This document shows positions 1 to 64,000 of a DNA stretch of 64,000 bases, piece by piece; within the stretch, counting starts at the first letter, position 1; each line of letters begins with the position of its first letter. Both the position numbers and the translations under genes were made by a program. Source of the stretch: Mycolicibacterium insubricum (GTDB lineage: Bacteria; Actinomycetota; Actinomycetes; Mycobacteriales; Mycobacteriaceae). The stretch spans positions 868,001-932,000 of the forward strand of contig NZ_AP022618.1 in the NCBI RefSeq assembly GCF_010731615.1, given 5' to 3'. The notes under the pieces were generated by a model, which saw only the letters and a list, made by a program, of their open reading frames with translations, was not told the DNA's origin and ran no database searches.

Positions 1-1
1 A

Positions 2-466
2 TTCATCATCGCGATCATCTTTGCCTCCCGCGGCAAGGGCACCGCCGCGATCGCCACCCTGATCTCGTCGAAGGTCAACCAGTGGACGCTGCTGGTCGGA
101 TCGCTGCCGATCGCGCACCTGGCCGGCGGTGGCGGTACCGAGCTGATGCTCGACGGCCGCCAGGTCGAGGAGATGCTGCTGACCGCTACCCAGACCATGA
201 TGGGCGTTGCGCTGATCCTGGCGCTGCGGTTCCACCGGTACTCCGCGCTGGCGCTGCTCGGGCTGTTCCTGGTGCAGTTCCCGATCACCTCCGAGCACGG
301 CCGGGTGCTGCTGTCGATCGTCTACGCCGTGCTGGCGGTGGTCGGCCTGGTGATCAACCGCCACCACCTGTTGGCCACCCTGCGGGCGCCGTTCACCGGC
401 GTTCCGACCGTGCACGCCGGGGGCGGCTCGACCGCGGAACGGCCGCTGCCAACAGCCTTATCGTAA
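2..466 (+). CDS. C-terminal part of a membrane antiporter (sodium/calcium or sodium/proton exchanger-like), partial
   Basis: Only the last ~154 codons are inside the window; the frame is open from base 2 to the TAA at 464-466. It is rich in hydrophobic segments: FIIAIIFAS at the start, a segment around GVALILALRF, ALALLGLFLVQF, and VLLSIVYAVLAVVGLVI near the end. The stretch SSKVNQWTLLVGSLPIAH resembles the C-terminal repeat of cation exchangers annotated as sodium:proton or sodium:calcium antiporters in actinobacteria (from memory, not searched). The ~25 C-terminal residues are polar and probably cytoplasmic. Its stop codon overlaps the likely -10 box of the next gene. The family call is tentative; that it is an integral membrane protein is well supported. 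Confidence 0.55.
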   Translation, partial: FIIAIIFASRGKGTAAIATLISSKVNQWTLLVGSLPIAHLAGGGGTELMLDGRQVEEMLLTATQTMMGVALILALRFHRYSALALLGLFLVQFPITSEHGRVLLSIVYAVLAVVGLVINRHHLLATLRAPFTGVPTVHAGGGSTAERPLPTALS

Positions 467-469
467 AGT
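464..469 (+). promoter_or_regulatory. Candidate -10 box (TAAAGT) for leaderless fadD4-like gene
   Basis: TAAAGT fits the mycobacterial TANNNT -10 consensus and ends 7 nt before the ATG at 477, so transcription would start at or next to the start codon. No Shine-Dalgarno is visible. Its first three bases are also the upstream stop codon, so chance is possible. Confidence 0.4.
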
Positions 470-476
470 CCTCGGT

Positions 477-2000
477 ATGCAGATCCGCGAGCACTGCGCG
501 ACACCCCAGGCAGCGGCGAAACCGGCGGTCGTCATGTACCCGTCGGGCACCGTGGTCACCTTCGGGGAGCTGGAGGCCCGCGCCAACCGGCTCGCGCACT
601 ACTTCCGGGCCAACGGGCTGCGCGAGGGCGACGTCGTCGCGATCCTGATGGAGAACAACGAGCACTACCACGCCGTCATGTGGGCGGCCCGGCGCGCCGG
701 CCTGTACTACGTCCCGATCAACACCCACCTCGCCCCGGCCGAGGCCGCCTACATCATCGACAACAGCGGTGCCCGTGCGGTGATCGGCTCCACTGTGCTG
801 GCCGACACCCTGAACGCGCTACCGGATGACCTCGAGAGGACGCCCGACCTGCTGTTGGTGGTCGGCGGAACCGTGGCGGGCTGGCACAGCTACCCCGAAT
901 GCGTGGCCGATCAACCCGACACCCCGATCGACGACGAGATCGAGGGCGACCTGCTGCAGTACTCCTCGGGCACCACCGGCCGGCCCAAGGGCATCAAACG
1001 CGAACTGCTGCACGTACATCCGTCGGAATCCCCCGGGCTGATGGCAATGCTGATCCAGTTCTGGATGCACCCCGACGCGGTCTATCTCAGCCCCGCGCCG
1101 CTGTATCACACCGCGCCGTCGGTGTGGAGTATGCAGGCCCAGGCCGGCGGCATCACCACCGTCATCCTGGAACGGTTCGACGCCGAGGGCTGCCTGGACG
1201 CCATCGCCACCCACCGGGTCACCCACGGGCAGTTCGTCCCGGTGATGTTCACTCGCATGCTGAAACTGCCTGCCGCCGTGCGGAATTCCTACGATATCTC
1301 CAGCCTGCAGCGGGTCATGCACGCCGCCGCCCCGTGCCCGGTGCCGATCAAGCAGCAGATGATCGACTGGTGGGGGCCGATCGTCGACGAGTACTACGCC
1401 TCCTCCGAGGCCATCGGATCCACCCTGATCAGCGCGCAAGAGTGGCTGGAACACCCGGGCTCGGTCGGCAAGGCCGCGCTGGCCACCATTCACATCCTCG
1501 ACGAGAACGGCGTCGAACTGCCTCCCGGGCAGGCCGGGGAGATCTACTTCGAGGGCGGCCACGACTTCGAATACCTCAACGACCAGGCGAAGACTGCGTC
1601 CTCGCGGGACCGGCACGGCTGGCGCACCGTCGGCGACGTCGGCTACCTCGACGACGACGGCTATCTCTACCTGACCGACCGGCGGCACCACATGATCATC
1701 TCCGGCGGGGTGAACATCTACCCGCAGGAGACGGAGAACATGCTCGTCAGCCACCCCCGGGTGGCCGATGCCGCGGTGTTCGGCATTCCCGACGACGAGA
1801 TGGGCCAGTCGGTCAAGGCCGTCGTGCAGACCGTCGACCCGGCCGACGCGACCGACGAATTCGGCGCCGAACTGCTCGGTTGGCTGCGAGATCACCTGTC
1901 GCACTACAAATGTCCGCGGTCGGTCTCCTTCGAGGCGGCCCTGCCGCGCACCGACACCGGCAAGCTCTACAAGCAGTCGCTGATCGACAAGTACTCGTGA
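477..2000 (+). CDS. fadD4: Fatty-acyl-CoA synthetase / AMP-dependent ligase, FadD4-like
   Basis: A 507-aa ANL-superfamily adenylate-forming ligase that would activate a carboxylic acid with ATP and then CoA. The P-loop-like motif YSSGTTGRPKG lies near residues 160-170. Mid-protein YYASSE corresponds to the A5 motif. The hinge and C-terminal domain show GDVGYLDDDGYLYLTDR and the conserved C-terminal lysine in PRTDTGKLYK. The ATG at 477 has no ribosome binding site but a -10-like box 7 nt upstream, consistent with a leaderless start. The stop overlaps the next ATG (TGATG), so it begins a translationally coupled operon of CoA-thioester enzymes. The fadD4 name rests on the N-terminus MQIREHC and on the neighbouring Rv0216-, LipC- and Rv0221-like genes. 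The substrate is unknown. Confidence 0.8.
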   Translation: MQIREHCATPQAAAKPAVVMYPSGTVVTFGELEARANRLAHYFRANGLREGDVVAILMENNEHYHAVMWAARRAGLYYVPINTHLAPAEAAYIIDNSGARAVIGSTVLADTLNALPDDLERTPDLLLVVGGTVAGWHSYPECVADQPDTPIDDEIEGDLLQYSSGTTGRPKGIKRELLHVHPSESPGLMAMLIQFWMHPDAVYLSPAPLYHTAPSVWSMQAQAGGITTVILERFDAEGCLDAIATHRVTHGQFVPVMFTRMLKLPAAVRNSYDISSLQRVMHAAAPCPVPIKQQMIDWWGPIVDEYYASSEAIGSTLISAQEWLEHPGSVGKAALATIHILDENGVELPPGQAGEIYFEGGHDFEYLNDQAKTASSRDRHGWRTVGDVGYLDDDGYLYLTDRRHHMIISGGVNIYPQETENMLVSHPRVADAAVFGIPDDEMGQSVKAVVQTVDPADATDEFGAELLGWLRDHLSHYKCPRSVSFEAALPRTDTGKLYKQSLIDKYS

Positions 2001-2956
2001 TGCGGGTCGTCGACCTTGCCGCCGAACCCGAGCCCACCGACCACACCACCGCCGGGGAGATCGTCGTCGGAATCGGCGACCCCGGCGCTCCGGGCGCCGA
2101 ATACTGGCTGGACACAGCGACGTTCACCCTCGCCGAGGCGCACACCGCCGACCGGCGGGCGATCACCGTCGAGTCCGTCGACGACGCTGTCTCGGCGCTG
2201 CGGGCGCGGGTCGCCCGCTGGCCGCACGCCGCGACGGTGTGCGCCGACGTGCTGCGCGGCTTCGATCCCGCCGCCGATGCACTGGCCGGCGTGATCACCG
2301 AATCACTGGCCTACTCGACCCTGCAATCCGGCCCGGAGTTCGCCCGCTGGCTCGCCGAACGCGGGCCGGCCCGGGCTCCCGAGGACACCGGCGACCCGGT
2401 CCTGGTCGAACGTGACGGCGACACCGTCACCATCCGGTTCAACCGGCCGGGCCGGCACAACGCGTTCTCCACCGCCGCCCGGGCCGCGCTGCTCGACGGG
2501 CTGCGGGTGGTGCTGGCCGACCCGAGCGTCGAGGCGCTGGTGTTCACCGGCAACGGGCCGTCGTTCTGCAGCGGCGGCGACCTCGCCGAATTCGGCACGC
2601 TCGCCGACCCCGCGTCGGGCCACCTGGCCCGCACCCGGCACAGCCCGGCCCTGGCCCTGGATGCCGTCACCGCCCGGCTGGGCCGCGCGGCCCGCGCCGA
2701 GATCCACGGGCGGGTGCTCGGCAGCGGATTGGAGATGGCCGCCTTCTGCGGGTGGGTGGTCTGCGACGACACCGCGGTGCTGGGCCTGCCCGAGCTGAGC
2801 CTGGGACTGCTGCCCGGCGCCGGCGGAACGGTCAGCATCACCCGGCGCATCGGCCGCTGGCGCACCGCGTACCTGGTGCTGTCCGGGACCGACATCGACG
2901 CGCCGACCGCGCTGTCCTGGGGACTGGTCGACGAACTATCGGAAGGACGGGCATGA
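2000..2956 (+). CDS. Enoyl-CoA hydratase/isomerase family protein with long N-terminal extension
   Basis: 318 aa. The crotonase fold starts only around residue 130 (VLVERDGDTVTIRFNRP). The oxyanion-hole region SFCSGGDLAEFG and both positions that usually carry catalytic acids are present (GSGLEMAAFC and GLPELSLGLLPGAGG). About 120-130 residues precede it that I do not recognise; they are acidic and Ala-rich. The start is ATG 2000, overlapping the fadD4 stop by one base; the end overlaps the next gene as ATGA. The catalytic layout suggests hydration or isomerisation of an enoyl-CoA made by the upstream ligase. The N-terminal extension is unusual for the family, where about 260 aa is typical. 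Confidence 0.75.
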   Translation: MRVVDLAAEPEPTDHTTAGEIVVGIGDPGAPGAEYWLDTATFTLAEAHTADRRAITVESVDDAVSALRARVARWPHAATVCADVLRGFDPAADALAGVITESLAYSTLQSGPEFARWLAERGPARAPEDTGDPVLVERDGDTVTIRFNRPGRHNAFSTAARAALLDGLRVVLADPSVEALVFTGNGPSFCSGGDLAEFGTLADPASGHLARTRHSPALALDAVTARLGRAARAEIHGRVLGSGLEMAAFCGWVVCDDTAVLGLPELSLGLLPGAGGTVSITRRIGRWRTAYLVLSGTDIDAPTALSWGLVDELSEGRA

Positions 2957-3900
2957 CGCAGAACCGCGAAGGCGGACCCTATTTCGACGACCTGACCCGC
3001 GGCCAGGTGTTCGACACCGCACCGTCGATGACGCTGACCACCGGCGTCGCCGCCGTTCACCAGTCGATCCTCGGGGACCGGCTGCGACTGCCGCTGGACG
3101 CCGAGCTGTCGACGGCGGTGGCCGGCGGGCCGGTCGCCCACCCCGGTCTCGTGTGCGACGTCGCGATCGGCCAGTCCACCCTGGTCACCCAGCGGGTGAA
3201 GGCCAACCTGTTCTACCGCGGGCTGCGCTTCCACCGGTTCCCGCTCATCGGCGACACGCTGAGCACCCGAACCGAAGTCGTCGGCCTGAAACAGAACTCA
3301 CTGCGCCCCGGGCGCGCGGCCACCGGGCTGGCCGCGCTGCGGATGACCACGACCGACCAGGACGGCCGGTTGGTGCTCGACTTCCACCGCTGCGCCATGC
3401 TGCCGCTGAGCGCGGAGCTGCACTCCGGGCACGCCGATGACCTGTCGACCATCGGTTCCGACGACGACGGGCCGGACCCGACGGCCGGCTGGGATCTCGG
3501 CGCCTACCGCCGGCTGGTCCCCGCCGTCGCCCCGCGCGGTGTGGAGATGACCAGCACCCCCGACGTGGTCAGCAGCGCACCGGAGCTGGCCCGGCTCACC
3601 CTGAATATCGCTGCAGCGCACCACGGTTCACAGCGACTGGTGTACGGCGGGCACACCATCGGCCTGGCGCTGGCGCAGGCGGCCCGGCTGCTGCCGAATC
3701 TGGTCACCGTGCTGGATTGGGACTCCTGCGACCACACCGGTCCCGTGCACGAGGGCGACGTGCTCTTCAGCCGGGTCCGGGTGGAAGCAGCCGCCGAGTC
3801 CGGTACCGGCGGCAAGATACTGACCCTGCGCTCGCTGGTCTACGCCGAAGACGACGAACGTCAGGTGCTGGACTGGCGCTACCGGGTCCTGACCGCCTGA
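2953..3900 (+). CDS. Double-hotdog (MaoC-like) acyl-CoA hydratase family protein, Rv0216-like
   Basis: 315 aa with two predicted hotdog halves. The C-terminal half carries a hydratase-like stretch with SSAPELARLTLNIAAAHH followed by VYGGHTIGLALAQAARLLP, as I recall for the M. tuberculosis Rv0216 family. The canonical R-hydratase D-x-N-x-x-H motif is not obvious, so the exact reaction is uncertain. The ATG at 2953 overlaps the upstream stop (ATGA), and the gene is followed 11 bp later by the CoA-transferase. Its place between crotonase and CoA-transferase supports a role on acyl-CoA thioesters. Confidence 0.75.
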   Translation: MTQNREGGPYFDDLTRGQVFDTAPSMTLTTGVAAVHQSILGDRLRLPLDAELSTAVAGGPVAHPGLVCDVAIGQSTLVTQRVKANLFYRGLRFHRFPLIGDTLSTRTEVVGLKQNSLRPGRAATGLAALRMTTTDQDGRLVLDFHRCAMLPLSAELHSGHADDLSTIGSDDDGPDPTAGWDLGAYRRLVPAVAPRGVEMTSTPDVVSSAPELARLTLNIAAAHHGSQRLVYGGHTIGLALAQAARLLPNLVTVLDWDSCDHTGPVHEGDVLFSRVRVEAAAESGTGGKILTLRSLVYAEDDERQVLDWRYRVLTA

Positions 3901-3911
3901 CACGCGGGACA

Positions 3912-5120
3912 ATGAGCGGCGTGGACGACGCGGTGACGGCATGGGCGGCCAGCGGGCTGGCCGCGCTCACCGGACCCACCGACGGGCCCCCGGACTTCAG
4001 CCGCGCCCCGATCCTGGCCGCCGCCACCGACCTCGCCCCGGACGCGGCGACGCTGCTGACCGGGCGCGCCGGACTGCTCGGGGTGCGCCGGCGCGGCCGG
4101 ATCAGCGCCGGCGGCGCCACCCGTCTGCTGGCCACGCTTGACGGCTGGGTGGCACTGACCCTGTCACGCCCCGATGACATCGCGGCCGTACCCGCCCTGC
4201 TGGAAGCCGACGCCGTCGACGCCGACCCGTGGCCGGAGGTGACGGCCTGGGCCGCCGGCCACCGCGCGGGCGAGATCGTGGCACGGGCGGTGCTGCTGGA
4301 CCTGCCGGCCGCGGCGCTGGGGGAGACCACCGCGGCGCCACCGCGGATCCGGCAGTGCGGGCGCCGCGGGACGCCCCGGGCGGTGGCCGGGCTGCTGGTG
4401 GCCGACCTCACCTCGATGTGGGCCGGGCCGCTGTGCGCCCGCCGGCTGGCCGACGCGGGAGCGACCGTCGTCAAGGTGGAAAGCCCCCGTCGGCCCGACG
4501 GCACCCGCGCCGGCGACCCGCGCTTCTTCGACTGGATGAACGCCGGAAAGCTTTCCTGCACCACCGATTTCGACACTGACGCCGACCGGCTGCGGGCACT
4601 GCTCACGGTTGCCGACGTGGTGCTGGAGGGATCCCGGCCGGCGGCGCTGGCCCGGCGCGGGCTCGGTCCCGAGGACATCCCCGGCCCGCCCGGCCGGGTA
4701 TGGCTGCGCATCACCGGTCACGGAGACGGCTCCGTCGAAGGTCGCGTCGCCTTCGGCGAGGGTGCAGCTCGCGTCGCCTTCGGCGACGATGCGGCCGTCG
4801 CCGGCGGGCTGGTCGGGCGGGCCCCCGACGGGTCGCCGGTGTTCTGCGGGGACGCCATCGCCGACCCGCTGACCGGTCTGGCCGCCGCGGCGGCCGTCAG
4901 CGAAGCACTGACCCGCGGCGGTGGTGAACTGATCGAGATCTCGATGGCCGCCGTCGCCGCCGAATACGCCGCACAGCCGTCCCTGCCGCAGGGCTATCCG
5001 CCGAACCCGCCGGTCGCCGCCGACCCCACCGCGCCGCCACCGGCCGCCGCCGCCTCTGCCCTGGGCGCCGACAACGCCGCGGTGGATGCCCTGGTCGCCG
5101 CCCGGAGCACCCGATGCTGA
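3912..5120 (+). CDS. Family III (CaiB/BaiF-like) CoA-transferase with apparently permuted domain order
   Basis: 402 aa. The signature usually found at the N-terminus of CaiB/BaiF enzymes, with WAGPLCARRLADAGATVVKVE, appears only at about residues 170-190. The first ~140 residues (ISAGGATRLLATLDGWVAL; later DPWPEVTAWAAGHRAGEIV) resemble the segment that normally lies in the C-terminal half of this family. It therefore looks circularly permuted or fused. A 27-bp tandem duplication lies inside the gene at 4743-4796, giving two RVAFG motifs close to where the catalytic aspartate would be expected (FGDDAAVAGG). Its stop overlaps the next gene by 7 nt. The reaction would be CoA transfer between carboxylates; substrates are unknown. 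Confidence 0.7.
   Translation: MSGVDDAVTAWAASGLAALTGPTDGPPDFSRAPILAAATDLAPDAATLLTGRAGLLGVRRRGRISAGGATRLLATLDGWVALTLSRPDDIAAVPALLEADAVDADPWPEVTAWAAGHRAGEIVARAVLLDLPAAALGETTAAPPRIRQCGRRGTPRAVAGLLVADLTSMWAGPLCARRLADAGATVVKVESPRRPDGTRAGDPRFFDWMNAGKLSCTTDFDTDADRLRALLTVADVVLEGSRPAALARRGLGPEDIPGPPGRVWLRITGHGDGSVEGRVAFGEGAARVAFGDDAAVAGGLVGRAPDGSPVFCGDAIADPLTGLAAAAAVSEALTRGGGELIEISMAAVAAEYAAQPSLPQGYPPNPPVAADPTAPPPAAAASALGADNAAVDALVAARSTRC
4743..4796 (+). repeat. 27-bp imperfect tandem duplication inside the CoA-transferase gene
   Basis: Two 27-bp units (4743-4769 and 4770-4796) share an identical first 17 bases (CGCGTCGCCTTCGGCGA) and diverge after that. In frame they encode RVAFGEGAA and RVAFGDDAA, so the duplication keeps the reading frame. 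Confidence 0.8.
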
Positions 5121-6469
5121 TCACCCGTGCCGCCCTGCCGGACGGGCGCACCGTCGACATCCGGTGCACCGACACCCTCACCGCGGTCGCCCAGCGGCTC
5201 GACCCCCGACCGGGCGAGGACCTGCTCGACGCCGCCGGCGCCCTGGTGCTGCCCGGCCTGCACGACCACCACAGCCACCTCCGGGCGGCCATCGCCGCCA
5301 CCGCATCGGTACCCGTCGGCCCACCGCGGGTGCGCAACCGTGCCGCGCTGGCCGTCGCGCTGGCCGCCGCGCAACCCGGCCCCGACGGCTGGATCCGAGC
5401 CATCGGCTACCACGACTCGGTCGCCGGCCCGCTGGACGCCGCCGCGCTCGACGCCCTGGTGCCCGATATCGCGCTGCGGGTGCAACACCGCAGCGGCGCG
5501 CTGTGGATCCTCAACACCGCCGGGCTGCGGCGCCTCGGCCGCGGCGGGCACCCCGACGGCCGGTTCCACCGAGACACCGAGGAACTGCGGCTGCCGCCCC
5601 TACCGCAGGACCCGGAACCGCTGAGCCGGCGGCTGGCCTCCTACGGCATCACCGGCATCACCGACGCCACCCCCGGCCAGAGCGCCGCCGACCTGGCGGA
5701 ACTGGCGGCCCACGCCCGCACCGGCCGGCTCGTGCAGCGGCTGCACGCGATGGCGCCGGCCGGCACCCCCGCGGTCGACGGAATCACCCTCGGACCGGCC
5801 AAACTCATCCTTGACGACACCGATCTGGACCTGGACCGGATCACCGACTGGATCGCCGACCAGCACCGCCACCGGCACCCGGTCGCCGTGCACTGCGTCA
5901 CCGACGCGCAGCTCGTCGTCACCCTGGCGGCGCTGCGCAGCACCGGCACCGCGCCCGGCGACCGCATCGAACACGCCGCCGTCGTCCCGCAGGACTGCCT
6001 GGACCAACTCGCCGAGGCGGGCGTCACCGTGGTCACCCAACCCAACTTCGTCGGCGAACGCGGCGACCAGTACCGCGCCGAGATCCCCGATGACGACCAG
6101 TCGGACCTGTGGCGGCTGGCCAGCCTGCGCGACGCGGGCGTGCCCGTCGCCCTGTCCACCGACGCCCCGTTCGGCGACCCCGACCCGTGGGCCGCCATCC
6201 GCGCGGCGGTGCACCGGCGCACCGGCTCCGGGGCGGTGCTGGGTGCCCGGGAACGGGTGTCCGCGGCCACCGCGATCGAGCTGTTCTGCGGATACCCGCA
6301 GGCCCCAGCCCGGCCGCGGACGCTGAGTCCCGGTGAACCCGCCGACCTGTGCGTCCTGTCGCTGCCGCCGGCGGAGGCGCTGTCCGAGCTGGATTCGGCG
6401 ATGGTCGCCGCGACGGTGATCGCGGGGAAACTGTGTTATTCGGCGGGCTCGGACACCCGCCCAGGGTAG
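5114..6469 (+). CDS. Amidohydrolase family protein (YtcJ-like, metal-dependent)
   Basis: 451 aa. The metal-dependent amidohydrolase hallmarks are present: the N-terminal HxH within GLHDHHSHL near residues 50-57, VHCVTDAQ and DRIEHAAVV in the middle, and a late metal-ligand Asp in ALSTDAPFGDP. A C-terminal beta-sandwich return (LSPGEPADLCVLSL) is typical of the family. The start ATG overlaps the CoA-transferase stop, so it is co-translated with that operon. The enzyme probably hydrolyses an amide, lactam or cyclic bond, which would supply an acid to the co-encoded CoA-ligase; that link is inference. The end is a TAG ten bases before lipC. Confidence 0.75.
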   Translation: MLITRAALPDGRTVDIRCTDTLTAVAQRLDPRPGEDLLDAAGALVLPGLHDHHSHLRAAIAATASVPVGPPRVRNRAALAVALAAAQPGPDGWIRAIGYHDSVAGPLDAAALDALVPDIALRVQHRSGALWILNTAGLRRLGRGGHPDGRFHRDTEELRLPPLPQDPEPLSRRLASYGITGITDATPGQSAADLAELAAHARTGRLVQRLHAMAPAGTPAVDGITLGPAKLILDDTDLDLDRITDWIADQHRHRHPVAVHCVTDAQLVVTLAALRSTGTAPGDRIEHAAVVPQDCLDQLAEAGVTVVTQPNFVGERGDQYRAEIPDDDQSDLWRLASLRDAGVPVALSTDAPFGDPDPWAAIRAAVHRRTGSGAVLGARERVSAATAIELFCGYPQAPARPRTLSPGEPADLCVLSLPPAEALSELDSAMVAATVIAGKLCYSAGSDTRPG

Positions 6470-6472
6470 GGT
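6467..6472 (+). promoter_or_regulatory. Candidate -10 box (TAGGGT) for lipC
   Basis: TAGGGT ends 6 nt before the lipC ATG at 6479, compatible with leaderless transcription. It includes the upstream TAG stop codon, so it may be fortuitous, and lipC may simply be read from the operon. Confidence 0.3.
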
Positions 6473-6478
6473 CGCGCC

Positions 6479-7648
6479 ATGTGGTCCCGTGCATCCAACA
6501 TGCTGGCCGTCGATCCCGTCGAGCTGCTGGACGCCTCGGCCAAGTTGCCCGTCGTCGGCCCGTTCTTCGGCCAGCTCAGCGGCTACACCGCTATCGGCAT
6601 GTGGGCCGGCCGGCACGCTCCGGGCATCGTCGGGGCGATCAGCAAGTCTTGGACCACCCCCAACCGCGGCTTCATCCGCCAGGCCGAGCGCGCCCGCACC
6701 CGCGCGGTGTCCGACGCCGCGCTGCGCGGGCTGGTTCCCGATGCGGACCTGGACATCGAGTGGCCGCGCACCGACTCGGTGCCGCCGGTGCTGCGGGCCG
6801 GTGAACACCTGCGCAACCGCTACCGCACCTCCGTGCGCTACGGCGACGACCCCGAGCAGGTGCTCGACGTGTGGCGCCGCAAGGACCTGTCCGGGCCCGC
6901 CCCGGTGATGATCTTCGTGCCCGGCGGTGCGTGGGTGCACGGCGGACGGATCCTGCAGGGCTACGCGCTGATGTCGCACCTGGCCGAGATGGGCTGGGTG
7001 TGCCTGTCGGTGGAGTACCGGGTGGCTCCCGGCCACCCCTGGCCGCGGCACATCCGCGACGTCAAGGCCGCCATCGCCTGGGCCCGCGCAAACGTGGACC
7101 GCTTCGGTGGCGACCGCGGGTTCGTGACCATCGCCGGCGCGTCGGCGGGCGGGCATCTCGCCGCGCTGGCCGGCCTGACCCCCGGGAACCCGGTATTCGA
7201 AACGGAACTGGCCCCCGGATCGGACACCTCGGTGGATGCCGTGGTCGGCATCTACGGCCGCTACGACTGGGAGGACCGGTCCACCCCCGAGCGGGTCGGC
7301 TTCATGGACTTCCTGGAACGGGTGATCGTCAAGCAGCGGGTCGAAGCCGCTCCCGAGCTGTACCACGATTCGTCGCCGATCGCCCTGGTGCACGCCGACG
7401 CCCCGCCGTTCTTCGTGATCCACGGCAGCGGGGACAACATCATCCCGGTGCAGCAGGCCCGCGACTTCGTGGCCGCGCTGCGGTCGGTGTCGACATCGAT
7501 GGTCGGCTACGCCGAATTGCCCGGCGCCGGACACGGTTTCGACATGACCGACGGCGTCCGCACCCCGGTTATGGCCACCGCCGTCGGGCTGTTCCTGGAA
7601 CAGGTACGACGGCAACCGGCGGACCTGGCGGCCCGAACCGCCATCTGA
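6479..7648 (+). CDS. lipC: Alpha/beta hydrolase, LipC-type carboxylesterase
   Basis: 389 aa, close to the size I recall for M. tuberculosis LipC (403 aa). The oxyanion region is VPGGAWVHGG, the nucleophile elbow is GASAGG (about residues 220-225), the acid is in HGSGDNIIPV and the histidine in GAGHGFD, giving a full Ser-Asp-His triad. The N-terminal ~110 residues contain a weakly hydrophobic segment around GYTAIGMWAGRHAPGIVGAI but no clear signal peptide. It is followed 13 bp later by the WS/DGAT gene, the same pair order as Rv0220-Rv0221. It likely hydrolyses short- or medium-chain acyl esters at the envelope. Confidence 0.8.
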   Translation: MWSRASNMLAVDPVELLDASAKLPVVGPFFGQLSGYTAIGMWAGRHAPGIVGAISKSWTTPNRGFIRQAERARTRAVSDAALRGLVPDADLDIEWPRTDSVPPVLRAGEHLRNRYRTSVRYGDDPEQVLDVWRRKDLSGPAPVMIFVPGGAWVHGGRILQGYALMSHLAEMGWVCLSVEYRVAPGHPWPRHIRDVKAAIAWARANVDRFGGDRGFVTIAGASAGGHLAALAGLTPGNPVFETELAPGSDTSVDAVVGIYGRYDWEDRSTPERVGFMDFLERVIVKQRVEAAPELYHDSSPIALVHADAPPFFVIHGSGDNIIPVQQARDFVAALRSVSTSMVGYAELPGAGHGFDMTDGVRTPVMATAVGLFLEQVRRQPADLAARTAI

Positions 7649-7661
7649 GCGGGCTGAGGAG

Positions 7662-9083
7662 ATGAAGCGACTCACCGGCTGGGACGCGTTCCTGCTCTAC
7701 AGCGAAGCGCCCAACGTGCACATGCACACCCTCAAGATCGCCATCGTGGAACTCGGCGACCTGGGCGAGCGGACCTTCGGCGTCGAGCAGTTCCGCGAGG
7801 TCATCCGCGGCCGGCTGCCCAAGCTGTACCCGCTGCGCTATCAGCTCGTCGACATCCCGTGGAAGTTCCATCACCCGATGTGGCGCGAACACGTCGAAGT
7901 GGACCTCGAATACCACATCCGGCCGCTGCGGCTGCCCGCCCCGGGTGGGCGGCGCGAGCTCGACGACGCGATCGCCGAAATCGCCGGCACCCCACTGGAT
8001 CGCAGTAAACCGCTGTGGGAGATGTACTTCGTCGAGGGTCTGGAGGGCGGCCGGATCGCCATCGTCAACAAGATCCATCACGCACTAGCCGACGGGGTGG
8101 CCGCCGCGAACCTGCTGGCCTACGGGATGGACCTGCGCACCGGGCCGATCGGCGCCGAGGTCGACGACGCCATCGACCCCCCACCGACCCGGCGGCAGCT
8201 GATCCGTTCGGCATGGTCGGACCACTTCCGCCACCTCGCCGAGGTGCCGTCCACCATCGGCTACACCGTCGCCGGCCTGAACCGGGTGCGCCGCAGCTCC
8301 CGCAAACTCGCCCCGGACCTGACCCGGCCGTTCACCCCGCCGCCGAGCTTCATGAACCACGTGCTGACCCCCGAGCGGCGTTTCGCCACCGCCTCGCTGT
8401 CGCTGGCCGACATCAAGGAAACCAAGGCGCACCTGGATATTTCAATCAACGACCTGGTGCTTGCCATGTCGGCGGGGGCGCTGCGCAAACTGTCGCTGCG
8501 CTACGACGGGCACGCCGACTCTCCGCTGTTGGCGTCGGTGCCGGTCAGCTTCGACTTCTCCTCGGACCGGGTGTGCGGCAACTACTTCACCGGTGTGATG
8601 ATGCCGGTGCCGATCCACCTCGAAGACCCGCTGGAGCGGGTGCGCCAGACGCACGAGGATGCGCTGCTGGCCAAGGAGACCAACCTGCTGATCGGCCCGG
8701 AACTGGTCAGCAGGTGGTCGAACTACATGCCGCCGGCCGCGATGGAATCGCTGTTTGCGTGGCTGTCCAAGATCGACGGGCCCAACAAGGTCCTCAACCT
8801 CAACATCTCCAACGTCCCGGGGCCGCGGGAATACGGCCGCGTCGGTGAGGCGGTGGTCTCCGAGCTGTACAGCGTCGGCCCGGTGACCGCGGCCGCGGGC
8901 TTGAACATCACCGTGTGGAGCTACGTCGACCAGCTGAACATCTCGGTGCTGTCGGACCTGGACACCGTCGAGGACGCCCACGAAGTCACCTCGGCCATGG
9001 TCGACGAGTTCGTCGAGATCCGCAGGGCCGCCGGTCTTTCCGAGGAGCTCACTCCGGTCCCGTTGGCGATGGGGCCGGCGTAG
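7662..9083 (+). CDS. Wax ester synthase / diacylglycerol acyltransferase (WS/DGAT), Rv0221-like
   Basis: 473 aa, the usual length for the family. The condensing-domain motif HHxxxDG is intact as HHALADG at about residues 139-145, and the second conserved block NISNVPGP occurs in the C-terminal part. It transfers an acyl group from acyl-CoA to diacylglycerol or a fatty alcohol to make storage lipid. A good ribosome binding site (GAGGAG) precedes the ATG. The stop codon abuts the stop of the convergent acyl-CoA synthetase gene with no spacer. Confidence 0.85.
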   Translation: MKRLTGWDAFLLYSEAPNVHMHTLKIAIVELGDLGERTFGVEQFREVIRGRLPKLYPLRYQLVDIPWKFHHPMWREHVEVDLEYHIRPLRLPAPGGRRELDDAIAEIAGTPLDRSKPLWEMYFVEGLEGGRIAIVNKIHHALADGVAAANLLAYGMDLRTGPIGAEVDDAIDPPPTRRQLIRSAWSDHFRHLAEVPSTIGYTVAGLNRVRRSSRKLAPDLTRPFTPPPSFMNHVLTPERRFATASLSLADIKETKAHLDISINDLVLAMSAGALRKLSLRYDGHADSPLLASVPVSFDFSSDRVCGNYFTGVMMPVPIHLEDPLERVRQTHEDALLAKETNLLIGPELVSRWSNYMPPAAMESLFAWLSKIDGPNKVLNLNISNVPGPREYGRVGEAVVSELYSVGPVTAAAGLNITVWSYVDQLNISVLSDLDTVEDAHEVTSAMVDEFVEIRRAAGLSEELTPVPLAMGPA

Positions 9084-10712
9084 CTAGTCCGGAACCAGGT
9101 CCTGCAGTTCTCGGCGGGCGATCTTGCCGGTGATGTTGCGGGGCAGTTCGTCGAGCACCACGATCGACCGCGGCACCTTGTAGTTGGCCAGGTTGTCCCG
9201 CACGTGCTGCTTGAGGACCGCCTCGGCACCCTCGGCATCGGCGCCGGAATTCAGCACCACGAACGCGACCAGCCGCTGGCCGTACTCGGCGTCGTCCACG
9301 CCGAGTACCGCGGCCTCGGAGACGTCATCATGGCCGGTCAGGATCTTCTCCACCTCGATCGGGTAGACGTTCTCGCCACCGGAGACGATCATCTCGTCGT
9401 CCCGGCCGACGACGAAAAGCCTGCCCTCGGAATCGAACCGGCCCAGGTCCCCGGATGCCATGAAGCCCTCGTGGAAATCCTTGGTGCTGCCCGAGGTGTA
9501 GCCGTCGAACTGGGAACCGTTGCGCACGAAGATCTGTCCGACCTCGCCGGCGGGCACCTCGTGGAAATCGGCGTCCAGGATGCGCACCTCGGTGCCGACG
9601 GCCGGTCGCCCGGCGGTGTCCGGGGCGGCGCGCAGGTCCTCCGGCGTGGCCGTCGCGATCATCCCGGCCTCGGTGGCGTTGTAGTTGTTGTAGATCACGT
9701 CACCGAACTCGTCCATGAACCGGATCACCACATCCGGGCGCATCCGCGACCCGGAGGCGGTGGCGAACCGCAGGGTCCGCCCGGAATACCGGGCGCGCAC
9801 GTCGTCGGGCAGATCCATGATCCGGTCGAACATCACCGGCACCACGCACAACCCGTAGGCGCCGTGGGTGTCGACGAGGGCCAGGGTGGCCTCCGGGTCG
9901 AACCGGCGGCGGGTGACGATGGTGCACGCCATCGAGGCCGCGAACACCAACTGCGAGAAACCCCAGGCGTGGAACATCGGCGCCGCGACGACGACGGTCC
10001 GGTCAGTGTGCCACGGTACCCGGTCCAGGATCGCCTTGAGCTCACCGAGACCACCACCGGAATGCTTGGCGCCCTTGGGGGTTCCGGTGGTACCCGAGGT
10101 CAGCAGAATGGTCTTGCCGGGCGCGGCCGGAGCCTGCGGGCGCTCGCCGGCGTGATCGGCCAGCAGCTTCTCGACGGTCTCCTCGGAGGTGTCCGGGTCC
10201 TCGCACCACGCGAGGATCCGCTCGGCGTCGCGCTCGGCGGTGGCCGTCTCGACGATGCCGGCGAACTCCTCGTCGTAGATCAGCACGTCGACGTTCTCCC
10301 GGGCCACCACCTCCGCCAGCGCCGGACCGGCGAAAGAAGTGTTGAGCAGCAGCGTGTTTGCGCCGATGCGGGTGGAGGCGATCAACGCATCGACGAACCC
10401 GCGGTGATTGCGGCACAGGATGCCGACACACGCCGCGCCGCGCTGCTGCAGTGCCGACGCCAGCGCGTCCGCGCGCCGGTCCACCTCCGCGTAGGTCAGT
10501 TCCCCGAGTTCGTCGATGAGTGCCACCCGCTCCGGTGCGCGCTGCGCCGACATGGCGAAACCGCTTGTTACCGAAAGCCCTTCGCGCTGCGCGGCGGCCA
10601 TCACCTTCAGGTACTTGTCCGGGCGCATGGGGGCGATCACCCCGCCGCGGACCATGGTGTTGATCAGGCCGACGGCGCCGGCGACGCGGTCGAGCCCCGG
10701 AATGGCGACCAT
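9084..10712 (-). CDS. Acyl-CoA synthetase (FadD family, FadD12-like)
   Basis: 542-aa ANL ligase. Motif LLTSGTTGTPKGAKH lies near residues 200-215; the A5-like region is NNYNATEAG; the hinge region reads SGDLGRFDSEGRLFVVGRDD and the C-terminal lysine is in LPRNITGKIARR. The ATG at 10712 sits 4 bp after the stop of the MGAT-like acyltransferase, so the two form an operon downstream of a KstR-type operator. The neighbourhood (acyltransferase, esterases, WS/DGAT next door) recalls Rv1425-Rv1428c, in which the synthetase is FadD12; I am not certain of that orthology. It overlaps nothing but ends exactly at the WS/DGAT stop. Confidence 0.8.
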   Translation of the reverse strand: MVAIPGLDRVAGAVGLINTMVRGGVIAPMRPDKYLKVMAAAQREGLSVTSGFAMSAQRAPERVALIDELGELTYAEVDRRADALASALQQRGAACVGILCRNHRGFVDALIASTRIGANTLLLNTSFAGPALAEVVARENVDVLIYDEEFAGIVETATAERDAERILAWCEDPDTSEETVEKLLADHAGERPQAPAAPGKTILLTSGTTGTPKGAKHSGGGLGELKAILDRVPWHTDRTVVVAAPMFHAWGFSQLVFAASMACTIVTRRRFDPEATLALVDTHGAYGLCVVPVMFDRIMDLPDDVRARYSGRTLRFATASGSRMRPDVVIRFMDEFGDVIYNNYNATEAGMIATATPEDLRAAPDTAGRPAVGTEVRILDADFHEVPAGEVGQIFVRNGSQFDGYTSGSTKDFHEGFMASGDLGRFDSEGRLFVVGRDDEMIVSGGENVYPIEVEKILTGHDDVSEAAVLGVDDAEYGQRLVAFVVLNSGADAEGAEAVLKQHVRDNLANYKVPRSIVVLDELPRNITGKIARRELQDLVPD

Positions 10713-10716
10713 CGGA

Positions 10717-11556
10717 TCAGCCGATCACCGGGAACCGGCGCTCGGCCGCCAGCTCGTCGAGCGCGGCCTGCATCACCGAGCGGACATGCGCGTCCACCTC
10801 GTCGACGTCGGGATCCTCGCCGAACTGCGCCACGATGTCGATCGGGTCCAGCACCCGCTGCACGATCTTGGTGGGCAGCGGCACGTTGAGCGGGACCACC
10901 GCCGAGAGCCCGAACGGGAAGCCGAAGGACACCGGCAGGATCTTCGCGCGCAGCAGCTTGTCCAGCCGCAGCAGCTTGGCCAGGCCGGTGCCGCGGGTCA
11001 GGTAGACCTGGGATTCCTGGCCGCCGATGCCGACCAGCGGGACGATCGGCACGCCGGCGTTCAGCGCGGCGCGGATGTAGCCGGTGCGGCCGTCGAAGTC
11101 GATGGTGTTGCGCGCGGTGGTCGGCCGGTAGGCGTCGTAGTCGCCACCGGGGAACACCACCACCAGCCCACCCGAGCGTAGCGCCTCGTCGGCGTTGTCG
11201 TGGTTGGCGTGGATGAAGCCGGTCTTGCCGAAGAACTCACCGGTCGGCCCGGCCAGCACCAGGTCGAAGGTGAGGGTGTAGATCGGCCGGTCGTAGCCGA
11301 ACTGCTGGTAGAAGTCGGTGGCGAACACCGGTACGTCCATGGCGAACATGCCGCCGGAGTGGTTGGACACCACCAGGGCCCCACCGGTGGCGGGCACCTT
11401 CTCCAGGTCGTACACCTCCGAGCGGTGGTAGCCCTTGATCAGCGGCCGCAGCACGCTCATCACCTTGGCGGTCAGGCCCGGATCCCACTTGGTGATCTCG
11501 CCGGCCGGCAGGGTGTCGTCGGATGGTGTGGTGTCGTCACCGTCGGTGCTGCTCAC
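10717..11556 (-). CDS. MGAT/LPLAT-like acyltransferase
   Basis: 279 aa, GTG start with a purine-rich site (GAGGGGGG) just upstream. The acyltransferase block VVSNHSGGMFAMDVPV and the later VVFPGGDYDAYRP match the MGAT-like branch of glycerolipid acyltransferases, where NHSGG...D replaces the classical HX4D spacing. A C-terminal basic/hydrophobic surface (VSFGFPFGL) may associate with membrane. It would acylate a glycerolipid using acyl-CoA made by the adjacent synthetase. The KstR-type palindrome lies 22 bp upstream of the start. Confidence 0.75.
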   Translation of the reverse strand: MSSTDGDDTTPSDDTLPAGEITKWDPGLTAKVMSVLRPLIKGYHRSEVYDLEKVPATGGALVVSNHSGGMFAMDVPVFATDFYQQFGYDRPIYTLTFDLVLAGPTGEFFGKTGFIHANHDNADEALRSGGLVVVFPGGDYDAYRPTTARNTIDFDGRTGYIRAALNAGVPIVPLVGIGGQESQVYLTRGTGLAKLLRLDKLLRAKILPVSFGFPFGLSAVVPLNVPLPTKIVQRVLDPIDIVAQFGEDPDVDEVDAHVRSVMQAALDELAAERRFPVIG

Positions 11557-11577
11557 CGGCCCCCCTCGCGGGTTAAT

Positions 11578-11591
11578 TGGAACGTGTTCTA
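11578..11591. promoter_or_regulatory. KstR-type operator (TGGAACGTGTTCTA)
   Basis: The sequence fits the KstR cholesterol-repressor consensus TnnAACnnGTTnnA at every fixed position; read on the minus strand it is TAGAACACGTTCCA. It overlaps the expected transcription start downstream of a minus-strand TACCAT -10 box, upstream of the acyltransferase-synthetase operon. KstR control is inferred from the motif only. Confidence 0.7.
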
Positions 11592-11592
11592 G

Positions 11593-12501
11593 TTATGGTA
11601 TCGGACGCTCGTGCAGCAGGGTCGTGCGCAGCCAGTCGCACTGATCGTCGAACCAGCGCCGCACCAACTCGGTTCCCGGCGCCAGGCCGTCGAACCCGTG
11701 GAAGGCTCCGGGCACCACGGTGACCTCGCACGGCACCCCGGCGCGGCTCAGCGCGTCGGCGTAGGCCAGGTCCTCGTCGTGGAACAGGTCCTGGTTGCCC
11801 ACGCCGATCCAGGTCGGCGGTAGTCCGGCCAGATCGGTGCGGCGGCCGGGCACCGCGATAGCGGGATCGGCGTCGCCCAGATAGCTGCGCCAGCCGAAGG
11901 CGTTGCTGCGCCGGTTCCACAGCCGTAGCCCCGGCGGCTGCGGGCAGTCATCGTGGGAACTGCGGTCGTCGAGCATCGGGTAGACCAGCAGTTGGCCGGC
12001 CAGCGCGATCTCGGCGCGGTCGCGGGTGTGCAGGGCCAGCGCGGCGGCCAGGCCGCCCCCGGCGCTGGCGCCGCCGATGGCGATCCGGCTCGGGTCGACG
12101 GCCGGCAGCCTCGTCAGCCAGCCCAGACCCGAGTAGCAGTCGTCGAGACCGGCCGGGTACGGGTGCTCGGGGGCCAGCCGGTAGTCCACCGCGGCGACCA
12201 CGATCCCCAGCCGCTCGGCGAACCGCCGGCACAGCTCGTCGTCCATGGCGGCCGTGCCGATCACGTAGCCGCCGCCGTGGATCCACAGCAGCGCCGGCGC
12301 GGGTGCCGTCTGGTTCGGCGGGCGGTGCAACCGGACGCCGATGCCATCGGACGTGGTCAGCACGGTGACGCCGCGCGGACGCCGTCGGCTCATCCGCTCG
12401 GTGGCCGCCCGCACGATCGGGATGGTCCACGGCCGGACCGGGGCCTTCGGGGCCAGTCGGGCGGCGCGGCGCAGTTCGGGGTGGATATCGGTGACGGACA
12501 T
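11593..12501 (-). CDS. HSL-family alpha/beta hydrolase, LipW-like esterase
   Basis: 302 aa, the same length I recall for LipW. The hormone-sensitive-lipase oxyanion motif HGGGYVIG and the nucleophile elbow GGASAGGG are present; the triad Asp is probably in HDEDLAYA and the His in GAFHGFDG. It would hydrolyse short-chain acyl esters; no signal peptide is visible, so it is probably cytosolic. It lies 11 bp downstream of the larger esterase in the same orientation. The KstR-type site lies just beyond its stop and concerns the next gene rather than this one. Confidence 0.75.
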   Translation of the reverse strand: MSVTDIHPELRRAARLAPKAPVRPWTIPIVRAATERMSRRRPRGVTVLTTSDGIGVRLHRPPNQTAPAPALLWIHGGGYVIGTAAMDDELCRRFAERLGIVVAAVDYRLAPEHPYPAGLDDCYSGLGWLTRLPAVDPSRIAIGGASAGGGLAAALALHTRDRAEIALAGQLLVYPMLDDRSSHDDCPQPPGLRLWNRRSNAFGWRSYLGDADPAIAVPGRRTDLAGLPPTWIGVGNQDLFHDEDLAYADALSRAGVPCEVTVVPGAFHGFDGLAPGTELVRRWFDDQCDWLRTTLLHERPIP

Positions 12502-12512
12502 CGTCCTACACG

Positions 12513-13802
12513 CTAACCGGCGGCTTCGGCTTCGGCTTCGGAATCCAGCGGCGCCTCGGTGACGTCACGCCCGGTCACCGCCATGCCCCGCACCCAGTCC
12601 AGGAACCGGGCGATCGCGACCGCGGTGTAGTGCCCGTGCGAGGACCCGAAGATGTCGAATGCGTGCTGGGCGCCGGGGATCTCGGCGTACACCACCGGGG
12701 CCTGCGACACCGGTTCCAGCGCGGCGACGAAGTCGCGGGCCTCCTCGACCGCGATCAGCGAGTCGTTGGTGCCGTGCAGCACGAAGAACGGGGGAGCGTC
12801 GGGCCGGATGTGGTTGATCGGGGAGGCGTCGCGGTAGATCTCCGGATGCGTGCGCCAGTCCTTCTTCATCACCAGCCAGCGCAGCAACACCTTGACGAAC
12901 GGGCCACGGCCCACACCCTCGGTGCTGACCATGTCGTAGCGGCCGTAGACCGGGACCGCGGCGACGACGGAGGTGTCGGCGTCCTCGAAGCCGGGCTGCC
13001 ACTGCGGGTCGTTGGGCGTCAGGGCGGCCAGTGCGGTCATGTGGCCGCCCGCGGAACCGCCGGACAGTGCGATGAAGTCCGGATCGCCGCCGTAGTCGGC
13101 GATGTTCTCCTTCACCCAGGCCAGCGCGCGTTTGACGTCGACGATCTGGTCCGGCCAGGTGTGCAACGGCGACACCCGGTAGCCGATCGAGACGCACACC
13201 CAGCCCTCGTCGGCCAGGTGGCCCATCAGCGGGTAGGCCTGCGGGCGGCGCATGCCGATCACCCAGGCGCCGCCGGGGATGTTGACCAGCACCGGCGCCT
13301 TGGCGTCCGGGCGGAGGTCGCGGCGGTGCCAGATGTCGGCGCGGTTGGCGCGGTGCGGCCCGTAGCGAACGGTGTCGGCTCTCTCCACGTAGCGGCGTCG
13401 CGCGGAACCGGCACGGAAGAGACCGGCGGCCAGCCGGATCCGGCTGGGCCGGACCACCGCTTTGTAGTTCTCGCCGAGGGCGTCGCGCAGCGGTTCCTCG
13501 TAGTAGGGCATCGAGCGCAGGTTGCGCTGGTGGACGAACGCCAGCAGGACCCAGGACACCGCGGTCAGCGCGATGGCCAGCGGACCGGTGCGACCGTTGA
13601 AGTCGCCGCGGCGCCAGCGCCGCAGGGTGTCGATGACCGACGCGGTGCCCAGCCAGGGGGCGAGTTCGCTGGCCGGCCAGCCCAGGAAGAACACCGGGAT
13701 GGCGTTCCAGCTGTCGCGGGTCAGGGGGCGAACGGCGTTGGCGGCGTTGGCCAGTTCGACGACGGCCCGCAGCAGCGGGCGGGGCCGGTTGCGTTTGCGC
13801 AC
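12513..13802 (-). CDS. Alpha/beta hydrolase with N-terminal membrane segment (LipO/LipC-like esterase)
   Basis: 429 aa, GTG start preceded by AAGGAAGG. A hydrophobic helix GPLAIALTAVSWVLLAFVH at about residues 72-90 precedes the hydrolase core. The core has IPGGAWVIG, nucleophile elbow GGSAGGH, acid in HGTNDSLIAV and histidine in GAQHAFD. It is clearly paralogous to the LipC at 6479. By context with an acyltransferase and a FadD it resembles LipO (Rv1426c). The C-terminus EAEAEAAG is encoded by a GGCTTC-type hexanucleotide run at about 12522-12539, a potential slippage site. Confidence 0.75.
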   Translation of the reverse strand: MRKRNRPRPLLRAVVELANAANAVRPLTRDSWNAIPVFFLGWPASELAPWLGTASVIDTLRRWRRGDFNGRTGPLAIALTAVSWVLLAFVHQRNLRSMPYYEEPLRDALGENYKAVVRPSRIRLAAGLFRAGSARRRYVERADTVRYGPHRANRADIWHRRDLRPDAKAPVLVNIPGGAWVIGMRRPQAYPLMGHLADEGWVCVSIGYRVSPLHTWPDQIVDVKRALAWVKENIADYGGDPDFIALSGGSAGGHMTALAALTPNDPQWQPGFEDADTSVVAAVPVYGRYDMVSTEGVGRGPFVKVLLRWLVMKKDWRTHPEIYRDASPINHIRPDAPPFFVLHGTNDSLIAVEEARDFVAALEPVSQAPVVYAEIPGAQHAFDIFGSSHGHYTAVAIARFLDWVRGMAVTGRDVTEAPLDSEAEAEAAG

Positions 13803-13932
13803 GGAGGGCCTTCCTTTGGTTCGTCCCGATGCTACCGAGTCGGTGCCGCGCGCGAACGGGTCGGTGACCGGCGCAATGGGGCCCGCTCAACTTTACGAAC
13901 ATTGCCTATTCCGTAACGGGTTGAGTATCCTC

Positions 13933-13938
13933 TATTGT
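13933..13938 (+). promoter_or_regulatory. -10 box (TATTGT) for leaderless echA1
   Basis: TATTGT ends 7 nt before the GTG at 13946 and there is no Shine-Dalgarno between them. The identical box and spacing occur before fadD2 at 58539. Confidence 0.5.
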
Positions 13939-13945
13939 CGAGTCC

Positions 13946-14725
13946 GTGAGCGAAGAAGCTACCGAGAAACCCGCAGTCCTGGTCGAGCAGCGCGATCGTG
14001 TCCTGCTCATCACCATCAACCGGCCGGAGGCCAAAAACGCCGTCAACCTGGCCGTCAGCCAGGGCCTGGCGGACGCCATGGACCGGCTCGACGCCGATCC
14101 CGGCCTGTCGGTCGGCGTGCTGACCGGCGCCGGCGGCTCGTTCTGCGCCGGCATGGACCTCAAGGCGTTCGCCCGCGGCGAGCGCTGTGACATCGACGGC
14201 CGCGGACTGGGCTTCACCCAGAGCCCGCCGGCCAAGCCGCTGATCGCCGCGGTGGAGGGCTACGCGCTGGCCGGCGGCACCGAGGTGGCGTTGTCCTGCG
14301 ACCTGATCGTCGCGGCGAACAACTCCGCCTTCGGCATCCCCGAGGTCAAGCGCGGCCTGGTTGCCGGCGGCGGCGGCCTGCTGCGGCTGCCGCAGCGCAT
14401 TCCGTACGCCGTCGCCATGGAACTCGCGCTGACCGGTGACAACCTGTCCGCCGAGCGGGCGCACGAGCTGGGCCTGGTCACCACGCTGACCGAGCCGGGC
14501 GGTGCCCTCGACGGCGCCCTGGCGCTGGCCGCCAAGATCACCGCCAACGGCCCGCTGGCGGTGGCCGCGACCAAGAAGATCATCGTCGAATCCCGCTACT
14601 GGGGCGATGAGGAGCAGTGGACCGAGCAGATGAAGATCCTCGCCCCGGTGTTCCTGTCCAAGGACGCCCGCGAGGGTGCCGTGGCGTTCGCCGAGAAGCG
14701 CGCGCCGCAGTGGACCGGTAGCTGA
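13946..14725 (+). CDS. echA1: Enoyl-CoA hydratase (crotonase), EchA1-like
   Basis: 259 aa, typical crotonase length. The oxyanion-hole motif SFCAGMDLKAF, the first acid position in ALAGGTEVALSC and the region FGIPEVKRGLVAGGGGL are all recognisable. It would hydrate trans-2-enoyl-CoA in beta-oxidation. The GTG start is chosen because a -10 box lies 7 nt upstream with no ribosome binding site. Upstream CCGTAACGGGTTG contains an AACnnGTT core resembling KstR sites, but the outer positions do not fit. The position next to an Rv0223c-like ALDH supports echA1 (Rv0222). Confidence 0.8.
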   Translation: MSEEATEKPAVLVEQRDRVLLITINRPEAKNAVNLAVSQGLADAMDRLDADPGLSVGVLTGAGGSFCAGMDLKAFARGERCDIDGRGLGFTQSPPAKPLIAAVEGYALAGGTEVALSCDLIVAANNSAFGIPEVKRGLVAGGGGLLRLPQRIPYAVAMELALTGDNLSAERAHELGLVTTLTEPGGALDGALALAAKITANGPLAVAATKKIIVESRYWGDEEQWTEQMKILAPVFLSKDAREGAVAFAEKRAPQWTGS

Positions 14726-14783
14726 CGACGTGGCGGCGCCGGGCCGGGTGGGTGCTGCCCCTCGGCGCGGCGCCGTCGTCGTC
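14724..14783 (+). terminator. Hairpin downstream of echA1
   Basis: CGGCGCC (14734-14740) pairs with GGCGCCG (14769-14775), and flanking GACGA/TCGTC extends the stem with a bulge. There is no U-run, as is common in mycobacteria. It is a weak call. Confidence 0.4.
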
Positions 14784-14895
14784 GCCGGGCATTGAGTGCC
14801 CTGAATTTCCTGTGGTTTAATCGGAGAATCATGTTCTTCCATTTGGGTAATGGCGCTCCGCACTCGATCGGGCGTGACCAGGCCAGGCGGTTTCG

Positions 14896-16383
14896 ATGAG
14901 CATTTCGCTGCTGTTGGAGATGGCGGTCTCGGCGAACCCGGACCGGGTGGCGGTGGTCGACGGTGACCTGCGGCTGAGCACCCAGGAGCTGTCCGATCTG
15001 GCCGACGGCGGCGCCGGCGTCATCGCCGACACCGGCGCGGACCACGTCGTCTACGTCGGCGTCGGCGGCGCCATGCTGCCGCTGCTGCTGTTCGCCTCCG
15101 CGCGCGCCGGCCTGGCCCTGACGCCGATCAACTACCGGCTCTCCGCCGAGGGCATCCGCACCCTCATCGACCGGCTGCCCGACCCGGTCGTCATCGTCGA
15201 CGAGCGGTACCGGGAGATGGTCGGCGACGCCGGCATCGCGGTCATCGACTCGGCCGCGTTCCTGGCCGACGCGCGCACCCACGAGCCCGCCGCCGAGTTC
15301 GCCGACCCGGATGCCGTCGGGGTGGTGCTGTTCACCTCCGGAACCACCAGCGCGCCCAAGGCCGTCGAGCTCACCCACAACAACCTGACCAGCTACATCA
15401 CCGGCACCGTGGAATTCGACTCCGCAGAACCCGGTGACGCGGCTCTGATCTCGGTACCGCCGTACCACATCGCCGGGGTCAGCGCCGCGCTGTCGAACCT
15501 CTATGCCGGCCGGAAACTGGTGTACCTGCCCGGCTTCGATGCCGACGAGTGGGTGCGACTGGTCGCCGAGGAGTCGGTCACCTCGGCGACGCTGGTGCCC
15601 ACCATGCTGGACCGGGTGGTCGCCGTGCTGGAGGCCGGAGGTCACCGGTTGCCGTCGTTGCGGACCCTGGCCTACGGCGGGTCGAAGGTCGGCCTGCCGC
15701 TGGTCCGCAAGGCGCTGGCACTGCTGCCCGACGTCGGCTTCGTCAACGCCTACGGGCTCACCGAGACCAGCTCCACCATCGCCGTGCTGGGCCCCGACGA
15801 TCACCGCGAGGCGCACGGGCACGACGACGAGGCGGTGGCCCGCCGGCTGGGGTCGGTCGGCCGCCCGGTGCCCGGCATCGAGGTGCAGATCCGCGACGAA
15901 GCCGGAAACGTGTTGGGCCCCGGTGAAACCGGCGAACTCTATGTGCGCGGCGAGCAGGTGTCCGGGCGCTACACCGGCATCGGATCGGTGCTCGACAACG
16001 AGGGCTGGTTCCCGACCCGCGACATCGCCTCGCTCGACGCCGACGGCTACCTGTTCATCGGCGGGCGCTCCGACGACACCATCATCCGCGGCGGAGAGAA
16101 CATCGCCCCGGCCGAGCTCGAGGACGTGCTCATCGAGCACCCGGACGTGCATCAGGTGGCCGTCGTCGGCCCCGAGGACCCGCAGTGGGGGCAGAGCATC
16201 GTCGCCGTCGTCGTCCCGGTCGCCGGAATCACCCCGGACGCCGAGGAATTGCGCGAACATGTCCGCAAGAGCCTGCGTGGATCACGCACCCCGGACCGGG
16301 TGGTGTTCCGCGACGAACTGCCCACCAATGCCACCGGCAAGGTACTGCGGCGCGAGATCCTCGCCGACCTGGCCACCGACTGA
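14896..16383 (+). CDS. Acyl-CoA synthetase / AMP-dependent ligase (FadD family)
   Basis: 495 aa. The ANL motifs are the A3-like LFTSGTTSAPKAVELTH at about residues 144-160, the A5 region NAYGLTETSSTI, the A7 TRDIASLDADGYLF, and the C-terminal catalytic lysine in NATGKVLRREIL. It would form acyl-adenylate and acyl-CoA; the substrate is not predictable. The A3 motif has Ser-Ala (TTSAPKA) in place of the usual TTGxPKG, a modest departure that still keeps the lysine. It is followed 27 bp later by a small conserved protein, possibly as an operon. Confidence 0.8.
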   Translation: MSISLLLEMAVSANPDRVAVVDGDLRLSTQELSDLADGGAGVIADTGADHVVYVGVGGAMLPLLLFASARAGLALTPINYRLSAEGIRTLIDRLPDPVVIVDERYREMVGDAGIAVIDSAAFLADARTHEPAAEFADPDAVGVVLFTSGTTSAPKAVELTHNNLTSYITGTVEFDSAEPGDAALISVPPYHIAGVSAALSNLYAGRKLVYLPGFDADEWVRLVAEESVTSATLVPTMLDRVVAVLEAGGHRLPSLRTLAYGGSKVGLPLVRKALALLPDVGFVNAYGLTETSSTIAVLGPDDHREAHGHDDEAVARRLGSVGRPVPGIEVQIRDEAGNVLGPGETGELYVRGEQVSGRYTGIGSVLDNEGWFPTRDIASLDADGYLFIGGRSDDTIIRGGENIAPAELEDVLIEHPDVHQVAVVGPEDPQWGQSIVAVVVPVAGITPDAEELREHVRKSLRGSRTPDRVVFRDELPTNATGKVLRREILADLATD

Positions 16384-16410
16384 CCACACCGCTAGCGAAG
16401 GGACCATCCG

Positions 16411-16710
16411 ATGGTGAAGAACGGCACCCGCCTGCAGAGCCAGGTCGACGACACCCAGGTGATCGTCGTCAAAACCGCCGACAGCCTCGACGACCTGCGC
16501 TGCGGCGGCGCCCCCATGGTGGCGCTGGACGCCGAGCGCTCCGGCGGCGCCCTGGACCCGGCGTTCGCCGGCGGCACGCTGATGGGCAAGCGCTACGTCG
16601 ACGACGGCAACGCCGAGGTGCTGGTCACCAAGGCCGGCCAGGGCACGCTGTCGGTCGGTGACACCCCGCTGAGCATCAAGGAGGCCAAGCCGCTGCCCGC
16701 CAGCGACTGA
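16411..16710 (+). CDS. Small conserved hypothetical protein (99 aa)
   Basis: 99 aa, with ribosome-binding sequence GAAGGGA a few bases before the ATG. No membrane segment or signal is visible. It has a single cysteine in LRCGGAPMVAL, a Gly-rich middle and a C-terminus with repeated beta-strand-like stretches (AEVLVTKAGQGTLSV). I recall similar proteins beside acyl-CoA synthetases in other mycobacteria but know no function. It follows the FadD gene closely and ends at a strong terminator, so it is probably co-transcribed with it. Confidence 0.65.
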   Translation: MVKNGTRLQSQVDDTQVIVVKTADSLDDLRCGGAPMVALDAERSGGALDPAFAGGTLMGKRYVDDGNAEVLVTKAGQGTLSVGDTPLSIKEAKPLPASD

Positions 16711-16716
16711 CCGCCG

Positions 16717-16760
16717 ACGCAACGGGCCCGGGACTCTCGCGAGTCCCGGGCCCGTTGCGT
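16717..16760. terminator. Perfect 20-bp hairpin, bidirectional terminator
   Basis: The arms 16717-16736 and 16741-16760 are perfectly complementary with a 4-nt loop (TCGC). It sits between the convergent small protein and thiolase genes and so can terminate both. Confidence 0.85.
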
Positions 16761-16778
16761 TGTGCGAGCCGTTGCGGC

Positions 16779-17966
16779 TCAGGCGACCTCGATGACCATC
16801 GCCGCACCCATGCCGCCGCCGGCGCACATCGACAGCACACCGATGCCGCCGCCGCGGCGACGCAGCTCGTAGATGGCCGAGGTGACCATCCGGGCGCCGG
16901 TGGCCGCAATCGGGTGGCCCAGGCTGATGCCCGAGCCGTAGACGTTGACCAGTTCCTCGTCCAGGCCGAGCTGGCGGGTGCAGGCCACGGCCTGGGCGGC
17001 GAACGCCTCGTTGATCTCGAACAGCGCGACGTCGGAGATCTTCAGCCCGGCCAGCTCCAGCGCCTTCGGGATGGCGTAGATCGGGCCGCTGCCGGTGCGC
17101 TTGGCCGGGATGCCGACCTGCGACCAACTCAGGATGTTGGCCAGCACGTTCTCCTGCGTCTGCGGGGAGGCCAGGGCGACGACGGCCGCCGCGTCGTTGG
17201 TGCCCGAGGAGTTGCCGGCGGTCACCGAGAAGCCCTCGATTTCCGGGTGCAGCACCTTCAGGCCGGCCAGGGTCTCCATCGAGGTCTCCCGGCGCGGGTG
17301 CTCGTCGACGGCGAAGGTGACGGTGGACCCGTCGGCCTGCGGCACCTCGATCGGCACGATCTCGTCGACGAAGGAGCCGGCGTCGACGGCCTTGACGGCC
17401 CGCTGGTGGCTGCGCAGCGACCAGGCGTCCTGGTCCTCGCGGGTCAGTCCGTACTCGACCGCACAGTTGTGCGCGACGGTGATGGACATGTCGTACGGCG
17501 GGGCGCCGGGGGTGTCCAGCGGGTTGGCGGCCGGGGCGAAGCGCTCCCAGTCGCCTGCCTCCTTGCCGGTGGTGAAGGCCTTGCGCTTGAGGAACTGCGG
17601 CATGGTCGACAGCGACTCCATGCCGCCGGCCAGCAGGTGCCGGCTCATGCCCGAGGCGATCTGGCCGGCGCCGAATGCGATGGCGGCCAGGCTGGAGGCG
17701 CACTGCCGGTTGACGGCCGCACCCGGGATCGAGTCGTAGCCGAGGTCGACGGCGATGTAGCGGGCGCTGTCGCCGCCGCCCTGCAGGCTCTCGGCCAGGA
17801 TCAGGTCCTCGAAGTCGGACGGGTCCAGCCCGGAGCGTTCGACGGCGGCGACGACGATCGGCTTGGCCACCTCGATGGCGGGCATGTTGGCCAGCGTGCC
17901 CTTGCGGGCGGTGCCGATTGCGCTGCGGGCCGCCGCGATGATCGCGGCCTTACTCTGTGCGGTCAT
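16779..17966 (-). CDS. Acetyl-CoA acetyltransferase / 3-ketoacyl-CoA thiolase (FadA family)
   Basis: 395 aa, typical thiolase length. The acyl-accepting cysteine is in NRQCASSLAAI (about residue 89), followed by the Gly-rich AGGMESLS. The C-terminal catalytic blocks are NEAFAAQ, GHPIAATGARM and the second cysteine in SMCAGGGMG. It cleaves 3-ketoacyl-CoA with CoA, or makes acetoacetyl-CoA in reverse. The ATG at 17966 is the first start of the conserved N-terminus. Upstream lies CCGTAACGGGATGG, similar to the sequence before echA1. Confidence 0.85.
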   Translation of the reverse strand: MTAQSKAAIIAAARSAIGTARKGTLANMPAIEVAKPIVVAAVERSGLDPSDFEDLILAESLQGGGDSARYIAVDLGYDSIPGAAVNRQCASSLAAIAFGAGQIASGMSRHLLAGGMESLSTMPQFLKRKAFTTGKEAGDWERFAPAANPLDTPGAPPYDMSITVAHNCAVEYGLTREDQDAWSLRSHQRAVKAVDAGSFVDEIVPIEVPQADGSTVTFAVDEHPRRETSMETLAGLKVLHPEIEGFSVTAGNSSGTNDAAAVVALASPQTQENVLANILSWSQVGIPAKRTGSGPIYAIPKALELAGLKISDVALFEINEAFAAQAVACTRQLGLDEELVNVYGSGISLGHPIAATGARMVTSAIYELRRRGGGIGVLSMCAGGGMGAAMVIEVA

Positions 17967-18080
17967 GGGGTCTCCGGGGCTCAGGTTGGTTTACAGATAA
18001 TGAGATTACCGTAACGGGATGGTTCGGCGGTAGACCGGTGTCCGCGGCGCCGGAATGGGGCGTCGATAGTGCGCAGACAG

Positions 18081-18121
18081 CGCGAGCGTGCGTGTCCCCG
18101 GCGGGGACACGCACGCTCGCG
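18081..18121. terminator. Perfect 19-bp GC-rich hairpin terminator
   Basis: The arms 18081-18099 and 18103-18121 are fully complementary around a 3-nt loop. It lies just downstream of the 73-aa gene on the minus strand and ahead of the thiolase gene, so it separates the two transcription units. Confidence 0.8.
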
Positions 18122-18145
18122 GAGACAGCCGAGGTGCAGGCAGCG

Positions 18146-18367
18146 TCAGCCCGCGTTCTCCAGGGCCACCAGCGCCTTGGCGATGGCGAAGAACTTGTTG
18201 GCGCCCAGCTGGCGGACGGTCTTGATGTTGAACGCCTGCTGCAGCAGTTCGGCGTCCTTGTCGGTCACTCCGGCCAGCGCGGCCGGGGAAGCGTCCAGGA
18301 TCTCCTTGAGCGACTTCTCCTCGTAGGCCTTGTCCAGGGACTTGGTCAGATCGACCGATACAGCCAT
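18146..18367 (-). CDS. Small helix-hairpin-helix-like hypothetical protein (73 aa)
   Basis: 73 aa, strong ribosome binding site (AAGGAG) before the ATG. The sequence is mostly helical; the segment PAALAGVTDKDAELLQQAF followed by IKTVRQLGANKFF resembles tandem HhH or SAM-like turns seen in small DNA- or protein-binding modules. No cysteines or membrane segments. It is followed by a strong terminator, so it may be a separately expressed small protein. The function is unknown. Confidence 0.65.
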   Translation of the reverse strand: MAVSVDLTKSLDKAYEEKSLKEILDASPAALAGVTDKDAELLQQAFNIKTVRQLGANKFFAIAKALVALENAG

Positions 18368-18465
18368 GCGAACTCCTTACAGGTACTGGCGCACGTGTGA
18401 CGTGCATCGCCGGGCGGCGAGTGGGCCCAAGCTAGTGGAACTCGCTGTCAATCTGCTGTGAAGAA

Positions 18466-19947
18466 CTACTCCGCGGGGGTGTAGCCGAAGGGCAGCAGCA
18501 CGCTCTTGGCCTCGCAGTACGCGTCGATGCCCTCGGGACCGTTCTCCCGGCCGATGCCGGAGTTCTTGTAGCCGCCGAACGGCGCACCCGGGTCGAAGGC
18601 GTACATGTTCACCGCGTAGGTGCCGGTGCGGATTTTGCGGGCGATCTCGATGGCCTTGTCGTTGTCCGTGGTCCACACAGAACCGGCCAGCCCGTACACC
18701 GAGTCGTTGGCGATGCGCACCGCGTCGTCCTCGTCCTCGTAGGGGATCACCACGAGCACCGGCCCGAAGATCTCCTCCTGCGCGATGGCCATCGAGTTGT
18801 CGACGTCGGCGAACACCGTCGGCTCCACGAACCAGCCGCCCTCCAGGCCCTTCGGGCGCTGGCCGCCGGTGACGATGCGGGCACCCTCCTCGACGCCGGT
18901 GAGGATGTAGCGCTCCACCCGGTCGCGCTGCTTCTCGCTGATCAGCGGCCCGATCGCGGCTGTCGGGTCATCCGGCCGGCCGACCGGCATGGCGGCGACG
19001 GCGGCGGCGACCTTCTCCACCACCTCGTCGTAGCGCGAGGTCGGGGCCAGGATCCGGGTCTGGCCCACGCACGCCTGCCCGCAGTTCATCAACCCGGAGA
19101 AGACCAGCATCGGCAGGGTGGAGTCCAGGTCGGCGTCCTCCAGGATGATCGCGGCGGACTTCCCGCCGAGCTCCAGCGTGCACGGCTTGAGCCGCTCGGC
19201 GGCGATCTTGCCGACCTCCTTGCCGACGGCCGAGGACCCGGTGAAGGTGAACTTGTCGATCTGCGGGTTCGCGGTCAGCGCGCGGCCGGTCTCCGGGCCG
19301 CCGGGGACCACCGACAGCACACCCTCGGGCAGCCCGGCCTCGGCGAACACCTCGGCCAGCAGGTTGGTCGACAGCGGGGTCTCCGCGGCCGGCTTGAGCA
19401 CGACGGTGCAGCCGGCCAGCAGCGCCGGGCCGAGCTTGTTGCAGGCCAGGAAGAACGGCACGTTCCACGCCACCACCGCGCCGACCACGCCGATCGGTTC
19501 GCGCAGCACCAGCGTCTGTCCGTACACGCCGTCGCGGATGTCGCGCCAGGTGTACTTGTCGGCCGCCCCGGCGTAGTACTGCAGTCCGGTCACCCCGGCG
19601 CCGAACTGCATGATGTCGACGATGGTCCCCGGCTGCCCGGTCTCGCACGTCAGCAGGTGCTTGAACTCGTCGGCGCGCGCGGTGATCAGCTCGACCGCCT
19701 TGGCGATGACGGCTTGCCGCTCGTGCGGCGTCATCCGGGGCCACGGGCCCTCGTCGAAGGCCTTGCGCGCCGCGGCGCAGGCGGCGTCGACGTCGGCGGC
19801 GGTGGCCAGCGGCGTCTGGCCCACCTTCTCGCCGGTCGCCGGGGAGAACACCTCGATGACCTCGGAGCCGGCGGGTTCGACCCACCGTCCGCCGATGAAC
19901 AGCTTGTCGAAATCGGTGCGGTAGCCGGGGGTGGCGGTCTGTGTCAT
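18466..19947 (-). CDS. NAD(P)-dependent aldehyde dehydrogenase, Rv0223c-like
   Basis: 493 aa. The ALDH hallmarks are the glutamate motif LELGGKSAAI, the catalytic cysteine in NCGQACVGQTR and the C-terminal EEIFGPVLVV and PFGGYKNSGIGREN. It oxidises an aldehyde to the acid. The ATG at 19947 is preferred over an upstream GTG at 19965 because a TAGGGT -10 box ends 7 nt before it. A near-KstR site lies just upstream of that box. The orthologous position in M. tuberculosis is Rv0223c, recalled as a predicted KstR-regulon gene. Confidence 0.85.
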   Translation of the reverse strand: MTQTATPGYRTDFDKLFIGGRWVEPAGSEVIEVFSPATGEKVGQTPLATAADVDAACAAARKAFDEGPWPRMTPHERQAVIAKAVELITARADEFKHLLTCETGQPGTIVDIMQFGAGVTGLQYYAGAADKYTWRDIRDGVYGQTLVLREPIGVVGAVVAWNVPFFLACNKLGPALLAGCTVVLKPAAETPLSTNLLAEVFAEAGLPEGVLSVVPGGPETGRALTANPQIDKFTFTGSSAVGKEVGKIAAERLKPCTLELGGKSAAIILEDADLDSTLPMLVFSGLMNCGQACVGQTRILAPTSRYDEVVEKVAAAVAAMPVGRPDDPTAAIGPLISEKQRDRVERYILTGVEEGARIVTGGQRPKGLEGGWFVEPTVFADVDNSMAIAQEEIFGPVLVVIPYEDEDDAVRIANDSVYGLAGSVWTTDNDKAIEIARKIRTGTYAVNMYAFDPGAPFGGYKNSGIGRENGPEGIDAYCEAKSVLLPFGYTPAE

Positions 19948-19954
19948 GAAACAC

Positions 19955-19960
19955 ACCCTA
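19955..19960 (-). promoter_or_regulatory. -10 box (TAGGGT on minus strand) for leaderless ALDH gene
   Basis: The plus-strand ACCCTA reads TAGGGT on the minus strand and ends 7 nt before the ATG at 19947. No Shine-Dalgarno is present. Confidence 0.5.
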
Positions 19961-19978
19961 CCCACTGCGCGGCAAAAC

Positions 19979-19992
19979 GAGAACCTGTTTCA
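19979..19992. promoter_or_regulatory. Probable KstR-type operator before the ALDH gene
   Basis: GAGAACCTGTTTCA fits TnnAACnnGTTnnA with one mismatch at the first position. It lies in the -35 region of the ALDH promoter and overlaps the stop codon of the methyltransferase gene. Steroid-responsive repression is inferred. Confidence 0.55.
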
Positions 19993-20787
19993 GTCCGGTG
20001 CCGAACCGGGCCGCAGCACCAGCACCAGATTGCTCACCAGGAACTCCCGCAGCACCGGAACAGCCGTCAATCCCCAGGCCCATCGTGGGTGGTAGCGGGG
20101 AAAAGCGGCCACCAGCATCCCGGTGCTGCGCGCCCAGTCCAGCCCGTCGGCCACCGACACCGCGAACAGCGACGACCCGTAGTTGTTCTTCGGCGGATGG
20201 CCGTGCCTGCGGGTGTACCGGGCCGCCGCCCGCGCCCCGCCGAGATAGTGCGTCAACCCCATCTCGTGACCGCCGAACGGCCCCAGCCACACCGTGTAGG
20301 ACAGGATCGCCAGCCCACCCGGCCGGGTCACCCGCAGCATCTCGTTGCCCAGACGCCACGGGTCCGGCACGTGCTCGGCGACATTCGACGACAGCGTGAC
20401 GTCCACGGTGGCGTCGGCGAACGGCAGCGCCAGCCCGGACGCCCGCACCAGGGTCCCGGAGCGGCCCGACGGCGGCGTCGGGCCGGCGTGTATCTCGGCC
20501 GGATCGGGCTCCACCCCGATGTAGGCCGCGCCGCGGGCGGCGAACGCGTCGGCGAAATAACCCGGGCCGCCGCCGACGTCGAGCACCGTCCGCCCGTCCA
20601 GCGCGGTTCCGGTCGCCCCGCGCCACAACTCGTCGACCATCGCCGCGGTATCGGCGGCCAGCGCACCGTAGAACCGGTCCGGCGCGGACTGCTCGAACCG
20701 GAATTCCCCCAGCAGCCGCACCGACCGGCGCAGGTCCGCGCGGCGCGCCAGGAACCGGGTCGGCGCAGGTGACGCGGGGCGGCGCAT
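19990..20787 (-). CDS. SAM-dependent methyltransferase, Rv0224c-like
   Basis: 265 aa. The class I SAM-binding motif VLDVGGGPGYFADAFA is clear at about residues 65-80, followed by the motif II-III region VDVTLSSNVAEHVPDPW. The C-terminal half has Arg/Tyr-rich stretches and a weakly hydrophobic end (FLVSNLVLVLRPG). The substrate is unknown; its neighbours suggest an envelope glycoconjugate or lipid. A TAGGGT -10 box on the minus strand (20794-20799) ends 6 nt before the ATG. It is divergent from the glycosyltransferase gene. Confidence 0.8.
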   Translation of the reverse strand: MRRPASPAPTRFLARRADLRRSVRLLGEFRFEQSAPDRFYGALAADTAAMVDELWRGATGTALDGRTVLDVGGGPGYFADAFAARGAAYIGVEPDPAEIHAGPTPPSGRSGTLVRASGLALPFADATVDVTLSSNVAEHVPDPWRLGNEMLRVTRPGGLAILSYTVWLGPFGGHEMGLTHYLGGARAAARYTRRHGHPPKNNYGSSLFAVSVADGLDWARSTGMLVAAFPRYHPRWAWGLTAVPVLREFLVSNLVLVLRPGSAPD

Positions 20788-20793
20788 CGGTCC

Positions 20794-20799
20794 ACCCTA
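20794..20799 (-). promoter_or_regulatory. -10 box (TAGGGT on minus strand) for methyltransferase
   Basis: The plus-strand ACCCTA gives TAGGGT reading toward the methyltransferase ATG, 6 nt away, compatible with a leaderless transcript. Confidence 0.45.
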
Positions 20800-20836
20800 T
20801 GGGTTGCCGTCTTTGGGCGACCCGCGCCGCCCGCTA

Positions 20837-20842
20837 TAGGCT
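20837..20842 (+). promoter_or_regulatory. -10 box (TAGGCT) for leaderless glycosyltransferase
   Basis: TAGGCT lies 7 nt before the ATG at 20850 and forms a divergent promoter pair with the methyltransferase box at 20794. Confidence 0.45.
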
Positions 20843-20849
20843 GTCCGGG

Positions 20850-22010
20850 ATGTCCGAGGTCCCGATCCGCTCCGTGCTGCTCTTGTGCTGGCGCGACACC
20901 GGGCACCCCCAGGGCGGCGGCAGCGAGGCGTACCTGCAGCGCATCGGGGCGCAGCTGGCCGCCTCGGGGGTCGCGGTCACCCTGCGCACCGCCCGTTATC
21001 CGGGCGCGGCGCCCCGCGGGCAGGTCGACGGCGTGACCATCAGCCGCGGTGGCGGCCGCTACACCGTCTACATCCGGGCCGGGCTGGCCATGGTCGCCGC
21101 CCGCGCCGGTCTCGGCCCGCTGCGGCGCGTCAAACCCGACGTGGTGATCGACGCGCAGAACGGGCTGCCGTTCCTGGCCCGGCTGGCCTACGGACGCCGG
21201 TCGGTGCTGCTGGTGCACCACTGCCACCGCGAACAGTGGCCGGTCGCCGGGGAGCGGCTGGCCCGCGTCGGCTGGTTCGTCGAGTCGAAACTGTCGCCCT
21301 GGCTGCACCGGCGCAACCAGTACGTCACGGTGTCGCTGCCGTCGGCCCGCGAACTGACCGAGCTGGGTGTCGGGTCCGACCGGATCGCGGTGGTCCGCAA
21401 CGGGGTCGACGAGGCGCCGCCGGGGACCCTGGACGCCCCGCGGTCGGCGACGCCGCGGGTGGTGGTGCTGTCCCGGCTGGTGCCGCACAAGCAGATCGAG
21501 GACGCGCTGTCGGCCGTCGCCGCCCTGGCGCCCCGGTTCCCGGGCCTGCATCTGGACGTCATCGGGGGCGGCTGGTGGTCGGACCGGCTGGCTGAGCAGG
21601 CCGCCGCGCTGGGCATCGCCGACGCCGTCACCTTCCACGGCCACGTCGACGACGTGACCAAACATGAACTGGTGCAACGAGCCTGGGTGCAGGTGCTGCC
21701 GTCGCGCAAGGAAGGCTGGGGACTCGCGGTGATCGAGGCCGCCCAGCACCAGGTGCCGACCATCGGCTACCGGCACGCCGGCGGCCTGACCGACTCCATC
21801 GTCGACGGGGTGACCGGCCTCCTGGTGTCCGACCACCGAGAACTGGTGGACAGCCTCGCCGACCTGCTCGACGACGAGGTGGCCCGCACCGAACTGGGCC
21901 GCAAGGCCGCCGCCCGGGCCGCCGAATTCTCCTGGCCGCAGAGCGCCGAGGCGATGAGCACCGTGCTGGCGACCGTCGCCGCCGGCGGCTACGTCAGCGG
22001 CGTGCTCTGA
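20850..22010 (+). CDS. GT-B glycosyltransferase (GT4-like), Rv0225-like
   Basis: 386 aa. The N-terminal donor loop WRDTGHPQGGGSEAY and the C-terminal E-x7-E motif (KEGWGLAVIEA) are typical of retaining GT4 enzymes. VVRNGVDEAP and the PHKQIEDALSAVAAL region lie between them. It probably acts on the inner face of the membrane, transferring sugar from a nucleotide donor. The 3' end overlaps the convergent membrane-protein gene by 17 bp. The gene set matches Rv0224c-Rv0228, a conserved and largely essential envelope cluster in M. tuberculosis. Confidence 0.85.
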   Translation: MSEVPIRSVLLLCWRDTGHPQGGGSEAYLQRIGAQLAASGVAVTLRTARYPGAAPRGQVDGVTISRGGGRYTVYIRAGLAMVAARAGLGPLRRVKPDVVIDAQNGLPFLARLAYGRRSVLLVHHCHREQWPVAGERLARVGWFVESKLSPWLHRRNQYVTVSLPSARELTELGVGSDRIAVVRNGVDEAPPGTLDAPRSATPRVVVLSRLVPHKQIEDALSAVAALAPRFPGLHLDVIGGGWWSDRLAEQAAALGIADAVTFHGHVDDVTKHELVQRAWVQVLPSRKEGWGLAVIEAAQHQVPTIGYRHAGGLTDSIVDGVTGLLVSDHRELVDSLADLLDDEVARTELGRKAAARAAEFSWPQSAEAMSTVLATVAAGGYVSGVL

Positions 22011-23676
22011 CGACGGCTCCCACCGCGCCGGCGACCAGAAGCGCCAGCCAGCACAGGTGCGCGGCGATCAGCACCCCCCGCCGCGGCGAGGGGGTCTGGC
22101 CGACGTCGGAGACCCGGTACAGCCGGATCTGATCGTCGGCGTACACCGGCGTCAGTGCCGCCAAAGTCGTCACCGCCGATCCCATCTCCCCGGCGGAGGT
22201 CTCCACCACCAGCCAGCCGACCCCGGCCCGGGCCAGCGCCTCCGGGGTAGCGCCGTCCAGCAGCAACCACTGCACCGTGCGGGCGTGGTTCCCCTCGCCG
22301 GGAACCGGCACACCGGCGATGAGCAGATCCCCGGTGGTCAGCACCTCGGCCGACACCCAGCGCGGCAGCGGGTCGAGCACCGGAGCCCCCGGCGCCCAGG
22401 AGAACTCCCGCATGGAGTCGGCGGGCAGTACCGCCACCGGGGCCGGATCGGCATTGATCCGCAGCGCGACGGCGGCGTACCCGCCGGGATAGCGCACCGA
22501 ATGCACCGCACCGCCCACCCCGAACGCCAGATCCGGCAGTGCCGCCAGCAGCGCCGCGCAGCCCGCGGCGGCGACGACGGCCGGCCGCAGGACCGGCACT
22601 CGGCGCGCGATCACCGGCACCGCGGCGGCCGCGCACACCGCGTAGCCGGGGATCGCCAGGCCCACCCACTTCTGCGAATCGCGCAGCACCCCGAGCCCGG
22701 GCGCGAACTCGGCGGCGGCCTGCAGGACGGCCAGGCCGGGCGCGGTGGCGGCCAGCGCCGGAGCCACCACCGCGATCAGCGCCAGTACCAGCAGCGGCCG
22801 GGCCCGGGTATGCCAGGCGGCGTGCACCCCGGCGGCCACCAACGCCACCAGCGCCAGCGTTCCGACCAGCGCGAACCACGTCGTCCGTGACCCCGGCACG
22901 GAATCGGCGTTCCAGATGCCGCCGAGGCCGGCCAGTGTCCCGAGGGTGCCGAGCCCGGGCTCGGCACGCGACGCGAAGACGTCGAAACCCGGTGCGCCGG
23001 CCGCCCCGTAGGTCCGCAACGACCCGCCGGCGGAGGCCACCAGCCACGGCAGCGCCGCCACCGTCGCCAGCCCGGTCACCCCGAGCACGTCACGCCACCG
23101 GGCCCCGGCTCCCGGCGACGCGCAGCACACCAGCGCCACGACCGCGGCCATCAACCCGCCCGTCGGCGTCAACCCGGCCAGCGCCAGCCAGAAGCCGAGT
23201 GACCACCAGTGCACCTGCCGGGTGTTTTTGCGCAGCGCCAACACGGACACCGCGACCCACGGCAGACAGCCGAATCCCAGCAGCAGGCTCCAGTGCCCCT
23301 GCAACAGCCGCTCGGCCACATAGGGATTCCAGATCGCCACCGTCGCGGCCAGGAACTGCCCCGGCAGACCGGCGTCGACCAGGTCCGCGGCCAGCCGCGC
23401 CGCCCCCCAGCCGGCCAGCCACAGACCCAGGATCAGCAGCGCCTTGACCAGCACCCCGCCGTCGAGCACCGCCGAACCCAGCGCCACCGCGAAGTCCTGC
23501 GGCACCGCGCGCGCGGCCGACTCGGACAGCCCCAGGGCGGTGTCGGACAACCACGAGCGCGGGGTGGACACCGCGTCGCGCAGCAGCAGATAGCCCGGCG
23601 CCAGCAACGGCGCGGTGATCAGCAGACTGAGCAGCAGCGCGTAGCAGGGCACCGCGCGGCGGCGCGCCCGGGTCAC
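21994..23676 (-). CDS. Polytopic membrane protein, Rv0226c-like
   Basis: 560 aa, GTG start. About 12 predicted transmembrane segments, beginning with CYALLLSLLITAPLLAPGYLL and ending with GVLIAAHLCWLALLVAGAVGAVV. An early periplasmic loop and the segment WNPYVAERLLQGHW resemble GT-C type integral membrane enzymes, but a catalytic DxD is not obvious. A periplasmic domain of ~150 residues precedes the last helix. It is followed upstream by PgfA and lies in a cluster tied to mycolate transport. The function is unproven. Confidence 0.75.
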   Translation of the reverse strand: MTRARRRAVPCYALLLSLLITAPLLAPGYLLLRDAVSTPRSWLSDTALGLSESAARAVPQDFAVALGSAVLDGGVLVKALLILGLWLAGWGAARLAADLVDAGLPGQFLAATVAIWNPYVAERLLQGHWSLLLGFGCLPWVAVSVLALRKNTRQVHWWSLGFWLALAGLTPTGGLMAAVVALVCCASPGAGARWRDVLGVTGLATVAALPWLVASAGGSLRTYGAAGAPGFDVFASRAEPGLGTLGTLAGLGGIWNADSVPGSRTTWFALVGTLALVALVAAGVHAAWHTRARPLLVLALIAVVAPALAATAPGLAVLQAAAEFAPGLGVLRDSQKWVGLAIPGYAVCAAAAVPVIARRVPVLRPAVVAAAGCAALLAALPDLAFGVGGAVHSVRYPGGYAAVALRINADPAPVAVLPADSMREFSWAPGAPVLDPLPRWVSAEVLTTGDLLIAGVPVPGEGNHARTVQWLLLDGATPEALARAGVGWLVVETSAGEMGSAVTTLAALTPVYADDQIRLYRVSDVGQTPSPRRGVLIAAHLCWLALLVAGAVGAVVRARR

Positions 23677-23689
23677 CCTCGACCAGCCC

Positions 23690-24898
23690 CTACTTGGGGT
23701 CGCTGGACGGCCCCTGATCGAGCATCAGGTCGGGCCGATGCGCGGGCAGTTTCTCGGTCTCGGCCTCGGCCGCGGGCATCGGGCCGGTATCCGGCGGCCG
23801 TCGGCCGAACAGCCCGCCACCGTTGTCCAGACCCGGGTCGATCAGCGCGGCCTCGGTGCGCAGCCCGAAGGCGCCCAGCACGGCGCCGGCGATCAGCGCG
23901 ACCAGCCCGGCCGCGGTGAACGAGATCGGCAGCACCCGGGTCCACAGCCCGATCCGGTCCCGCTCACTGCGCGCGGCAGCCACCTGGTGCTCGACGGTGT
24001 CCGACGTCGACGTGACCGTGTAGTCCGACAGTGTGCGCTCGGGGTGCAGGCCGTCGCGGGCGTAGTAGTGGTTGGCGTGTTCCTTGGTCTTCACGATGGT
24101 GCCCGACACCGGGTCCACCCAGAAGGTGCGGGACGCGGCGTAGAAGCGCTTCATGGTGATCTGCTCTTCGGGATCGACGCCCTCGAGCCCCCACATCGAG
24201 GCCAGCGCGGTGACCTCGGCGTCCTCGTCGTTCTCGTACAGCGACCGGTAGGCGACCGGCTTGGCCAGCTTCTCGCCGGTCGAGTCGTAGCCGATGTTCT
24301 GCACGAACTTGTAGGCGGTCAGCCCGTTGACGTCGTCCTCGCCGACGTAGTTGGCGTCCTCGGCGACCTGGGCGATCGGGTCGAACACCTGATACGACTT
24401 CTTCTCGGTGTCGAACGGGAACCGGTAGGTCAGGCCCTCGTGCGGCAGCGGCTTGGGCACGGCCGGCTCGGGGTGCTCGATGGTGCGCGGCCGCTGCAGG
24501 AAACCGCTGTCGGGAATCGGCAGGGCGGTCGAGCGGTCCAGCGACACGGTGTCCACCAGCGCCAGCAGCAGCCCCTGGTCCTCCTGCTTGTCGGTGCGCC
24601 GCACCAGGTCGCCGACCTGCAGCGTCACCTTGGTCGGGCCCGACGGCTGTTCGACGGTGATGGCGCGCACGGCCTCCACCGGGGTGTTCTCGGTGGTCCG
24701 GAAATGCGGGGTGGACAGCGACTGCGGGTCCAGGACCGTGCCGGTGCCCGAGCTGACCAGCCGGGCGTCCAGGTTCAGCGGTATCTGCTGAATGCGGCTG
24801 GAGGTGTAGGTGGACAACAGCAGTGCCGCGATCAGCAACCCGGAACCCAAGCCCAGCAATCCGCACGCCGCGATGCGCAAGAGCACTGCACGATTCAC
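23690..24898 (-). CDS. pgfA: PgfA-like envelope protein (DUF3068), Rv0227c-like
   Basis: 402 aa, GTG start with GAAGGA upstream. Topology: N-terminal helix (LLRIAACGLLGLGSGLLIAA), a large periplasmic domain of ~310 residues, and a C-terminal helix (FTAAGLVALIAGAVLGAFGL) with a charged cytoplasmic tail. This matches the DUF3068 family; Rv0227c/PgfA is reported to bind trehalose monomycolate and interact with MmpL3 in polar growth (established for M. smegmatis). It is divergent from tmaT, in the same arrangement as Rv0227c-Rv0228. I assign it by topology, position and sequence feel. Confidence 0.8.
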   Translation of the reverse strand: MNRAVLLRIAACGLLGLGSGLLIAALLLSTYTSSRIQQIPLNLDARLVSSGTGTVLDPQSLSTPHFRTTENTPVEAVRAITVEQPSGPTKVTLQVGDLVRRTDKQEDQGLLLALVDTVSLDRSTALPIPDSGFLQRPRTIEHPEPAVPKPLPHEGLTYRFPFDTEKKSYQVFDPIAQVAEDANYVGEDDVNGLTAYKFVQNIGYDSTGEKLAKPVAYRSLYENDEDAEVTALASMWGLEGVDPEEQITMKRFYAASRTFWVDPVSGTIVKTKEHANHYYARDGLHPERTLSDYTVTSTSDTVEHQVAAARSERDRIGLWTRVLPISFTAAGLVALIAGAVLGAFGLRTEAALIDPGLDNGGGLFGRRPPDTGPMPAAEAETEKLPAHRPDLMLDQGPSSDPK

Positions 24899-25033
24899 GT
24901 GGCGGTACCTTCCTTCAAAACCCGGGAGTAGGCGGCAAAACAGTCCGCTGCGACCCTAACAGTCGATTCTGGAATACGGGCCATCGAGCCCGCTCCCGAT
25001 GGGCCGCGCGGCGGCGTCCGGCAAGATGATGCC

Positions 25034-26227
25034 ATGGCAGCGCCGCGGGCACCCGAGGCCGTCGACCAGCAGGTCGGTGGCACCCGGAGCTTCCTGCCCG
25101 CGGTGGAGGGCTTGCGCGCCTGGGCCGCCATTGGGGTGGTGATCACACACGTCTCCTTCCAGACCGCGGCGTCACACGGCCCGTTGGGCCGGTTGCTGGG
25201 GCGCTTCGACCTGGCGGTCGCGGTGTTCTTCGCGCTGTCGGGGTTCCTGCTGTGGCGCGGGCACGCCGCCGCTGCCCGCGGACTGCGGCACCGGCCGCCG
25301 ACGGTGCACTACCTGCGGTCCCGGCTGGTCCGGATCATGCCCGGCTACCTGGTGGCGGTGGTGGTCATCCTGTTGCTGCTGCCCGACGCCCGGGACGCCA
25401 GCCCGACGGTGTGGCTGGCCAACCTGACCCTGACCCAGATCTACGTGCCGTTGACGCTGACGCCCGGCCTCACCCAGATGTGGAGCCTGTCGGTGGAGGT
25501 GACCTTCTATCTGGTGCTGCCGCTGCTGGCGTTGCTGGCCGCCTTGCTGCCGGTGCGCGCCCGGATCCCGGTGATCGTCGGCGTCGGGGCGGCCAGTCTG
25601 GCCTGGGGACTGCTGCCGATCACGACGGCCGCCGGGGTCAACTTCCTGAACTGGCCGCCGGCCTACGGTTCCTGGTTCGCCGCGGGGATGCTGCTGGCCG
25701 AGCTGACGGTCAGCCGGGTCGGCTGGGTGCACCGGTTGGCCCGCCGTCGGATCCTGATGGCCGCCGTCGTGCTGGTCGCCTACGGCATCTCGGCGTCGCC
25801 GGTGGCCGGCCCGGAGGGGCTCACCCCGGCGACGCTGGGCCAATTCGTCGTGCGCACCGCGATGGGCGCGATCATCGCGTTCGGGCTGCTGGCCCCGCTG
25901 GTGCTCGACCGCCCGGACACGCCGCACCGGTTGCTGGGCAGTCCGGCCATGGTGACCCTGGGCCGATGGTCTTACGGGTTGTTCGTCTGGCACCTGGCCG
26001 CCCTGACGATGGCGTTCCCGGCGGTCGGCCGGTTCGTGTTCAGCGGCGACATGGTCGTCATCCTGGTGCTGACACTGATCTTCGGTTTCGCGATGGCGGC
26101 GGTCAGCTACGCGTTGGTGGAGCAACCGTGCCGGCAGGCGCTGCGCAACTGGGAGCGCTCACGGCGCGCCGCCCCGCCCCTGGACAGTTCCGTCACCGAC
26201 ACCCCCGAGCCCGCCGTCGCGGTGTAG
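25034..26227 (+). CDS. tmaT: Acyltransferase-3 family membrane protein, TmaT-like (Rv0228)
   Basis: 397 aa with ~10 transmembrane helices. The acyltransferase-3/OafA signature begins with VEGLRAWAAIGVVITHVSF, where the histidine is the predicted catalytic residue; RSRLVRIMPGY and FFALSGFLL follow. TmaT acetylates trehalose monomycolate before MmpL3 export, as shown in Corynebacterineae; the assignment here is by position next to pgfA and AftD. The last 69 bp overlap the 3' end of the convergent aftD gene. The start ATG has only a weak upstream site. Confidence 0.8.
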   Translation: MAAPRAPEAVDQQVGGTRSFLPAVEGLRAWAAIGVVITHVSFQTAASHGPLGRLLGRFDLAVAVFFALSGFLLWRGHAAAARGLRHRPPTVHYLRSRLVRIMPGYLVAVVVILLLLPDARDASPTVWLANLTLTQIYVPLTLTPGLTQMWSLSVEVTFYLVLPLLALLAALLPVRARIPVIVGVGAASLAWGLLPITTAAGVNFLNWPPAYGSWFAAGMLLAELTVSRVGWVHRLARRRILMAAVVLVAYGISASPVAGPEGLTPATLGQFVVRTAMGAIIAFGLLAPLVLDRPDTPHRLLGSPAMVTLGRWSYGLFVWHLAALTMAFPAVGRFVFSGDMVVILVLTLIFGFAMAAVSYALVEQPCRQALRNWERSRRAAPPLDSSVTDTPEPAVAV

Positions 26228-29200
26228 CAGCGGCACGGCCGAGGCGGCCAGCAGCGCCAGCGAGATCAGCGCGAACAGCTGCACCCACATGCTGTTGCCT
26301 GCGTAGCCGTCGACCGACCGCCACGGATGCCGCGACAGCAGCGCACCCGCGAGTATCAGCGCGGTCGGCGCCCCGCCCAGGGTCAGCCGGCGGGTGGCCG
26401 CGGGCTGGTCGCGCAGCAGGTACAGCCCCCCGGTGGCCGCGGCGAAGATGACCGCGCCGGGGATCCCGGCGATCAGCGTGCCGACGCCGATCACCGCGGC
26501 GGCGCACACGCCCGGCGGCGGCGTCCACGGCCGGCACGGCGTACCGCCGGTCAACCTCCGGGCCGGCCACCAGGCCAGCAGCGCCAGCATCGGCAGCAGC
26601 GCCAGACCGCCGAACAGCCCGGCCCGGTAGCCGGTGTTGGACTCGAAGCGCAGGGTGATGGTGCCGTCGGTGCCGGCCGGCAGCACCCAGCCCTGCTGCC
26701 AGCCGTTGACCACCACCGGGGTCAGCGCCGACCCGTCGGGCCCGCGGGCGACCCACCCGGGACTCACGCTTTCGGGTACCACCAGCGCCCGCGCGCTCGG
26801 GGCGGGGCCGACGGTGATGTCCCGGCGGTCCGGGCTCCAGGCGTCCACCGCGGCGGGGGTGGCCGTGGCGGACGGCACCCGGGCTGCCGCGGGCGTGTCG
26901 AGTTCCGCGCCGTCGATGAAGAAGGCCGGGCCGGGGGAGACGATCAGTTCCTGCTGCCCGGCCGGCAGCTGGATCGGCCCGGAGATGCACGGGCGGGCCG
27001 GCACCGGGTCGCCGTCGAGCAACGCGCCCACGGTGGTCTGCACCGAGGTCTGCACGAACCGGCCGGCCAGCCCGATCACCGGGCCCTGACCGCACGCCAA
27101 TGTGATGACCCGGTTGCGGTTGACGGCGGCGTCGGCCGGGGCGATCGGGCTGCCGTCCGGCCGCAGCGCCACCACCTCGGCCAGCCCGGGCGGCTTGACC
27201 TGGTCGAAGCCCAGTGACGTGCGGTCGATGATGTCGGTCCAGTTCAGCAGGCTGATCGACACGGTGTCGGTGTCGTGCGGGTACAGGCTCACCGTGGTCG
27301 ACCCGTCCGGGGCCAGTTCGCGGACCTGCGGCCCGTTGCCCAGGTCGACGGCGACCAGGCTCGGGTGCGCGGGCAGCGCAGACGCGGCCGGGGTCAGCCG
27401 CAGCCCGCCGACCCGGGTCTGCGACGGCAGCTTCAGCGTCAGGGTGGGGTCGGCGTGGCTGGGCACAATGTGCTGCGGCGCCGTCCACGAGGTGCGCGGA
27501 TCGCCGTCGGCGGCGGCGTAGGCCGACCCCAGCACGTCGATCAGGTCGGCGTCGCCCAGCGTGTAGGCCTTGCCCGGCTCCCGGATCAGGTCGGCGAGCT
27601 TGGGGCCCTGACGCGGCATCACCCACACGGTCGGGGTGACGGTGGTGGTCTGCGGGACGGTCAGCGTCCGGCTCATATTGACCGGTTCCTCGGGGGCCAG
27701 GGTCATCGCCGCCGCGCAGTGCACGCCGTCGGGGGCGTCCGCGCAGCCGGGCCGGCCGAGCAGCTCGGGGCCCAGATCCCAGCCGGCGACCGTCGCACCG
27801 GCCGGTGGGCCGGGCACCAGCAGCGTGTGCCGCAGGTTGACCGGGTGCGCGAAACCGGAGGCGTCGTACTGGGTGACGCTCAGGTCGGTGACGGCGAACT
27901 GCACGCCGGAGCTGCCGTCGTCGGTGCCGGCGGCGGTGATCCGCACCCACGGGGTCTCGCCGTAGGGCAGCGCGACGGTCAGCGGCTTGCCCGGCTCGGT
28001 GAACCGCAGCGTGCTGGTCCCGTTGACGGTGGAGATCTCCAGGCGGCGGATCTGCGCGCCGACGGCCGTGGCGCTGGGGGTGATGGTCAGGATCGCGTTG
28101 GTCACCGGGTGGTCGAAATCCACCTGCAGCCATTGCCCTACGGCGGGCTCCAGCGCATTGGACACCCACGCGGTGCCGCTGTCCCCGTCGATGGCGGCCG
28201 CCGGGCCGGACCCGGGCGTCACCGACGGCAGGGTGGTGGCGTCCGACGACGAACTGGAGGCGCTCAGCCGCCCGCCGGACCAGCCGGCGCGCACCTGGTC
28301 GGTGCCGGGGGCCGGGTAGTCCGGCACCCGGTTGGTGGTGTGGCGTTCGTCGCCGTCGGCCCGGGCGGCCGACGAATGGTTGTCCACCCGGCCGTAGTCG
28401 GTTTCCCGGCGCACCGGGGTGTCGGTGACTGTGACCAGCGGGGTGGGCAGACCGGCCGCGGCGGCGTCGCCGGTCAGCAGCACCGGGCCCAGCGGTGCGC
28501 GGGCGAGCAGCCGGCGTCGCTCGTCGATCCGCAGCAGCGCCTCGGGGCCGCCGTCGATGCGGGCCATCGCGTCGATGTCGGTCAGATACGGCGCACCCGG
28601 ATTGCCGGCCGAGGACACCCGGTAGATCTCCACCGCCGGGTACAACGGCCGCAGCCCGCTGTCGGAGACGAAGCCCTCGAGTCGGCCCGGTCCGACCGGG
28701 TCACCGAACTGGGCCGCCTTGTGCAGGCCGGGGGAGCCCTCGATGGCGCGGTGCACCAGGATCGGCCGTGCCGAGCGGGAGGTGTCGGGGTCCAGGTCGT
28801 TGCGCAGCACCAGATAGGAGATGCCTTGACGGGCCAGGGTGTCGGCCAGCCCCGCCGACGGCCGTCCCGCGGCGAGCTGACGCTGCACCGAGTCCAGCGC
28901 CCGAATGGTCTGCGGCGGGTTCAGCGGGATGGAGTCGCGCACCCCCCACGGGGTGCGGCCGAGCACCTGCAGCGGCTCGTCGTGGCTGTTGCCCCACACC
29001 TGGGTGGCGAACGGCGCGCCGGGCACCACCAGCACCCGGCCCGGGGTGGGGTGGCCGGTGTTGTTCTCGGCGAGCCAGTCGGCGGTCTGCTGCCAGTAGT
29101 CGGGGATCTTGCTGAACCCGCCGGGCGGCATCAGCCGGCCGGACCAGGCCAGCGACGACGCCACCGCCAGCGCGGTCAGCACGACGATGCCCACCGCGAC

Positions 29201-30499
29201 CCGCTTGTCGTCCTCGGGGTGGGTGAAGGCGCGCCGCCACACCGCCACCGGCGCGCTGCCGGGCAGCGGGATCCGGCCCAGCAGGTGGGCCAGGCCCAGG
29301 ATCAGCGGGATCCGCACCACCGGTTCGAGCTTGTGCACATTGCGCAGCGGGGCCCCGGACGCGTCGAGGAAGTCCTGGACGCTCTCGGCGATCGGCGAGC
29401 CGAGCACACCGGAGTAGCCGATGGCCAGCAGCGTGATCCCGACGAACGCCATGACGATCAGCCGGCCCCGCGCCGGCATGGTCTTCAGCGCCAGGCCGGC
29501 CAGCCCGCCGGCGGCGACCAGGGTGGTGGCCAGCACCGCCGTCGTCCCGGTGACCAGCGACGAGGCCGCGGTGGCATCCGGTGCGACGAACGGGGTCCAG
29601 GCGTCGGTGCCGCGCAGCACCTCGGTCAGCGACGTCCACCGGGTGGTCACCCGGGAGGATTCGATGAAGTCCAGAAACGGTGGCGATATCCGGCCCAGCA
29701 GCAGCAGCGGGATCACCCACCAGGTGACCGCCAGCGCCGATGCCGCCAGCCACCAGCCGCTGAACTTCCACCAGCGGCCGTCCGGGCGGTGGCAGGCCCA
29801 CCAGATGATCGCCGGCAGGCACGCCAGCAGGGTGGCGACGGCGTTGACCGCGCCCATCAGGGCCAGTGCGATCCCGGCCTGGCCGGCCAGCCGGCGCAGC
29901 GAGCGCCCGTCGTCGCGCAGGGCCAGCACCACCGGCAGCGCCACCCACGGCGCCAGCATCATCGGCAGGGTTTCGGAGCTGATGGAGCCCAGCGTGGTCA
30001 GCACCCGCGGCGAGACAATGAACGCGGTTGCCGCGACCACCCGCGACGACGTGCTGCCGATGCGCAGCGCCTCGGCCAGCCGCAGCAGCCCCCAGAAGCC
30101 GACCGTCAACAGCAGGGCCCACCACAGGCGCTGGGTGACCCAGCCGGGCAGGCCGAGCACGTCGCCGAGGACGAAGAACGCGCCGTGCGGGAACAGGTAA
30201 CCGTAGGACTGATTCTGCGTCTGGCCGAACGGCAGGTCGGAATTCCACAGGTTGGCGGCGCGGGCCAGGAACTGTAGCGGGTTGGCCGTCAGATCCAGCT
30301 TGGTGTCCGGCGAGATCAGGCCGGGGGACTGGCCGAAGGTGGTGGCCAGGGCGACCGCCGAGACCAGCCACAGCCAGCGCCGGGACAGTCTCGGCGGCAG
30401 GATGTCGGCGGTACTCAGGGCCGTGCTCGGTTCCTTGGCGGGTGGTCCCGAACCACCCAGGGGGTTAGCGCTTGCCGTACTCGACGCGGTTGAGCACAC
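26159..30499 (-). CDS. aftD: AftD: alpha-(1->3)-arabinofuranosyltransferase
   Basis: 1446 aa (about 1400 in M. tuberculosis). A GT-C membrane enzyme that adds branching arabinose from decaprenyl-phosphoarabinose to arabinogalactan and lipoarabinomannan. The N-terminal half has ~10 helices; the conserved first loop SPDTKLDLTANPL carries the likely catalytic acid region. The periplasmic half contains discoidin/CBM-like modules (AAIDGDSGTAWVSN and later AADGDPRTSWTAP), and the C-terminus returns to several helices. The GTG at 30499 overlaps the 3' end of the 57-aa peptide gene by 35 bp; no other ATG/GTG lies in frame before the first helix, though a later CTG is possible. The 3' end overlaps tmaT antisense. 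Confidence 0.88.
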   Translation of the reverse strand: MCSTASSTASANPLGGSGPPAKEPSTALSTADILPPRLSRRWLWLVSAVALATTFGQSPGLISPDTKLDLTANPLQFLARAANLWNSDLPFGQTQNQSYGYLFPHGAFFVLGDVLGLPGWVTQRLWWALLLTVGFWGLLRLAEALRIGSTSSRVVAATAFIVSPRVLTTLGSISSETLPMMLAPWVALPVVLALRDDGRSLRRLAGQAGIALALMGAVNAVATLLACLPAIIWWACHRPDGRWWKFSGWWLAASALAVTWWVIPLLLLGRISPPFLDFIESSRVTTRWTSLTEVLRGTDAWTPFVAPDATAASSLVTGTTAVLATTLVAAGGLAGLALKTMPARGRLIVMAFVGITLLAIGYSGVLGSPIAESVQDFLDASGAPLRNVHKLEPVVRIPLILGLAHLLGRIPLPGSAPVAVWRRAFTHPEDDKRVAVGIVVLTALAVASSLAWSGRLMPPGGFSKIPDYWQQTADWLAENNTGHPTPGRVLVVPGAPFATQVWGNSHDEPLQVLGRTPWGVRDSIPLNPPQTIRALDSVQRQLAAGRPSAGLADTLARQGISYLVLRNDLDPDTSRSARPILVHRAIEGSPGLHKAAQFGDPVGPGRLEGFVSDSGLRPLYPAVEIYRVSSAGNPGAPYLTDIDAMARIDGGPEALLRIDERRRLLARAPLGPVLLTGDAAAAGLPTPLVTVTDTPVRRETDYGRVDNHSSAARADGDERHTTNRVPDYPAPGTDQVRAGWSGGRLSASSSSSDATTLPSVTPGSGPAAAIDGDSGTAWVSNALEPAVGQWLQVDFDHPVTNAILTITPSATAVGAQIRRLEISTVNGTSTLRFTEPGKPLTVALPYGETPWVRITAAGTDDGSSGVQFAVTDLSVTQYDASGFAHPVNLRHTLLVPGPPAGATVAGWDLGPELLGRPGCADAPDGVHCAAAMTLAPEEPVNMSRTLTVPQTTTVTPTVWVMPRQGPKLADLIREPGKAYTLGDADLIDVLGSAYAAADGDPRTSWTAPQHIVPSHADPTLTLKLPSQTRVGGLRLTPAASALPAHPSLVAVDLGNGPQVRELAPDGSTTVSLYPHDTDTVSISLLNWTDIIDRTSLGFDQVKPPGLAEVVALRPDGSPIAPADAAVNRNRVITLACGQGPVIGLAGRFVQTSVQTTVGALLDGDPVPARPCISGPIQLPAGQQELIVSPGPAFFIDGAELDTPAAARVPSATATPAAVDAWSPDRRDITVGPAPSARALVVPESVSPGWVARGPDGSALTPVVVNGWQQGWVLPAGTDGTITLRFESNTGYRAGLFGGLALLPMLALLAWWPARRLTGGTPCRPWTPPPGVCAAAVIGVGTLIAGIPGAVIFAAATGGLYLLRDQPAATRRLTLGGAPTALILAGALLSRHPWRSVDGYAGNSMWVQLFALISLALLAASAVPLLHRDGGLGGVGDGTVQGRGGAP

Positions 30500-30638
30500 C
30501 CGAGGAGTTCGGGTCGCCCGCGGTGATCTGCGGCTTGGTGTCCTGCTGAACCATCAGCGTCACGCCGAACACCGAGGCCGCACCGAGCAGCAGCCCGACC
30601 ACCACGCTGGCGGCGGCCGGCACCACGAACCGGGTCAT
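30465..30638 (-). CDS. Small membrane/exported protein (57 aa), Rv0236A-like
   Basis: 57 aa, exactly the length I recall for Rv0236A. ATG with GAGGAG upstream (an in-frame extension to 30683 lacks a site). One N-terminal hydrophobic helix (FVVPAAASVVVGLLLGAASVF) is followed by a short polar tail ending VLNRVEYGKR. It lies immediately upstream of aftD, overlaps its probable start, and is likely translationally coupled to it. It may be a small partner of AftD; that is inference from linkage. Confidence 0.8.
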   Translation of the reverse strand: MTRFVVPAAASVVVGLLLGAASVFGVTLMVQQDTKPQITAGDPNSSGVLNRVEYGKR

Positions 30639-30723
30639 GTGGGCTCCTCGACGACATCGGCGGACGGTCGGACTGCTGGCCAACCTTACACGGGCGCAGT
30701 CGGTGCTCCCGGGAGCCGGGCTC

Positions 30724-30729
30724 TATCGT
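30724..30729 (+). promoter_or_regulatory. Candidate -10 box (TATCGT)
   Basis: TATCGT lies 8 nt before the GTG at 30738, consistent with leaderless or near-leaderless transcription of the anchored exported protein gene. Confidence 0.35.
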
Positions 30730-30737
30730 GAGGGGGC

Positions 30738-31796
30738 GTGGAGGAGAAGGCCGAGCCGACGGAGCTTGCGGAGTCGGCGGTGGCCGAATCCGGCCGTCGA
30801 CTCCAGCCGCAGGGGGGAAGTGAGAATCGGATGAGCAATCGGCCCAACGGGTTGGCGACGCTGCTGGGAACACCGGGGCGCGCCGTGGCGATCCTGATCG
30901 CCTTCATTCTGGTCGCCGGTGTTTCGCTCGGGTCGATCGCATTCATGCTGTTCGGGCCGCGCGGCGGGTCCACCCCGTCGTCACCGCGGGCGGCCAAACC
31001 CGCCGCCGGGCAGCCGTGCTCGGCCGAGCCGCAGGTCGTTGTCGACGGTATGGCCATGACCCGCGACGGACTGGCGGTGACGCTGCGGCTGACCGGCGGA
31101 TGTGATTCCGACGACGTGCTGACCGGTCCGGGGGTGGGCCTGTCGATCTCCGGCGGCTCGACCGACATCGCCGCCGGCGTCTTCGACCTCACCGGATCGC
31201 CGATCGCACTGCCGGGTGACCGGGACGCCACCCACACCTTCGTGTTCCCCGCCGGGATGTACTGGCGGACCCCGGAGCTGGTGTCGGCGCGGTATTCCTA
31301 CGGGGACCTGACCGCGACGCTGACCGGCGCGAGCCATGGCAGTGGCTCCGGTGGCTACGGCTCCAGCGTGACCGCGCGCTCGCCCATGTCACCGGCGCAC
31401 GGCAGCGCCGACGCCACCGCGGCCGCCGCGCTGGGTGAACTGTCGGCCGCCGATCGCAGCGTGATCAGCTCGTCGCTGGAGAACTGGTGGGTACCGCAGG
31501 TCAGCTCCAAGCGCGTCGGGCTGTATACCGACGGGATCACCTACGGCAACGAGGACATCCTGCGCAACCACCTGCAACTGCGCCAGCAGTACGACAACGT
31601 GCGGCTGCTGTGGGCCAACGACTGGTCCACCTTCGACATCGCCAACTGGTGGGTGACCATCGTCGGGGCGCCGTATTCGGATTCCGGCCAGGCCAACGGC
31701 TGGTGCGACAGCCACGGGATCGGCGTCAACGACTGCTTCGCCAAGGTGGTCAGTACCACCCGGGGCCCGGCCGGGACGACGGTGCTGCGGCACTGA
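30738..31796 (+). CDS. Unknown single-pass anchored exported protein
   Basis: 352 aa from the GTG at 30738. An alternative ATG at 30831, behind AGGGGGGAAG, would give 321 aa. One transmembrane helix (AVAILIAFILVAGVSLGSIAFM) precedes an extracytoplasmic region. The next ~120 residues form a beta-rich domain with paired cysteines (QPCSAE; GGCDSD). A Gly/Ser linker (GSGSGGYGSS) leads to a C-terminal domain of ~150 residues with Trp-rich stretches (LENWWVPQ; NDWSTFDIANWW) and two cysteines (NGWCDSHGIGVNDCF), possibly disulphide bonded. I do not recognise the family. It is convergent with the pseudokinase gene, the two being separated by a tandem repeat. Confidence 0.65.
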   Translation: MEEKAEPTELAESAVAESGRRLQPQGGSENRMSNRPNGLATLLGTPGRAVAILIAFILVAGVSLGSIAFMLFGPRGGSTPSSPRAAKPAAGQPCSAEPQVVVDGMAMTRDGLAVTLRLTGGCDSDDVLTGPGVGLSISGGSTDIAAGVFDLTGSPIALPGDRDATHTFVFPAGMYWRTPELVSARYSYGDLTATLTGASHGSGSGGYGSSVTARSPMSPAHGSADATAAAALGELSAADRSVISSSLENWWVPQVSSKRVGLYTDGITYGNEDILRNHLQLRQQYDNVRLLWANDWSTFDIANWWVTIVGAPYSDSGQANGWCDSHGIGVNDCFAKVVSTTRGPAGTTVLRH

Positions 31797-31798
31797 AC

Positions 31799-31970
31799 CG
31801 GGCGGTTCGGGGAGCGCAGGCGGAGTTGGCGCGAGCGTAGCGAGTGCCGGCGGAGCCGGAGAGAAGTCGGGGCCGCCCGTTACTGAATCGGGCGGTTCGG
31901 GGAGCGCAGGCGGAGTTGGCGCGAGCGTAGCGAGTGCCGGCGGAGCCGGAGAGAAGTCGGGGCCGCCCGT
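31799..31970. repeat. Tandem 82-bp repeat (2 copies, 90-bp period) with inverted ends
   Basis: Copies at 31799-31880 and 31889-31970 are identical; the 8-bp spacer is TACTGAAT. Each unit begins CGGGCGG and ends CCGCCCG, which are reverse complements, so each could fold into a large hairpin. The core GGCGGAGTTGGCGCGAGCG recurs at about 50570. It lies between two convergent gene ends and may act as a terminator. Confidence 0.85.
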
Positions 31971-31986
31971 AAACAAACCCGGCGGA

Positions 31987-33141
31987 TCAGGCCAGGTTGG
32001 ACAGCACCGCGTAGGTGAGGACGGCGACCCCGATGACGCCGACGATCGCCAGCAGCGCCAATAGCATCGGGGGAATCGGCCAGGCCGAGGCGACCGGCGC
32101 GGGGTAGGCGCCGGAATTCGGATAGGCGCCCGACGTCGGATAGGGCCCTGGGTAGGCGGGCACCGGACCGCTGAGCATCGGGTTGGGCATCTGGTTCGGC
32201 ACTGCCGCGGGCATGGGCGCCGGCATGGTCGGCATGCCCGGGGCTGCCATGGTGGGGGCCGACGGGGCCGGTGCCGGGGGTGCCGACGGGGTCCAGTAGG
32301 AGATCACCGGTTGTTCCTGGGGTTCCGGCGGCGCCGCGTCGGCCCACCAGTCGCCACCGGCGGTCGGGGCGTCGGGGCGTGCGCCCAGCTGCGTCGGGGC
32401 CTCGGCCCGCGGGCCTGCGATGTCGGTCACCGCGCCCAGCGCGTCGGCCAGTGCCGCGGCGAACGCGGTGCAGTCGGGATAGCGGTTGCCCGCGCTGGTC
32501 GACTGCCCGCGGTCGATGACTGCGTCGACGGCCGCCAGCTCCCCGCGCTCGTCGGCCAGCGCGAACCCGGGCCGCTGCGGGTGGCCGAGCAGCAGCCATG
32601 CCGCGGTCGCCGCCAGCGCGTACTGGTCATCACCATCGCCGGCGACGGCTTCGGGCCCGGAGATGCCGACGTCGGTCAGCGCGATCCGGCCCCCGCCCGC
32701 GGTGGCGACCATGATGTTCGACGGGTCCAGCTGCCGGTGCACGACGCCCTGGCCGCGCGCGTAGTCCAGCGCCTCGGCGGCGGCGGCGACCAGCTCGGTC
32801 ACCTGGGCCGGAGGCATCCCGTCGGGATACTGCTCGGCCAGCAACCGGCCGGCGTCGGTGCCGTCGACGAAGTCCATCGCCAGCCACAGCCGGCCGGCGT
32901 CGCTGCCGCGGTCGTGCACCCCGACGATGTGCGGGTGCCAGAGGGTGGCGGCGGCGTCGGCCTCCCGGGTGAAACGTTCGGCGAACACCGGATTGTCCGA
33001 CAGCTCGGCGGTCAGCACCTTGACCGCGTCTTGGCGCGGCAGCCGCGGATGTTTGGCCAGATAGACCTCGCCGGTGCGGCCCGATGCCAGCGGCCGCACC
33101 ACGGTGTATCCGGCAACGGAGTCCCCCGCACTCAACGTCAT
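31987..33141 (-). CDS. Membrane-anchored Ser/Thr protein kinase-like protein, probable pseudokinase
   Basis: 384 aa. The N-terminal kinase fold is evident: Gly-rich loop LASGRTGEVYLA (residues 18-29), the ATP-site lysine K41 in AVKVL, and the alpha-C glutamate in FTREADAAA. The catalytic loop reads VVHRQLDPSNIMV, so the HRD aspartate is a glutamine (Q137), and DFG is DVG (157-159). The activation segment is nearly absent and no APE motif is seen before DQYALAATAAWLLLG. A Pro/Ala/Met-rich linker (~90 residues) ends in one C-terminal helix (about 358-380). A minus-strand TAGAGT box ends 7 nt before the ATG. The start at 33141 matches the kinase N-terminus. Pseudokinase status is inferred. Confidence 0.75.
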   Translation of the reverse strand: MTLSAGDSVAGYTVVRPLASGRTGEVYLAKHPRLPRQDAVKVLTAELSDNPVFAERFTREADAAATLWHPHIVGVHDRGSDAGRLWLAMDFVDGTDAGRLLAEQYPDGMPPAQVTELVAAAAEALDYARGQGVVHRQLDPSNIMVATAGGGRIALTDVGISGPEAVAGDGDDQYALAATAAWLLLGHPQRPGFALADERGELAAVDAVIDRGQSTSAGNRYPDCTAFAAALADALGAVTDIAGPRAEAPTQLGARPDAPTAGGDWWADAAPPEPQEQPVISYWTPSAPPAPAPSAPTMAAPGMPTMPAPMPAAVPNQMPNPMLSGPVPAYPGPYPTSGAYPNSGAYPAPVASAWPIPPMLLALLAIVGVIGVAVLTYAVLSNLA

Positions 33142-33148
33142 GGCGGAA

Positions 33149-33154
33149 ACTCTA
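33149..33154 (-). promoter_or_regulatory. -10 box (TAGAGT on minus strand) for the pseudokinase gene
   Basis: The plus-strand ACTCTA reads TAGAGT and lies 7 nt before the ATG at 33141. It pairs with a divergent box at 33169 for the LpqI-like gene. Confidence 0.45.
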
Positions 33155-33168
33155 TCGCCGCACGTTGT

Positions 33169-33174
33169 TACGAT
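33169..33174 (+). promoter_or_regulatory. -10 box (TACGAT) for the LpqI-like gene
   Basis: TACGAT ends 7 nt before the ATG at 33182, with no ribosome binding site, suggesting a leaderless transcript divergent from the pseudokinase gene. Confidence 0.45.
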
Positions 33175-33181
33175 TCCGCCC

Positions 33182-34372
33182 ATGTCGACGTCCCAACGCC
33201 GAAACCGCCGGCCCACCGTGCGCCCGCTCACCGCGATCCTGAGCGTGCTGGGGGCCATCGCCATGGTCGCCGCCGTGGTGGTGGGGCTGAACCTGCGCAA
33301 CCACCGCGACGGCGCTTCGGTGCAGACCGCCGAATCGCCGGCCGAGACCACGCCGGCCGCCGAGGCCCCAGCCCCGGCGAACTGCAGCCTGTCGCTGCGC
33401 GACAAGCTCGCGCAGCTGCTGATGGTCGGGGTCAAGGACGCCGCAGACGCGCGCGCCGTCGTGGCCGATCACAAGGTGGGCGGCATCTTCATCGGCAGCT
33501 GGACCGACCTGGGCATGCTGGGCGACCCGCTGCGCGAGATCGAGGCCGTCGCCGTCGACACCGAGGCGAAGATCCCGCTGGCGGTCAGCGTCGACGAGGA
33601 GGGCGGCCGGGTGTCGCGGCTGAAGAAGGTCATCGGCGAGCAGTTGGCGCCGCGCGAACTCGTCGCCGCCGGCAAGACCCCCGAGCAGGTCGAGGAGCTC
33701 GCCGAGCAGCGGGCCAAGGAGATGGTCAAGCTCGGCATCACCATTGACTTCGCCCCGCTGCTGGACGTGACCAGCGGCGATCCCGACGGCGCCATCGGCG
33801 ACCGGTCGTTTTCCGGTGACCCGGCCGTCGTCACCAAGTACGCCGGGGCGTACGCCCGGGGCCTGAAAAAGGGTGGGCTGACCGCGGTGTTCAAGCACTT
33901 CCCCGGCCACGGCCACGCCTCGGGTGACTCGCACACCGGCGGGGTGAGCACGCCGCCGCTGGCGCAGCTGGAGAACAACGACCTGCTGCCGTACAAGGAC
34001 CTGATTCCGCAGCACCTCGCCGAGGTGATGGTCGGCCATATGGTGGTGCCCGGTCTGACCGACGGCAAGCAGGCCAGCCTGAGCGGCCCGGCCTACGCCA
34101 AGCTGCGGGAGATGGGCTTCACCGACGTCGCGTTCACCGACGACCTGTCGTCCATGAAGGCCATCACCGACATCTACCCGGTGCCCGACGCCGTGCTGCT
34201 GTCGCTGCAGGCCGGCGCGGACATCGCGCTGTGGGTGACCACCGACGAGGTGCCCGCCGTGCTGGACCGGCTGGAAAAGGCCGTCGCCGACAATGAACTG
34301 CCCATGGAGCGGGTCAACGAGGCGCTGGGCCGGGTGCTGAAGATGAAGGGCGCCCCGCCGCTCGGCTGCTGA
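33182..34372 (+). CDS. lpqI: Beta-N-acetylglucosaminidase, GH3 NagZ family (LpqI orthologue without lipobox)
   Basis: 396 aa. GH3/NagZ signatures: VSVDEEGGRVSRL, the active-site loop KHFPGHGHASGDSH (about residues 238-251) and the nucleophile aspartate region FTDDLSSM (about 318-325). It removes GlcNAc from muropeptides in cell-wall recycling. M. tuberculosis LpqI is a lipoprotein; here the N-terminus has a basic patch (RRNRRPTVR), a hydrophobic helix LSVLGAIAMVAAVVVGLNL and a Thr/Pro/Ala linker, but no L-x-x-C lipobox near it; the first cysteine is after the linker (ANCSLS). It is therefore probably helix-anchored rather than lipidated. The name rests on core sequence and gene order. Confidence 0.85.
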   Translation: MSTSQRRNRRPTVRPLTAILSVLGAIAMVAAVVVGLNLRNHRDGASVQTAESPAETTPAAEAPAPANCSLSLRDKLAQLLMVGVKDAADARAVVADHKVGGIFIGSWTDLGMLGDPLREIEAVAVDTEAKIPLAVSVDEEGGRVSRLKKVIGEQLAPRELVAAGKTPEQVEELAEQRAKEMVKLGITIDFAPLLDVTSGDPDGAIGDRSFSGDPAVVTKYAGAYARGLKKGGLTAVFKHFPGHGHASGDSHTGGVSTPPLAQLENNDLLPYKDLIPQHLAEVMVGHMVVPGLTDGKQASLSGPAYAKLREMGFTDVAFTDDLSSMKAITDIYPVPDAVLLSLQAGADIALWVTTDEVPAVLDRLEKAVADNELPMERVNEALGRVLKMKGAPPLGC

Positions 34373-34405
34373 CAGCGGCCGAGGTGAACGTCCGGAGCCC
34401 GGTAA

Positions 34406-34421
34406 CTTACCCTGGAGTCAG
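34406..34421. promoter_or_regulatory. Candidate TetR operator (CTTAC-N6-GTCAG) before the tetR gene
   Basis: CTTACCCTGGAGTCAG matches the 16-bp palindromes at 37372 and 46406 in spacing (TTAC-N6-GTMA) with one arm mismatch. It overlaps TAACTT, a possible -10, upstream of the regulator at 34449, which suggests autoregulation. Confidence 0.5.
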
Positions 34422-34448
34422 TTCGTGGGGTTGACGGGAGGTGACGGG

Positions 34449-35051
34449 ATGGCCGGTGGCACCAAGCGGTTGCCGCGCGCGGTGCGCGAGCAGCAGATGC
34501 TCGACGCCGCGGTGCAGGAGTTCTCCGTCAACGGCTACCACGAGACCTCGATGGATGCGATCGCCGCGCGCGCGGAGATCTCCAAACCGATGCTGTACCT
34601 GTACTACGGGTCCAAGGAGGAGCTGTTCGGCGCGGTGCTCGACCGCGAGCTGGGCCGGTTCATCGAAGCCGTCGGCGCCGACATCGATTTCACCCTGCCT
34701 CCGCGGGACATGCTGCGCTCCACCATCAAGGCGTACCTGACCTACATCGACGCCAACCGGGCGTCCTGGATCGTGCTGTACACCCAGGCCACCAGTTCCC
34801 AGGCGTTCGCCCACACGGTGCGCGAGGGCCGCGAGCGGATCGTCGAGATGGTCACCCGACTGCTCTCCGCCGGCACCAGGAATCCAATGCCGGAGAACGA
34901 CTTCCAGCTCACCGCCATCGCGTTGGTGGGCGCCGGTGAGGCCGTCGCCAACCAGGTCAGCGTCGGCGACGTCGAGGTCGACGACGCCGCCGAGCTGCTG
35001 ATCAACCTGTTCTGGCGCGGCCTGAAGGGCAAGCCGACTCCCGCCGACTAA
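34449..35051 (+). CDS. TetR/AcrR family transcriptional regulator, Rv0238-like
   Basis: 200 aa (204 in Rv0238). The N-terminal HTH has the typical FSVNGYHETSMDAIAARAEI and KPMLYLYYGSKEELF; the C-terminal ligand domain is helical. The ATG at 34449 is preferred over 34425 because GGGAGGTGA sits just upstream and the HTH spacing fits. A shared TTAC-N6-GTAA-type palindrome before this gene, before fabG4/fadA2 and before the distal fadE5 copy makes it the best candidate repressor of that set, probably sensing an acyl-CoA. The ligand is not known. Confidence 0.8.
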   Translation: MAGGTKRLPRAVREQQMLDAAVQEFSVNGYHETSMDAIAARAEISKPMLYLYYGSKEELFGAVLDRELGRFIEAVGADIDFTLPPRDMLRSTIKAYLTYIDANRASWIVLYTQATSSQAFAHTVREGRERIVEMVTRLLSAGTRNPMPENDFQLTAIALVGAGEAVANQVSVGDVEVDDAAELLINLFWRGLKGKPTPAD

Positions 35052-35108
35052 GCGAGCGGCTTGCCGCGAGCGCAAGGTCGGCGGGAACGGCACAGTCCGG
35101 CGAGTGAT

Positions 35109-35954
35109 TCAGCGCCCGCGCACCGTCGCGGTCAGATGCGGATACCCCTTCTTGAGGTTGCGCATGCTCAGATCCCAGCCGTCGACCACGCGTTCGGTGT
35201 ACACCCCGACCGATGCCGGCAGCAGCACCGGCTTGCCGAACCGCACCGAGTAGTCCACCGCTGTCGGCAGCTGCCCTTCGATATTGGCCAGAATCGCTGC
35301 CGCGGAGAACATTCCGTGCGCGATCGCGGTCGGGAAGCCGAACAGCTTGGCGCCGATGCCGGAGGTGTGGATCGGGTTGTGATCGCCGCCGATCGACGCG
35401 TAGCGCCGGATCTGGCCCGGCGTGATCTTCAGAATCGAGTTGGGCGGCGGCAACTTCGGCGCCTTGGCCGGTTCGGGTTTCGGCTCGTCGGACAGGCTGG
35501 TGCGCTGCTGGTGCAGGAACGTCGTCACCTGCCGCCACGCGGTCTCGTTGCCGACGCTGACCTCCGAGACCAGGTCCACCAGCAGCCCCTTGCGGTGCTC
35601 CCGCAGGTTCGCCGCGGACACCGTGATCCCGACGGTGTCGGATACCGTGATCGGCCGCAGCCGGGTGATGTGGTTCTCGGTGTGCACCGAACCCATTGCC
35701 GGGAAAGGGAAATCGAACCCGGTGGCCAGCTCCATCACGGCCGGGAAGGTCAGCACGAACGGATAGGTCAGCGGCACCGTGTCGGTGAACCGCAGGCCGG
35801 TGACATCGGCGTAGGCCGCGACATTCGCCGCGTCGATCGGCAGCTGGTCGACGGTGACGGTGCGCGACGGCAGGGTGTCGCCGCGCGGGATCACCGGCAG
35901 CGCGCCGACGGCCGCGCGCAGCATGTTGGTCAGCGAGGAGGGTTGCGAGGCCAT
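35109..35954 (-). CDS. htdX: (R)-hydratase / MaoC-like dehydratase HtdX
   Basis: 281 aa (280 in M. tuberculosis). A double-hotdog protein whose C-terminal half has the hydratase motif YASIGGDHNPIHTS (D-x-N-x-I-H) and FPTAIAHGMFSAA. It hydrates/dehydrates 3-hydroxyacyl thioesters with FabG4. The start is ATG 35954; an in-frame GTG at 35963 would overlap the FabG4 stop as GTGA, giving 284 aa, and either is possible. It is co-transcribed downstream of fabG4. Confidence 0.85.
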   Translation of the reverse strand: MASQPSSLTNMLRAAVGALPVIPRGDTLPSRTVTVDQLPIDAANVAAYADVTGLRFTDTVPLTYPFVLTFPAVMELATGFDFPFPAMGSVHTENHITRLRPITVSDTVGITVSAANLREHRKGLLVDLVSEVSVGNETAWRQVTTFLHQQRTSLSDEPKPEPAKAPKLPPPNSILKITPGQIRRYASIGGDHNPIHTSGIGAKLFGFPTAIAHGMFSAAAILANIEGQLPTAVDYSVRFGKPVLLPASVGVYTERVVDGWDLSMRNLKKGYPHLTATVRGR

Positions 35955-35959
35955 CGAAG

Positions 35960-37327
35960 TCACGCCCCCAGCATGGCCTGGCCACACACCCGGATGGTGT
36001 TACCGGTGATGGCCGACGAGGCCGGGCTGGCGAAGAACGCGATGGCCTCGGCCACGTCGACCGGCTGGCCGCCCTGGAACAGTGAGTTCAGCCGGCGGCC
36101 CACCTCGCGGGTGGCCAGCGGAATGGCCTCGGTCATCTTCGTCTCGATGAAGCCCGGCGCCACCGCGTTGATGGTGATGTCCTTCTCGGCCAGCGACGGG
36201 GCCAGCGCGTCGGTCAGCCCGATCATGCCGGCCTTGGTGGCCGCGTAGTTGGTCTGCCCGCGGTTGCCGGCGATCCCGGCCATCGAGGACAGGCCGATGA
36301 TCCGGCCGCCGGTGCCGATCACGCCGTCGGCCACCAGGCCCTCGGTGAGGCGCTGCGGGGCCAGCAGGTTGACCGCGATGACGGCGTCCCAGCGGGCGTT
36401 GTCCATATTGGCCAGCAGCTTGTCTCGGGTGATGCCGGCGTTGTTGACCAGCACGTCGGCCCGGCCGCCGTGATGTTCGATCAGGTGCGCGGTGATCTTG
36501 GCGACGGCGTCCTCGGCGGTGACGTCCAGCGGCAGCGCGGTGCCGCCGACCCTGGCGGCGGTCTCGGCGAGCGCGTCGGCGGCGCCCTCGACGTCGATGG
36601 CCACCACCTTGGCGCCGTCCCGGGCGAACACCTCGGCGATGGTGGCGCCGATGCCGCGGGCCGCGCCGGTGACGATGGCGACCTTCCCGTCCAGCGGCTT
36701 GTCCCAGTCGGCCGGGGCCTGCGCTTCACCGGCGCCGACGCGGATCACCTGGCCGTCGACGTAGGCCGACTTGGCCGAAAGCAGGAAGCGCAGGGTGGAT
36801 TCCAGGCCGCTGGCGCCGGGGCCGGCGTCCGGGGACAGGTACACCAACTGCACGGTGGCCCCGTGCTGCATCTCCTTGGCCAGCGAGCGGGTGAAGCCCT
36901 CCAGCGCCCGCTGGGCGATGCGCTCGTCGACGCTGCCGGTCAGCGCCTCGGGGGTGGTGCCGACGACGACGATCCGCCCGGACGGGGCGATGTTGCGCAG
37001 CAGCGGGGTGAAGAAGTCGTGCAGGGCGCGCAGATCGGCGGGCGTGGTGATGCCGGTGGCGTCGAACAACAGGCCGCCGAACCGGTCGGCCCAGCGGCCG
37101 CCGAGGTTGTTGCCGACGATGTCGTAGTCGTCGGCCAGCGCGGCGCGCATCGGCTCGGCGATCCGGCCGTCGCCGCCGATCAGCAGCGGGCCGGCCAGGG
37201 CCGGCTCACCGGCGCGGTAGCGGCGCAGGGTCTCGGGCTGCGGGACGCCGAGTTGCTTGGCCAGGAATGCTCCGGGCGCGGTGCCGAAGACGGAGGAGTA
37301 CAGGTCGGACGGGAGTTTGGGGGCCAC
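35960..37327 (-). CDS. fabG4: High-molecular-weight 3-oxoacyl reductase FabG4
   Basis: 455 aa (454 in Rv0242c). The N-terminal ~210 residues form a flavodoxin-like domain that lacks a standard Rossmann motif; the C-terminal SDR domain has [12 protein letters not shown] in [10 protein letters not shown], and the catalytic Tyr-Lys in NYAATKAG. It uses NAD(H) to interconvert 3-oxo- and 3-hydroxyacyl thioesters. GTG start with GAGAGG upstream. A divergent operator region with fadA2 carries the 37372 palindrome. Confidence 0.9.
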
Positions 37328-37371
37328 GGAAGCTGCCTCTCATATCGCAGTCGGATGCGGTCGGGTACTAA

Positions 37372-37387
37372 CTTACTCCAGAGTAAG
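37372..37387. promoter_or_regulatory. Perfect palindrome (CTTACTCCAGAGTAAG) in the fabG4/fadA2 divergent promoter
   Basis: The 7-bp arms CTTACTC/GAGTAAG flank CA. It overlaps a minus-strand TAAGTT box for fabG4 and lies just before a plus-strand TAGTAT -10 (37397-37402) for fadA2, so one bound repressor could block both. Confidence 0.7.
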
Positions 37388-37451
37388 AAGGGTGGGTAGT
37401 ATGGCCCCGTCAGAGCGTCACGCTCACGCCCCCAACCCAGGGAGAATCCTC

Positions 37452-38768
37452 GTGGCAACCGCAAAAACCACAAACGCATCGCAGCGCCGCCGGGCCGCCG
37501 TCCTCGGCGGCAACCGCATCCCGTTCGCCCGGTCCGACGGCGCCTACGCCCACGCCACCAACCAGGACATGTTCACCGCCGTGCTCGACGGCCTGGTGGA
37601 CCGATTCGGCCTCGACGGCGAGCAGTTGTCCATGGTGATCGGCGGCGCGGTGCTCAAGCACAGCCACGACTTCAACCTGATCCGTGAGTCGGTGCTGGGC
37701 AGCAAGCTCTCGCCCTACACCCCGGGACTCGACCTCCAGCAGGCCTGCGGCACCGGCCTGCAGGCCGTGGCCATCGCCGCCGACGGCATCGCCTCCGGCC
37801 GGTTCGACGCCGTCGCCGCCGGTGGCGTCGACACCACCTCCGACGCCCCGATCGCATTCGGCAACGAACTGCGCCGCGCCCTGCTCTCGATTCGGCGCGC
37901 CCGGTCGAACGTCGATCGCCTCAAGCTGGCCGGCAAACTGCCCGCCAGCATCGGCGTCGACATCCCGGCCAACTCCGAGGTCCGCACCGGCCTGTCGATG
38001 GGCGAGCACGCCGCCATCACCGCCAAACAGATGGGCGTCAAGCGCGTCGACCAGGACGAGCTGGCTGCGGCCAGCCACCGCAACATGGCCGCCGCCTACG
38101 ACCGCGGGTTCTTCGACGACCTGGTCACCCCGTTCCTCGGTCTCTACCGTGACGACAATCTGCGGCCCGGCTCCTCGGTGGAGAAGCTCGCCACCCTCAA
38201 GCCGGTATTCGGCGTTCGGCTCGGTGACGCCACCATGACCGCCGGCAACTCCACGCCGCTGACCGACGGCGCCTCGGTGGCGCTGCTGGCCAGCGAGGAC
38301 TGGGCGGCCGCGCACGGCATCGAGCCGCTGGCCTACTTCGTGGACTCCGAGACCGCCGCGGTGGACTTCGTCAGCGGCGCCGACGGCCTGCTGATGGCGC
38401 CGACGTATGCGGTGCCGCGCCTTTTGGCCCGCAACGGGCTGACCCTGGCCGACTTCGACTTCTACGAGATCCACGAGGCGTTCGCCTCGGTGGTGCTGGC
38501 CACCCTGGCCGCCTGGGAGTCCGACGAGTACTGCAAGGACAAGCTCGGACTGGACGGCGCGCTGGGTTCCATCGATCGGTCCAAACTCAACGTCAACGGA
38601 TCATCGCTGGCGGCCGGCCACCCGTTCGCGGCGACCGGCGGGCGCATCGTCGCCCAGCTGGCCAAGCAGCTCGCCGAGCGTAAGGCCGAAACCGGTAAGC
38701 CGGTGCGCGGCCTGATCTCCATCTGCGCCGCCGGCGGCCAGGGCGTCACCGCGATTCTGGAGGCCTGA
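37452..38768 (+). CDS. fadA2: Acetyl-CoA acyltransferase (thiolase) FadA2
   Basis: 438 aa (440 in Rv0243). Thiolase features: the acyl-accepting cysteine in QQACGTGLQA, the Gly-rich AAGGVDTTSDAP, the C-terminal EIHEAFASV, AAGHPFAATGGR and the last cysteine in SICAAGGQG. It cleaves 3-ketoacyl-CoA and pairs with FabG4 and FadE5 for a full beta-oxidation set. The GTG at 37452 is chosen over longer in-frame starts because GGGAG precedes it and the conserved N-terminus begins there; those longer frames run into the operator. Confidence 0.88.
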   Translation: MATAKTTNASQRRRAAVLGGNRIPFARSDGAYAHATNQDMFTAVLDGLVDRFGLDGEQLSMVIGGAVLKHSHDFNLIRESVLGSKLSPYTPGLDLQQACGTGLQAVAIAADGIASGRFDAVAAGGVDTTSDAPIAFGNELRRALLSIRRARSNVDRLKLAGKLPASIGVDIPANSEVRTGLSMGEHAAITAKQMGVKRVDQDELAAASHRNMAAAYDRGFFDDLVTPFLGLYRDDNLRPGSSVEKLATLKPVFGVRLGDATMTAGNSTPLTDGASVALLASEDWAAAHGIEPLAYFVDSETAAVDFVSGADGLLMAPTYAVPRLLARNGLTLADFDFYEIHEAFASVVLATLAAWESDEYCKDKLGLDGALGSIDRSKLNVNGSSLAAGHPFAATGGRIVAQLAKQLAERKAETGKPVRGLISICAAGGQGVTAILEA

Positions 38769-38835
38769 CACCACGCCTGACATCAGGCCGTAGTGGACGG
38801 AAACCATCTGTAACGCACGACGCTGTTCCCGGCGA

Positions 38836-38893
38836 TAGACTGGGCAGCCCCGCGCTGTCGTCTGACCCCCCCGACCCGACGGCAGCGCGGGGC
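38836..38893 (+). ncRNA. Candidate structured small RNA or terminator with C-rich loop
   Basis: A 16-bp stem (38847-38862 with 38878-38893; one G-U wobble) encloses a 15-nt loop containing seven consecutive C residues. A TAGACT -10-like box (38836-38841) ends 5-6 nt before the stem, so a transcript could start exactly with it. The hairpin equally fits a terminator between the converging fadA2 and metal-dependent hydrolase genes. A further CCCGG/CCGGG hairpin follows at about 38922-38934. Confidence 0.4.
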
Positions 38894-38998
38894 CCCACCC
38901 GCGCGAGTCCGCGTGGACGCCCGGTCGCCGGGGTTGAGGGGAGTTCGGCGGCCGGGCATCGGGGTGCCGGCCCACGAATGCGGCTTCGTCGCCGCCCG

Positions 38999-39865
38999 TC
39001 AGTGCAGGTGATCGACCAGTACGCCCTGTTCGCCGAACAACTCCGCGGTCCACCGCGCCAGGAGTGCGGCGTTGTCGCTGTCGTCGGGATGAAACCCCCG
39101 CTGGGTGTAGGCGAACAGCCGAGACAGCACCCGCCGGGAGAGAAACGGCGAGTGGCGCAGCCGATTGAGGCTGCGCAACAGCCGGACCGGGTTATAGGTG
39201 GCGCGGTCACCCAGCAGCGACAGGGCCGCGAAGAAGGCGACGCTGAGGGTGAACGTCGCTCTGATGACCCGCATGGTGACGATCCGTCGTCGTTCCGTTC
39301 CGCCGACCGCCCGGTAGACGTCGAACGCGACCGCCCGATGCTCGGACTCCTCGATGGCGTGCCACAGCAGCATGGACCGCACCTCCGTGGACCCGAGCAG
39401 CGCCTGGGCCCGTTCGTCGGTGAGCAGGGTTTCGGCGAACACCGCGGTGAAGTGCTCCAGCGCCGCGGTGATCGCCAGGCAGGTCAGCGGCGACAGCACC
39501 CGCTCGAACAGCTTCAGGTCCACCCGGGTGCGCCGGTCGATGAACCGGGTGGGGTAGCCCATCCGGTTCAGCCGGTCGTTCAGCGCACGGTGCTCGCGGC
39601 CATGGGTGACCTCCTGCCCGATGAAGCCCTGGACCTGCGCCTTCAGTTCGGGATCGGTGATCCGGTCGGCGTAGTGGCGCACCGAGCGGACGAAGAAATC
39701 CTCTCCCTCGGGAAACGTGGCGGACAGCTGGGCGATGACGTGGCTCATCACCAGGTCGCCGTCGACGAAGTGGCGGTCCAGCGACCCGTCCGGGTAGGCG
39801 AACCGGATGCGGCGCGCCCGGACGACGTGTTTACCTGCGGTGGCCGACTTTTCGATGTCCGTCAT
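38999..39865 (-). CDS. Predicted metal-dependent hydrolase (PF10118-like), ferritin-like fold
   Basis: 288 aa. The motifs FPEGEDFFVRSVRHY, GQEVTHGREHRALN, ALEHFTAVFAE and WHAIEESEHRAVA carry E...EH pairs spaced as in diiron-type helical proteins, matching the family annotated as predicted metal-dependent hydrolases. The chemistry is not established. A central hydrophobic segment (ATFTLSVAFFAALSLLG) could be membrane-embedded. The gene is divergent-free, lying between fadA2 and the DUF1361 gene. Confidence 0.7.
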   Translation of the reverse strand: MTDIEKSATAGKHVVRARRIRFAYPDGSLDRHFVDGDLVMSHVIAQLSATFPEGEDFFVRSVRHYADRITDPELKAQVQGFIGQEVTHGREHRALNDRLNRMGYPTRFIDRRTRVDLKLFERVLSPLTCLAITAALEHFTAVFAETLLTDERAQALLGSTEVRSMLLWHAIEESEHRAVAFDVYRAVGGTERRRIVTMRVIRATFTLSVAFFAALSLLGDRATYNPVRLLRSLNRLRHSPFLSRRVLSRLFAYTQRGFHPDDSDNAALLARWTAELFGEQGVLVDHLH

Positions 39866-39875
39866 GCTGCATGTC

Positions 39876-40520
39876 CTAACGCTCCGGGTGGCTGAAACCG
39901 GGCAGGGCCCAGACCGTCAGGTAGGCCAGACCGAAGAAAGCGGCGACGGCCAACGCCACTCCGGTGGACTGCACCTGCGCCAGTGGTTCGCGAACCCAGC
40001 GCAGGGTTTCGGCCAGGACGTCGTCGGGCCGGGTGACCAGATCCCACGAGTTCCACCGCTGGAACCGGCCGATGACCACGCCGACCGCGCACAGCGCGAC
40101 GGAGGCGACGATGGTGAGCCACCCGGCCAGCACACCGAATTCCCGGTCCAGCCGCTGGTGGACGAGTCGCATCGACACCACCCCGAGCATGATGCCGGTC
40201 CAGGCCGCGAATCCGTACTGCAGCACGTGCCGCCACAGTTCGTATCCCTCGGATAGATGCACGAGGTCGGTCACCAGGTACGGCGCGTTCGGCAGGAAGG
40301 CAAGCCAGCCGACGCCCAGCGGCAGCAGCCAGAACCGGGTGCGCACGGTAGCGAAGCCTACGGCGAAGAGCAGGGGCATCCACGCCAGGAAGAGATTCCA
40401 CACCAGGAACCTGCTCGGGTAGCTCAGCGGCACGGCCGGGTCGGTGACACCGAGAACCACCGTCAGACCGGTCGTCACCAGTAGCGATGACAACAGGACG
40501 ATCCGGCGCACCTCCACCAT
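39876..40520 (-). CDS. DUF1361 family membrane protein
   Basis: 214 aa, about six helices. The DUF1361 signature FLPNAPYLVTDLVHL and the second motif GRFQRWNSWDLV are intact. The function is unknown. It ends 10 bp before the hydrolase start, so the two probably form an operon; it lies 44 bp downstream of fadE5 copy 1. Confidence 0.75.
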   Translation of the reverse strand: MVEVRRIVLLSSLLVTTGLTVVLGVTDPAVPLSYPSRFLVWNLFLAWMPLLFAVGFATVRTRFWLLPLGVGWLAFLPNAPYLVTDLVHLSEGYELWRHVLQYGFAAWTGIMLGVVSMRLVHQRLDREFGVLAGWLTIVASVALCAVGVVIGRFQRWNSWDLVTRPDDVLAETLRWVREPLAQVQSTGVALAVAAFFGLAYLTVWALPGFSHPER

Positions 40521-40564
40521 TCGGTCATTGTGCCCGGTGTCCGGGAGGCGGCGAGCAAAGAACG

Positions 40565-42403
40565 TCAGAAGGCGGCTTCGTCGAGCTCCATCAGGTCGTT
40601 GTCGAGGTTCTCGATGATGGTGCGGGTGGCACTCAGCTGGGGAAGCATGTTCTTGGCGAAGAACGACGCGGCGGCGATCTTGCCCTCGTAGAACAGCTTG
40701 TCCGCGCCGGTGGCGCCGGCGTCGAGCTTCTCGATCGCGACGGCGGCCTGGCGGGCCAGCAGCCAGCCGATCAGCAGGTCGCCGACGGCCATCAGGAACC
40801 GCACGGAACCGGTGCCGACCTTGTACACGCTGGGGGCGTCTTCTTGCGCCGACGCCAGGTACCCCGACAGTGCGGCGGCCATGCCCTGCACGTCGGCCAG
40901 CGCGTTGGCCAGCAGGGTGCGCTCGGCCTTGAGTCGGCCGTTGCCGGTGTCGTTGCGGATGAACTCCTCGATCTGGCCGGCCACGTACGCCAGCGCCTGA
41001 CCCTTGTCCCGGATGATCTTGCGGAAGAAGAAGTCCTGCGCCTGGATGGCGGTGGTGCCCTCATACAGGGAGTCGATCTTCGAATCCCGCACGTACTGCT
41101 CGATCGGGTAGTCCTGCAGGAAGCCCGAGCCGCCGAAGGTCTGCAGCGATTCCTGGCCCAGCAGGATGAACGCCCTCTCTGAACCGCAGCCCTTGACGAT
41201 CGGCAGCAGCAGATCGTTGACCCGCAGCGCCAGATCGGGGTCGATGTCGTGGACCGCGGCGACAACCTCCGCATCCTGGAACGAGGCCGTGTAGAGATAC
41301 ACCGCGCGCATACCCTCGGCGTAGGCCTTCTGGGTCAGCAGGCTGCGCCGGACATCCGGGTGATGGGTGATGGTGACCCGGGGCGCGGTCTTGTCCATCA
41401 TCCGCGTGAGATCCGCGCCCTGCACCCGGTCCTTCGCGTAGGCCAGCGCATTGAGGTATCCCGTCGACAGCGTCGCAATGGCCTTGGTGCCCACCATCAT
41501 CCGCGCCATCTCGATCACGTCGAACATCTGGGCAATGCCGGAGTGCACCTCCCCGACCAGCCAGCCCTTGGCGGGCACGCCGTGCTGACCGAACGTCAGC
41601 TCACAGGTGGCCGACGCGTTCAGGCCCATCTTGTGCTCGACGTTGGTGACGAAGACGCCGTTGCGCTCACCGAGTTCCCCGGTCTCGGCGTCGAACACGA
41701 ACTTCGGCACCACGAATAACGACAGACCCTTGGTGCCCGGGCCGGCGCCGTCGGGGCGGGCCAGCACCAGATGAAGGGTGTTCTCGAACAGATCGTCCGC
41801 GTCGGCGGAGGTGATGAACCGCTTCACCCCGTCGATGTGCCAGGAGCCGTCGGGCTGCTGGATCGCCTTGGTGCGGCCGGCGCCCACGTCGGACCCGGCG
41901 TCGGGCTCGGTGAGCACCATGGTGGCGCCCCAGTCGCGGTCGGCGGCCAGGATCGCCCACTTCTTCTGATCTTCGGTGGCGTTCTCGTAGAAGATCTGCG
42001 CGAGGGTGGCGCCGCTGGTGTAGACCCACACCGCCGGGTTGGCGCCGAGGATGTGTTCGTGCAGGGCCCACAGCAGGGCGCTGGGTGCCGGCATCCCGCC
42101 GACTTCCTCGCGCAGGCCGACCCTGTGCCAGCCGCCTTCGACGACCGCGCGGACCGAGGCTTTGAACCGTTCGGGCAGGGTGACGGTGTGGGTGTCGGGG
42201 TCGAAGACCGGCGGGTTGCGGTCGCCGTCTGCGAAGGAATCGGCGATCGGGCCCTCGGCCAGACGCGCCATCTCCGACAGCATTTCCCGGGCGGTGTCGA
42301 CGTCGATGTCGGCGAAGCGGCCCGTGCCGAATGCCTCGTCGATGCTCAGAACCTCGAACAGGTTGAACTCCTGATCGCGGACGTTGGACTTGTAGTGACC
42401 CAC
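40565..42403 (-). CDS. fadE5: Acyl-CoA dehydrogenase FadE5, copy 1 of 3 (most downstream)
   Basis: 612 aa (611 in Rv0244c). A flavin-dependent acyl-CoA dehydrogenase; the FAD-domain motif [16 protein letters not shown] and the later [14 protein letters not shown], with the catalytic glutamate, are intact. The start is GTG 42403 behind GAGGAGG; the longer open frame runs back through the ribosome binding site. This copy differs from the others in the 3' part ([12 protein letters not shown]) and in the [17 protein letters not shown] segment, and ends in TGA rather than TAA. It follows a terminator hairpin and an own promoter region, so it may be independently transcribed. Confidence 0.9.
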
Positions 42404-42534
42404 GGCTGTCCTCCTCATCGAGACTGCGAGAACACTACGATAGATCGATCGATTCATTTGGTGCGAGGCCAGGCCCCGAAGACGACGAGACCCCCGCCGG
42501 CGGCGGGGGTCTCGCGTCAGAGATTCAGCAGCCT
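42404..42534 (-). promoter_or_regulatory. 131-bp spacer between fadE5 copies 2 and 1: promoter with ATCGATCGAT palindrome
   Basis: Identical base for base to 44374-44504. It holds a terminator hairpin, then on the minus strand AATCGATCGATC, a possible -10 TATCGT (plus 42438-42443) and GAGGAGG before the GTG. Its sequence is unrelated to the region upstream of copy 3. Confidence 0.6.
42486..42514. terminator. 13-bp-stem hairpin terminator after fadE5 copy 2
   Basis: The arms 42486-42498 and 42502-42514 are perfectly complementary around loop GGC. It lies 21 bp after the copy 2 stop codon on the minus strand. Confidence 0.8.
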
Positions 42535-44373
42535 TTAGAAGGCGGCTTCGTCGAGCTCCATCAGGTCGTTGTCGAGGTTCTCGATGATGGTGCGGGTGGC
42601 ACTCAGCTGGGGAAGCATGTTCTTGGCGAAGAACGACGCGGCGGCGATCTTGCCCTCGTAGAACAGCTTGTCCGCGCCGGTGGCGCCGGCGTCGAGCTTC
42701 TCGATCGCGACGGCGGCCTGGCGGGCCAGCAGCCAGCCGATCAGCAGGTCGCCGACGGCCATCAGGAACCGCACGGAACCGGTGCCGACCTTGTAGACGC
42801 TGGGGGCGTCCTCCTGGGCGGCCATCAGGTAACCGGTCAGCGCGGCGGCCATGCCCTGCACGTCGGTCAGCGCGTTGGCCAGCAGGGTGCGCTCGGCCTT
42901 GAGTCGCCCGTTGCCGGTGTCGTTCTTGATGAACTCCTCGATCTGGCCGGCCACGTACGCCAGCGCCTGACCCTTGTCCCGGATGATCTTGCGGAAGAAG
43001 AAGTCCTGCGCCTGGATGGCGGTGGTGCCCTCATACAGGGAGTCGATCTTCGAATCCCGCACGTACTGCTCGATCGGGTAGTCCTGCAGGAAGCCCGAGC
43101 CGCCGAAGGTCTGCAGCGATTCCTGGCCCAGCAGGATGAACGCCCTCTCTGAACCGCAGCCCTTGACGATCGGCAGCAGCAGATCGTTGACCCGCAGCGC
43201 CAGATCGGGGTCGATGTCGTGGACCGCGGCGACAACCTCCGCATCCTGGAACGAGGCCGTGTAGAGATACACCGCGCGCATACCCTCGGCGTAGGCCTTC
43301 TGGGTCAGCAGGCTGCGCCGGACATCCGGGTGATGGGTGATGGTGACCCGGGGCGCGGTCTTGTCCATCATCCGCGTGAGATCCGCGCCCTGCACCCGGT
43401 CCTTCGCGTAGGCCAGCGCATTGAGGTATCCCGTCGACAGCGTCGCAATGGCCTTGGTGCCCACCATCATCCGCGCCATCTCGATCACGTCGAACATCTG
43501 GGCAATGCCGGAGTGCACCTCCCCGACCAGCCAGCCCTTGGCGGGCACGCCGTGCTGACCGAACGTCAGCTCACAGGTGGCCGACGCGTTCAGGCCCATC
43601 TTGTGCTCGACGTTGGTGACGAAGACGCCGTTGCGCTCGCCCAGCTCGCCGGTCTCGAAGTCGAACAGGAACTTCGGCACGAAGAACAGGGACAGGCCCT
43701 TGGTGCCCGGTCCGGCGCCCTCGGGGCGGGCCAGCACCAGGTGGAAGATGTTCTCGAACAGGTCATCGGAGTCGGCGGAGGTGATGAACCGCTTCACGCC
43801 GTCGATGTGCCAGGAGCCGTCGGGCTGCTGGATCGCCTTGGTGCGGCCGGCGCCCACGTCGGACCCGGCGTCGGGCTCGGTGAGCACCATGGTGGCGCCC
43901 CAGTCGCGGTCGGCGGCCAGGATCGCCCACTTCTTCTGATCTTCGGTGGCGTTCTCGTAGAAGATCTGCGCGAGGGTGGCGCCGCTGGTGTAGACCCACA
44001 CCGCCGGGTTGGCGCCGAGGATGTGTTCGTGCAGGGCCCACAGCAGGGCGCTGGGTGCCGGCATCCCGCCGACTTCCTCGCGCAGGCCGACCCTGTGCCA
44101 GCCGCCTTCGACGACCGCGCGGACCGAGGCTTTGAACCGTTCGGGCAGGGTGACGGTGTGGGTGTCGGGGTCGAAGACCGGCGGGTTGCGGTCGCCGTCT
44201 GCGAAGGAATCGGCGATCGGGCCCTCGGCCAGACGCGCCATCTCCGACAGCATTTCCCGGGCGGTGTCGACGTCGATGTCGGCGAAGCGGCCCGTGCCGA
44301 ATGCCTCGTCGATGCTCAGAACCTCGAACAGGTTGAACTCCTGATCGCGGACGTTGGACTTGTAGTGACCCAC
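42535..44373 (-). CDS. fadE5: Acyl-CoA dehydrogenase FadE5, copy 2 of 3 (mosaic middle copy)
   Basis: 612 aa, GTG start behind GAGGAGG, TAA stop. All catalytic motifs are as in copy 1. Its sequence alternates between the two neighbours. The N-terminal quarter matches copy 1, a patch around [17 protein letters not shown] matches copy 3, the centre matches copy 1 again, and the C-terminal [20 protein letters not shown] matches copy 3. The final ~250 bp return to the copy 1 type. This pattern fits gene conversion between tandem copies. Expected to be functional. Confidence 0.9.
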
Positions 44374-44504
44374 GGCTGTCCTCCTCATCGAGACTGCGAG
44401 AACACTACGATAGATCGATCGATTCATTTGGTGCGAGGCCAGGCCCCGAAGACGACGAGACCCCCGCCGGCGGCGGGGGTCTCGCGTCAGAGATTCAGCA
44501 GCCT
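44374..44504 (-). promoter_or_regulatory. 131-bp spacer between fadE5 copies 3 and 2
   Basis: An exact repeat of 42404-42534, including the ATCGATCGAT palindrome (44414-44423) and the hairpin at 44456-44484. Confidence 0.6.
44456..44484. terminator. 13-bp-stem hairpin terminator after fadE5 copy 3
   Basis: Identical to the hairpin at 42486-42514, shifted by 1,970 bp; it would end transcription from the first copy. Confidence 0.8.
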
Positions 44505-46343
44505 TTAGAAGGCGGCTTCGTCGAGCTCCATCAGGTCGTTGTCGAGGTTCTCGATGATGGTGCGGGTGGCCGACAGCTGCGGGAGCATGTTCTTGGCGAA
44601 GAACGACGCGGCGGCGATCTTGCCCTCGTAGAACAGCTTGTCCGCGCCGGTGGCGCCGGCGTCGAGCTTCTCGATCGCGACGGCGGCCTGGCGGGCCAGC
44701 AGCCAGCCGATCAGCAGGTCGCCGACGGCCATCAGGAACCGCACGGAACCGGTGCCGACCTTGTAGACGCTGGGGGCGTCCTCCTGGGCGGCCATCAGGT
44801 AACCGGTCAGCGCGGCGGCCATGCCCTGCACGTCGGTCAGCGCGTTGGCCAGCAGGGTGCGCTCGGCCTTGAGTCGCCCGTTGCCGGTGTCGTTCTTGAT
44901 GAACTCCTCGATCTGGCCGGCCACGTACGCCAGCGCCTGACCCTTGTCCCGGATGATCTTGCGGAAGAAGAAGTCCTGCGCCTGGATGGCGGTGGTGCCC
45001 TCATACAGGGAGTCGATCTTCGAGTCGCGCACGTACTGCTCGATCGGGTAGTCCTGCAGGAAGCCCGAACCGCCGAAGGTCTGCAGCGATTCCTGGCCCA
45101 GCAGCACGAACGCCCGCTCGGAGCCGCAGCCCTTGACGATCGGCAGCAGCAGGTCGTTGACCTTGAACGCCAGGTCGGCGTCGATGCCGTGGACGGCCTT
45201 GGCGACCTCTTCGTCCTGGAAGGACGCGGTGTAGAGGTAGACCGCGCGCATGCCCTCGGCGTAGGCCTTCTGGGTCAGCAGGCTGCGCCGGACATCCGGG
45301 TGGTGGGTGATGGTGACGCGCGGGGCGGTCTTGTCCATCATCTGGGTCAGATCGGCACCCTGCACGCGCTCCTTGGCGTACTCGAGAGCGTTGAGGTAAC
45401 CGGTGGACAGGGTGGCGATGGCCTTGGTGCCCACCATCATCCGGGCCTGCTCGATGACGTCGAACATCTGCGCGATGCCGGAGTGCACCTCCCCGACCAG
45501 CCAGCCCTTGGCGGGAATCCCGTGCTGGCCGAAGGTCAGCTCACAGGTGGCCGAAACCTTCAGGCCCATCTTGTGCTCGACGTTGGTGACGAAGACGCCG
45601 TTGCGCTCGCCCAGCTCGCCGGTCTCGAAGTCGAACAGGAACTTCGGCACGAAGAACAGGGACAGGCCCTTGGTGCCCGGTCCGGCGCCCTCGGGGCGGG
45701 CCAGCACCAGGTGGAAGATGTTCTCGAACAGGTCATCGGAGTCGGCGGAGGTGATGAACCGCTTCACGCCGTCGATGTGCCAGGAGCCGTCGGGCTGCTG
45801 GATCGCCTTGGTGCGGCCGGCGCCCACGTCGGACCCGGCGTCGGGCTCGGTGAGCACCATGGTGGCGCCCCAGTCGCGCTCGGAGGCGATGACGGCCCAC
45901 TTCTTCTGCTCTTCGGTGGCGTTCTCGTAGAAGATCTGCGCGAACGCGGCGCCGCCGGCGTACATCCAGACGGCCGGGTTGGCGCCCAGGATGTGCTCGT
46001 TGAGGGCCCACAGCAGGGCCCGCGGCGCGGGCATGCCGCCGAGCTCCTCACGCAGGCTCACCTTGTTCCAGCCACCCTCGATGCAGGCGCGCACCGAGGC
46101 CTTGAAAGGCTCGGGCAGGGTGACGGTGTGGGCGTCGGGGTCGAAGACCGGCGGGTTGCGGTCGCCGTCCTCGAAGGAATCGGCGATCGGGCCCTCGGCC
46201 AGACGCGCCATCTCCGAGAGCATTTCGCGGGCGGTGTCGACGTCGATGTCGGCAAACGAGCCCTGGCCGAGTGCCTTGTCGATGCCCAGAACCTCGAACA
46301 GGTTGAATTCCTGGTCGCGTACGTTGGACTTGTAGTGACCCAC
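44505..46343 (-). CDS. fadE5: Acyl-CoA dehydrogenase FadE5, copy 3 of 3 (first transcribed)
   Basis: 612 aa, GTG start 46343 behind GAGGAGG, TAA stop. From memory it appears closest to M. tuberculosis FadE5 in its N-terminus ([14 protein letters not shown]) and interior ([19 protein letters not shown]), suggesting it is the ancestral copy. It oxidises long- and medium-chain acyl-CoA to trans-2-enoyl-CoA, passing electrons to ETF. It alone carries the TTAC-N6-GTAA operator shared with fabG4/fadA2. In M. tuberculosis fadE5 also lies between fadA2 and the sdh operon. Confidence 0.92.
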
Positions 46344-46405
46344 GGTTGTCCTCCTCATTGAGACTGCCGCTGAAGTTTGGATTTTCTTGGTTGGGTTCCG
46401 AACAA

Positions 46406-46432
46406 GTTACCCACCAGTAACCCATAACTATA
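46406..46432 (-). promoter_or_regulatory. fadE5 copy 3 promoter: GTTAC-N6-GTAAC operator and TATAGT -10
   Basis: The palindrome GTTACCCACCAGTAAC (46406-46421) shares the TTAC-N6-GTAA core with 37372. A minus-strand TATAGT box (46427-46432) places the start at about 46420, inside the palindrome, a classic repressor arrangement. Confidence 0.6.
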
Positions 46433-46560
46433 CTCACGGTGATGGCAAACGCAAGTTCTGTGATGCATTCGACCCACCGGTTGGCTGTGTGAGGAACGCG
46501 CAGGTCAGCCACCGGTTCGGAGACGGCCGCAGCGGCCCCGCCGGCAGGATTTGACGCCTG

Positions 46561-47319
46561 TCAGGTCTGATCTCGGCGGAATAACTTGTTTCCCAGCCAG
46601 ACGATCGGGTCGTACTTGCGGTCGGCGACGCGCTCCTTCATCGGGATCAGCGCGTTGTCGGTGATTTTGATGTGCTCCGGGCACACCTCGGTGCAGCACT
46701 TGGTGATATTGCAGTAGCCGAGCCCGAAGGTGTCCTGCGCCATCTCCCTGCGGTCCACGACGTCGAGCGGGTGCATATCTAGCTCGGCGATGCGCATGTG
46801 GAACCGCGGCCCGGCGAAGTTCGCCTTGTTCTCTTCGTGGTCGCGGACCACGTGACAAACGTCCTGGCACAGGAAGCATTCGATGCACTTGCGGAATTCC
46901 TGGCTGCGCTCCACGTCGACCTGCGCCATCCGATACTCGCCGGGCTTGAGGCCCTTCGGTGGCGTGAACGACGGGATCTGGCGCGCCTTTTCGTAGTTGA
47001 ACGACACGTCGGTGACCAGGTCGCGCATGATCGGGAAGGTGCGCAGCGGGGTGATGGTCACCGTGTCGGCCGGATCGAAGCTCGACATCCGGGTCATGCA
47101 CATCAGTTTCGGCTTGCCGTTGATCTCCGCCGAACACGATCCGCACTTGCCGGCCTTGCAGTTCCACCGGACAGCCAGATCCGGCGCCTGGGTGGCCTGC
47201 AGCCGGTGCACGATGTCGAGCACCACCTCGCCCTCGTTGACTTCGACGGCGTAGTCCTGCAGCTCGCCGCCGTCGTCGTCGCCGCGCCAGACCCGGAGTT
47301 TCGCGTCGTAGGTGCCCAT
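46561..47319 (-). CDS. sdhB: Succinate dehydrogenase / fumarate reductase iron-sulfur subunit
   Basis: 252 aa (248 in Rv0247c). The N-terminal [2Fe-2S] domain has RWNCKAGKCGSCSAE; the C-terminal ferredoxin domain carries CIECFLCQDVC and CNITKCCTEVCPEH for the [4Fe-4S] and [3Fe-4S] centres. It transfers electrons from the flavoprotein to the membrane subunit. It is the last gene of the operon, 2 bp after the SdhA stop. Confidence 0.92.
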   Translation of the reverse strand: MGTYDAKLRVWRGDDDGGELQDYAVEVNEGEVVLDIVHRLQATQAPDLAVRWNCKAGKCGSCSAEINGKPKLMCMTRMSSFDPADTVTITPLRTFPIMRDLVTDVSFNYEKARQIPSFTPPKGLKPGEYRMAQVDVERSQEFRKCIECFLCQDVCHVVRDHEENKANFAGPRFHMRIAELDMHPLDVVDRREMAQDTFGLGYCNITKCCTEVCPEHIKITDNALIPMKERVADRKYDPIVWLGNKLFRRDQT

Positions 47320-47321
47320 CG

Positions 47322-49229
47322 TCAGTTACTCCGTTCCGGATGGCCGGCGAGTTCGGTCTCGGTGTAGTACTTCTTCAGCTCGCCGAGTTCGAAGGTCGCC
47401 AGCAGGTCGGGCCGCATCGGCACCTGTGTCTCGGGGGTGACGACGACGTCGGGCACCAGCGGGTCGCCCCCGTCGGTGCGGCACACCAGCAACGTGTTGC
47501 GCCAGTCGGCGTCCATGTCGGGATAGTCGTCGCGGGTGTGACCGCCGCGGCTTTCGGTGCGGGCCAGAGCGGCCTTGGCCACGCATTCGCTGACCAGCAG
47601 CATGTTGCGCAGATCGATGGCCAGATGCCAGCCCGGGTTGAACACGCGGCCGCCGGTGACCGTCACGTTGTGGATGCGACGGCGCAGCTCGTCGAGTTTG
47701 GCCAGCGCCGCCTCGATCTCGTCGTGCCGGCGGATGATGCCGACCAGGTCGTTCATCGACTGCTGCAGTTCGTGATGCAGGTCGTAGGGGTTCTCCGGGT
47801 CCTCGTGCGCCTCGAACGGGGAAAGCGCACCGGCAGTGGCCGATTCGACCGCTGCCGCGCTCACCGCGGGACGGTTGTCCAGTGCCGCAACGTATTCAGC
47901 GGCGCCCAGGCCGGCCCGGCGGCCGAACACCAGCAGGTCCGACAGCGAGTTGCCGCCGAGCCGGTTGGAACCGTGCATGCCGCCGGAGCACTCGCCGGCG
48001 GCGAACAGCCCCGGCGTCGACGCCCCGCCGGTGTCCGGATCGACCTCGATACCACCCATCACGTAGTGACAGGTCGGCCCGACCTCCATCTCGTCCCGGG
48101 TGATGTCGACCTCGGCCAGTTCCAGGAACTGGTGATACATCGACGGCAACCGCCGCTTGATCTCCTCGGGCGTCATCCGCGACGCGATGTCCAGGTACAC
48201 CCCGCCGTGTGGTGTGCCGCGTCCCGCCTTGACCTCGGAGTTGATCGCGCGGGCCACCTCGTCGCGGGGCAGCAGGTCGGGGGTGCGGCGCGCGGAATCG
48301 TTGTCGACCAGCCACTGGTCGGCCTCTTCCTCGGTCTCGGCGTACTGTCCGGCGAACACCGCCGGGATGTAGTTGAACATGAACCGCTTACCGTCGGAGT
48401 TCTTCAGCACCCCGCCGTCACCGCGCACACCCTCGGTGACCAGGATGCCCTTGACCGACAGCGGCCAGACCATGCCGGTCGGATGGAACTGGATGAACTC
48501 CATGTTGATCAGCGAGGACCCGGCGCGCAGCGCCAGCGCGTGCCCGTCGCCGGTGTACTCCCAGGAGTTCGACGACACCTTGAACGACTTTCCGATACCG
48601 CCGGTGGCCAGCACCACCGCCGGCGCCTCGAACAGCACGAACTGTCCGGTCTCCCGGTAGTAGCCGAACGCCCCGGCGATCTTCCCGTCGTCGGTCAGCA
48701 GTTCGGTGATCGTGGTTTCGTGGAACACCTTGATCCGGGCCTCGTAGTCGCCGTACTCGGCGTAGTCCTCCTGCTGCAGCGAGACGATCTTCTGCTGCAG
48801 GGTGCGGATGATCTCCAGTCCGGTGCGGTCACCGACGTGCGCCAGCCGCGGATAGGTGTGCCCGCCGAAGTTGCGCTGATTGATCCGGCCGTCCGGGGTG
48901 CGGTCGAAAAGCGCTCCGTAGCTTTCCAGTTCCCACACCCGGTCGGGGGCCTCCTTGGCGTGCAGCTCGGCCATCCGCCAATTGTTCAGGAACTTCCCGC
49001 CGCGCATGGTGTCACCGAAGTGCACCTGCCAGGAGTCCTTGGTGTTGACGTTGCGCATGGCCGCCGCGCAGCCGCCCTCGGCCATCACCGTGTGCGCCTT
49101 GCCGAACAGCGACTTGCAGATCACCGCGACCCGCAGGCCGTGCTCGCGGGCCTCGATCACCGCCCGCAGACCGGCGCCGCCGGCGCCGATCACCAGGACG
49201 TCGTAGGAATGCCGTTCCAGATCGGTCAC
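47322..49229 (-). CDS. sdhA: Succinate dehydrogenase / fumarate reductase flavoprotein subunit
   Basis: 635 aa. FAD-binding motif VIGAGGAGLRAVIEA at the N-terminus; the covalent-flavin region KSLFGKAHTVMAEGG; the dicarboxylate-binding HPTGM segment (IQFHPTGMVWP); and the second FAD region GNSLSDLLVFGRRAG. It oxidises succinate to fumarate at the inner face of the membrane. GTG start. It follows sdhC by 34 bp. Confidence 0.92.
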   Translation of the reverse strand: MTDLERHSYDVLVIGAGGAGLRAVIEAREHGLRVAVICKSLFGKAHTVMAEGGCAAAMRNVNTKDSWQVHFGDTMRGGKFLNNWRMAELHAKEAPDRVWELESYGALFDRTPDGRINQRNFGGHTYPRLAHVGDRTGLEIIRTLQQKIVSLQQEDYAEYGDYEARIKVFHETTITELLTDDGKIAGAFGYYRETGQFVLFEAPAVVLATGGIGKSFKVSSNSWEYTGDGHALALRAGSSLINMEFIQFHPTGMVWPLSVKGILVTEGVRGDGGVLKNSDGKRFMFNYIPAVFAGQYAETEEEADQWLVDNDSARRTPDLLPRDEVARAINSEVKAGRGTPHGGVYLDIASRMTPEEIKRRLPSMYHQFLELAEVDITRDEMEVGPTCHYVMGGIEVDPDTGGASTPGLFAAGECSGGMHGSNRLGGNSLSDLLVFGRRAGLGAAEYVAALDNRPAVSAAAVESATAGALSPFEAHEDPENPYDLHHELQQSMNDLVGIIRRHDEIEAALAKLDELRRRIHNVTVTGGRVFNPGWHLAIDLRNMLLVSECVAKAALARTESRGGHTRDDYPDMDADWRNTLLVCRTDGGDPLVPDVVVTPETQVPMRPDLLATFELGELKKYYTETELAGHPERSN

Positions 49230-49263
49230 TCAAATCCACCTTCGGAATCAGAAAAAAATTGGC

Positions 49264-50109
49264 TCAGCCGATGAACGTCGGGTCCGGGAACCAGTTGGCG
49301 GCCAGCGCCATGACGTAGAAGTCGGTCAGCATCAGGGTGCCCAGCGTGATCCAGGCGTACTGCTTGTGCCGGGTGTTGAGCCGGGAGACCTGGGTCCAGA
49401 TCCAGTACCGGATCGGGTGTTTGGAGAAGTGCTTGAGCCGGCCTCCGGTGACGTGCCGGCACGAGTGGCACGACACCGTGTAGACCCACAGCATGATGAC
49501 GTTGCCCAGCAGGACGACGTTGCCCAAACCGAACCGGAATCCGTTCGGGCCGTGGAACGCCACGATCGCGTCGTAGCTGTTGATCAGTGAGATCAGCACC
49601 GCGACGTAGAAGAAGTACCGGTGGGAGTTCTGGATGATCAGCGGCAGTTTCGTCTCGCCGGTGTAGGCCGCCCGCGGTTCGGGCACCGCGCAGGCCGTCG
49701 GGGACTGCCACACCGTGCGGTAGTAGGCGCCGCGGTAGTAGTAGCAGGTCAACCGGAACAGCAGTAGGAACGGCAGCGACAGTGCCGCATACGGCAGCCA
49801 CCACACGTCGGGCAGGAAGGTGCCGAAATGCGCGGCGCCGGCCGGGCAGCCGCTCCCGGTGGCCTCGTCGTACTTCACCAGGCACGGTGAATAGAACGGG
49901 GTGAGGTAGTGGTACTCCGGTGCGTAGAACCACTTCTGCATGAACGCCCGGACCGTCGCGTAGATGATGAACGCGGCGAAGCCCAAGTCGATTCGGATCG
50001 GCGAGTTCCACCACGCATCCGTGCGCAGGGTGCGTTGGGAGATCGCCGCCCGGGTGGGCGAGAACACGCCGGAGCCCTGGCCGGGCCGGTTGGCGGTGGG
50101 GGCACTCAT
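49264..50109 (-). CDS. sdhC: Succinate dehydrogenase membrane anchor subunit
   Basis: 281 aa (273 in Rv0249c). About five hydrophobic helices, including LGFAAFIIYATVRAFM, YAALSLPFLLLFRLTCYYY and VVLLGNVIMLWVYTVSCHSC. Conserved histidines around VSCHSCRHVTGG and in the loops are candidate haem or quinone ligands. It couples succinate oxidation to menaquinone. It is the first sdh structural gene after the small Rv0250c-like protein. Confidence 0.88.
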   Translation of the reverse strand: MSAPTANRPGQGSGVFSPTRAAISQRTLRTDAWWNSPIRIDLGFAAFIIYATVRAFMQKWFYAPEYHYLTPFYSPCLVKYDEATGSGCPAGAAHFGTFLPDVWWLPYAALSLPFLLLFRLTCYYYRGAYYRTVWQSPTACAVPEPRAAYTGETKLPLIIQNSHRYFFYVAVLISLINSYDAIVAFHGPNGFRFGLGNVVLLGNVIMLWVYTVSCHSCRHVTGGRLKHFSKHPIRYWIWTQVSRLNTRHKQYAWITLGTLMLTDFYVMALAANWFPDPTFIG

Positions 50110-50160
50110 CTACGGTTCCCTTCGTCGGATCCGGCCGGCCGCGGCATGCTCGGCCGGTGG

Positions 50161-50451
50161 TTAGCGTTGGCCGCCGAGGCCCTCGTCGTCGACTCCCTGC
50201 CAGAAATCGCGGTCATAGCCGGTGTCGGGAATCGCGATCTTCTCGCCGACCGGGCGGGAGATGTGCTGGGAGAGCCCCAGCTCGTGCGCATCGAGCTCCA
50301 ACAGCTTCAGGTCACCGAGGATGCGCTCGGCGTCCAGGACGATCCGGCGCATGGCGGGGGATTCGCCATAGCGGGCGCGCAGGGACATCACGGTGTGCTG
50401 CAGGCGACCGCTGAGTTCGTTGAGTTCGGCCAATTCCGTTGTGGTGGACAA
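50161..50451 (-). CDS. Small conserved protein upstream of sdh, Rv0250c-like
   Basis: 96 aa (97 in Rv0250c), TTG start with AAGGAGG 7 nt before it; there is no ATG/GTG alternative at the conserved N-terminus. The protein is helical and charged, ending with the conserved-looking GYDRDFWQGVDDEGL. No cysteine or membrane segment. It lies 51 bp upstream of sdhC, probably the first gene of the sdh operon. The function is unknown; a role in SDH assembly or regulation is speculation from linkage. Confidence 0.75.
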   Translation of the reverse strand: MSTTTELAELNELSGRLQHTVMSLRARYGESPAMRRIVLDAERILGDLKLLELDAHELGLSQHISRPVGEKIAIPDTGYDRDFWQGVDDEGLGGQR

Positions 50452-50484
50452 CAGGACCTCCTTGGGCTGAAGGTGTCATAAATC

Positions 50485-50542
50485 ACAGTACGGTTCCCGA
50501 TGTTAGTCACATCGCGAACCGAACGTGAGCTGCGTCACGTTC
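50485..50542 (-). promoter_or_regulatory. sdh operon promoter with CRP-like palindrome
   Basis: At 50521-50542, GAACGTGA and TCACGTTC are perfect 8-bp inverted arms around GCTGCG, containing GTGA-N6-TCAC, the core of the CRP-family consensus. Minus-strand -10 candidates are TAACAT (50500-50505) and TACTGT (50485-50490). With TAACAT the palindrome is centred at about -39 to -40. Confidence 0.6.
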
Positions 50543-50567
50543 AAGGGGGCGGTTTGGCGAGGGTTAG

Positions 50568-50617
50568 GCGGAGTTGGCGCGAGCGGAGCGAGTGCCGGCG
50601 GAGCCGGACCGACACCG
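50568..50617. repeat. Dispersed repeat related to the 31799 element
   Basis: AGGCGGAGTTGGCGCGAGCG followed by GAGCGAGTGCCGGCGGAGCC matches the core of the 82-bp units at 31799 and 31889 with a one-base difference (GAGCGGAGC versus GAGCGTAGC). It lies beyond the stop of pxpC. Confidence 0.75.
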
Positions 50618-50645
50618 GGACCGACCCAATCAGTCGGGTTGCGTT

Positions 50646-51506
50646 TCACGCCCAGCGCAGCCGCACCTGCTCGCCGGGACGCAGTTGGGCGCCGCCGTCG
50701 GCGTCGGCGTCCAGCAGGACCCCGGCCACCGGATAGCCGCCGGTCACCGGGTGGTCCGGGCCGAAGACCACGGGTAGCCCGCTGGGTGGCACCTGGATCG
50801 CGCCGCGCACCAGACCGGCCGACGGCAACTGGCGCGTCGGGTCGACGTGCACCAGCGGCGGGCCGGTCAGCCGCATCCCGACCCGGTCGCTGGCGATGTC
50901 CACCCGCCAGGCGGTGGTCACCAGGGCGTCGGGGTCGGCCAGCCAGTCCAGCTGCGGTCCGGGCAGCATCCGCAGCGGTGAGCGGCCGGCTCCGGGTATC
51001 GGGGCGAGCGTCACCCGCGGATGGGTGGGCGGTCGGGGGCCGACGGGCAGCTGGTCCCCGGCGGCCACCGGCGCGGGGCCGATCCCGGACAGCACGTCGG
51101 TGCTGCGCGAGCCGAGCACCGGCGGCACGTCGATGCCGCCGCGCACCGCCAGATAGCAACGCAGGCCGCCGGCCGGCACGTCGACGGAGATCACCTGTCC
51201 AACCCGGGCGCGGGCAATGCTGTTGTAGCCGAACGCGATCCCGTCGACCCGCAAAATCGTGTGCGCGCCGGTGAGGGCGACCTCGACAACATCGCCGGGT
51301 TCGCCGCACACCCGGGCCGCGAACCCGCCGAGGGTGATTTCCACGCCGGCGGCCTGCGGCGGATTGGCCAGCAGCCGGTTGGCCAGCGCGTGGGCCCGGC
51401 GGTCGGCCGGTCCGGACGGCCCGACGCCCAGATCGGCGTGACCGGGCCGCCCCAGGTCCTGGATCAGCGCGAGCGGCCCCGGGCTCAGCACCAGTAGCGA
51501 CGTCAC
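50646..51506 (-). CDS. pxpC: 5-oxoprolinase subunit PxpC (KipA-like), biotin-dependent-carboxyltransferase-like domain
   Basis: 286 aa. The KipA/PxpC start [24 protein letters not shown] is typical, as are [16 protein letters not shown] and the C-terminal [12 protein letters not shown]. With PxpA and PxpB it opens 5-oxoproline to glutamate; no pxpA is in this window. The GTG at 51506 overlaps the upstream stop as GTGA. It corresponds to Rv0263c. Confidence 0.85.
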
Positions 51507-52132
51507 GGGACTATCTCCCGGAAGCGCACCCAGGCGCCCGGGCGCAGCAGGGTGGGCGGATCGCGCTCGATGTCCCACATCCGCGCGTCGGTGCGGCCGA
51601 TCAGCTGCCAGCCGCCGGGGGATTCGCGCGGGTAGACACCGCAGAACTCGCCGGCCAACCCCACGGCCCCGGCCGGCACTCGGGTCCGGGGCGTGGCGCG
51701 CCGCGGTACCGTCAGGCGCGGGTCGCCACTGGTCAGATAGCCGAAACCCGGTGCGAATCCTACGAATCCGACCCGCCACGGGCGCCCGGTGTGCGCGGCA
51801 ATCACCTCGGCGCGGCTCAGGCCGGTCAGCCCGGCCACCTCGTCGAGATCGTCGCCGTCGTAGTTCACCTCGATCACGAGTTCGGTGCCCGCCGGTGGCG
51901 GAGGTGCTTCGGGCGGTTCCGGCAGTGCCAACCCGCCAAGGCGCCGGCGCACCCCGGCCGCGGAGGCCGGTCCGTCCAGCACCAGCAGCACCGTGCGTGC
52001 GCCCGGCACGATATCGACGACGCCGGGCAGTGCGGCGGTGCGCAGCGCCGCTGCGGCGGTCAAAACCGCGGTGGTGCCGGGGAATTCCAGCAGCAGTGCC
52101 CGATCCCCGAACGCGGTGGGGGAGGCCGTCAC
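51503..52132 (-). CDS. pxpB: 5-oxoprolinase subunit PxpB (KipI-like)
   Basis: 209 aa (210 in Rv0264c). The PxpB/KipI core is [20 protein letters not shown] with downstream [22 protein letters not shown] and [11 protein letters not shown]. The GTG at 52132 overlaps the transporter stop as GTGA. Together with PxpC it forms the ATP-dependent 5-oxoprolinase partner pair. Longer frames upstream lie inside the transporter gene and are rejected. Confidence 0.85.
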
Positions 52133-52815
52133 AGCATCGGCTGGTAGCTCGGTTCGCGGCGTTTGACGGTGGCGATCACCCGGTAGGTCACCGGCAGCAT
52201 GAACACCTCGACCGCGGTCTTGTAGAACCAGCCCAGCGCGGCGTAGACGACGAAATCGTGGAAGCTGCTGATGCCGATCACCGCCGCGGCGATTGCGCAG
52301 AACACCAGGGTGTCGCCGAATTGGCCGGCGAATGTCGAGCCGATCAGTCGCGCCCACAGGTGGCGCTCCTTGGTCCGCTCCTTGATCGCCACCACCGCCC
52401 AGGCGTTGATGGTCTGGCCGACCAGGAAGCCGGCCAGGCCCGCCACGATCAGCCCGGTGTAGGACCCGACCACGTTCGCGAAATGCTCCTGGTTCGGGTA
52501 GTCGGCATAGGCGGGCAGGTACACGGTGACCCAGAAAGCCAGTGCAGCAAGGATATTCATCGCGAAGCCGAGCAGGATGGCGCGGCGTGCCGCAGCGAAG
52601 CCGTACACCTCCGACAGCACGTCGCCGATGACGTAGGTCAGCGGGAACACGATGAAGCCGCCGTCGGTGATGATCGGGCCCAGCGCGACGGACTTGGTGG
52701 CGGTGACGTTGGAGATGATGACCAGAGCGGTGAAGACGGCGACCAGCGTCGGGTAGTAGCGCGACCCGACCTGGGCGAAACCGGGCGTCGGGGCTTCTGC
52801 CGGTGTGGAGCTCAC
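52129..52815 (-). CDS. Queuosine-precursor/VUT-family transporter (YhhQ-like)
   Basis: 228 aa, about six helices. Family features include [36 protein letters not shown] and the C-terminal [21 protein letters not shown]. YhhQ proteins import queuosine precursors in proteobacteria; whether this is the cargo here is unknown. GTG start overlapping the fecB2 stop (GTGA). As I recall M. tuberculosis, no such gene lies between fecB2 and Rv0264c, so this is an inserted operon member. Confidence 0.8.
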
Positions 52816-53804
52816 CCGTTTAATGCCTTGGCCAGCAGCGGCGGCAGGGTATCGGCGACGACCGGCAGTGACAGCACGCTGGAATAGGTGATCGCCGCCG
52901 ACAGTTCCCGTCCGGTGAACACATTGCGACCGGTACTGCTGGCCCGCAAACCCGCGATGGCCGGCTCGGCCAGCAGCCGCGCCTGTTCGTCGTCGCTCTC
53001 GGTGGTCCAGATCAGCACATCGGCCGCGTCGAGCACACCGGCGATCTTGTCCAGCGGGATCACCGCGCGGTCACCGTCGGTGTAGCCGGACAGGCCGTCG
53101 GGGATGGTGAAGCCGAGCTGGGTCAGGAACTCGGTGCGCCAGCCGGGCAGGGTCGCGGTGACGCTGTTGCGATAGGACGTGTTGCCGCCGAGCAGCAGGG
53201 CCTTGCGGCCCTTGAACTCGGCGTTGTTGCCGGCGGCGGTGGTGAACTTTTTGTCGACGGCGGTGATCAGCTCGGTCATCTTCGGCGACTGGAAGCAGGC
53301 GGTCCCGATGGTCTTGGCCCGGTCCTTCCACGGGCTGAAGAACGCCGCGCGGCCGGGCTGGGGGACGGTCGGAGCGATCGCGGACAGCTTCTGGTAGGTG
53401 TCGGCATCCAGGCCGGCGTTGGTGGCGACGATCAGGTCGGGCTTGAGCGCGCTGATTCGGGCGACGTCGATCCCGTCGTCCAGACTGAGCACCTCGGGTT
53501 GGGCGGCCCCGAGGGCGGCCCGGCCCCACGGCCAGACGGCGAACGGCTCGCCACCCCACCATTCGGTGGTGGCGATCGGGACGATCCCGACGGCCAGCAC
53601 GTCATCGGCGTCGGTGTAGCCGGCGGTCACCACCCGCTGGGGTGGCGACGGGATGGTCGTCTCGCCGAACAGGTGGGTGATGGTGACCGAGCCGCCGTCG
53701 GGAGTTCCGGGGGCGGGTTTGTCCGACGAGCAGCCGGCGGCCAGGGCCAGTCCGGCCACGCCGGTCAGCGCCAGGAAGCCGCGCCGCGTGCAGGAAGCGT
53801 CCAT
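52812..53804 (-). CDS. fecB2: Iron-siderophore-binding lipoprotein FecB2
   Basis: 330 aa, the length I recall for Rv0265c. The N-terminus has a twin-arginine-like RRGFLALTG and the lipobox LALAAGC, so it is probably a Tat-exported lipoprotein. The mature part is a class III periplasmic binding protein ([34 protein letters not shown]). It would bind ferric siderophore or haem at the outer face of the membrane. It heads the operon with the transporter and PxpBC. Confidence 0.88.
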
Positions 53805-53859
53805 TTGCCCAGCGTATTTGGCGCGCGGTCGTGAGGGTGAGGGACCCGCCGATTCGCTC

Positions 53860-53930
53860 GCCGCGTTGATCCAGACACCACGCCGGTCAGAACCGACAAA
53901 ACACCAGCGTGGACTCTGGATGAACGCGGC
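53860..53930. terminator. Long imperfect inverted repeat (24-bp arms, 3 mismatches)
   Basis: The arms 53860-53883 and 53907-53930 pair with three mismatches around a 23-nt loop that holds CGGT/ACCG. The distal arm touches the SDR stop codon. It probably terminates the TetR-SDR unit; a small mobile-element remnant is an alternative. Confidence 0.6.
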
Positions 53931-54718
53931 TACATGTGGGCGAGGTACTTGTTGGCCAGCCGCGACAGCCAGGCGGGGGAATACCGGCTGGCGTTGTAGA
54001 GCACCTCGGTCTGCCGGCCGACCGGGAAGTGCACCTGGTGCAGGAGCTTGCGCAGCCGCGACGGTTCGGTCGCCGAGACGATCGCCGCGGCGATATCGGT
54101 GGCGGTGAGGCTGACGCCGAGGGTATCGGTGGTACCGGTGTGCAGGTTGTCGGTCATCGCGGTCTGCACGAACAGCGGCCACATGGCGATCACCCGGATC
54201 CCGTATTCGGACCATTCCAGATCCAGCGCCTCGGTCATCGCCCGGACGAAGAACTTGGTGGCGCTGTAGACCGCGAGTTCGGGCTGGCCGTAGATGGCCG
54301 ACGCCGAGCACAGGTTGACCACGGTGGCGTTGCCGGTGGCGCGCAGCGCCGGGAACGCGGCGTGCAGGCCGTTCACCACGCCCTTGCAGTTGATGTCGAT
54401 CATCCGGTGCTGCGCGGTGACGTCGAGCTCCTCGAACCGGCCGCCGATAAGTACCCCGGCGTTGTTGATGAAGATGTCTAGCCTGCCGGCAGCCGCGGCG
54501 GTGAATTCGGTGATCCGGGCGGACATTTCGTCGTAGTCGGTGACATCGAGGTGGCCGGTGTACGCGGTGCCGCCGGCTGCGGTGATCTCGTCAGCCAGGG
54601 TTTCCAGGCCGACGGTGTCAATGTCGTAGCCGCCGACGGTATAGCCCTTGGCGGCGTACGCCAGCGCGGTGGCCCGGCCGATTCCCGCGGCGGCGCCGGT
54701 GATGAAAACAGTAGACAT
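53930..54718 (-). CDS. Short-chain dehydrogenase/reductase (SDR)
   Basis: 262 aa. The cofactor motif FITGAAAGIGRATA, NNAG in IFINNAGVL, and the catalytic Ser and Tyr-x3-Lys in CSASAIYGQPELAVYSATK are intact. The acidic residue after the second strand (GYDIDT) suggests NAD(H) use. The ATG at 54718 has GAGGGAG upstream; the longer start at 54733 overlaps the tetR stop and lacks a site. It follows the TetR gene in the same direction and is likely its target. The substrate is unknown. Confidence 0.82.
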   Translation of the reverse strand: MSTVFITGAAAGIGRATALAYAAKGYTVGGYDIDTVGLETLADEITAAGGTAYTGHLDVTDYDEMSARITEFTAAAAGRLDIFINNAGVLIGGRFEELDVTAQHRMIDINCKGVVNGLHAAFPALRATGNATVVNLCSASAIYGQPELAVYSATKFFVRAMTEALDLEWSEYGIRVIAMWPLFVQTAMTDNLHTGTTDTLGVSLTATDIAAAIVSATEPSRLRKLLHQVHFPVGRQTEVLYNASRYSPAWLSRLANKYLAHM

Positions 54719-54732
54719 GTGCTCCCTCGTCA

Positions 54733-55335
54733 TCAGGTCAGTGGTAGGCCGGCGTCGAGGAAGTCGAGCGCGGTAAGCAGCGGTGCCGGGTCCATCGGGG
54801 CGCCGTGCAGGCTCTGCATCAGCACCCCGGTGATCGCGCCGGCGGTGATGCGCAGCCGTGGATCGTCGGGGGACTGGCTCAGCCGGGTGGCCAGGGCGCC
54901 GGTGATCACCTCGATGGTTTCGATGTAGCCGAGGTACAGCGCGCCGGCGGCCTCGGGCAGCGAGTACATCAACGCCTGGCGCGCGGCTTCTTCGCTCCAG
55001 TCCGAGCCGCCGAACTGGCCGAAGACCTGCGCGAGGGCGAATCGGTATGCCCCGATCGGGGAGAGCTCGGACGGGGCGGCGAGGAAGGTGTCGACGATCG
55101 GGTTCAGCAGCTGGTTGGGGATGAGCAGCGCGGCCTTGTTCGGGAAATAGCGGAAGAAGGTGCTCGCCGAGATGTCGGAAGCCTCGGCGATCTGCTCGAC
55201 GGTTGTTGCGCCGAAACCCTGTGCGTCGAAGAGGCGGAACGCCTCTCGGCGGATGGTTTCCCGGGTACGCATTTTCTTGCGTTCGCGTAGCCCGGGCGTG
55301 GTGGATCGGTCCGGCATGGCTCCATTCTGACTCAT
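54733..55335 (-). CDS. TetR/AcrR family regulator
   Basis: 200 aa. The HTH is RREAFRLFDAQGFGATTVEQIAEASDI then STFFRYFPNKAAL, with a helical C-terminal ligand domain. It overlaps the longer possible SDR start (TGATG) and probably controls the adjacent SDR and the ALDH. An ATGCTGAGCACCTGCTTAGC palindrome upstream of the ALDH is a candidate site. The alternative start MPDRST lies 18 bp downstream. Confidence 0.8.
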   Translation of the reverse strand: MSQNGAMPDRSTTPGLRERKKMRTRETIRREAFRLFDAQGFGATTVEQIAEASDISASTFFRYFPNKAALLIPNQLLNPIVDTFLAAPSELSPIGAYRFALAQVFGQFGGSDWSEEAARQALMYSLPEAAGALYLGYIETIEVITGALATRLSQSPDDPRLRITAGAITGVLMQSLHGAPMDPAPLLTALDFLDAGLPLT

Positions 55336-55406
55336 GGTGCGTAGTTCCTGTGAGGCCAGCCGGGAACCGGCGCGCGGGCCGGGTTACGCGCGCCGGTGCG
55401 ACGGGT

Positions 55407-56876
<1,470 letters not shown>

Positions 56877-56915
56877 CGGGATCCTCCTCGGGTGCGTGGC
56901 GTACGTCACGCCACA

Positions 56916-56937
56916 ATGCTGAGCACCTGCTTAGCAT
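56916..56937. promoter_or_regulatory. Palindrome ATGCTGAGCAC-CTGCTTAGCAT before the ALDH gene
   Basis: A 22-bp near-palindrome (9 of 11 positions symmetrical) with a perfect AGCA-CC-TGCT centre, 40 bp upstream of the ALDH start. It is typical in size for a TetR operator and near a TetR gene. Confidence 0.55.
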
Positions 56938-56953
56938 CCCGGGGATCGGTGGG

Positions 56954-58393
56954 TCAAGACCTGGCCCGCGGTTCGATCGCCACCAGCACCGCTCCCGCGG
57001 CGAAAGCGCCGATCGCGTGCCAGGGAATCGCTCCGTCCGGGGCGAACCCGGCCGCGGAGACCACGGTGATGCCGTAGGCGGCCAGCGCCACACCCACGAG
57101 CAGGCACAGGTCCGTCCAGCGCGCCGACGCGGCCACCCGGATCGCCGGCAGCGCCGAGGCGAAGATCCGCCGCAGTTTGAACAGCACCAGCATCTCCCCG
57201 GCCGTCACCACCGCCAGCAGGATCACCCACACTCCGCGCATCAGCCACCAGGAACCGCTGTTCTCCGGGAACTGGGGCAGCAGGCCCGCCGGGTAGGCGA
57301 TCGCGGCGACCACCACGACCGGAACCATGTGCCACAGGTAGAGCGCCATCACGTTGTTGTTGGCCACCGCCAGTACGCCCCGGATCCGCCGCCCGCTCAT
57401 CGCCCGGGTGACCATCGGGCCCAGCGTCACGGCGATCCCGGTCTGCGCGCAGCCGAAGAAGAACATCGCCAGCGACGGCGGGGAGGAGTTCTGGATGTGC
57501 TGGCCCGGAATGTCGATCATGCACACCGGGTACGGGCCGTAGCCGATCAGCACCGCCAGCATCACCGCCGACACCCCGAGCATGACCAGCGGAATCGGGC
57601 CGGGGCCGGAGAACCGGCCGGTGTTGTCTGCGGCCGGCCTCTTCCTCGCGGAAAAACGCCGCTCGTCGAACCGGCCGGTGTTGTCTGCGGCCGGCCTCTT
57701 CCTCGCGGAAAAACGCCGCTCGTCGAACCGGCCGTCGTACCAGGCGATGCCCAGGGTGTACATCGCGCCCCAGCACAGCAGGTAGTTCGCCCAGTTCAGG
57801 TACGGCACATCAGCGGCGTAGCTGAGCAGGTCCACCAGCGCCACACACAGACCCAGGGCCGCCGGCACCCACAACCCCCAGCGCCGCTGCGCGGCGATAC
57901 CGATCGGGGTGAGGTAGACGACGATGGAGTACACCGCCAGGAACCACAGCTGCATGGCCACGGCCCAGCCGGCGTAGGTGAGCACCGCGGCGGGGGCACC
58001 GGCCAGCTTGGCGACGATCATCAGCGTCCAGATGAAGGCCAGATAGGCGCCGGTCGGCCCGAGCGTGGAGGACAACCGGCGCCGCACCCACTCCTGCCGC
58101 GTCATCTTCTGCGTGTCGCGCCAGTGCGCCCAGGACACCGCGCTCGCATAGCCGGCGGCCAGGAAGAACACCGGCACCGCCTGCATCAACCAGACCAGCC
58201 ACTGCGTCCACGGGATGTCGACCAGCGGCTGCTCCAGCCCGAACTCGCCGGATTTGTAGGTGACGCTCGACAGCAGCCAGTGCCCGAAGACGATGAGCAT
58301 GACGCCCGACACCCGGTAGTAGTCGACCGACAGGTTGCGCGGCGGTGCGGAGGTGGCGGTGTTGTCGTGTGCGCTGCCGGGGGTTTCGGCCAT
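56954..58393 (-). CDS. Acyltransferase-3 family membrane protein with internal repeat
   Basis: 479 aa from ATG 58393 (AGGAGAG upstream; the longer frame to 58441 lacks a site). About ten helices with the family start VDYYRVSGVMLIVFGHWLL, where the His is the predicted catalytic residue, and VPVFFLAAGYA. It would transfer an acyl group to a sugar or lipid. A cytoplasmic or periplasmic loop near residues 220-262 carries a 19-residue unit (RFDERRFSARKRPAADNTG) twice in a row. The substrate is unknown; it is a distant paralogue of the TmaT-like gene at 25034. Confidence 0.78.
   Translation of the reverse strand: MAETPGSAHDNTATSAPPRNLSVDYYRVSGVMLIVFGHWLLSSVTYKSGEFGLEQPLVDIPWTQWLVWLMQAVPVFFLAAGYASAVSWAHWRDTQKMTRQEWVRRRLSSTLGPTGAYLAFIWTLMIVAKLAGAPAAVLTYAGWAVAMQLWFLAVYSIVVYLTPIGIAAQRRWGLWVPAALGLCVALVDLLSYAADVPYLNWANYLLCWGAMYTLGIAWYDGRFDERRFSARKRPAADNTGRFDERRFSARKRPAADNTGRFSGPGPIPLVMLGVSAVMLAVLIGYGPYPVCMIDIPGQHIQNSSPPSLAMFFFGCAQTGIAVTLGPMVTRAMSGRRIRGVLAVANNNVMALYLWHMVPVVVVAAIAYPAGLLPQFPENSGSWWLMRGVWVILLAVVTAGEMLVLFKLRRIFASALPAIRVAASARWTDLCLLVGVALAAYGITVVSAAGFAPDGAIPWHAIGAFAAGAVLVAIEPRARS
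57611..57734 (-). repeat. 57-bp tandem repeat (2 full units plus 10 bp) inside the acyltransferase gene
   Basis: The units 57611-57667 and 57668-57724 are identical, and a third begins at 57725 for 10 bp. The 57-bp length keeps the frame and encodes 19 residues per unit, basic and Arg-rich. Likely prone to copy-number change. Confidence 0.9.
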
Positions 58394-58538
58394 CGGTGTC
58401 TCTCCTGGGACGGGTTCTGAGTGCACCTTACGGCGCCTCACCCGGCCGGTCGCGCAGGAAAATGCCGCCGGCCGGCATCGGTTCCGCAGCCCGGTGGGTG
58501 AGCCTGCAGAATCCCCCGCGAAGCCACGCGGGCGGTCA

Positions 58539-58544
58539 TATTGT
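58539..58544 (+). promoter_or_regulatory. -10 box (TATTGT) for leaderless fadD2
   Basis: TATTGT ends 7 nt before the ATG at 58552, with no ribosome binding site; identical in sequence and spacing to echA1. Confidence 0.5.
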
Positions 58545-58551
58545 TGGTGCC

Positions 58552-60408
58552 ATGTCGAAGCTCACCGATTTCGCCCGGCAAAGCGCGAGTGCTCTGGGAC
58601 GTGGCGTGACGAAGTATGCCGAGCGGGGCTCGGCGGAGTTGCACTACGCCCGCAAGATGTTCGAGGCCGGGGCGCTGAAGATGGACCCACTCACCTTCGC
58701 CAACCTGCTGGCCGACATGGCCCGCTGGGGTGAGATCGGGATGATCCCGGCGCTCAACGCCCGGCGCAGTCCGGACCGCGTCGCGGTGATCGACGACGAC
58801 GGCGAGATGACCTTCGCCGAACTCGACGCAGCCGCCCACGCCGTCGCCAACGCGCTGCGCGCCAAGGGCGTCCAGGACGGCGACGGGGTGGCGCTGCTGA
58901 TCCGCAACCACCGCTGGTTCCTGGTGGCGCTGTACGGCGCCGCCCGCGTCGGTGCCCGGATGATCCTGCTCAACAGCGAGTTCTCCGGCCCGCAGATCAA
59001 AGAGGTCTCCGAGCGCGAAGGCGCCAAGCTGATCATCCACGACGACGAGTACACCGCCGCGGTCGCCGAGGCCGACCCGCCACTGGGCAAGCTCCGGGCG
59101 CTGCCCACCAACCCGGACTCCGATACGCCGTCGGGCAGCACCGCGCAGACGCTGGCAGAGCTGGTGGCCAACGCCGACGGCAGGCCGGCGCCGCGGTCGT
59201 CCAAGCAGGCCAAGATCATCATCCTGACCAGTGGCACCACCGGCACCCCCAAGGGCGCCAACCGCGCCGCCCCGCCGTCGCTGGCACCGATCGGCGGCAT
59301 CCTTTCGGCCGTCCCGTTCCGCGGTGGGGAGGTCACCTCGCTGCCGGCGCCGATGTTCCACGCGCTGGGCTTCCTGCACGGCACCATCGCCATGATGCTG
59401 GGCAACACCCTGGTGCTGCGCCGCCGGTTCAAGCCGGCCACCGTGCTGGCCGATATCGAGGCGCACGGCGTCACCGCGATGGTGGTGGTGCCGGTGATGC
59501 TGTCGCGCATCCTGGACTACCGCGACAGCCTGGAGACCAAACCGGACACCTCCAGCCTGCGGATCATCTTCGTCTCCGGCTCACAGCTGGGCGCCGAGCT
59601 GGCCACCCGCGCCATGAAGGACCTGGGTCCGGTGGTCTACAACCTCTACGGTTCGACCGAGATCGCCTTCGCCACCATCGCCCGCCCGCAGGATCTGCAG
59701 AAGAACCCCTCGACAGTCGGGCCGGTGGTCAAGGGTGTGCGGATCAAGATCATCGACGACAACGGCAACGAGCTCACCAAGCCCGGCGAGGTTGGCCGGA
59801 TCTTCGTCGGCAACACGTTCCCCTTCGAGGGCTACACCGGCGGCGGCGGCAAACAGATCATCGACGGGTTGATGTCCTCGGGCGACGTCGGCTATTTCGA
59901 TGACGACGGTCTGCTCTACGTCAGCGGTCGCGACGACGAGATGATCATCTGCGGCGGTGAGAACGTCTTCCCCGCCGAGGTGGAGGATCTGCTGTCGGGG
60001 CATCCGCTGATCGTCGAGGCGACCGCGCTGGGCGTCGACGACAAGGAGTGGGGCGCCCGGTTGAAGGCGTTCGTGGTCAAGGCCGACGGTGCCGATATCG
60101 ACGAGGAAACCGTCAAGGCCTACGTCCGGGACAACCTGGCCCGCTACAAGGTGCCGCGCGAGGTGGTGTTCGTCAGCGAGTTGCCGCGCAATCCCACCGG
60201 CAAGATCCTCAAGCGGGTGCTGCGCGACATCGGCGAGGGCGTGGCCAACCTGGAGGACGGGGTGGCCAACATCCAGCAGCTGGTCGAGGACCGGGTCGAT
60301 GCCGTCACCGAGGCGATCGGGGACGGGGTGGATGCCGTCGGCGACCGGATCGACGCGGTGATGCACCCCGGCGGGGACAAGCCCGAGTCGACCGACGGGG
60401 CGCAGTAG
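58552..60408 (+). CDS. fadD2: Fatty-acyl-CoA synthetase FadD2 with extended C-terminus
   Basis: 618 aa, about 58 longer than M. tuberculosis FadD2 (560). ANL motifs: ILTSGTTGTPKGANR near residue 223-237, NLYGSTEIAFA, the hinge SGDVGYFDDDGLLYVSGRDD and the C-terminal lysine in NPTGKILKR. After the normal end, a tail of ~55 residues follows with repeated Asp/Val/Ala patterns (EGVANLEDGVANIQQ, then DRVDAVTEAIGDGVDAVG), predicted amphipathic helix. The start ATG is leaderless. It activates fatty acids with CoA for use by FadE6 and others. Confidence 0.88.
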   Translation: MSKLTDFARQSASALGRGVTKYAERGSAELHYARKMFEAGALKMDPLTFANLLADMARWGEIGMIPALNARRSPDRVAVIDDDGEMTFAELDAAAHAVANALRAKGVQDGDGVALLIRNHRWFLVALYGAARVGARMILLNSEFSGPQIKEVSEREGAKLIIHDDEYTAAVAEADPPLGKLRALPTNPDSDTPSGSTAQTLAELVANADGRPAPRSSKQAKIIILTSGTTGTPKGANRAAPPSLAPIGGILSAVPFRGGEVTSLPAPMFHALGFLHGTIAMMLGNTLVLRRRFKPATVLADIEAHGVTAMVVVPVMLSRILDYRDSLETKPDTSSLRIIFVSGSQLGAELATRAMKDLGPVVYNLYGSTEIAFATIARPQDLQKNPSTVGPVVKGVRIKIIDDNGNELTKPGEVGRIFVGNTFPFEGYTGGGGKQIIDGLMSSGDVGYFDDDGLLYVSGRDDEMIICGGENVFPAEVEDLLSGHPLIVEATALGVDDKEWGARLKAFVVKADGADIDEETVKAYVRDNLARYKVPREVVFVSELPRNPTGKILKRVLRDIGEGVANLEDGVANIQQLVEDRVDAVTEAIGDGVDAVGDRIDAVMHPGGDKPESTDGAQ

Positions 60409-60414
60409 CCGCGC

Positions 60415-60558
60415 TCAGTCCGGGCCGGCCGGCCGTTGCGGCCAGCGTCGCGACGGCTTGGTGAACTCGTCACCGCCGGCCGTGGCGTCGCGCACGGACT
60501 CTTCGCCGAGTACCCGCGCGCGGATTTCGCGTCCCCGGTCGTAGGTCTGCTTGTCCAT
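60415..60558 (-). pseudogene. N-terminal remnant of a carboxymuconolactone decarboxylase-like gene (47 aa)
   Basis: A 47-codon frame (ATG 60558, TGA 60415-60417) starting 3 bp after the fadE6 stop. Its first ~30 residues (YDRGREIRARVLGEESV, then GGDEFTKP) resemble the N-terminus of the carboxymuconolactone decarboxylase / AhpD-like family, but it then runs into RRWPQRPAGPD and stops, without the catalytic cysteine-histidine region. It is too short to be a working enzyme, so it is probably a decayed gene or a short novel peptide. Confidence 0.6.
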
Positions 60559-60561
60559 TGG

Positions 60562-62754
60562 TTACGGATCCCTCGGCAGGCCGAGCAGGCGTTCGGCGAT
60601 GATGTTGAGCTGCACCTCCGAGGTGCCGCCGTAGATCGTCGTCGCGCGGCTGCCCATCAGGTAGTCAACCCACTTGCCGGACAATGACTCCGGGTCGCCG
60701 ACGATGCCGTCGGTGCCGAAGGACGCCACCGCGAACTCGGCGTAGCCCTGCCCGGTGCGCATGGACAGCAACTTGGAGATCGCCGCCGACGGCATGGCGT
60801 CGCCGCCGGCCAGGGTGAGCAGCGTCGAGCGCAGGTTCAGCAGTTTGGCGGCGTGGCCCTCGGCGATCAGCCGGCCGGCCTCGTGCTGCTGAACCTGGTC
60901 GAACGCGCCGTCGGCGAGGAACGCGACGAACTGATCCAGCGTCGCGAGGAACCCGGGCTCACTGCTGCCGATCGAGACGCGCTCGGCGGTCAGGGTGTTG
61001 CGGCTGACCTCCCAGCCGCGGTTGACCTCGCCGAGCACCATGTCGTCGGGCACGAAGACGTCGTCGATGAACACCGTGTTGAACATGGCGTTGCCGGTCA
61101 GTTCCCGCAGCGGCTTGACCTCGACGCCGGGGGCCTTCATATCCAGCAGGAAGTAGGTGATCCCGTTGTGCTTGGGGGCGCTGGCATCGGTGCGGGCCAG
61201 CAGCGCACCCCACGCGGAGAACTGCGCGCCGGTGGTCCAGATCTTCTGGCCGGTGATCCGCCAGCCGCCGTCGACCTTGGTGGCCTTGGTGGTCAGACTC
61301 GCCAGGTCCGAGCCGGCGCCGGGCTCGGAAAACAGCTGGCACCAGATCATTTCGCCGCGGAAGGTGGGCGGCAGGAAGCGCTGCTTCTGCTCGTCGGTGC
61401 CGTAGGCCACGATCGACGGGATCAGCCAGGCGGCGATGCCCATGGCCGGCCGGCGCACCCGGCCGGTGCTGAACTCCTGGGCGATGATGATCTGCTCGAC
61501 GGGCCCCGACGCCCGGCCCCACGGCCGCGGCAGATGCGGCTGCACCCAGCCGCCCTCGGCGATCGCGGCGTTGCGCTCGGGGCCGCCCGCCAGCGCCTTC
61601 AGCGCGGCCACCTCGGCGCGGATCTCGGCGCGCAGCTGCTCGGTCTCCGGATCGAGGTCGATGTCGATACCGCGCATTCCGGTGCTGGTGGCGGTGTCGA
61701 CCACCTGCTGCGGGTAGTCGTCGGACCGGCCGAAGCAGGCGACCAGCGCCAGCGCACGGCGGTAGTAGACGTTGGTGTCGTGCTCCCAGGTGAAGCCGAT
61801 GCCGCCGTGCACCTGGATGCAGTCCTGGGCGCAGTGCTGGGCGGCCACCGGCGCCAGGGTGGCGGCCGCCGCGGCGGCGAACTCGTAGTGGGTGTCGGTG
61901 TCCCCGGCCGCGCGTTCGTCGAGTGCGCGGGCAGCGTCCCACACCGCGGCGGTGGCGCGCTCGGTGGTGGCGATCATCTCCGCGCACTTGTGCTTGACGG
62001 CCTGGAACTGCCCGATCGGGCGGCCGAACTGCTCCCGGATCTTGGCGTAGGCCGACGCGGAGTCGGTCGACCAGCGGGCGACGCCGATCGCCTCGGCGGA
62101 CAGCAGGGTCGACATCAGCGCCCGGGCATGGGTGCGTGACAGGTTGGTCAGCACTTTCTCGTCGCCGATCTCGACCGCGTTGGCCCGCACGTCGGCGATC
62201 GGGCGCGCCGGGTCGATGCTGGTGCGTTCGACGATCTCCAGGTCGGCGGCGTCGAGCACCACCCATTCCTCGCCGCTGTCGATGGCCACCGGCAGCACCA
62301 GCACCGCGGCCTGCCCGGCGGCCGGAACCGCGCGGACCTCCCCGCGGATCACCAGCGCGTCACCGGTGCGGGTGGCGGTCAGCCCGGAGTCGATGGCGTA
62401 GGCGGCGATGGTCTCGCCGGCGGCCAGTTCGGTCAGCAGCGGGTAGCCGGGATCGTGGGCGGCGATCAGCGCGCTGGCGATCGCCGACGGGACGAACGGG
62501 CCAGGCACCGCGCCGTAGCCGAACTCGGCCAACACGATGGCCAGCTCGACGATTCCGTAGCCGGCTCCGCCGACCTCCTCGGACAGGTGGATCCCGGTGA
62601 GGCCCTGTTCGGCGGCTGCTCGCCAGTACGGTGGCGGGTTCTGCAGCGGCGTTTCCAGGGCTTCGTGCAGAACCTCGGAGGGGGCGATGCGAGCGACGAG
62701 TGCGCGGACCGAATCGGCCAGGGCAAGGTGTTCTTCGGCGATCGCGATCGGCAT
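60562..62754 (-). CDS. fadE6: Double-domain acyl-CoA dehydrogenase FadE6
   Basis: 730 aa (731 in Rv0271c). Two acyl-CoA dehydrogenase units in tandem: residues ~1-350, which look degenerate, and ~370-730, with QLFSEPGAGSDLASL, GITYFLLDMKAPGV and the C-terminal IYGGTSEVQLNIIAERLLG. The ATG at 62754 has GAAGAAGGG upstream; longer upstream frames are antisense to the next gene. It oxidises acyl-CoA; the exact substrate is unknown. It is convergent with fadD2, with the decarboxylase remnant between. Confidence 0.88.
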   Translation of the reverse strand: MPIAIAEEHLALADSVRALVARIAPSEVLHEALETPLQNPPPYWRAAAEQGLTGIHLSEEVGGAGYGIVELAIVLAEFGYGAVPGPFVPSAIASALIAAHDPGYPLLTELAAGETIAAYAIDSGLTATRTGDALVIRGEVRAVPAAGQAAVLVLPVAIDSGEEWVVLDAADLEIVERTSIDPARPIADVRANAVEIGDEKVLTNLSRTHARALMSTLLSAEAIGVARWSTDSASAYAKIREQFGRPIGQFQAVKHKCAEMIATTERATAAVWDAARALDERAAGDTDTHYEFAAAAAATLAPVAAQHCAQDCIQVHGGIGFTWEHDTNVYYRRALALVACFGRSDDYPQQVVDTATSTGMRGIDIDLDPETEQLRAEIRAEVAALKALAGGPERNAAIAEGGWVQPHLPRPWGRASGPVEQIIIAQEFSTGRVRRPAMGIAAWLIPSIVAYGTDEQKQRFLPPTFRGEMIWCQLFSEPGAGSDLASLTTKATKVDGGWRITGQKIWTTGAQFSAWGALLARTDASAPKHNGITYFLLDMKAPGVEVKPLRELTGNAMFNTVFIDDVFVPDDMVLGEVNRGWEVSRNTLTAERVSIGSSEPGFLATLDQFVAFLADGAFDQVQQHEAGRLIAEGHAAKLLNLRSTLLTLAGGDAMPSAAISKLLSMRTGQGYAEFAVASFGTDGIVGDPESLSGKWVDYLMGSRATTIYGGTSEVQLNIIAERLLGLPRDP

Positions 62755-62893
62755 GGGGCACCCTTCTTCTACGTCGACCAACCGGTGGGTCTGAGCGTCT
62801 GGTTCGGAGCCTACCCGGGTGGTTCTGCGGGCCGGGGCGAACTCGGCAACCCGCCGGGGAACCGCGGAGGGGTCGCAAGCGACAATTGCAGTG

Positions 62894-63502
62894 ATGATCG
62901 ACGATCTGTGGCTGCGGTGGCTGGTCACCGCACTTTTCCTGGTCAGCGCGGCCGAATGCGGTATCGCGCTGGCCCGGGGCGAACACCGCCGCGCCGACCT
63001 GGTTGACCAGGGGCTGCACATCCTGATGGCGGTCGCGATGGTGGCGATGGCCTGGCCGGCCGGCGCCGCACTCCCGACCACCGCGCCGATGCTGATCTTC
63101 CTGGCCGCCGCGGTCTGGTTCGGACTCCGGACGCTGTCGGTGCGCGGCGGTCGGACCGTCAACGCGTATCACTGCGTGATGATGCTGGCGATGGTCTGGA
63201 TGTACGCCGTCATGGGCGGTGGGTTGACGCCGGTTCCGGCCGACGGCGGGACCTCGGCCGTCGGGCACGCCGCGCACCACGGCCACGCGGGTGCCGCCCC
63301 CGGAATGCACGCGCACACCCCACCGCTGATCACCGGAGTGAACTGGATCTTCACGGTTCTGTTCGCCGTCGCCGCGCTGTGGTGGCTCTACCGGCTGATC
63401 GTCTGTCGGCGATCCGGGGGCAGCGGGTGGGACGGTGCCGGTGACGCCGGCCAGGCGATGGCGGCCGCGGGCATGGCCGTCATGTTCGGGGTCATGCTGT
63501 GA
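62894..63502 (+). CDS. DUF5134-like membrane protein with His-rich loop
   Basis: 202 aa, about six helices. A loop near residues 124-143 is unusually histidine-rich (GHAAHHGHAGAAPGMHAH), which suggests metal binding. The stop overlaps the following PepSY gene as GTGA, so the two are probably one transcription unit. I recall DUF5134 proteins in mycobacteria but know no function; a role in metal handling is inference from the histidines and the PepSY partner. Confidence 0.7.
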   Translation: MIDDLWLRWLVTALFLVSAAECGIALARGEHRRADLVDQGLHILMAVAMVAMAWPAGAALPTTAPMLIFLAAAVWFGLRTLSVRGGRTVNAYHCVMMLAMVWMYAVMGGGLTPVPADGGTSAVGHAAHHGHAGAAPGMHAHTPPLITGVNWIFTVLFAVAALWWLYRLIVCRRSGGSGWDGAGDAGQAMAAAGMAVMFGVML

Positions 63503-64000
63503 CCTCTCCCGAGCGTCGCGCCGACGCGGCCGTGCTGCGGCGCATCTGGCGACTGCATTTCTGGGTCGGGTTGTTCGCCGCGCCGGTCCTGGTGACCCTC
63601 GCCTGTTCCGGGCTGGTCATTCTCTACAGCCAGCCGATCGACGATGCGCTCAACGGCAACCTGCTGCTGGTCGCCCAGGGTCCGGAGTCGGTGCCGCTGG
63701 ACGAACAGGTGACCACCGCCAAGCACCAGCTGGGCGCCGACTACGTCCTGGACGCCGTCGTCCCGCCGGCCGGGCCCGGCCGCTCCACCCGGGTCGACTT
63801 CCGCGCCCCGGACGCCGCCGAACACGGGGAGTCCGAGCTCACCCAGGTGTTCGTCGACCCGTACACCGGCAACTACCTGGGCCAGCGTGAATCCCTTTCC
63901 GGACTGGTCGGTTTCGCCAACCAGGTGCACCGGATGTTCGGCAACGACGGGCCCACGATTGCGCTGCCGTCGCTCGGGCACCTGATCAACCCGGCCGCCT
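63499..64000 (+). CDS. PepSY-domain membrane protein, partial (runs off the window)
   Basis: The first 167 residues are seen; the gene continues past 64000. GTG start overlapping the upstream stop. The start RIWRLHFWVGLFAAPVLVTLACSGLVILY is the first helix of the PepSY-associated family, followed by an extracytoplasmic PepSY-like domain (VDPYTGNYLGQRES; FANQVHRMFG). Such proteins often sit with iron or copper uptake genes. The partner DUF5134 protein supports a metal-related membrane role. Confidence 0.78.
   Translation, partial: MTSPERRADAAVLRRIWRLHFWVGLFAAPVLVTLACSGLVILYSQPIDDALNGNLLLVAQGPESVPLDEQVTTAKHQLGADYVLDAVVPPAGPGRSTRVDFRAPDAAEHGESELTQVFVDPYTGNYLGQRESLSGLVGFANQVHRMFGNDGPTIALPSLGHLINPAA

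Follow-up and report, generated by a model that had tools for sequence, protein, structure and literature searches.

By assembly, the fadE5 locus of Mycolicibacterium insubricum carries three complete copies of this acyl-CoA dehydrogenase gene arranged head to tail, and our analysis indicates that this array quite probably arose in two steps, with an older tandem duplication followed by the recent birth of a recombinant third copy, and probably not through one single triplication. The array lies in the 64,000-nucleotide stretch of contig NZ_AP022618.1 analysed here (positions 868,001 to 932,000), to which we refer as the window and whose numbering is used throughout. All copies reside on the minus strand and are transcribed in the order C, B, A: copy C (44505..46343), an ancestral-type gene, comes first; copy B (42535..44373), a mosaic of the other two with no private sites, is in the middle; and copy A (40565..42403), a fast-evolving paralogue, is transcribed last. 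Each gene measures 1,839 bp including its stop codon (at 44505, 42535 and 40565, respectively) and encodes 612 amino acids in 612 codons with no internal stop, and the start-to-start spacing is 1970 bp in both intervals. The spacers between C and B (44374..44504, minus strand) and between B and A (42404..42534, minus strand) are 131 bp each and show 0 differences; as divided by eye, they consist of a hairpin region, about 50 bp left unplaced, and a ribosome-binding site. A sequence-only reading of this DNA had already proposed three intact 612-residue FadE5 genes with a period of exactly 1,970 bp and two identical 131-bp spacers, all of which our data bear out, and it was also right in stating that the catalytic motifs are kept, as a 10-residue motif with the catalytic Glu (residue 448) was found in A, B and C. 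At the protein level, identity is 98.0% between A and B, 93.3% between B and C, and 91.3% between A and C, the latter pair differing at 53 residues. The genome assembly consists of one contig of 4,577,045 bp with 100% completeness, in which no fourth fadE5 copy is listed (matches further down share about 30% identity) and no other full copy of the 131-bp spacer was found. Counting the fadE5 array, the 64 kb contain three tandem duplications. The others are a 90-bp unit in two tandem copies (98% match) at 31792-31970, in a stretch that looks intergenic, and an exact tandem repeat of a 57-bp unit at 57611-57734, present in 2.2 copies and preserving the frame (19 aa per unit) of a 495-aa reading frame that, by eye, looks like a membrane acyltransferase.

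Family membership is the same for all three genes, which score above cut-off for the middle, C-terminal and extra C-terminal domains (PF02770, PF00441 and PF12806), and in which the catalytic Glu and gatekeeper Tyr are found as Tyr447-Glu448 (Tyr446-Glu447 in M. smegmatis). Copy C, the one copy compared in this manner, matches the 6ks9 and 6kse chains over its full length (residues 1-612), the six best chains scoring 1127-1167 bits. The neighbouring genes, which we take to be sdhA, sdhB, fadA2 and fabG4, are as in loci L125 and L126 and in many, but not all, other loci. FadE5 is labelled Rv0244c and MSMEG_0406. One close fadE5 copy is the rule in the genus; the sequence-only reading had named M. 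tuberculosis as having a single copy. A match to fadE5 was obtained in 294 of 297 same-genus genomes at E 1e-200 and in 380 of 396 genomes at E 1e-298 (M. insubricum included in both sets, and with three matches in the latter). Two matches each at E 1e-298 were seen in G037, G112, G124, G252, G264 and G273, where they are far apart or on different contigs. Near-identical side-by-side fadE5 genes were found in none of the 395 other same-genus genomes, with up to three candidates scored in each, and draft assemblies among the 396 genomes may collapse near-identical tandem copies. Similarly, 109 of 109 loci (L013-L121) have one fadE5 copy within the stretch examined, which spans 1.5 kb per side in the first 29 and is short in some others, several genomes being represented by two loci. 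The nearest relatives, M. fallax (G410) and M. brumae (G175), have one copy each. A second FadE5-like gene with approximately 60-70% identity resides elsewhere in many genomes, M. insubricum being without one, and distant FadE5-like tandem pairs occur in 5 genomes out of the 32 for which three or four matches were obtained. No report on a tandem fadE5 array was present among the literature matches listed. One of the loci, L082 (CAMDFY010000177.1), is titled as a Bifidobacterium breve MAG and holds a mycobacterial-type FadE5 beside a fadA2-like gene, and this contig is likely mis-binned.

The relationship between A and C supports the first of the two steps. In a tree of 29 taxa based on gene positions 1-465 and 786-1320, A is sister to C (99/100), followed by M. 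fallax and then M. brumae, with branch lengths of 0.160 (A) and 0.024 (C), the former being about 7 times longer; a tree of 107 rows gave the same placement, with branches of 0.169 and 0.025. The copy C protein shares 92.6% of its amino acids with its M. fallax counterpart and 89.5% with that of M. brumae. Considering 935 sites of the diverged tracts at which at least 85% of 65 orthologues agree, we found a derived state 51 times in A alone, 3 times in C alone and 8 times in A and C alone; further derived states were shared by C, M. fallax and M. brumae without A (2), by C and M. fallax (1), and by A and M. fallax (2). This count with 65 outgroups took the place of a four-taxon count initially used as a rooting test (summed over the four diverged tracts: A=C 28, C=fallax 15, A=fallax 10), which was dropped because a sister relationship between M. 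fallax and M. brumae is possible. We infer from these comparisons that the A/C split arose after divergence from M. fallax. Gene conversion has probably also left its mark on the pair, as the longest run of identity between A and C (1587-1758, covering 63 polymorphic columns) was equalled in none of 2,000 shuffles and is longer than chance would produce; the next two tracts (1321-1444 and 468-573) were reached by 10 and 50 of 2,000 shuffles, respectively. The suggestion of the sequence-only reading that a broad-range acyl-CoA dehydrogenase underwent recent amplification fits the third copy, B, but not the A/C pair, which is older and unevenly diverged.

The rate excess of A is strong. With M. 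fallax as outgroup and four tracts summed, from which 13 ambiguous A-C sites were left out, A accumulated 70 synonymous and 56 non-synonymous steps, and C accumulated 22 and 7, although the non-synonymous to synonymous excess in A versus C is borderline (Fisher p 0.059). The higher synonymous change in A is at odds with plain relaxed selection, and lower codon constraint is our guess as to its reason. Fast evolution of A could mean that the extra copies are neutral passengers, tolerated without benefit and eventually to be lost, a reading that would agree with the presence of the array in 1 of 396 genomes searched (our own, with up to three candidates scored in each) and with the other tandem duplications in the same window. 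This is a possibility that we take seriously but regard as somewhat unlikely, because A retains a full reading frame and shows more synonymous change relative to non-synonymous than would generally be expected of a decaying gene.

The sequences surrounding the three genes differ in ways that bear on their expression. A palindrome of the form GTTAC-N6-GTAAC (GTTACnnnnnnGTAAC; 46406..46421, minus strand) begins 78 bp upstream of C, and 71 of the 102 orthologues with enough sequence have the same motif in the 250 bp that precede fadE5. These include 66 of 67 mycobacterial loci (those outside L084 and L087-L121), the one miss being L085, and five Gordonia loci, and the other misses belong to Nocardia, Rhodococcus and similar genera. 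Only C among the three copies keeps this ancestral upstream region, the palindrome being absent upstream of both B and A, and it is on this basis that we identify C as the ancestral-type gene. The 131-bp spacer, in turn, contains a strong hairpin (fold z -3.5), terminator-like although without a strong U-run, which lies at 44451..44488 after C and, as the same element, at 42481..42518 after B, on the minus strand in both cases. No hairpin was found after A (z +0.8), which is directly followed by a DUF1361 gene (39876..40520, minus strand), and comparable hairpins were recognised by eye after fadE5 in the 7 relatives examined. A scan for consensus promoters and terminators returned no sigma-70-type promoter and did not list the array hairpins. 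The sole Rfam match was the F6 sRNA (RF01791, 60.9 bits), at 38841-38898, with the fadA2-like gene on one side and the array on the other. Taken as sequence features, the palindrome and the hairpins suggest that A and B would be transcribed separately from C.

Such an arrangement speaks against pure dosage; dosage was one explanation offered by the sequence-only reading. If the array were a pure dosage amplification, in which three equivalent copies raise FadE5 output, the intact reading frames and catalytic Glu of all three would be accounted for; A and B, however, lack the conserved palindrome of C and sit behind a terminator-like hairpin, and A departs from C at the 53 residues mentioned above and, at the nucleotide level, has changed at 51 sites that are otherwise conserved. 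We therefore do not favour dosage in its pure form and deem it unlikely. Substrate divergence, on the other hand, is plausible from the predicted proteins. Residues 127-134 read VYTSGATL in A and B, MYAGGAAF in C and MYAMGPGM in M. smegmatis, A and B being changed at residues 127, 129, 130, 133 and 134, and among the 105 orthologues position 127 is Met in 104 and position 134 is Phe in 96 and Met in 9. In PMC11890623, the acyl tunnel of M. smegmatis FadE5 is described as blocked by Met134, which moves for long chains, and Gly129/Met130 together with two other residues are described as setting chain length in Pseudomonas aeruginosa FadE1/FadE2. These Gly129/Met130 residues may correspond to position 130 here.

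Copy B provides the evidence for the second step. Of 1,970 columns, 256 vary among the copies, and at 256 of 256 B has the base of either A or C, with 0 private bases. Read 5' to 3' on the minus strand, B falls into six blocks: A-like from the spacer to position 465 (43909..44373 for gene positions 1-465), C-identical at 43639..43798 (576-735), A-identical at 43054..43588 (786-1320), C-identical at 42796..42927 (1447-1578), A-identical at 42601..42613 (1761-1773, 5 sites), and finally C-like at the stop codon (one site, 1838), downstream of which is the same spacer that follows C. Within the gene, the allegiance of B at 175 sites is organised in 5 runs, and 0 of 10,000 shuffles gave so few, the shuffle minimum being 44. 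The switch points coincide with all three of the longest stretches over which A and C are identical (182, 126 and 110 bp), as expected given that recombination needs identity; among the next seven interior stretches of this kind, a switch occurs in one, of 50 bp, and in none of the other six. The order seen in B, A-like upstream and at the 5' end but C-like at the stop codon and downstream, is the one predicted by unequal crossing-over, and it can be reasoned that unequal crossing-over of a C-A pair would yield the exact period and the identical spacers as well, these being consequences of one model and not independent coincidences. Neither the mosaic make-up of B, nor this common origin of period and spacers, nor the restriction of the ancestral upstream region to C had been noticed in the sequence-only reading. 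With 0 private sites in 1,970 bp, B is expected to postdate the A-C split by far, unless it was homogenised.

An assembly-graph mis-walk, however, predicts the very same pattern in B. The existence of B does rest on the assembly, since a wrong walk between A and C in the graph would give the same figure, and it is by assembly that the tandem array is real. B could thus be an assembly or polishing artefact, with only C and A actually existing and the third copy generated by an extra walk through a repeat loop, or through phasing overwritten by polishing. The absence of private sites would fit this scenario, and so would the position of the switches, which fall in the longest stretches of A-C identity, where neither short reads nor k-mers can separate the copies. 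A database protein, P0008, which equals C except for the start residue, ends at residue 568 on a 29,962-bp contig, as if that assembly had broken in the repeat. Against an artefact speak the single-contig, complete assembly of our genome and the fact that one wrong loop needs 1 switch, so that 4 more are not the simplest error; furthermore, another database protein, P0001 (from a cluster of 10 member sequences), is equal to A save for S20G and the start residue and is encoded on a 702,312-bp contig, so that A has apparently been seen apart from our own assembly, whereas B has not; its S20G difference hints at variation among strains. These two database proteins support A and C, not B. That the copies are not identical had been put forward by the sequence-only reading against an assembly error, and this argument does protect A and C but is weak for B, due to its lack of private sites. 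On balance, we give the artefact a small chance of being correct.

The gene downstream of A invites a further alternative. In M. aurum (L046), M. sp. NS-7484 (L042), G020, G273, G333 and G049, a DUF1361 gene and fadE5 are separated by no more than about 100 bp, and the genomes of M. fallax and M. brumae gave no match to DUF1361. The region after A (38999-40520) encodes DUF1361 and a predicted metal-dependent hydrolase (PF10118); in the respective fadE5-region stretches, M. brumae has the PF10118 hydrolase without DUF1361 and M. fallax has neither. Import of A together with DUF1361 from another mycobacterium, followed by partial conversion by C, would suit this distribution among rapid growers, the excess synonymous change in A and the finding that, in tract 576-735, 11 of 105 orthologues resemble A more closely than C does, but is very improbable to us, as in tracts 1-465, 786-1320 and 1447-1578 this applies to 0 of the 105, and the sister placement of A and C and their 8 exclusive derived sites disfavour a horizontal origin.

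We thus return to the two-step origin. In the first step, which the tree and the flanks suggest, a single fadE5, now C, would have been tandemly duplicated after the split from M. fallax to give C-spacer-A. A would have been left with neither the ancestral palindrome nor the terminator hairpin and would have evolved fast, acyl-tunnel loop included, while partial conversion presumably kept at least its 3' part C-like. In the second, recent step, B would have arisen from an unequal exchange between A and C by homologous recombination, with its upstream region and 5' end from A and its 3' end and hairpin from C, and two further patches may have entered through conversion or template switching. 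Most likely, C keeps the normal FadE5 role under normal control, and A and B are most likely active acyl-CoA dehydrogenases with separate expression, possibly with a shifted chain-length preference. It is tempting to go further and picture the array as a recombination workshop, in which a conserved C stays under old control, a fast A with a rebuilt tunnel is placed under new control, and B, as a chimera of the A tunnel loop with middle and late C-terminal segments of C, widens the chain-length range by shuffling between neighbours, but we hold this view tentatively and consider it doubtful. An acyl-CoA dehydrogenase with an older duplicate and a chimeric third copy would allow a clean look at how tandem recombination, together with new regulation, divides the work of an enzyme, and B also serves as a warning that perfect mosaics need read support.

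Compared with the known mycobacterial FadE5 (6ks9, 6kse), a dehydrogenase of broad specificity for linear acyl-CoAs with a preference for long chains, the genes described here share the Pfam domains, the catalytic Tyr-Glu, the neighbours and, for C, the full-length match, but form three tandem copies instead of one, and A and B are altered in the loop at the position of the Met134 tunnel plug of M. smegmatis FadE5 (PMC11890623). The tandem pairs of G112, G035, G152, G090 and G154 are likewise head-to-tail FadE5-family genes, although 60-72% identical to C (the two of G154 being partial) and with match spacings of 5-11 bp in four of them and 457 bp in G154, versus the 131-bp spacers of M. insubricum. 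The mechanisms that formed the array are of known kinds. Gene conversion in the M. tuberculosis complex is on record, with PE/PPE and ESX genes named in PMC12046097, and those paralogues resemble our array in their patchy conversion tracts and in duplication by homologous recombination. They differ in that here the affected gene encodes a lipid-oxidation enzyme of another mycobacterium and not an antigen family, and in that conversion and the birth of a new copy would both have taken place within one tandem array.
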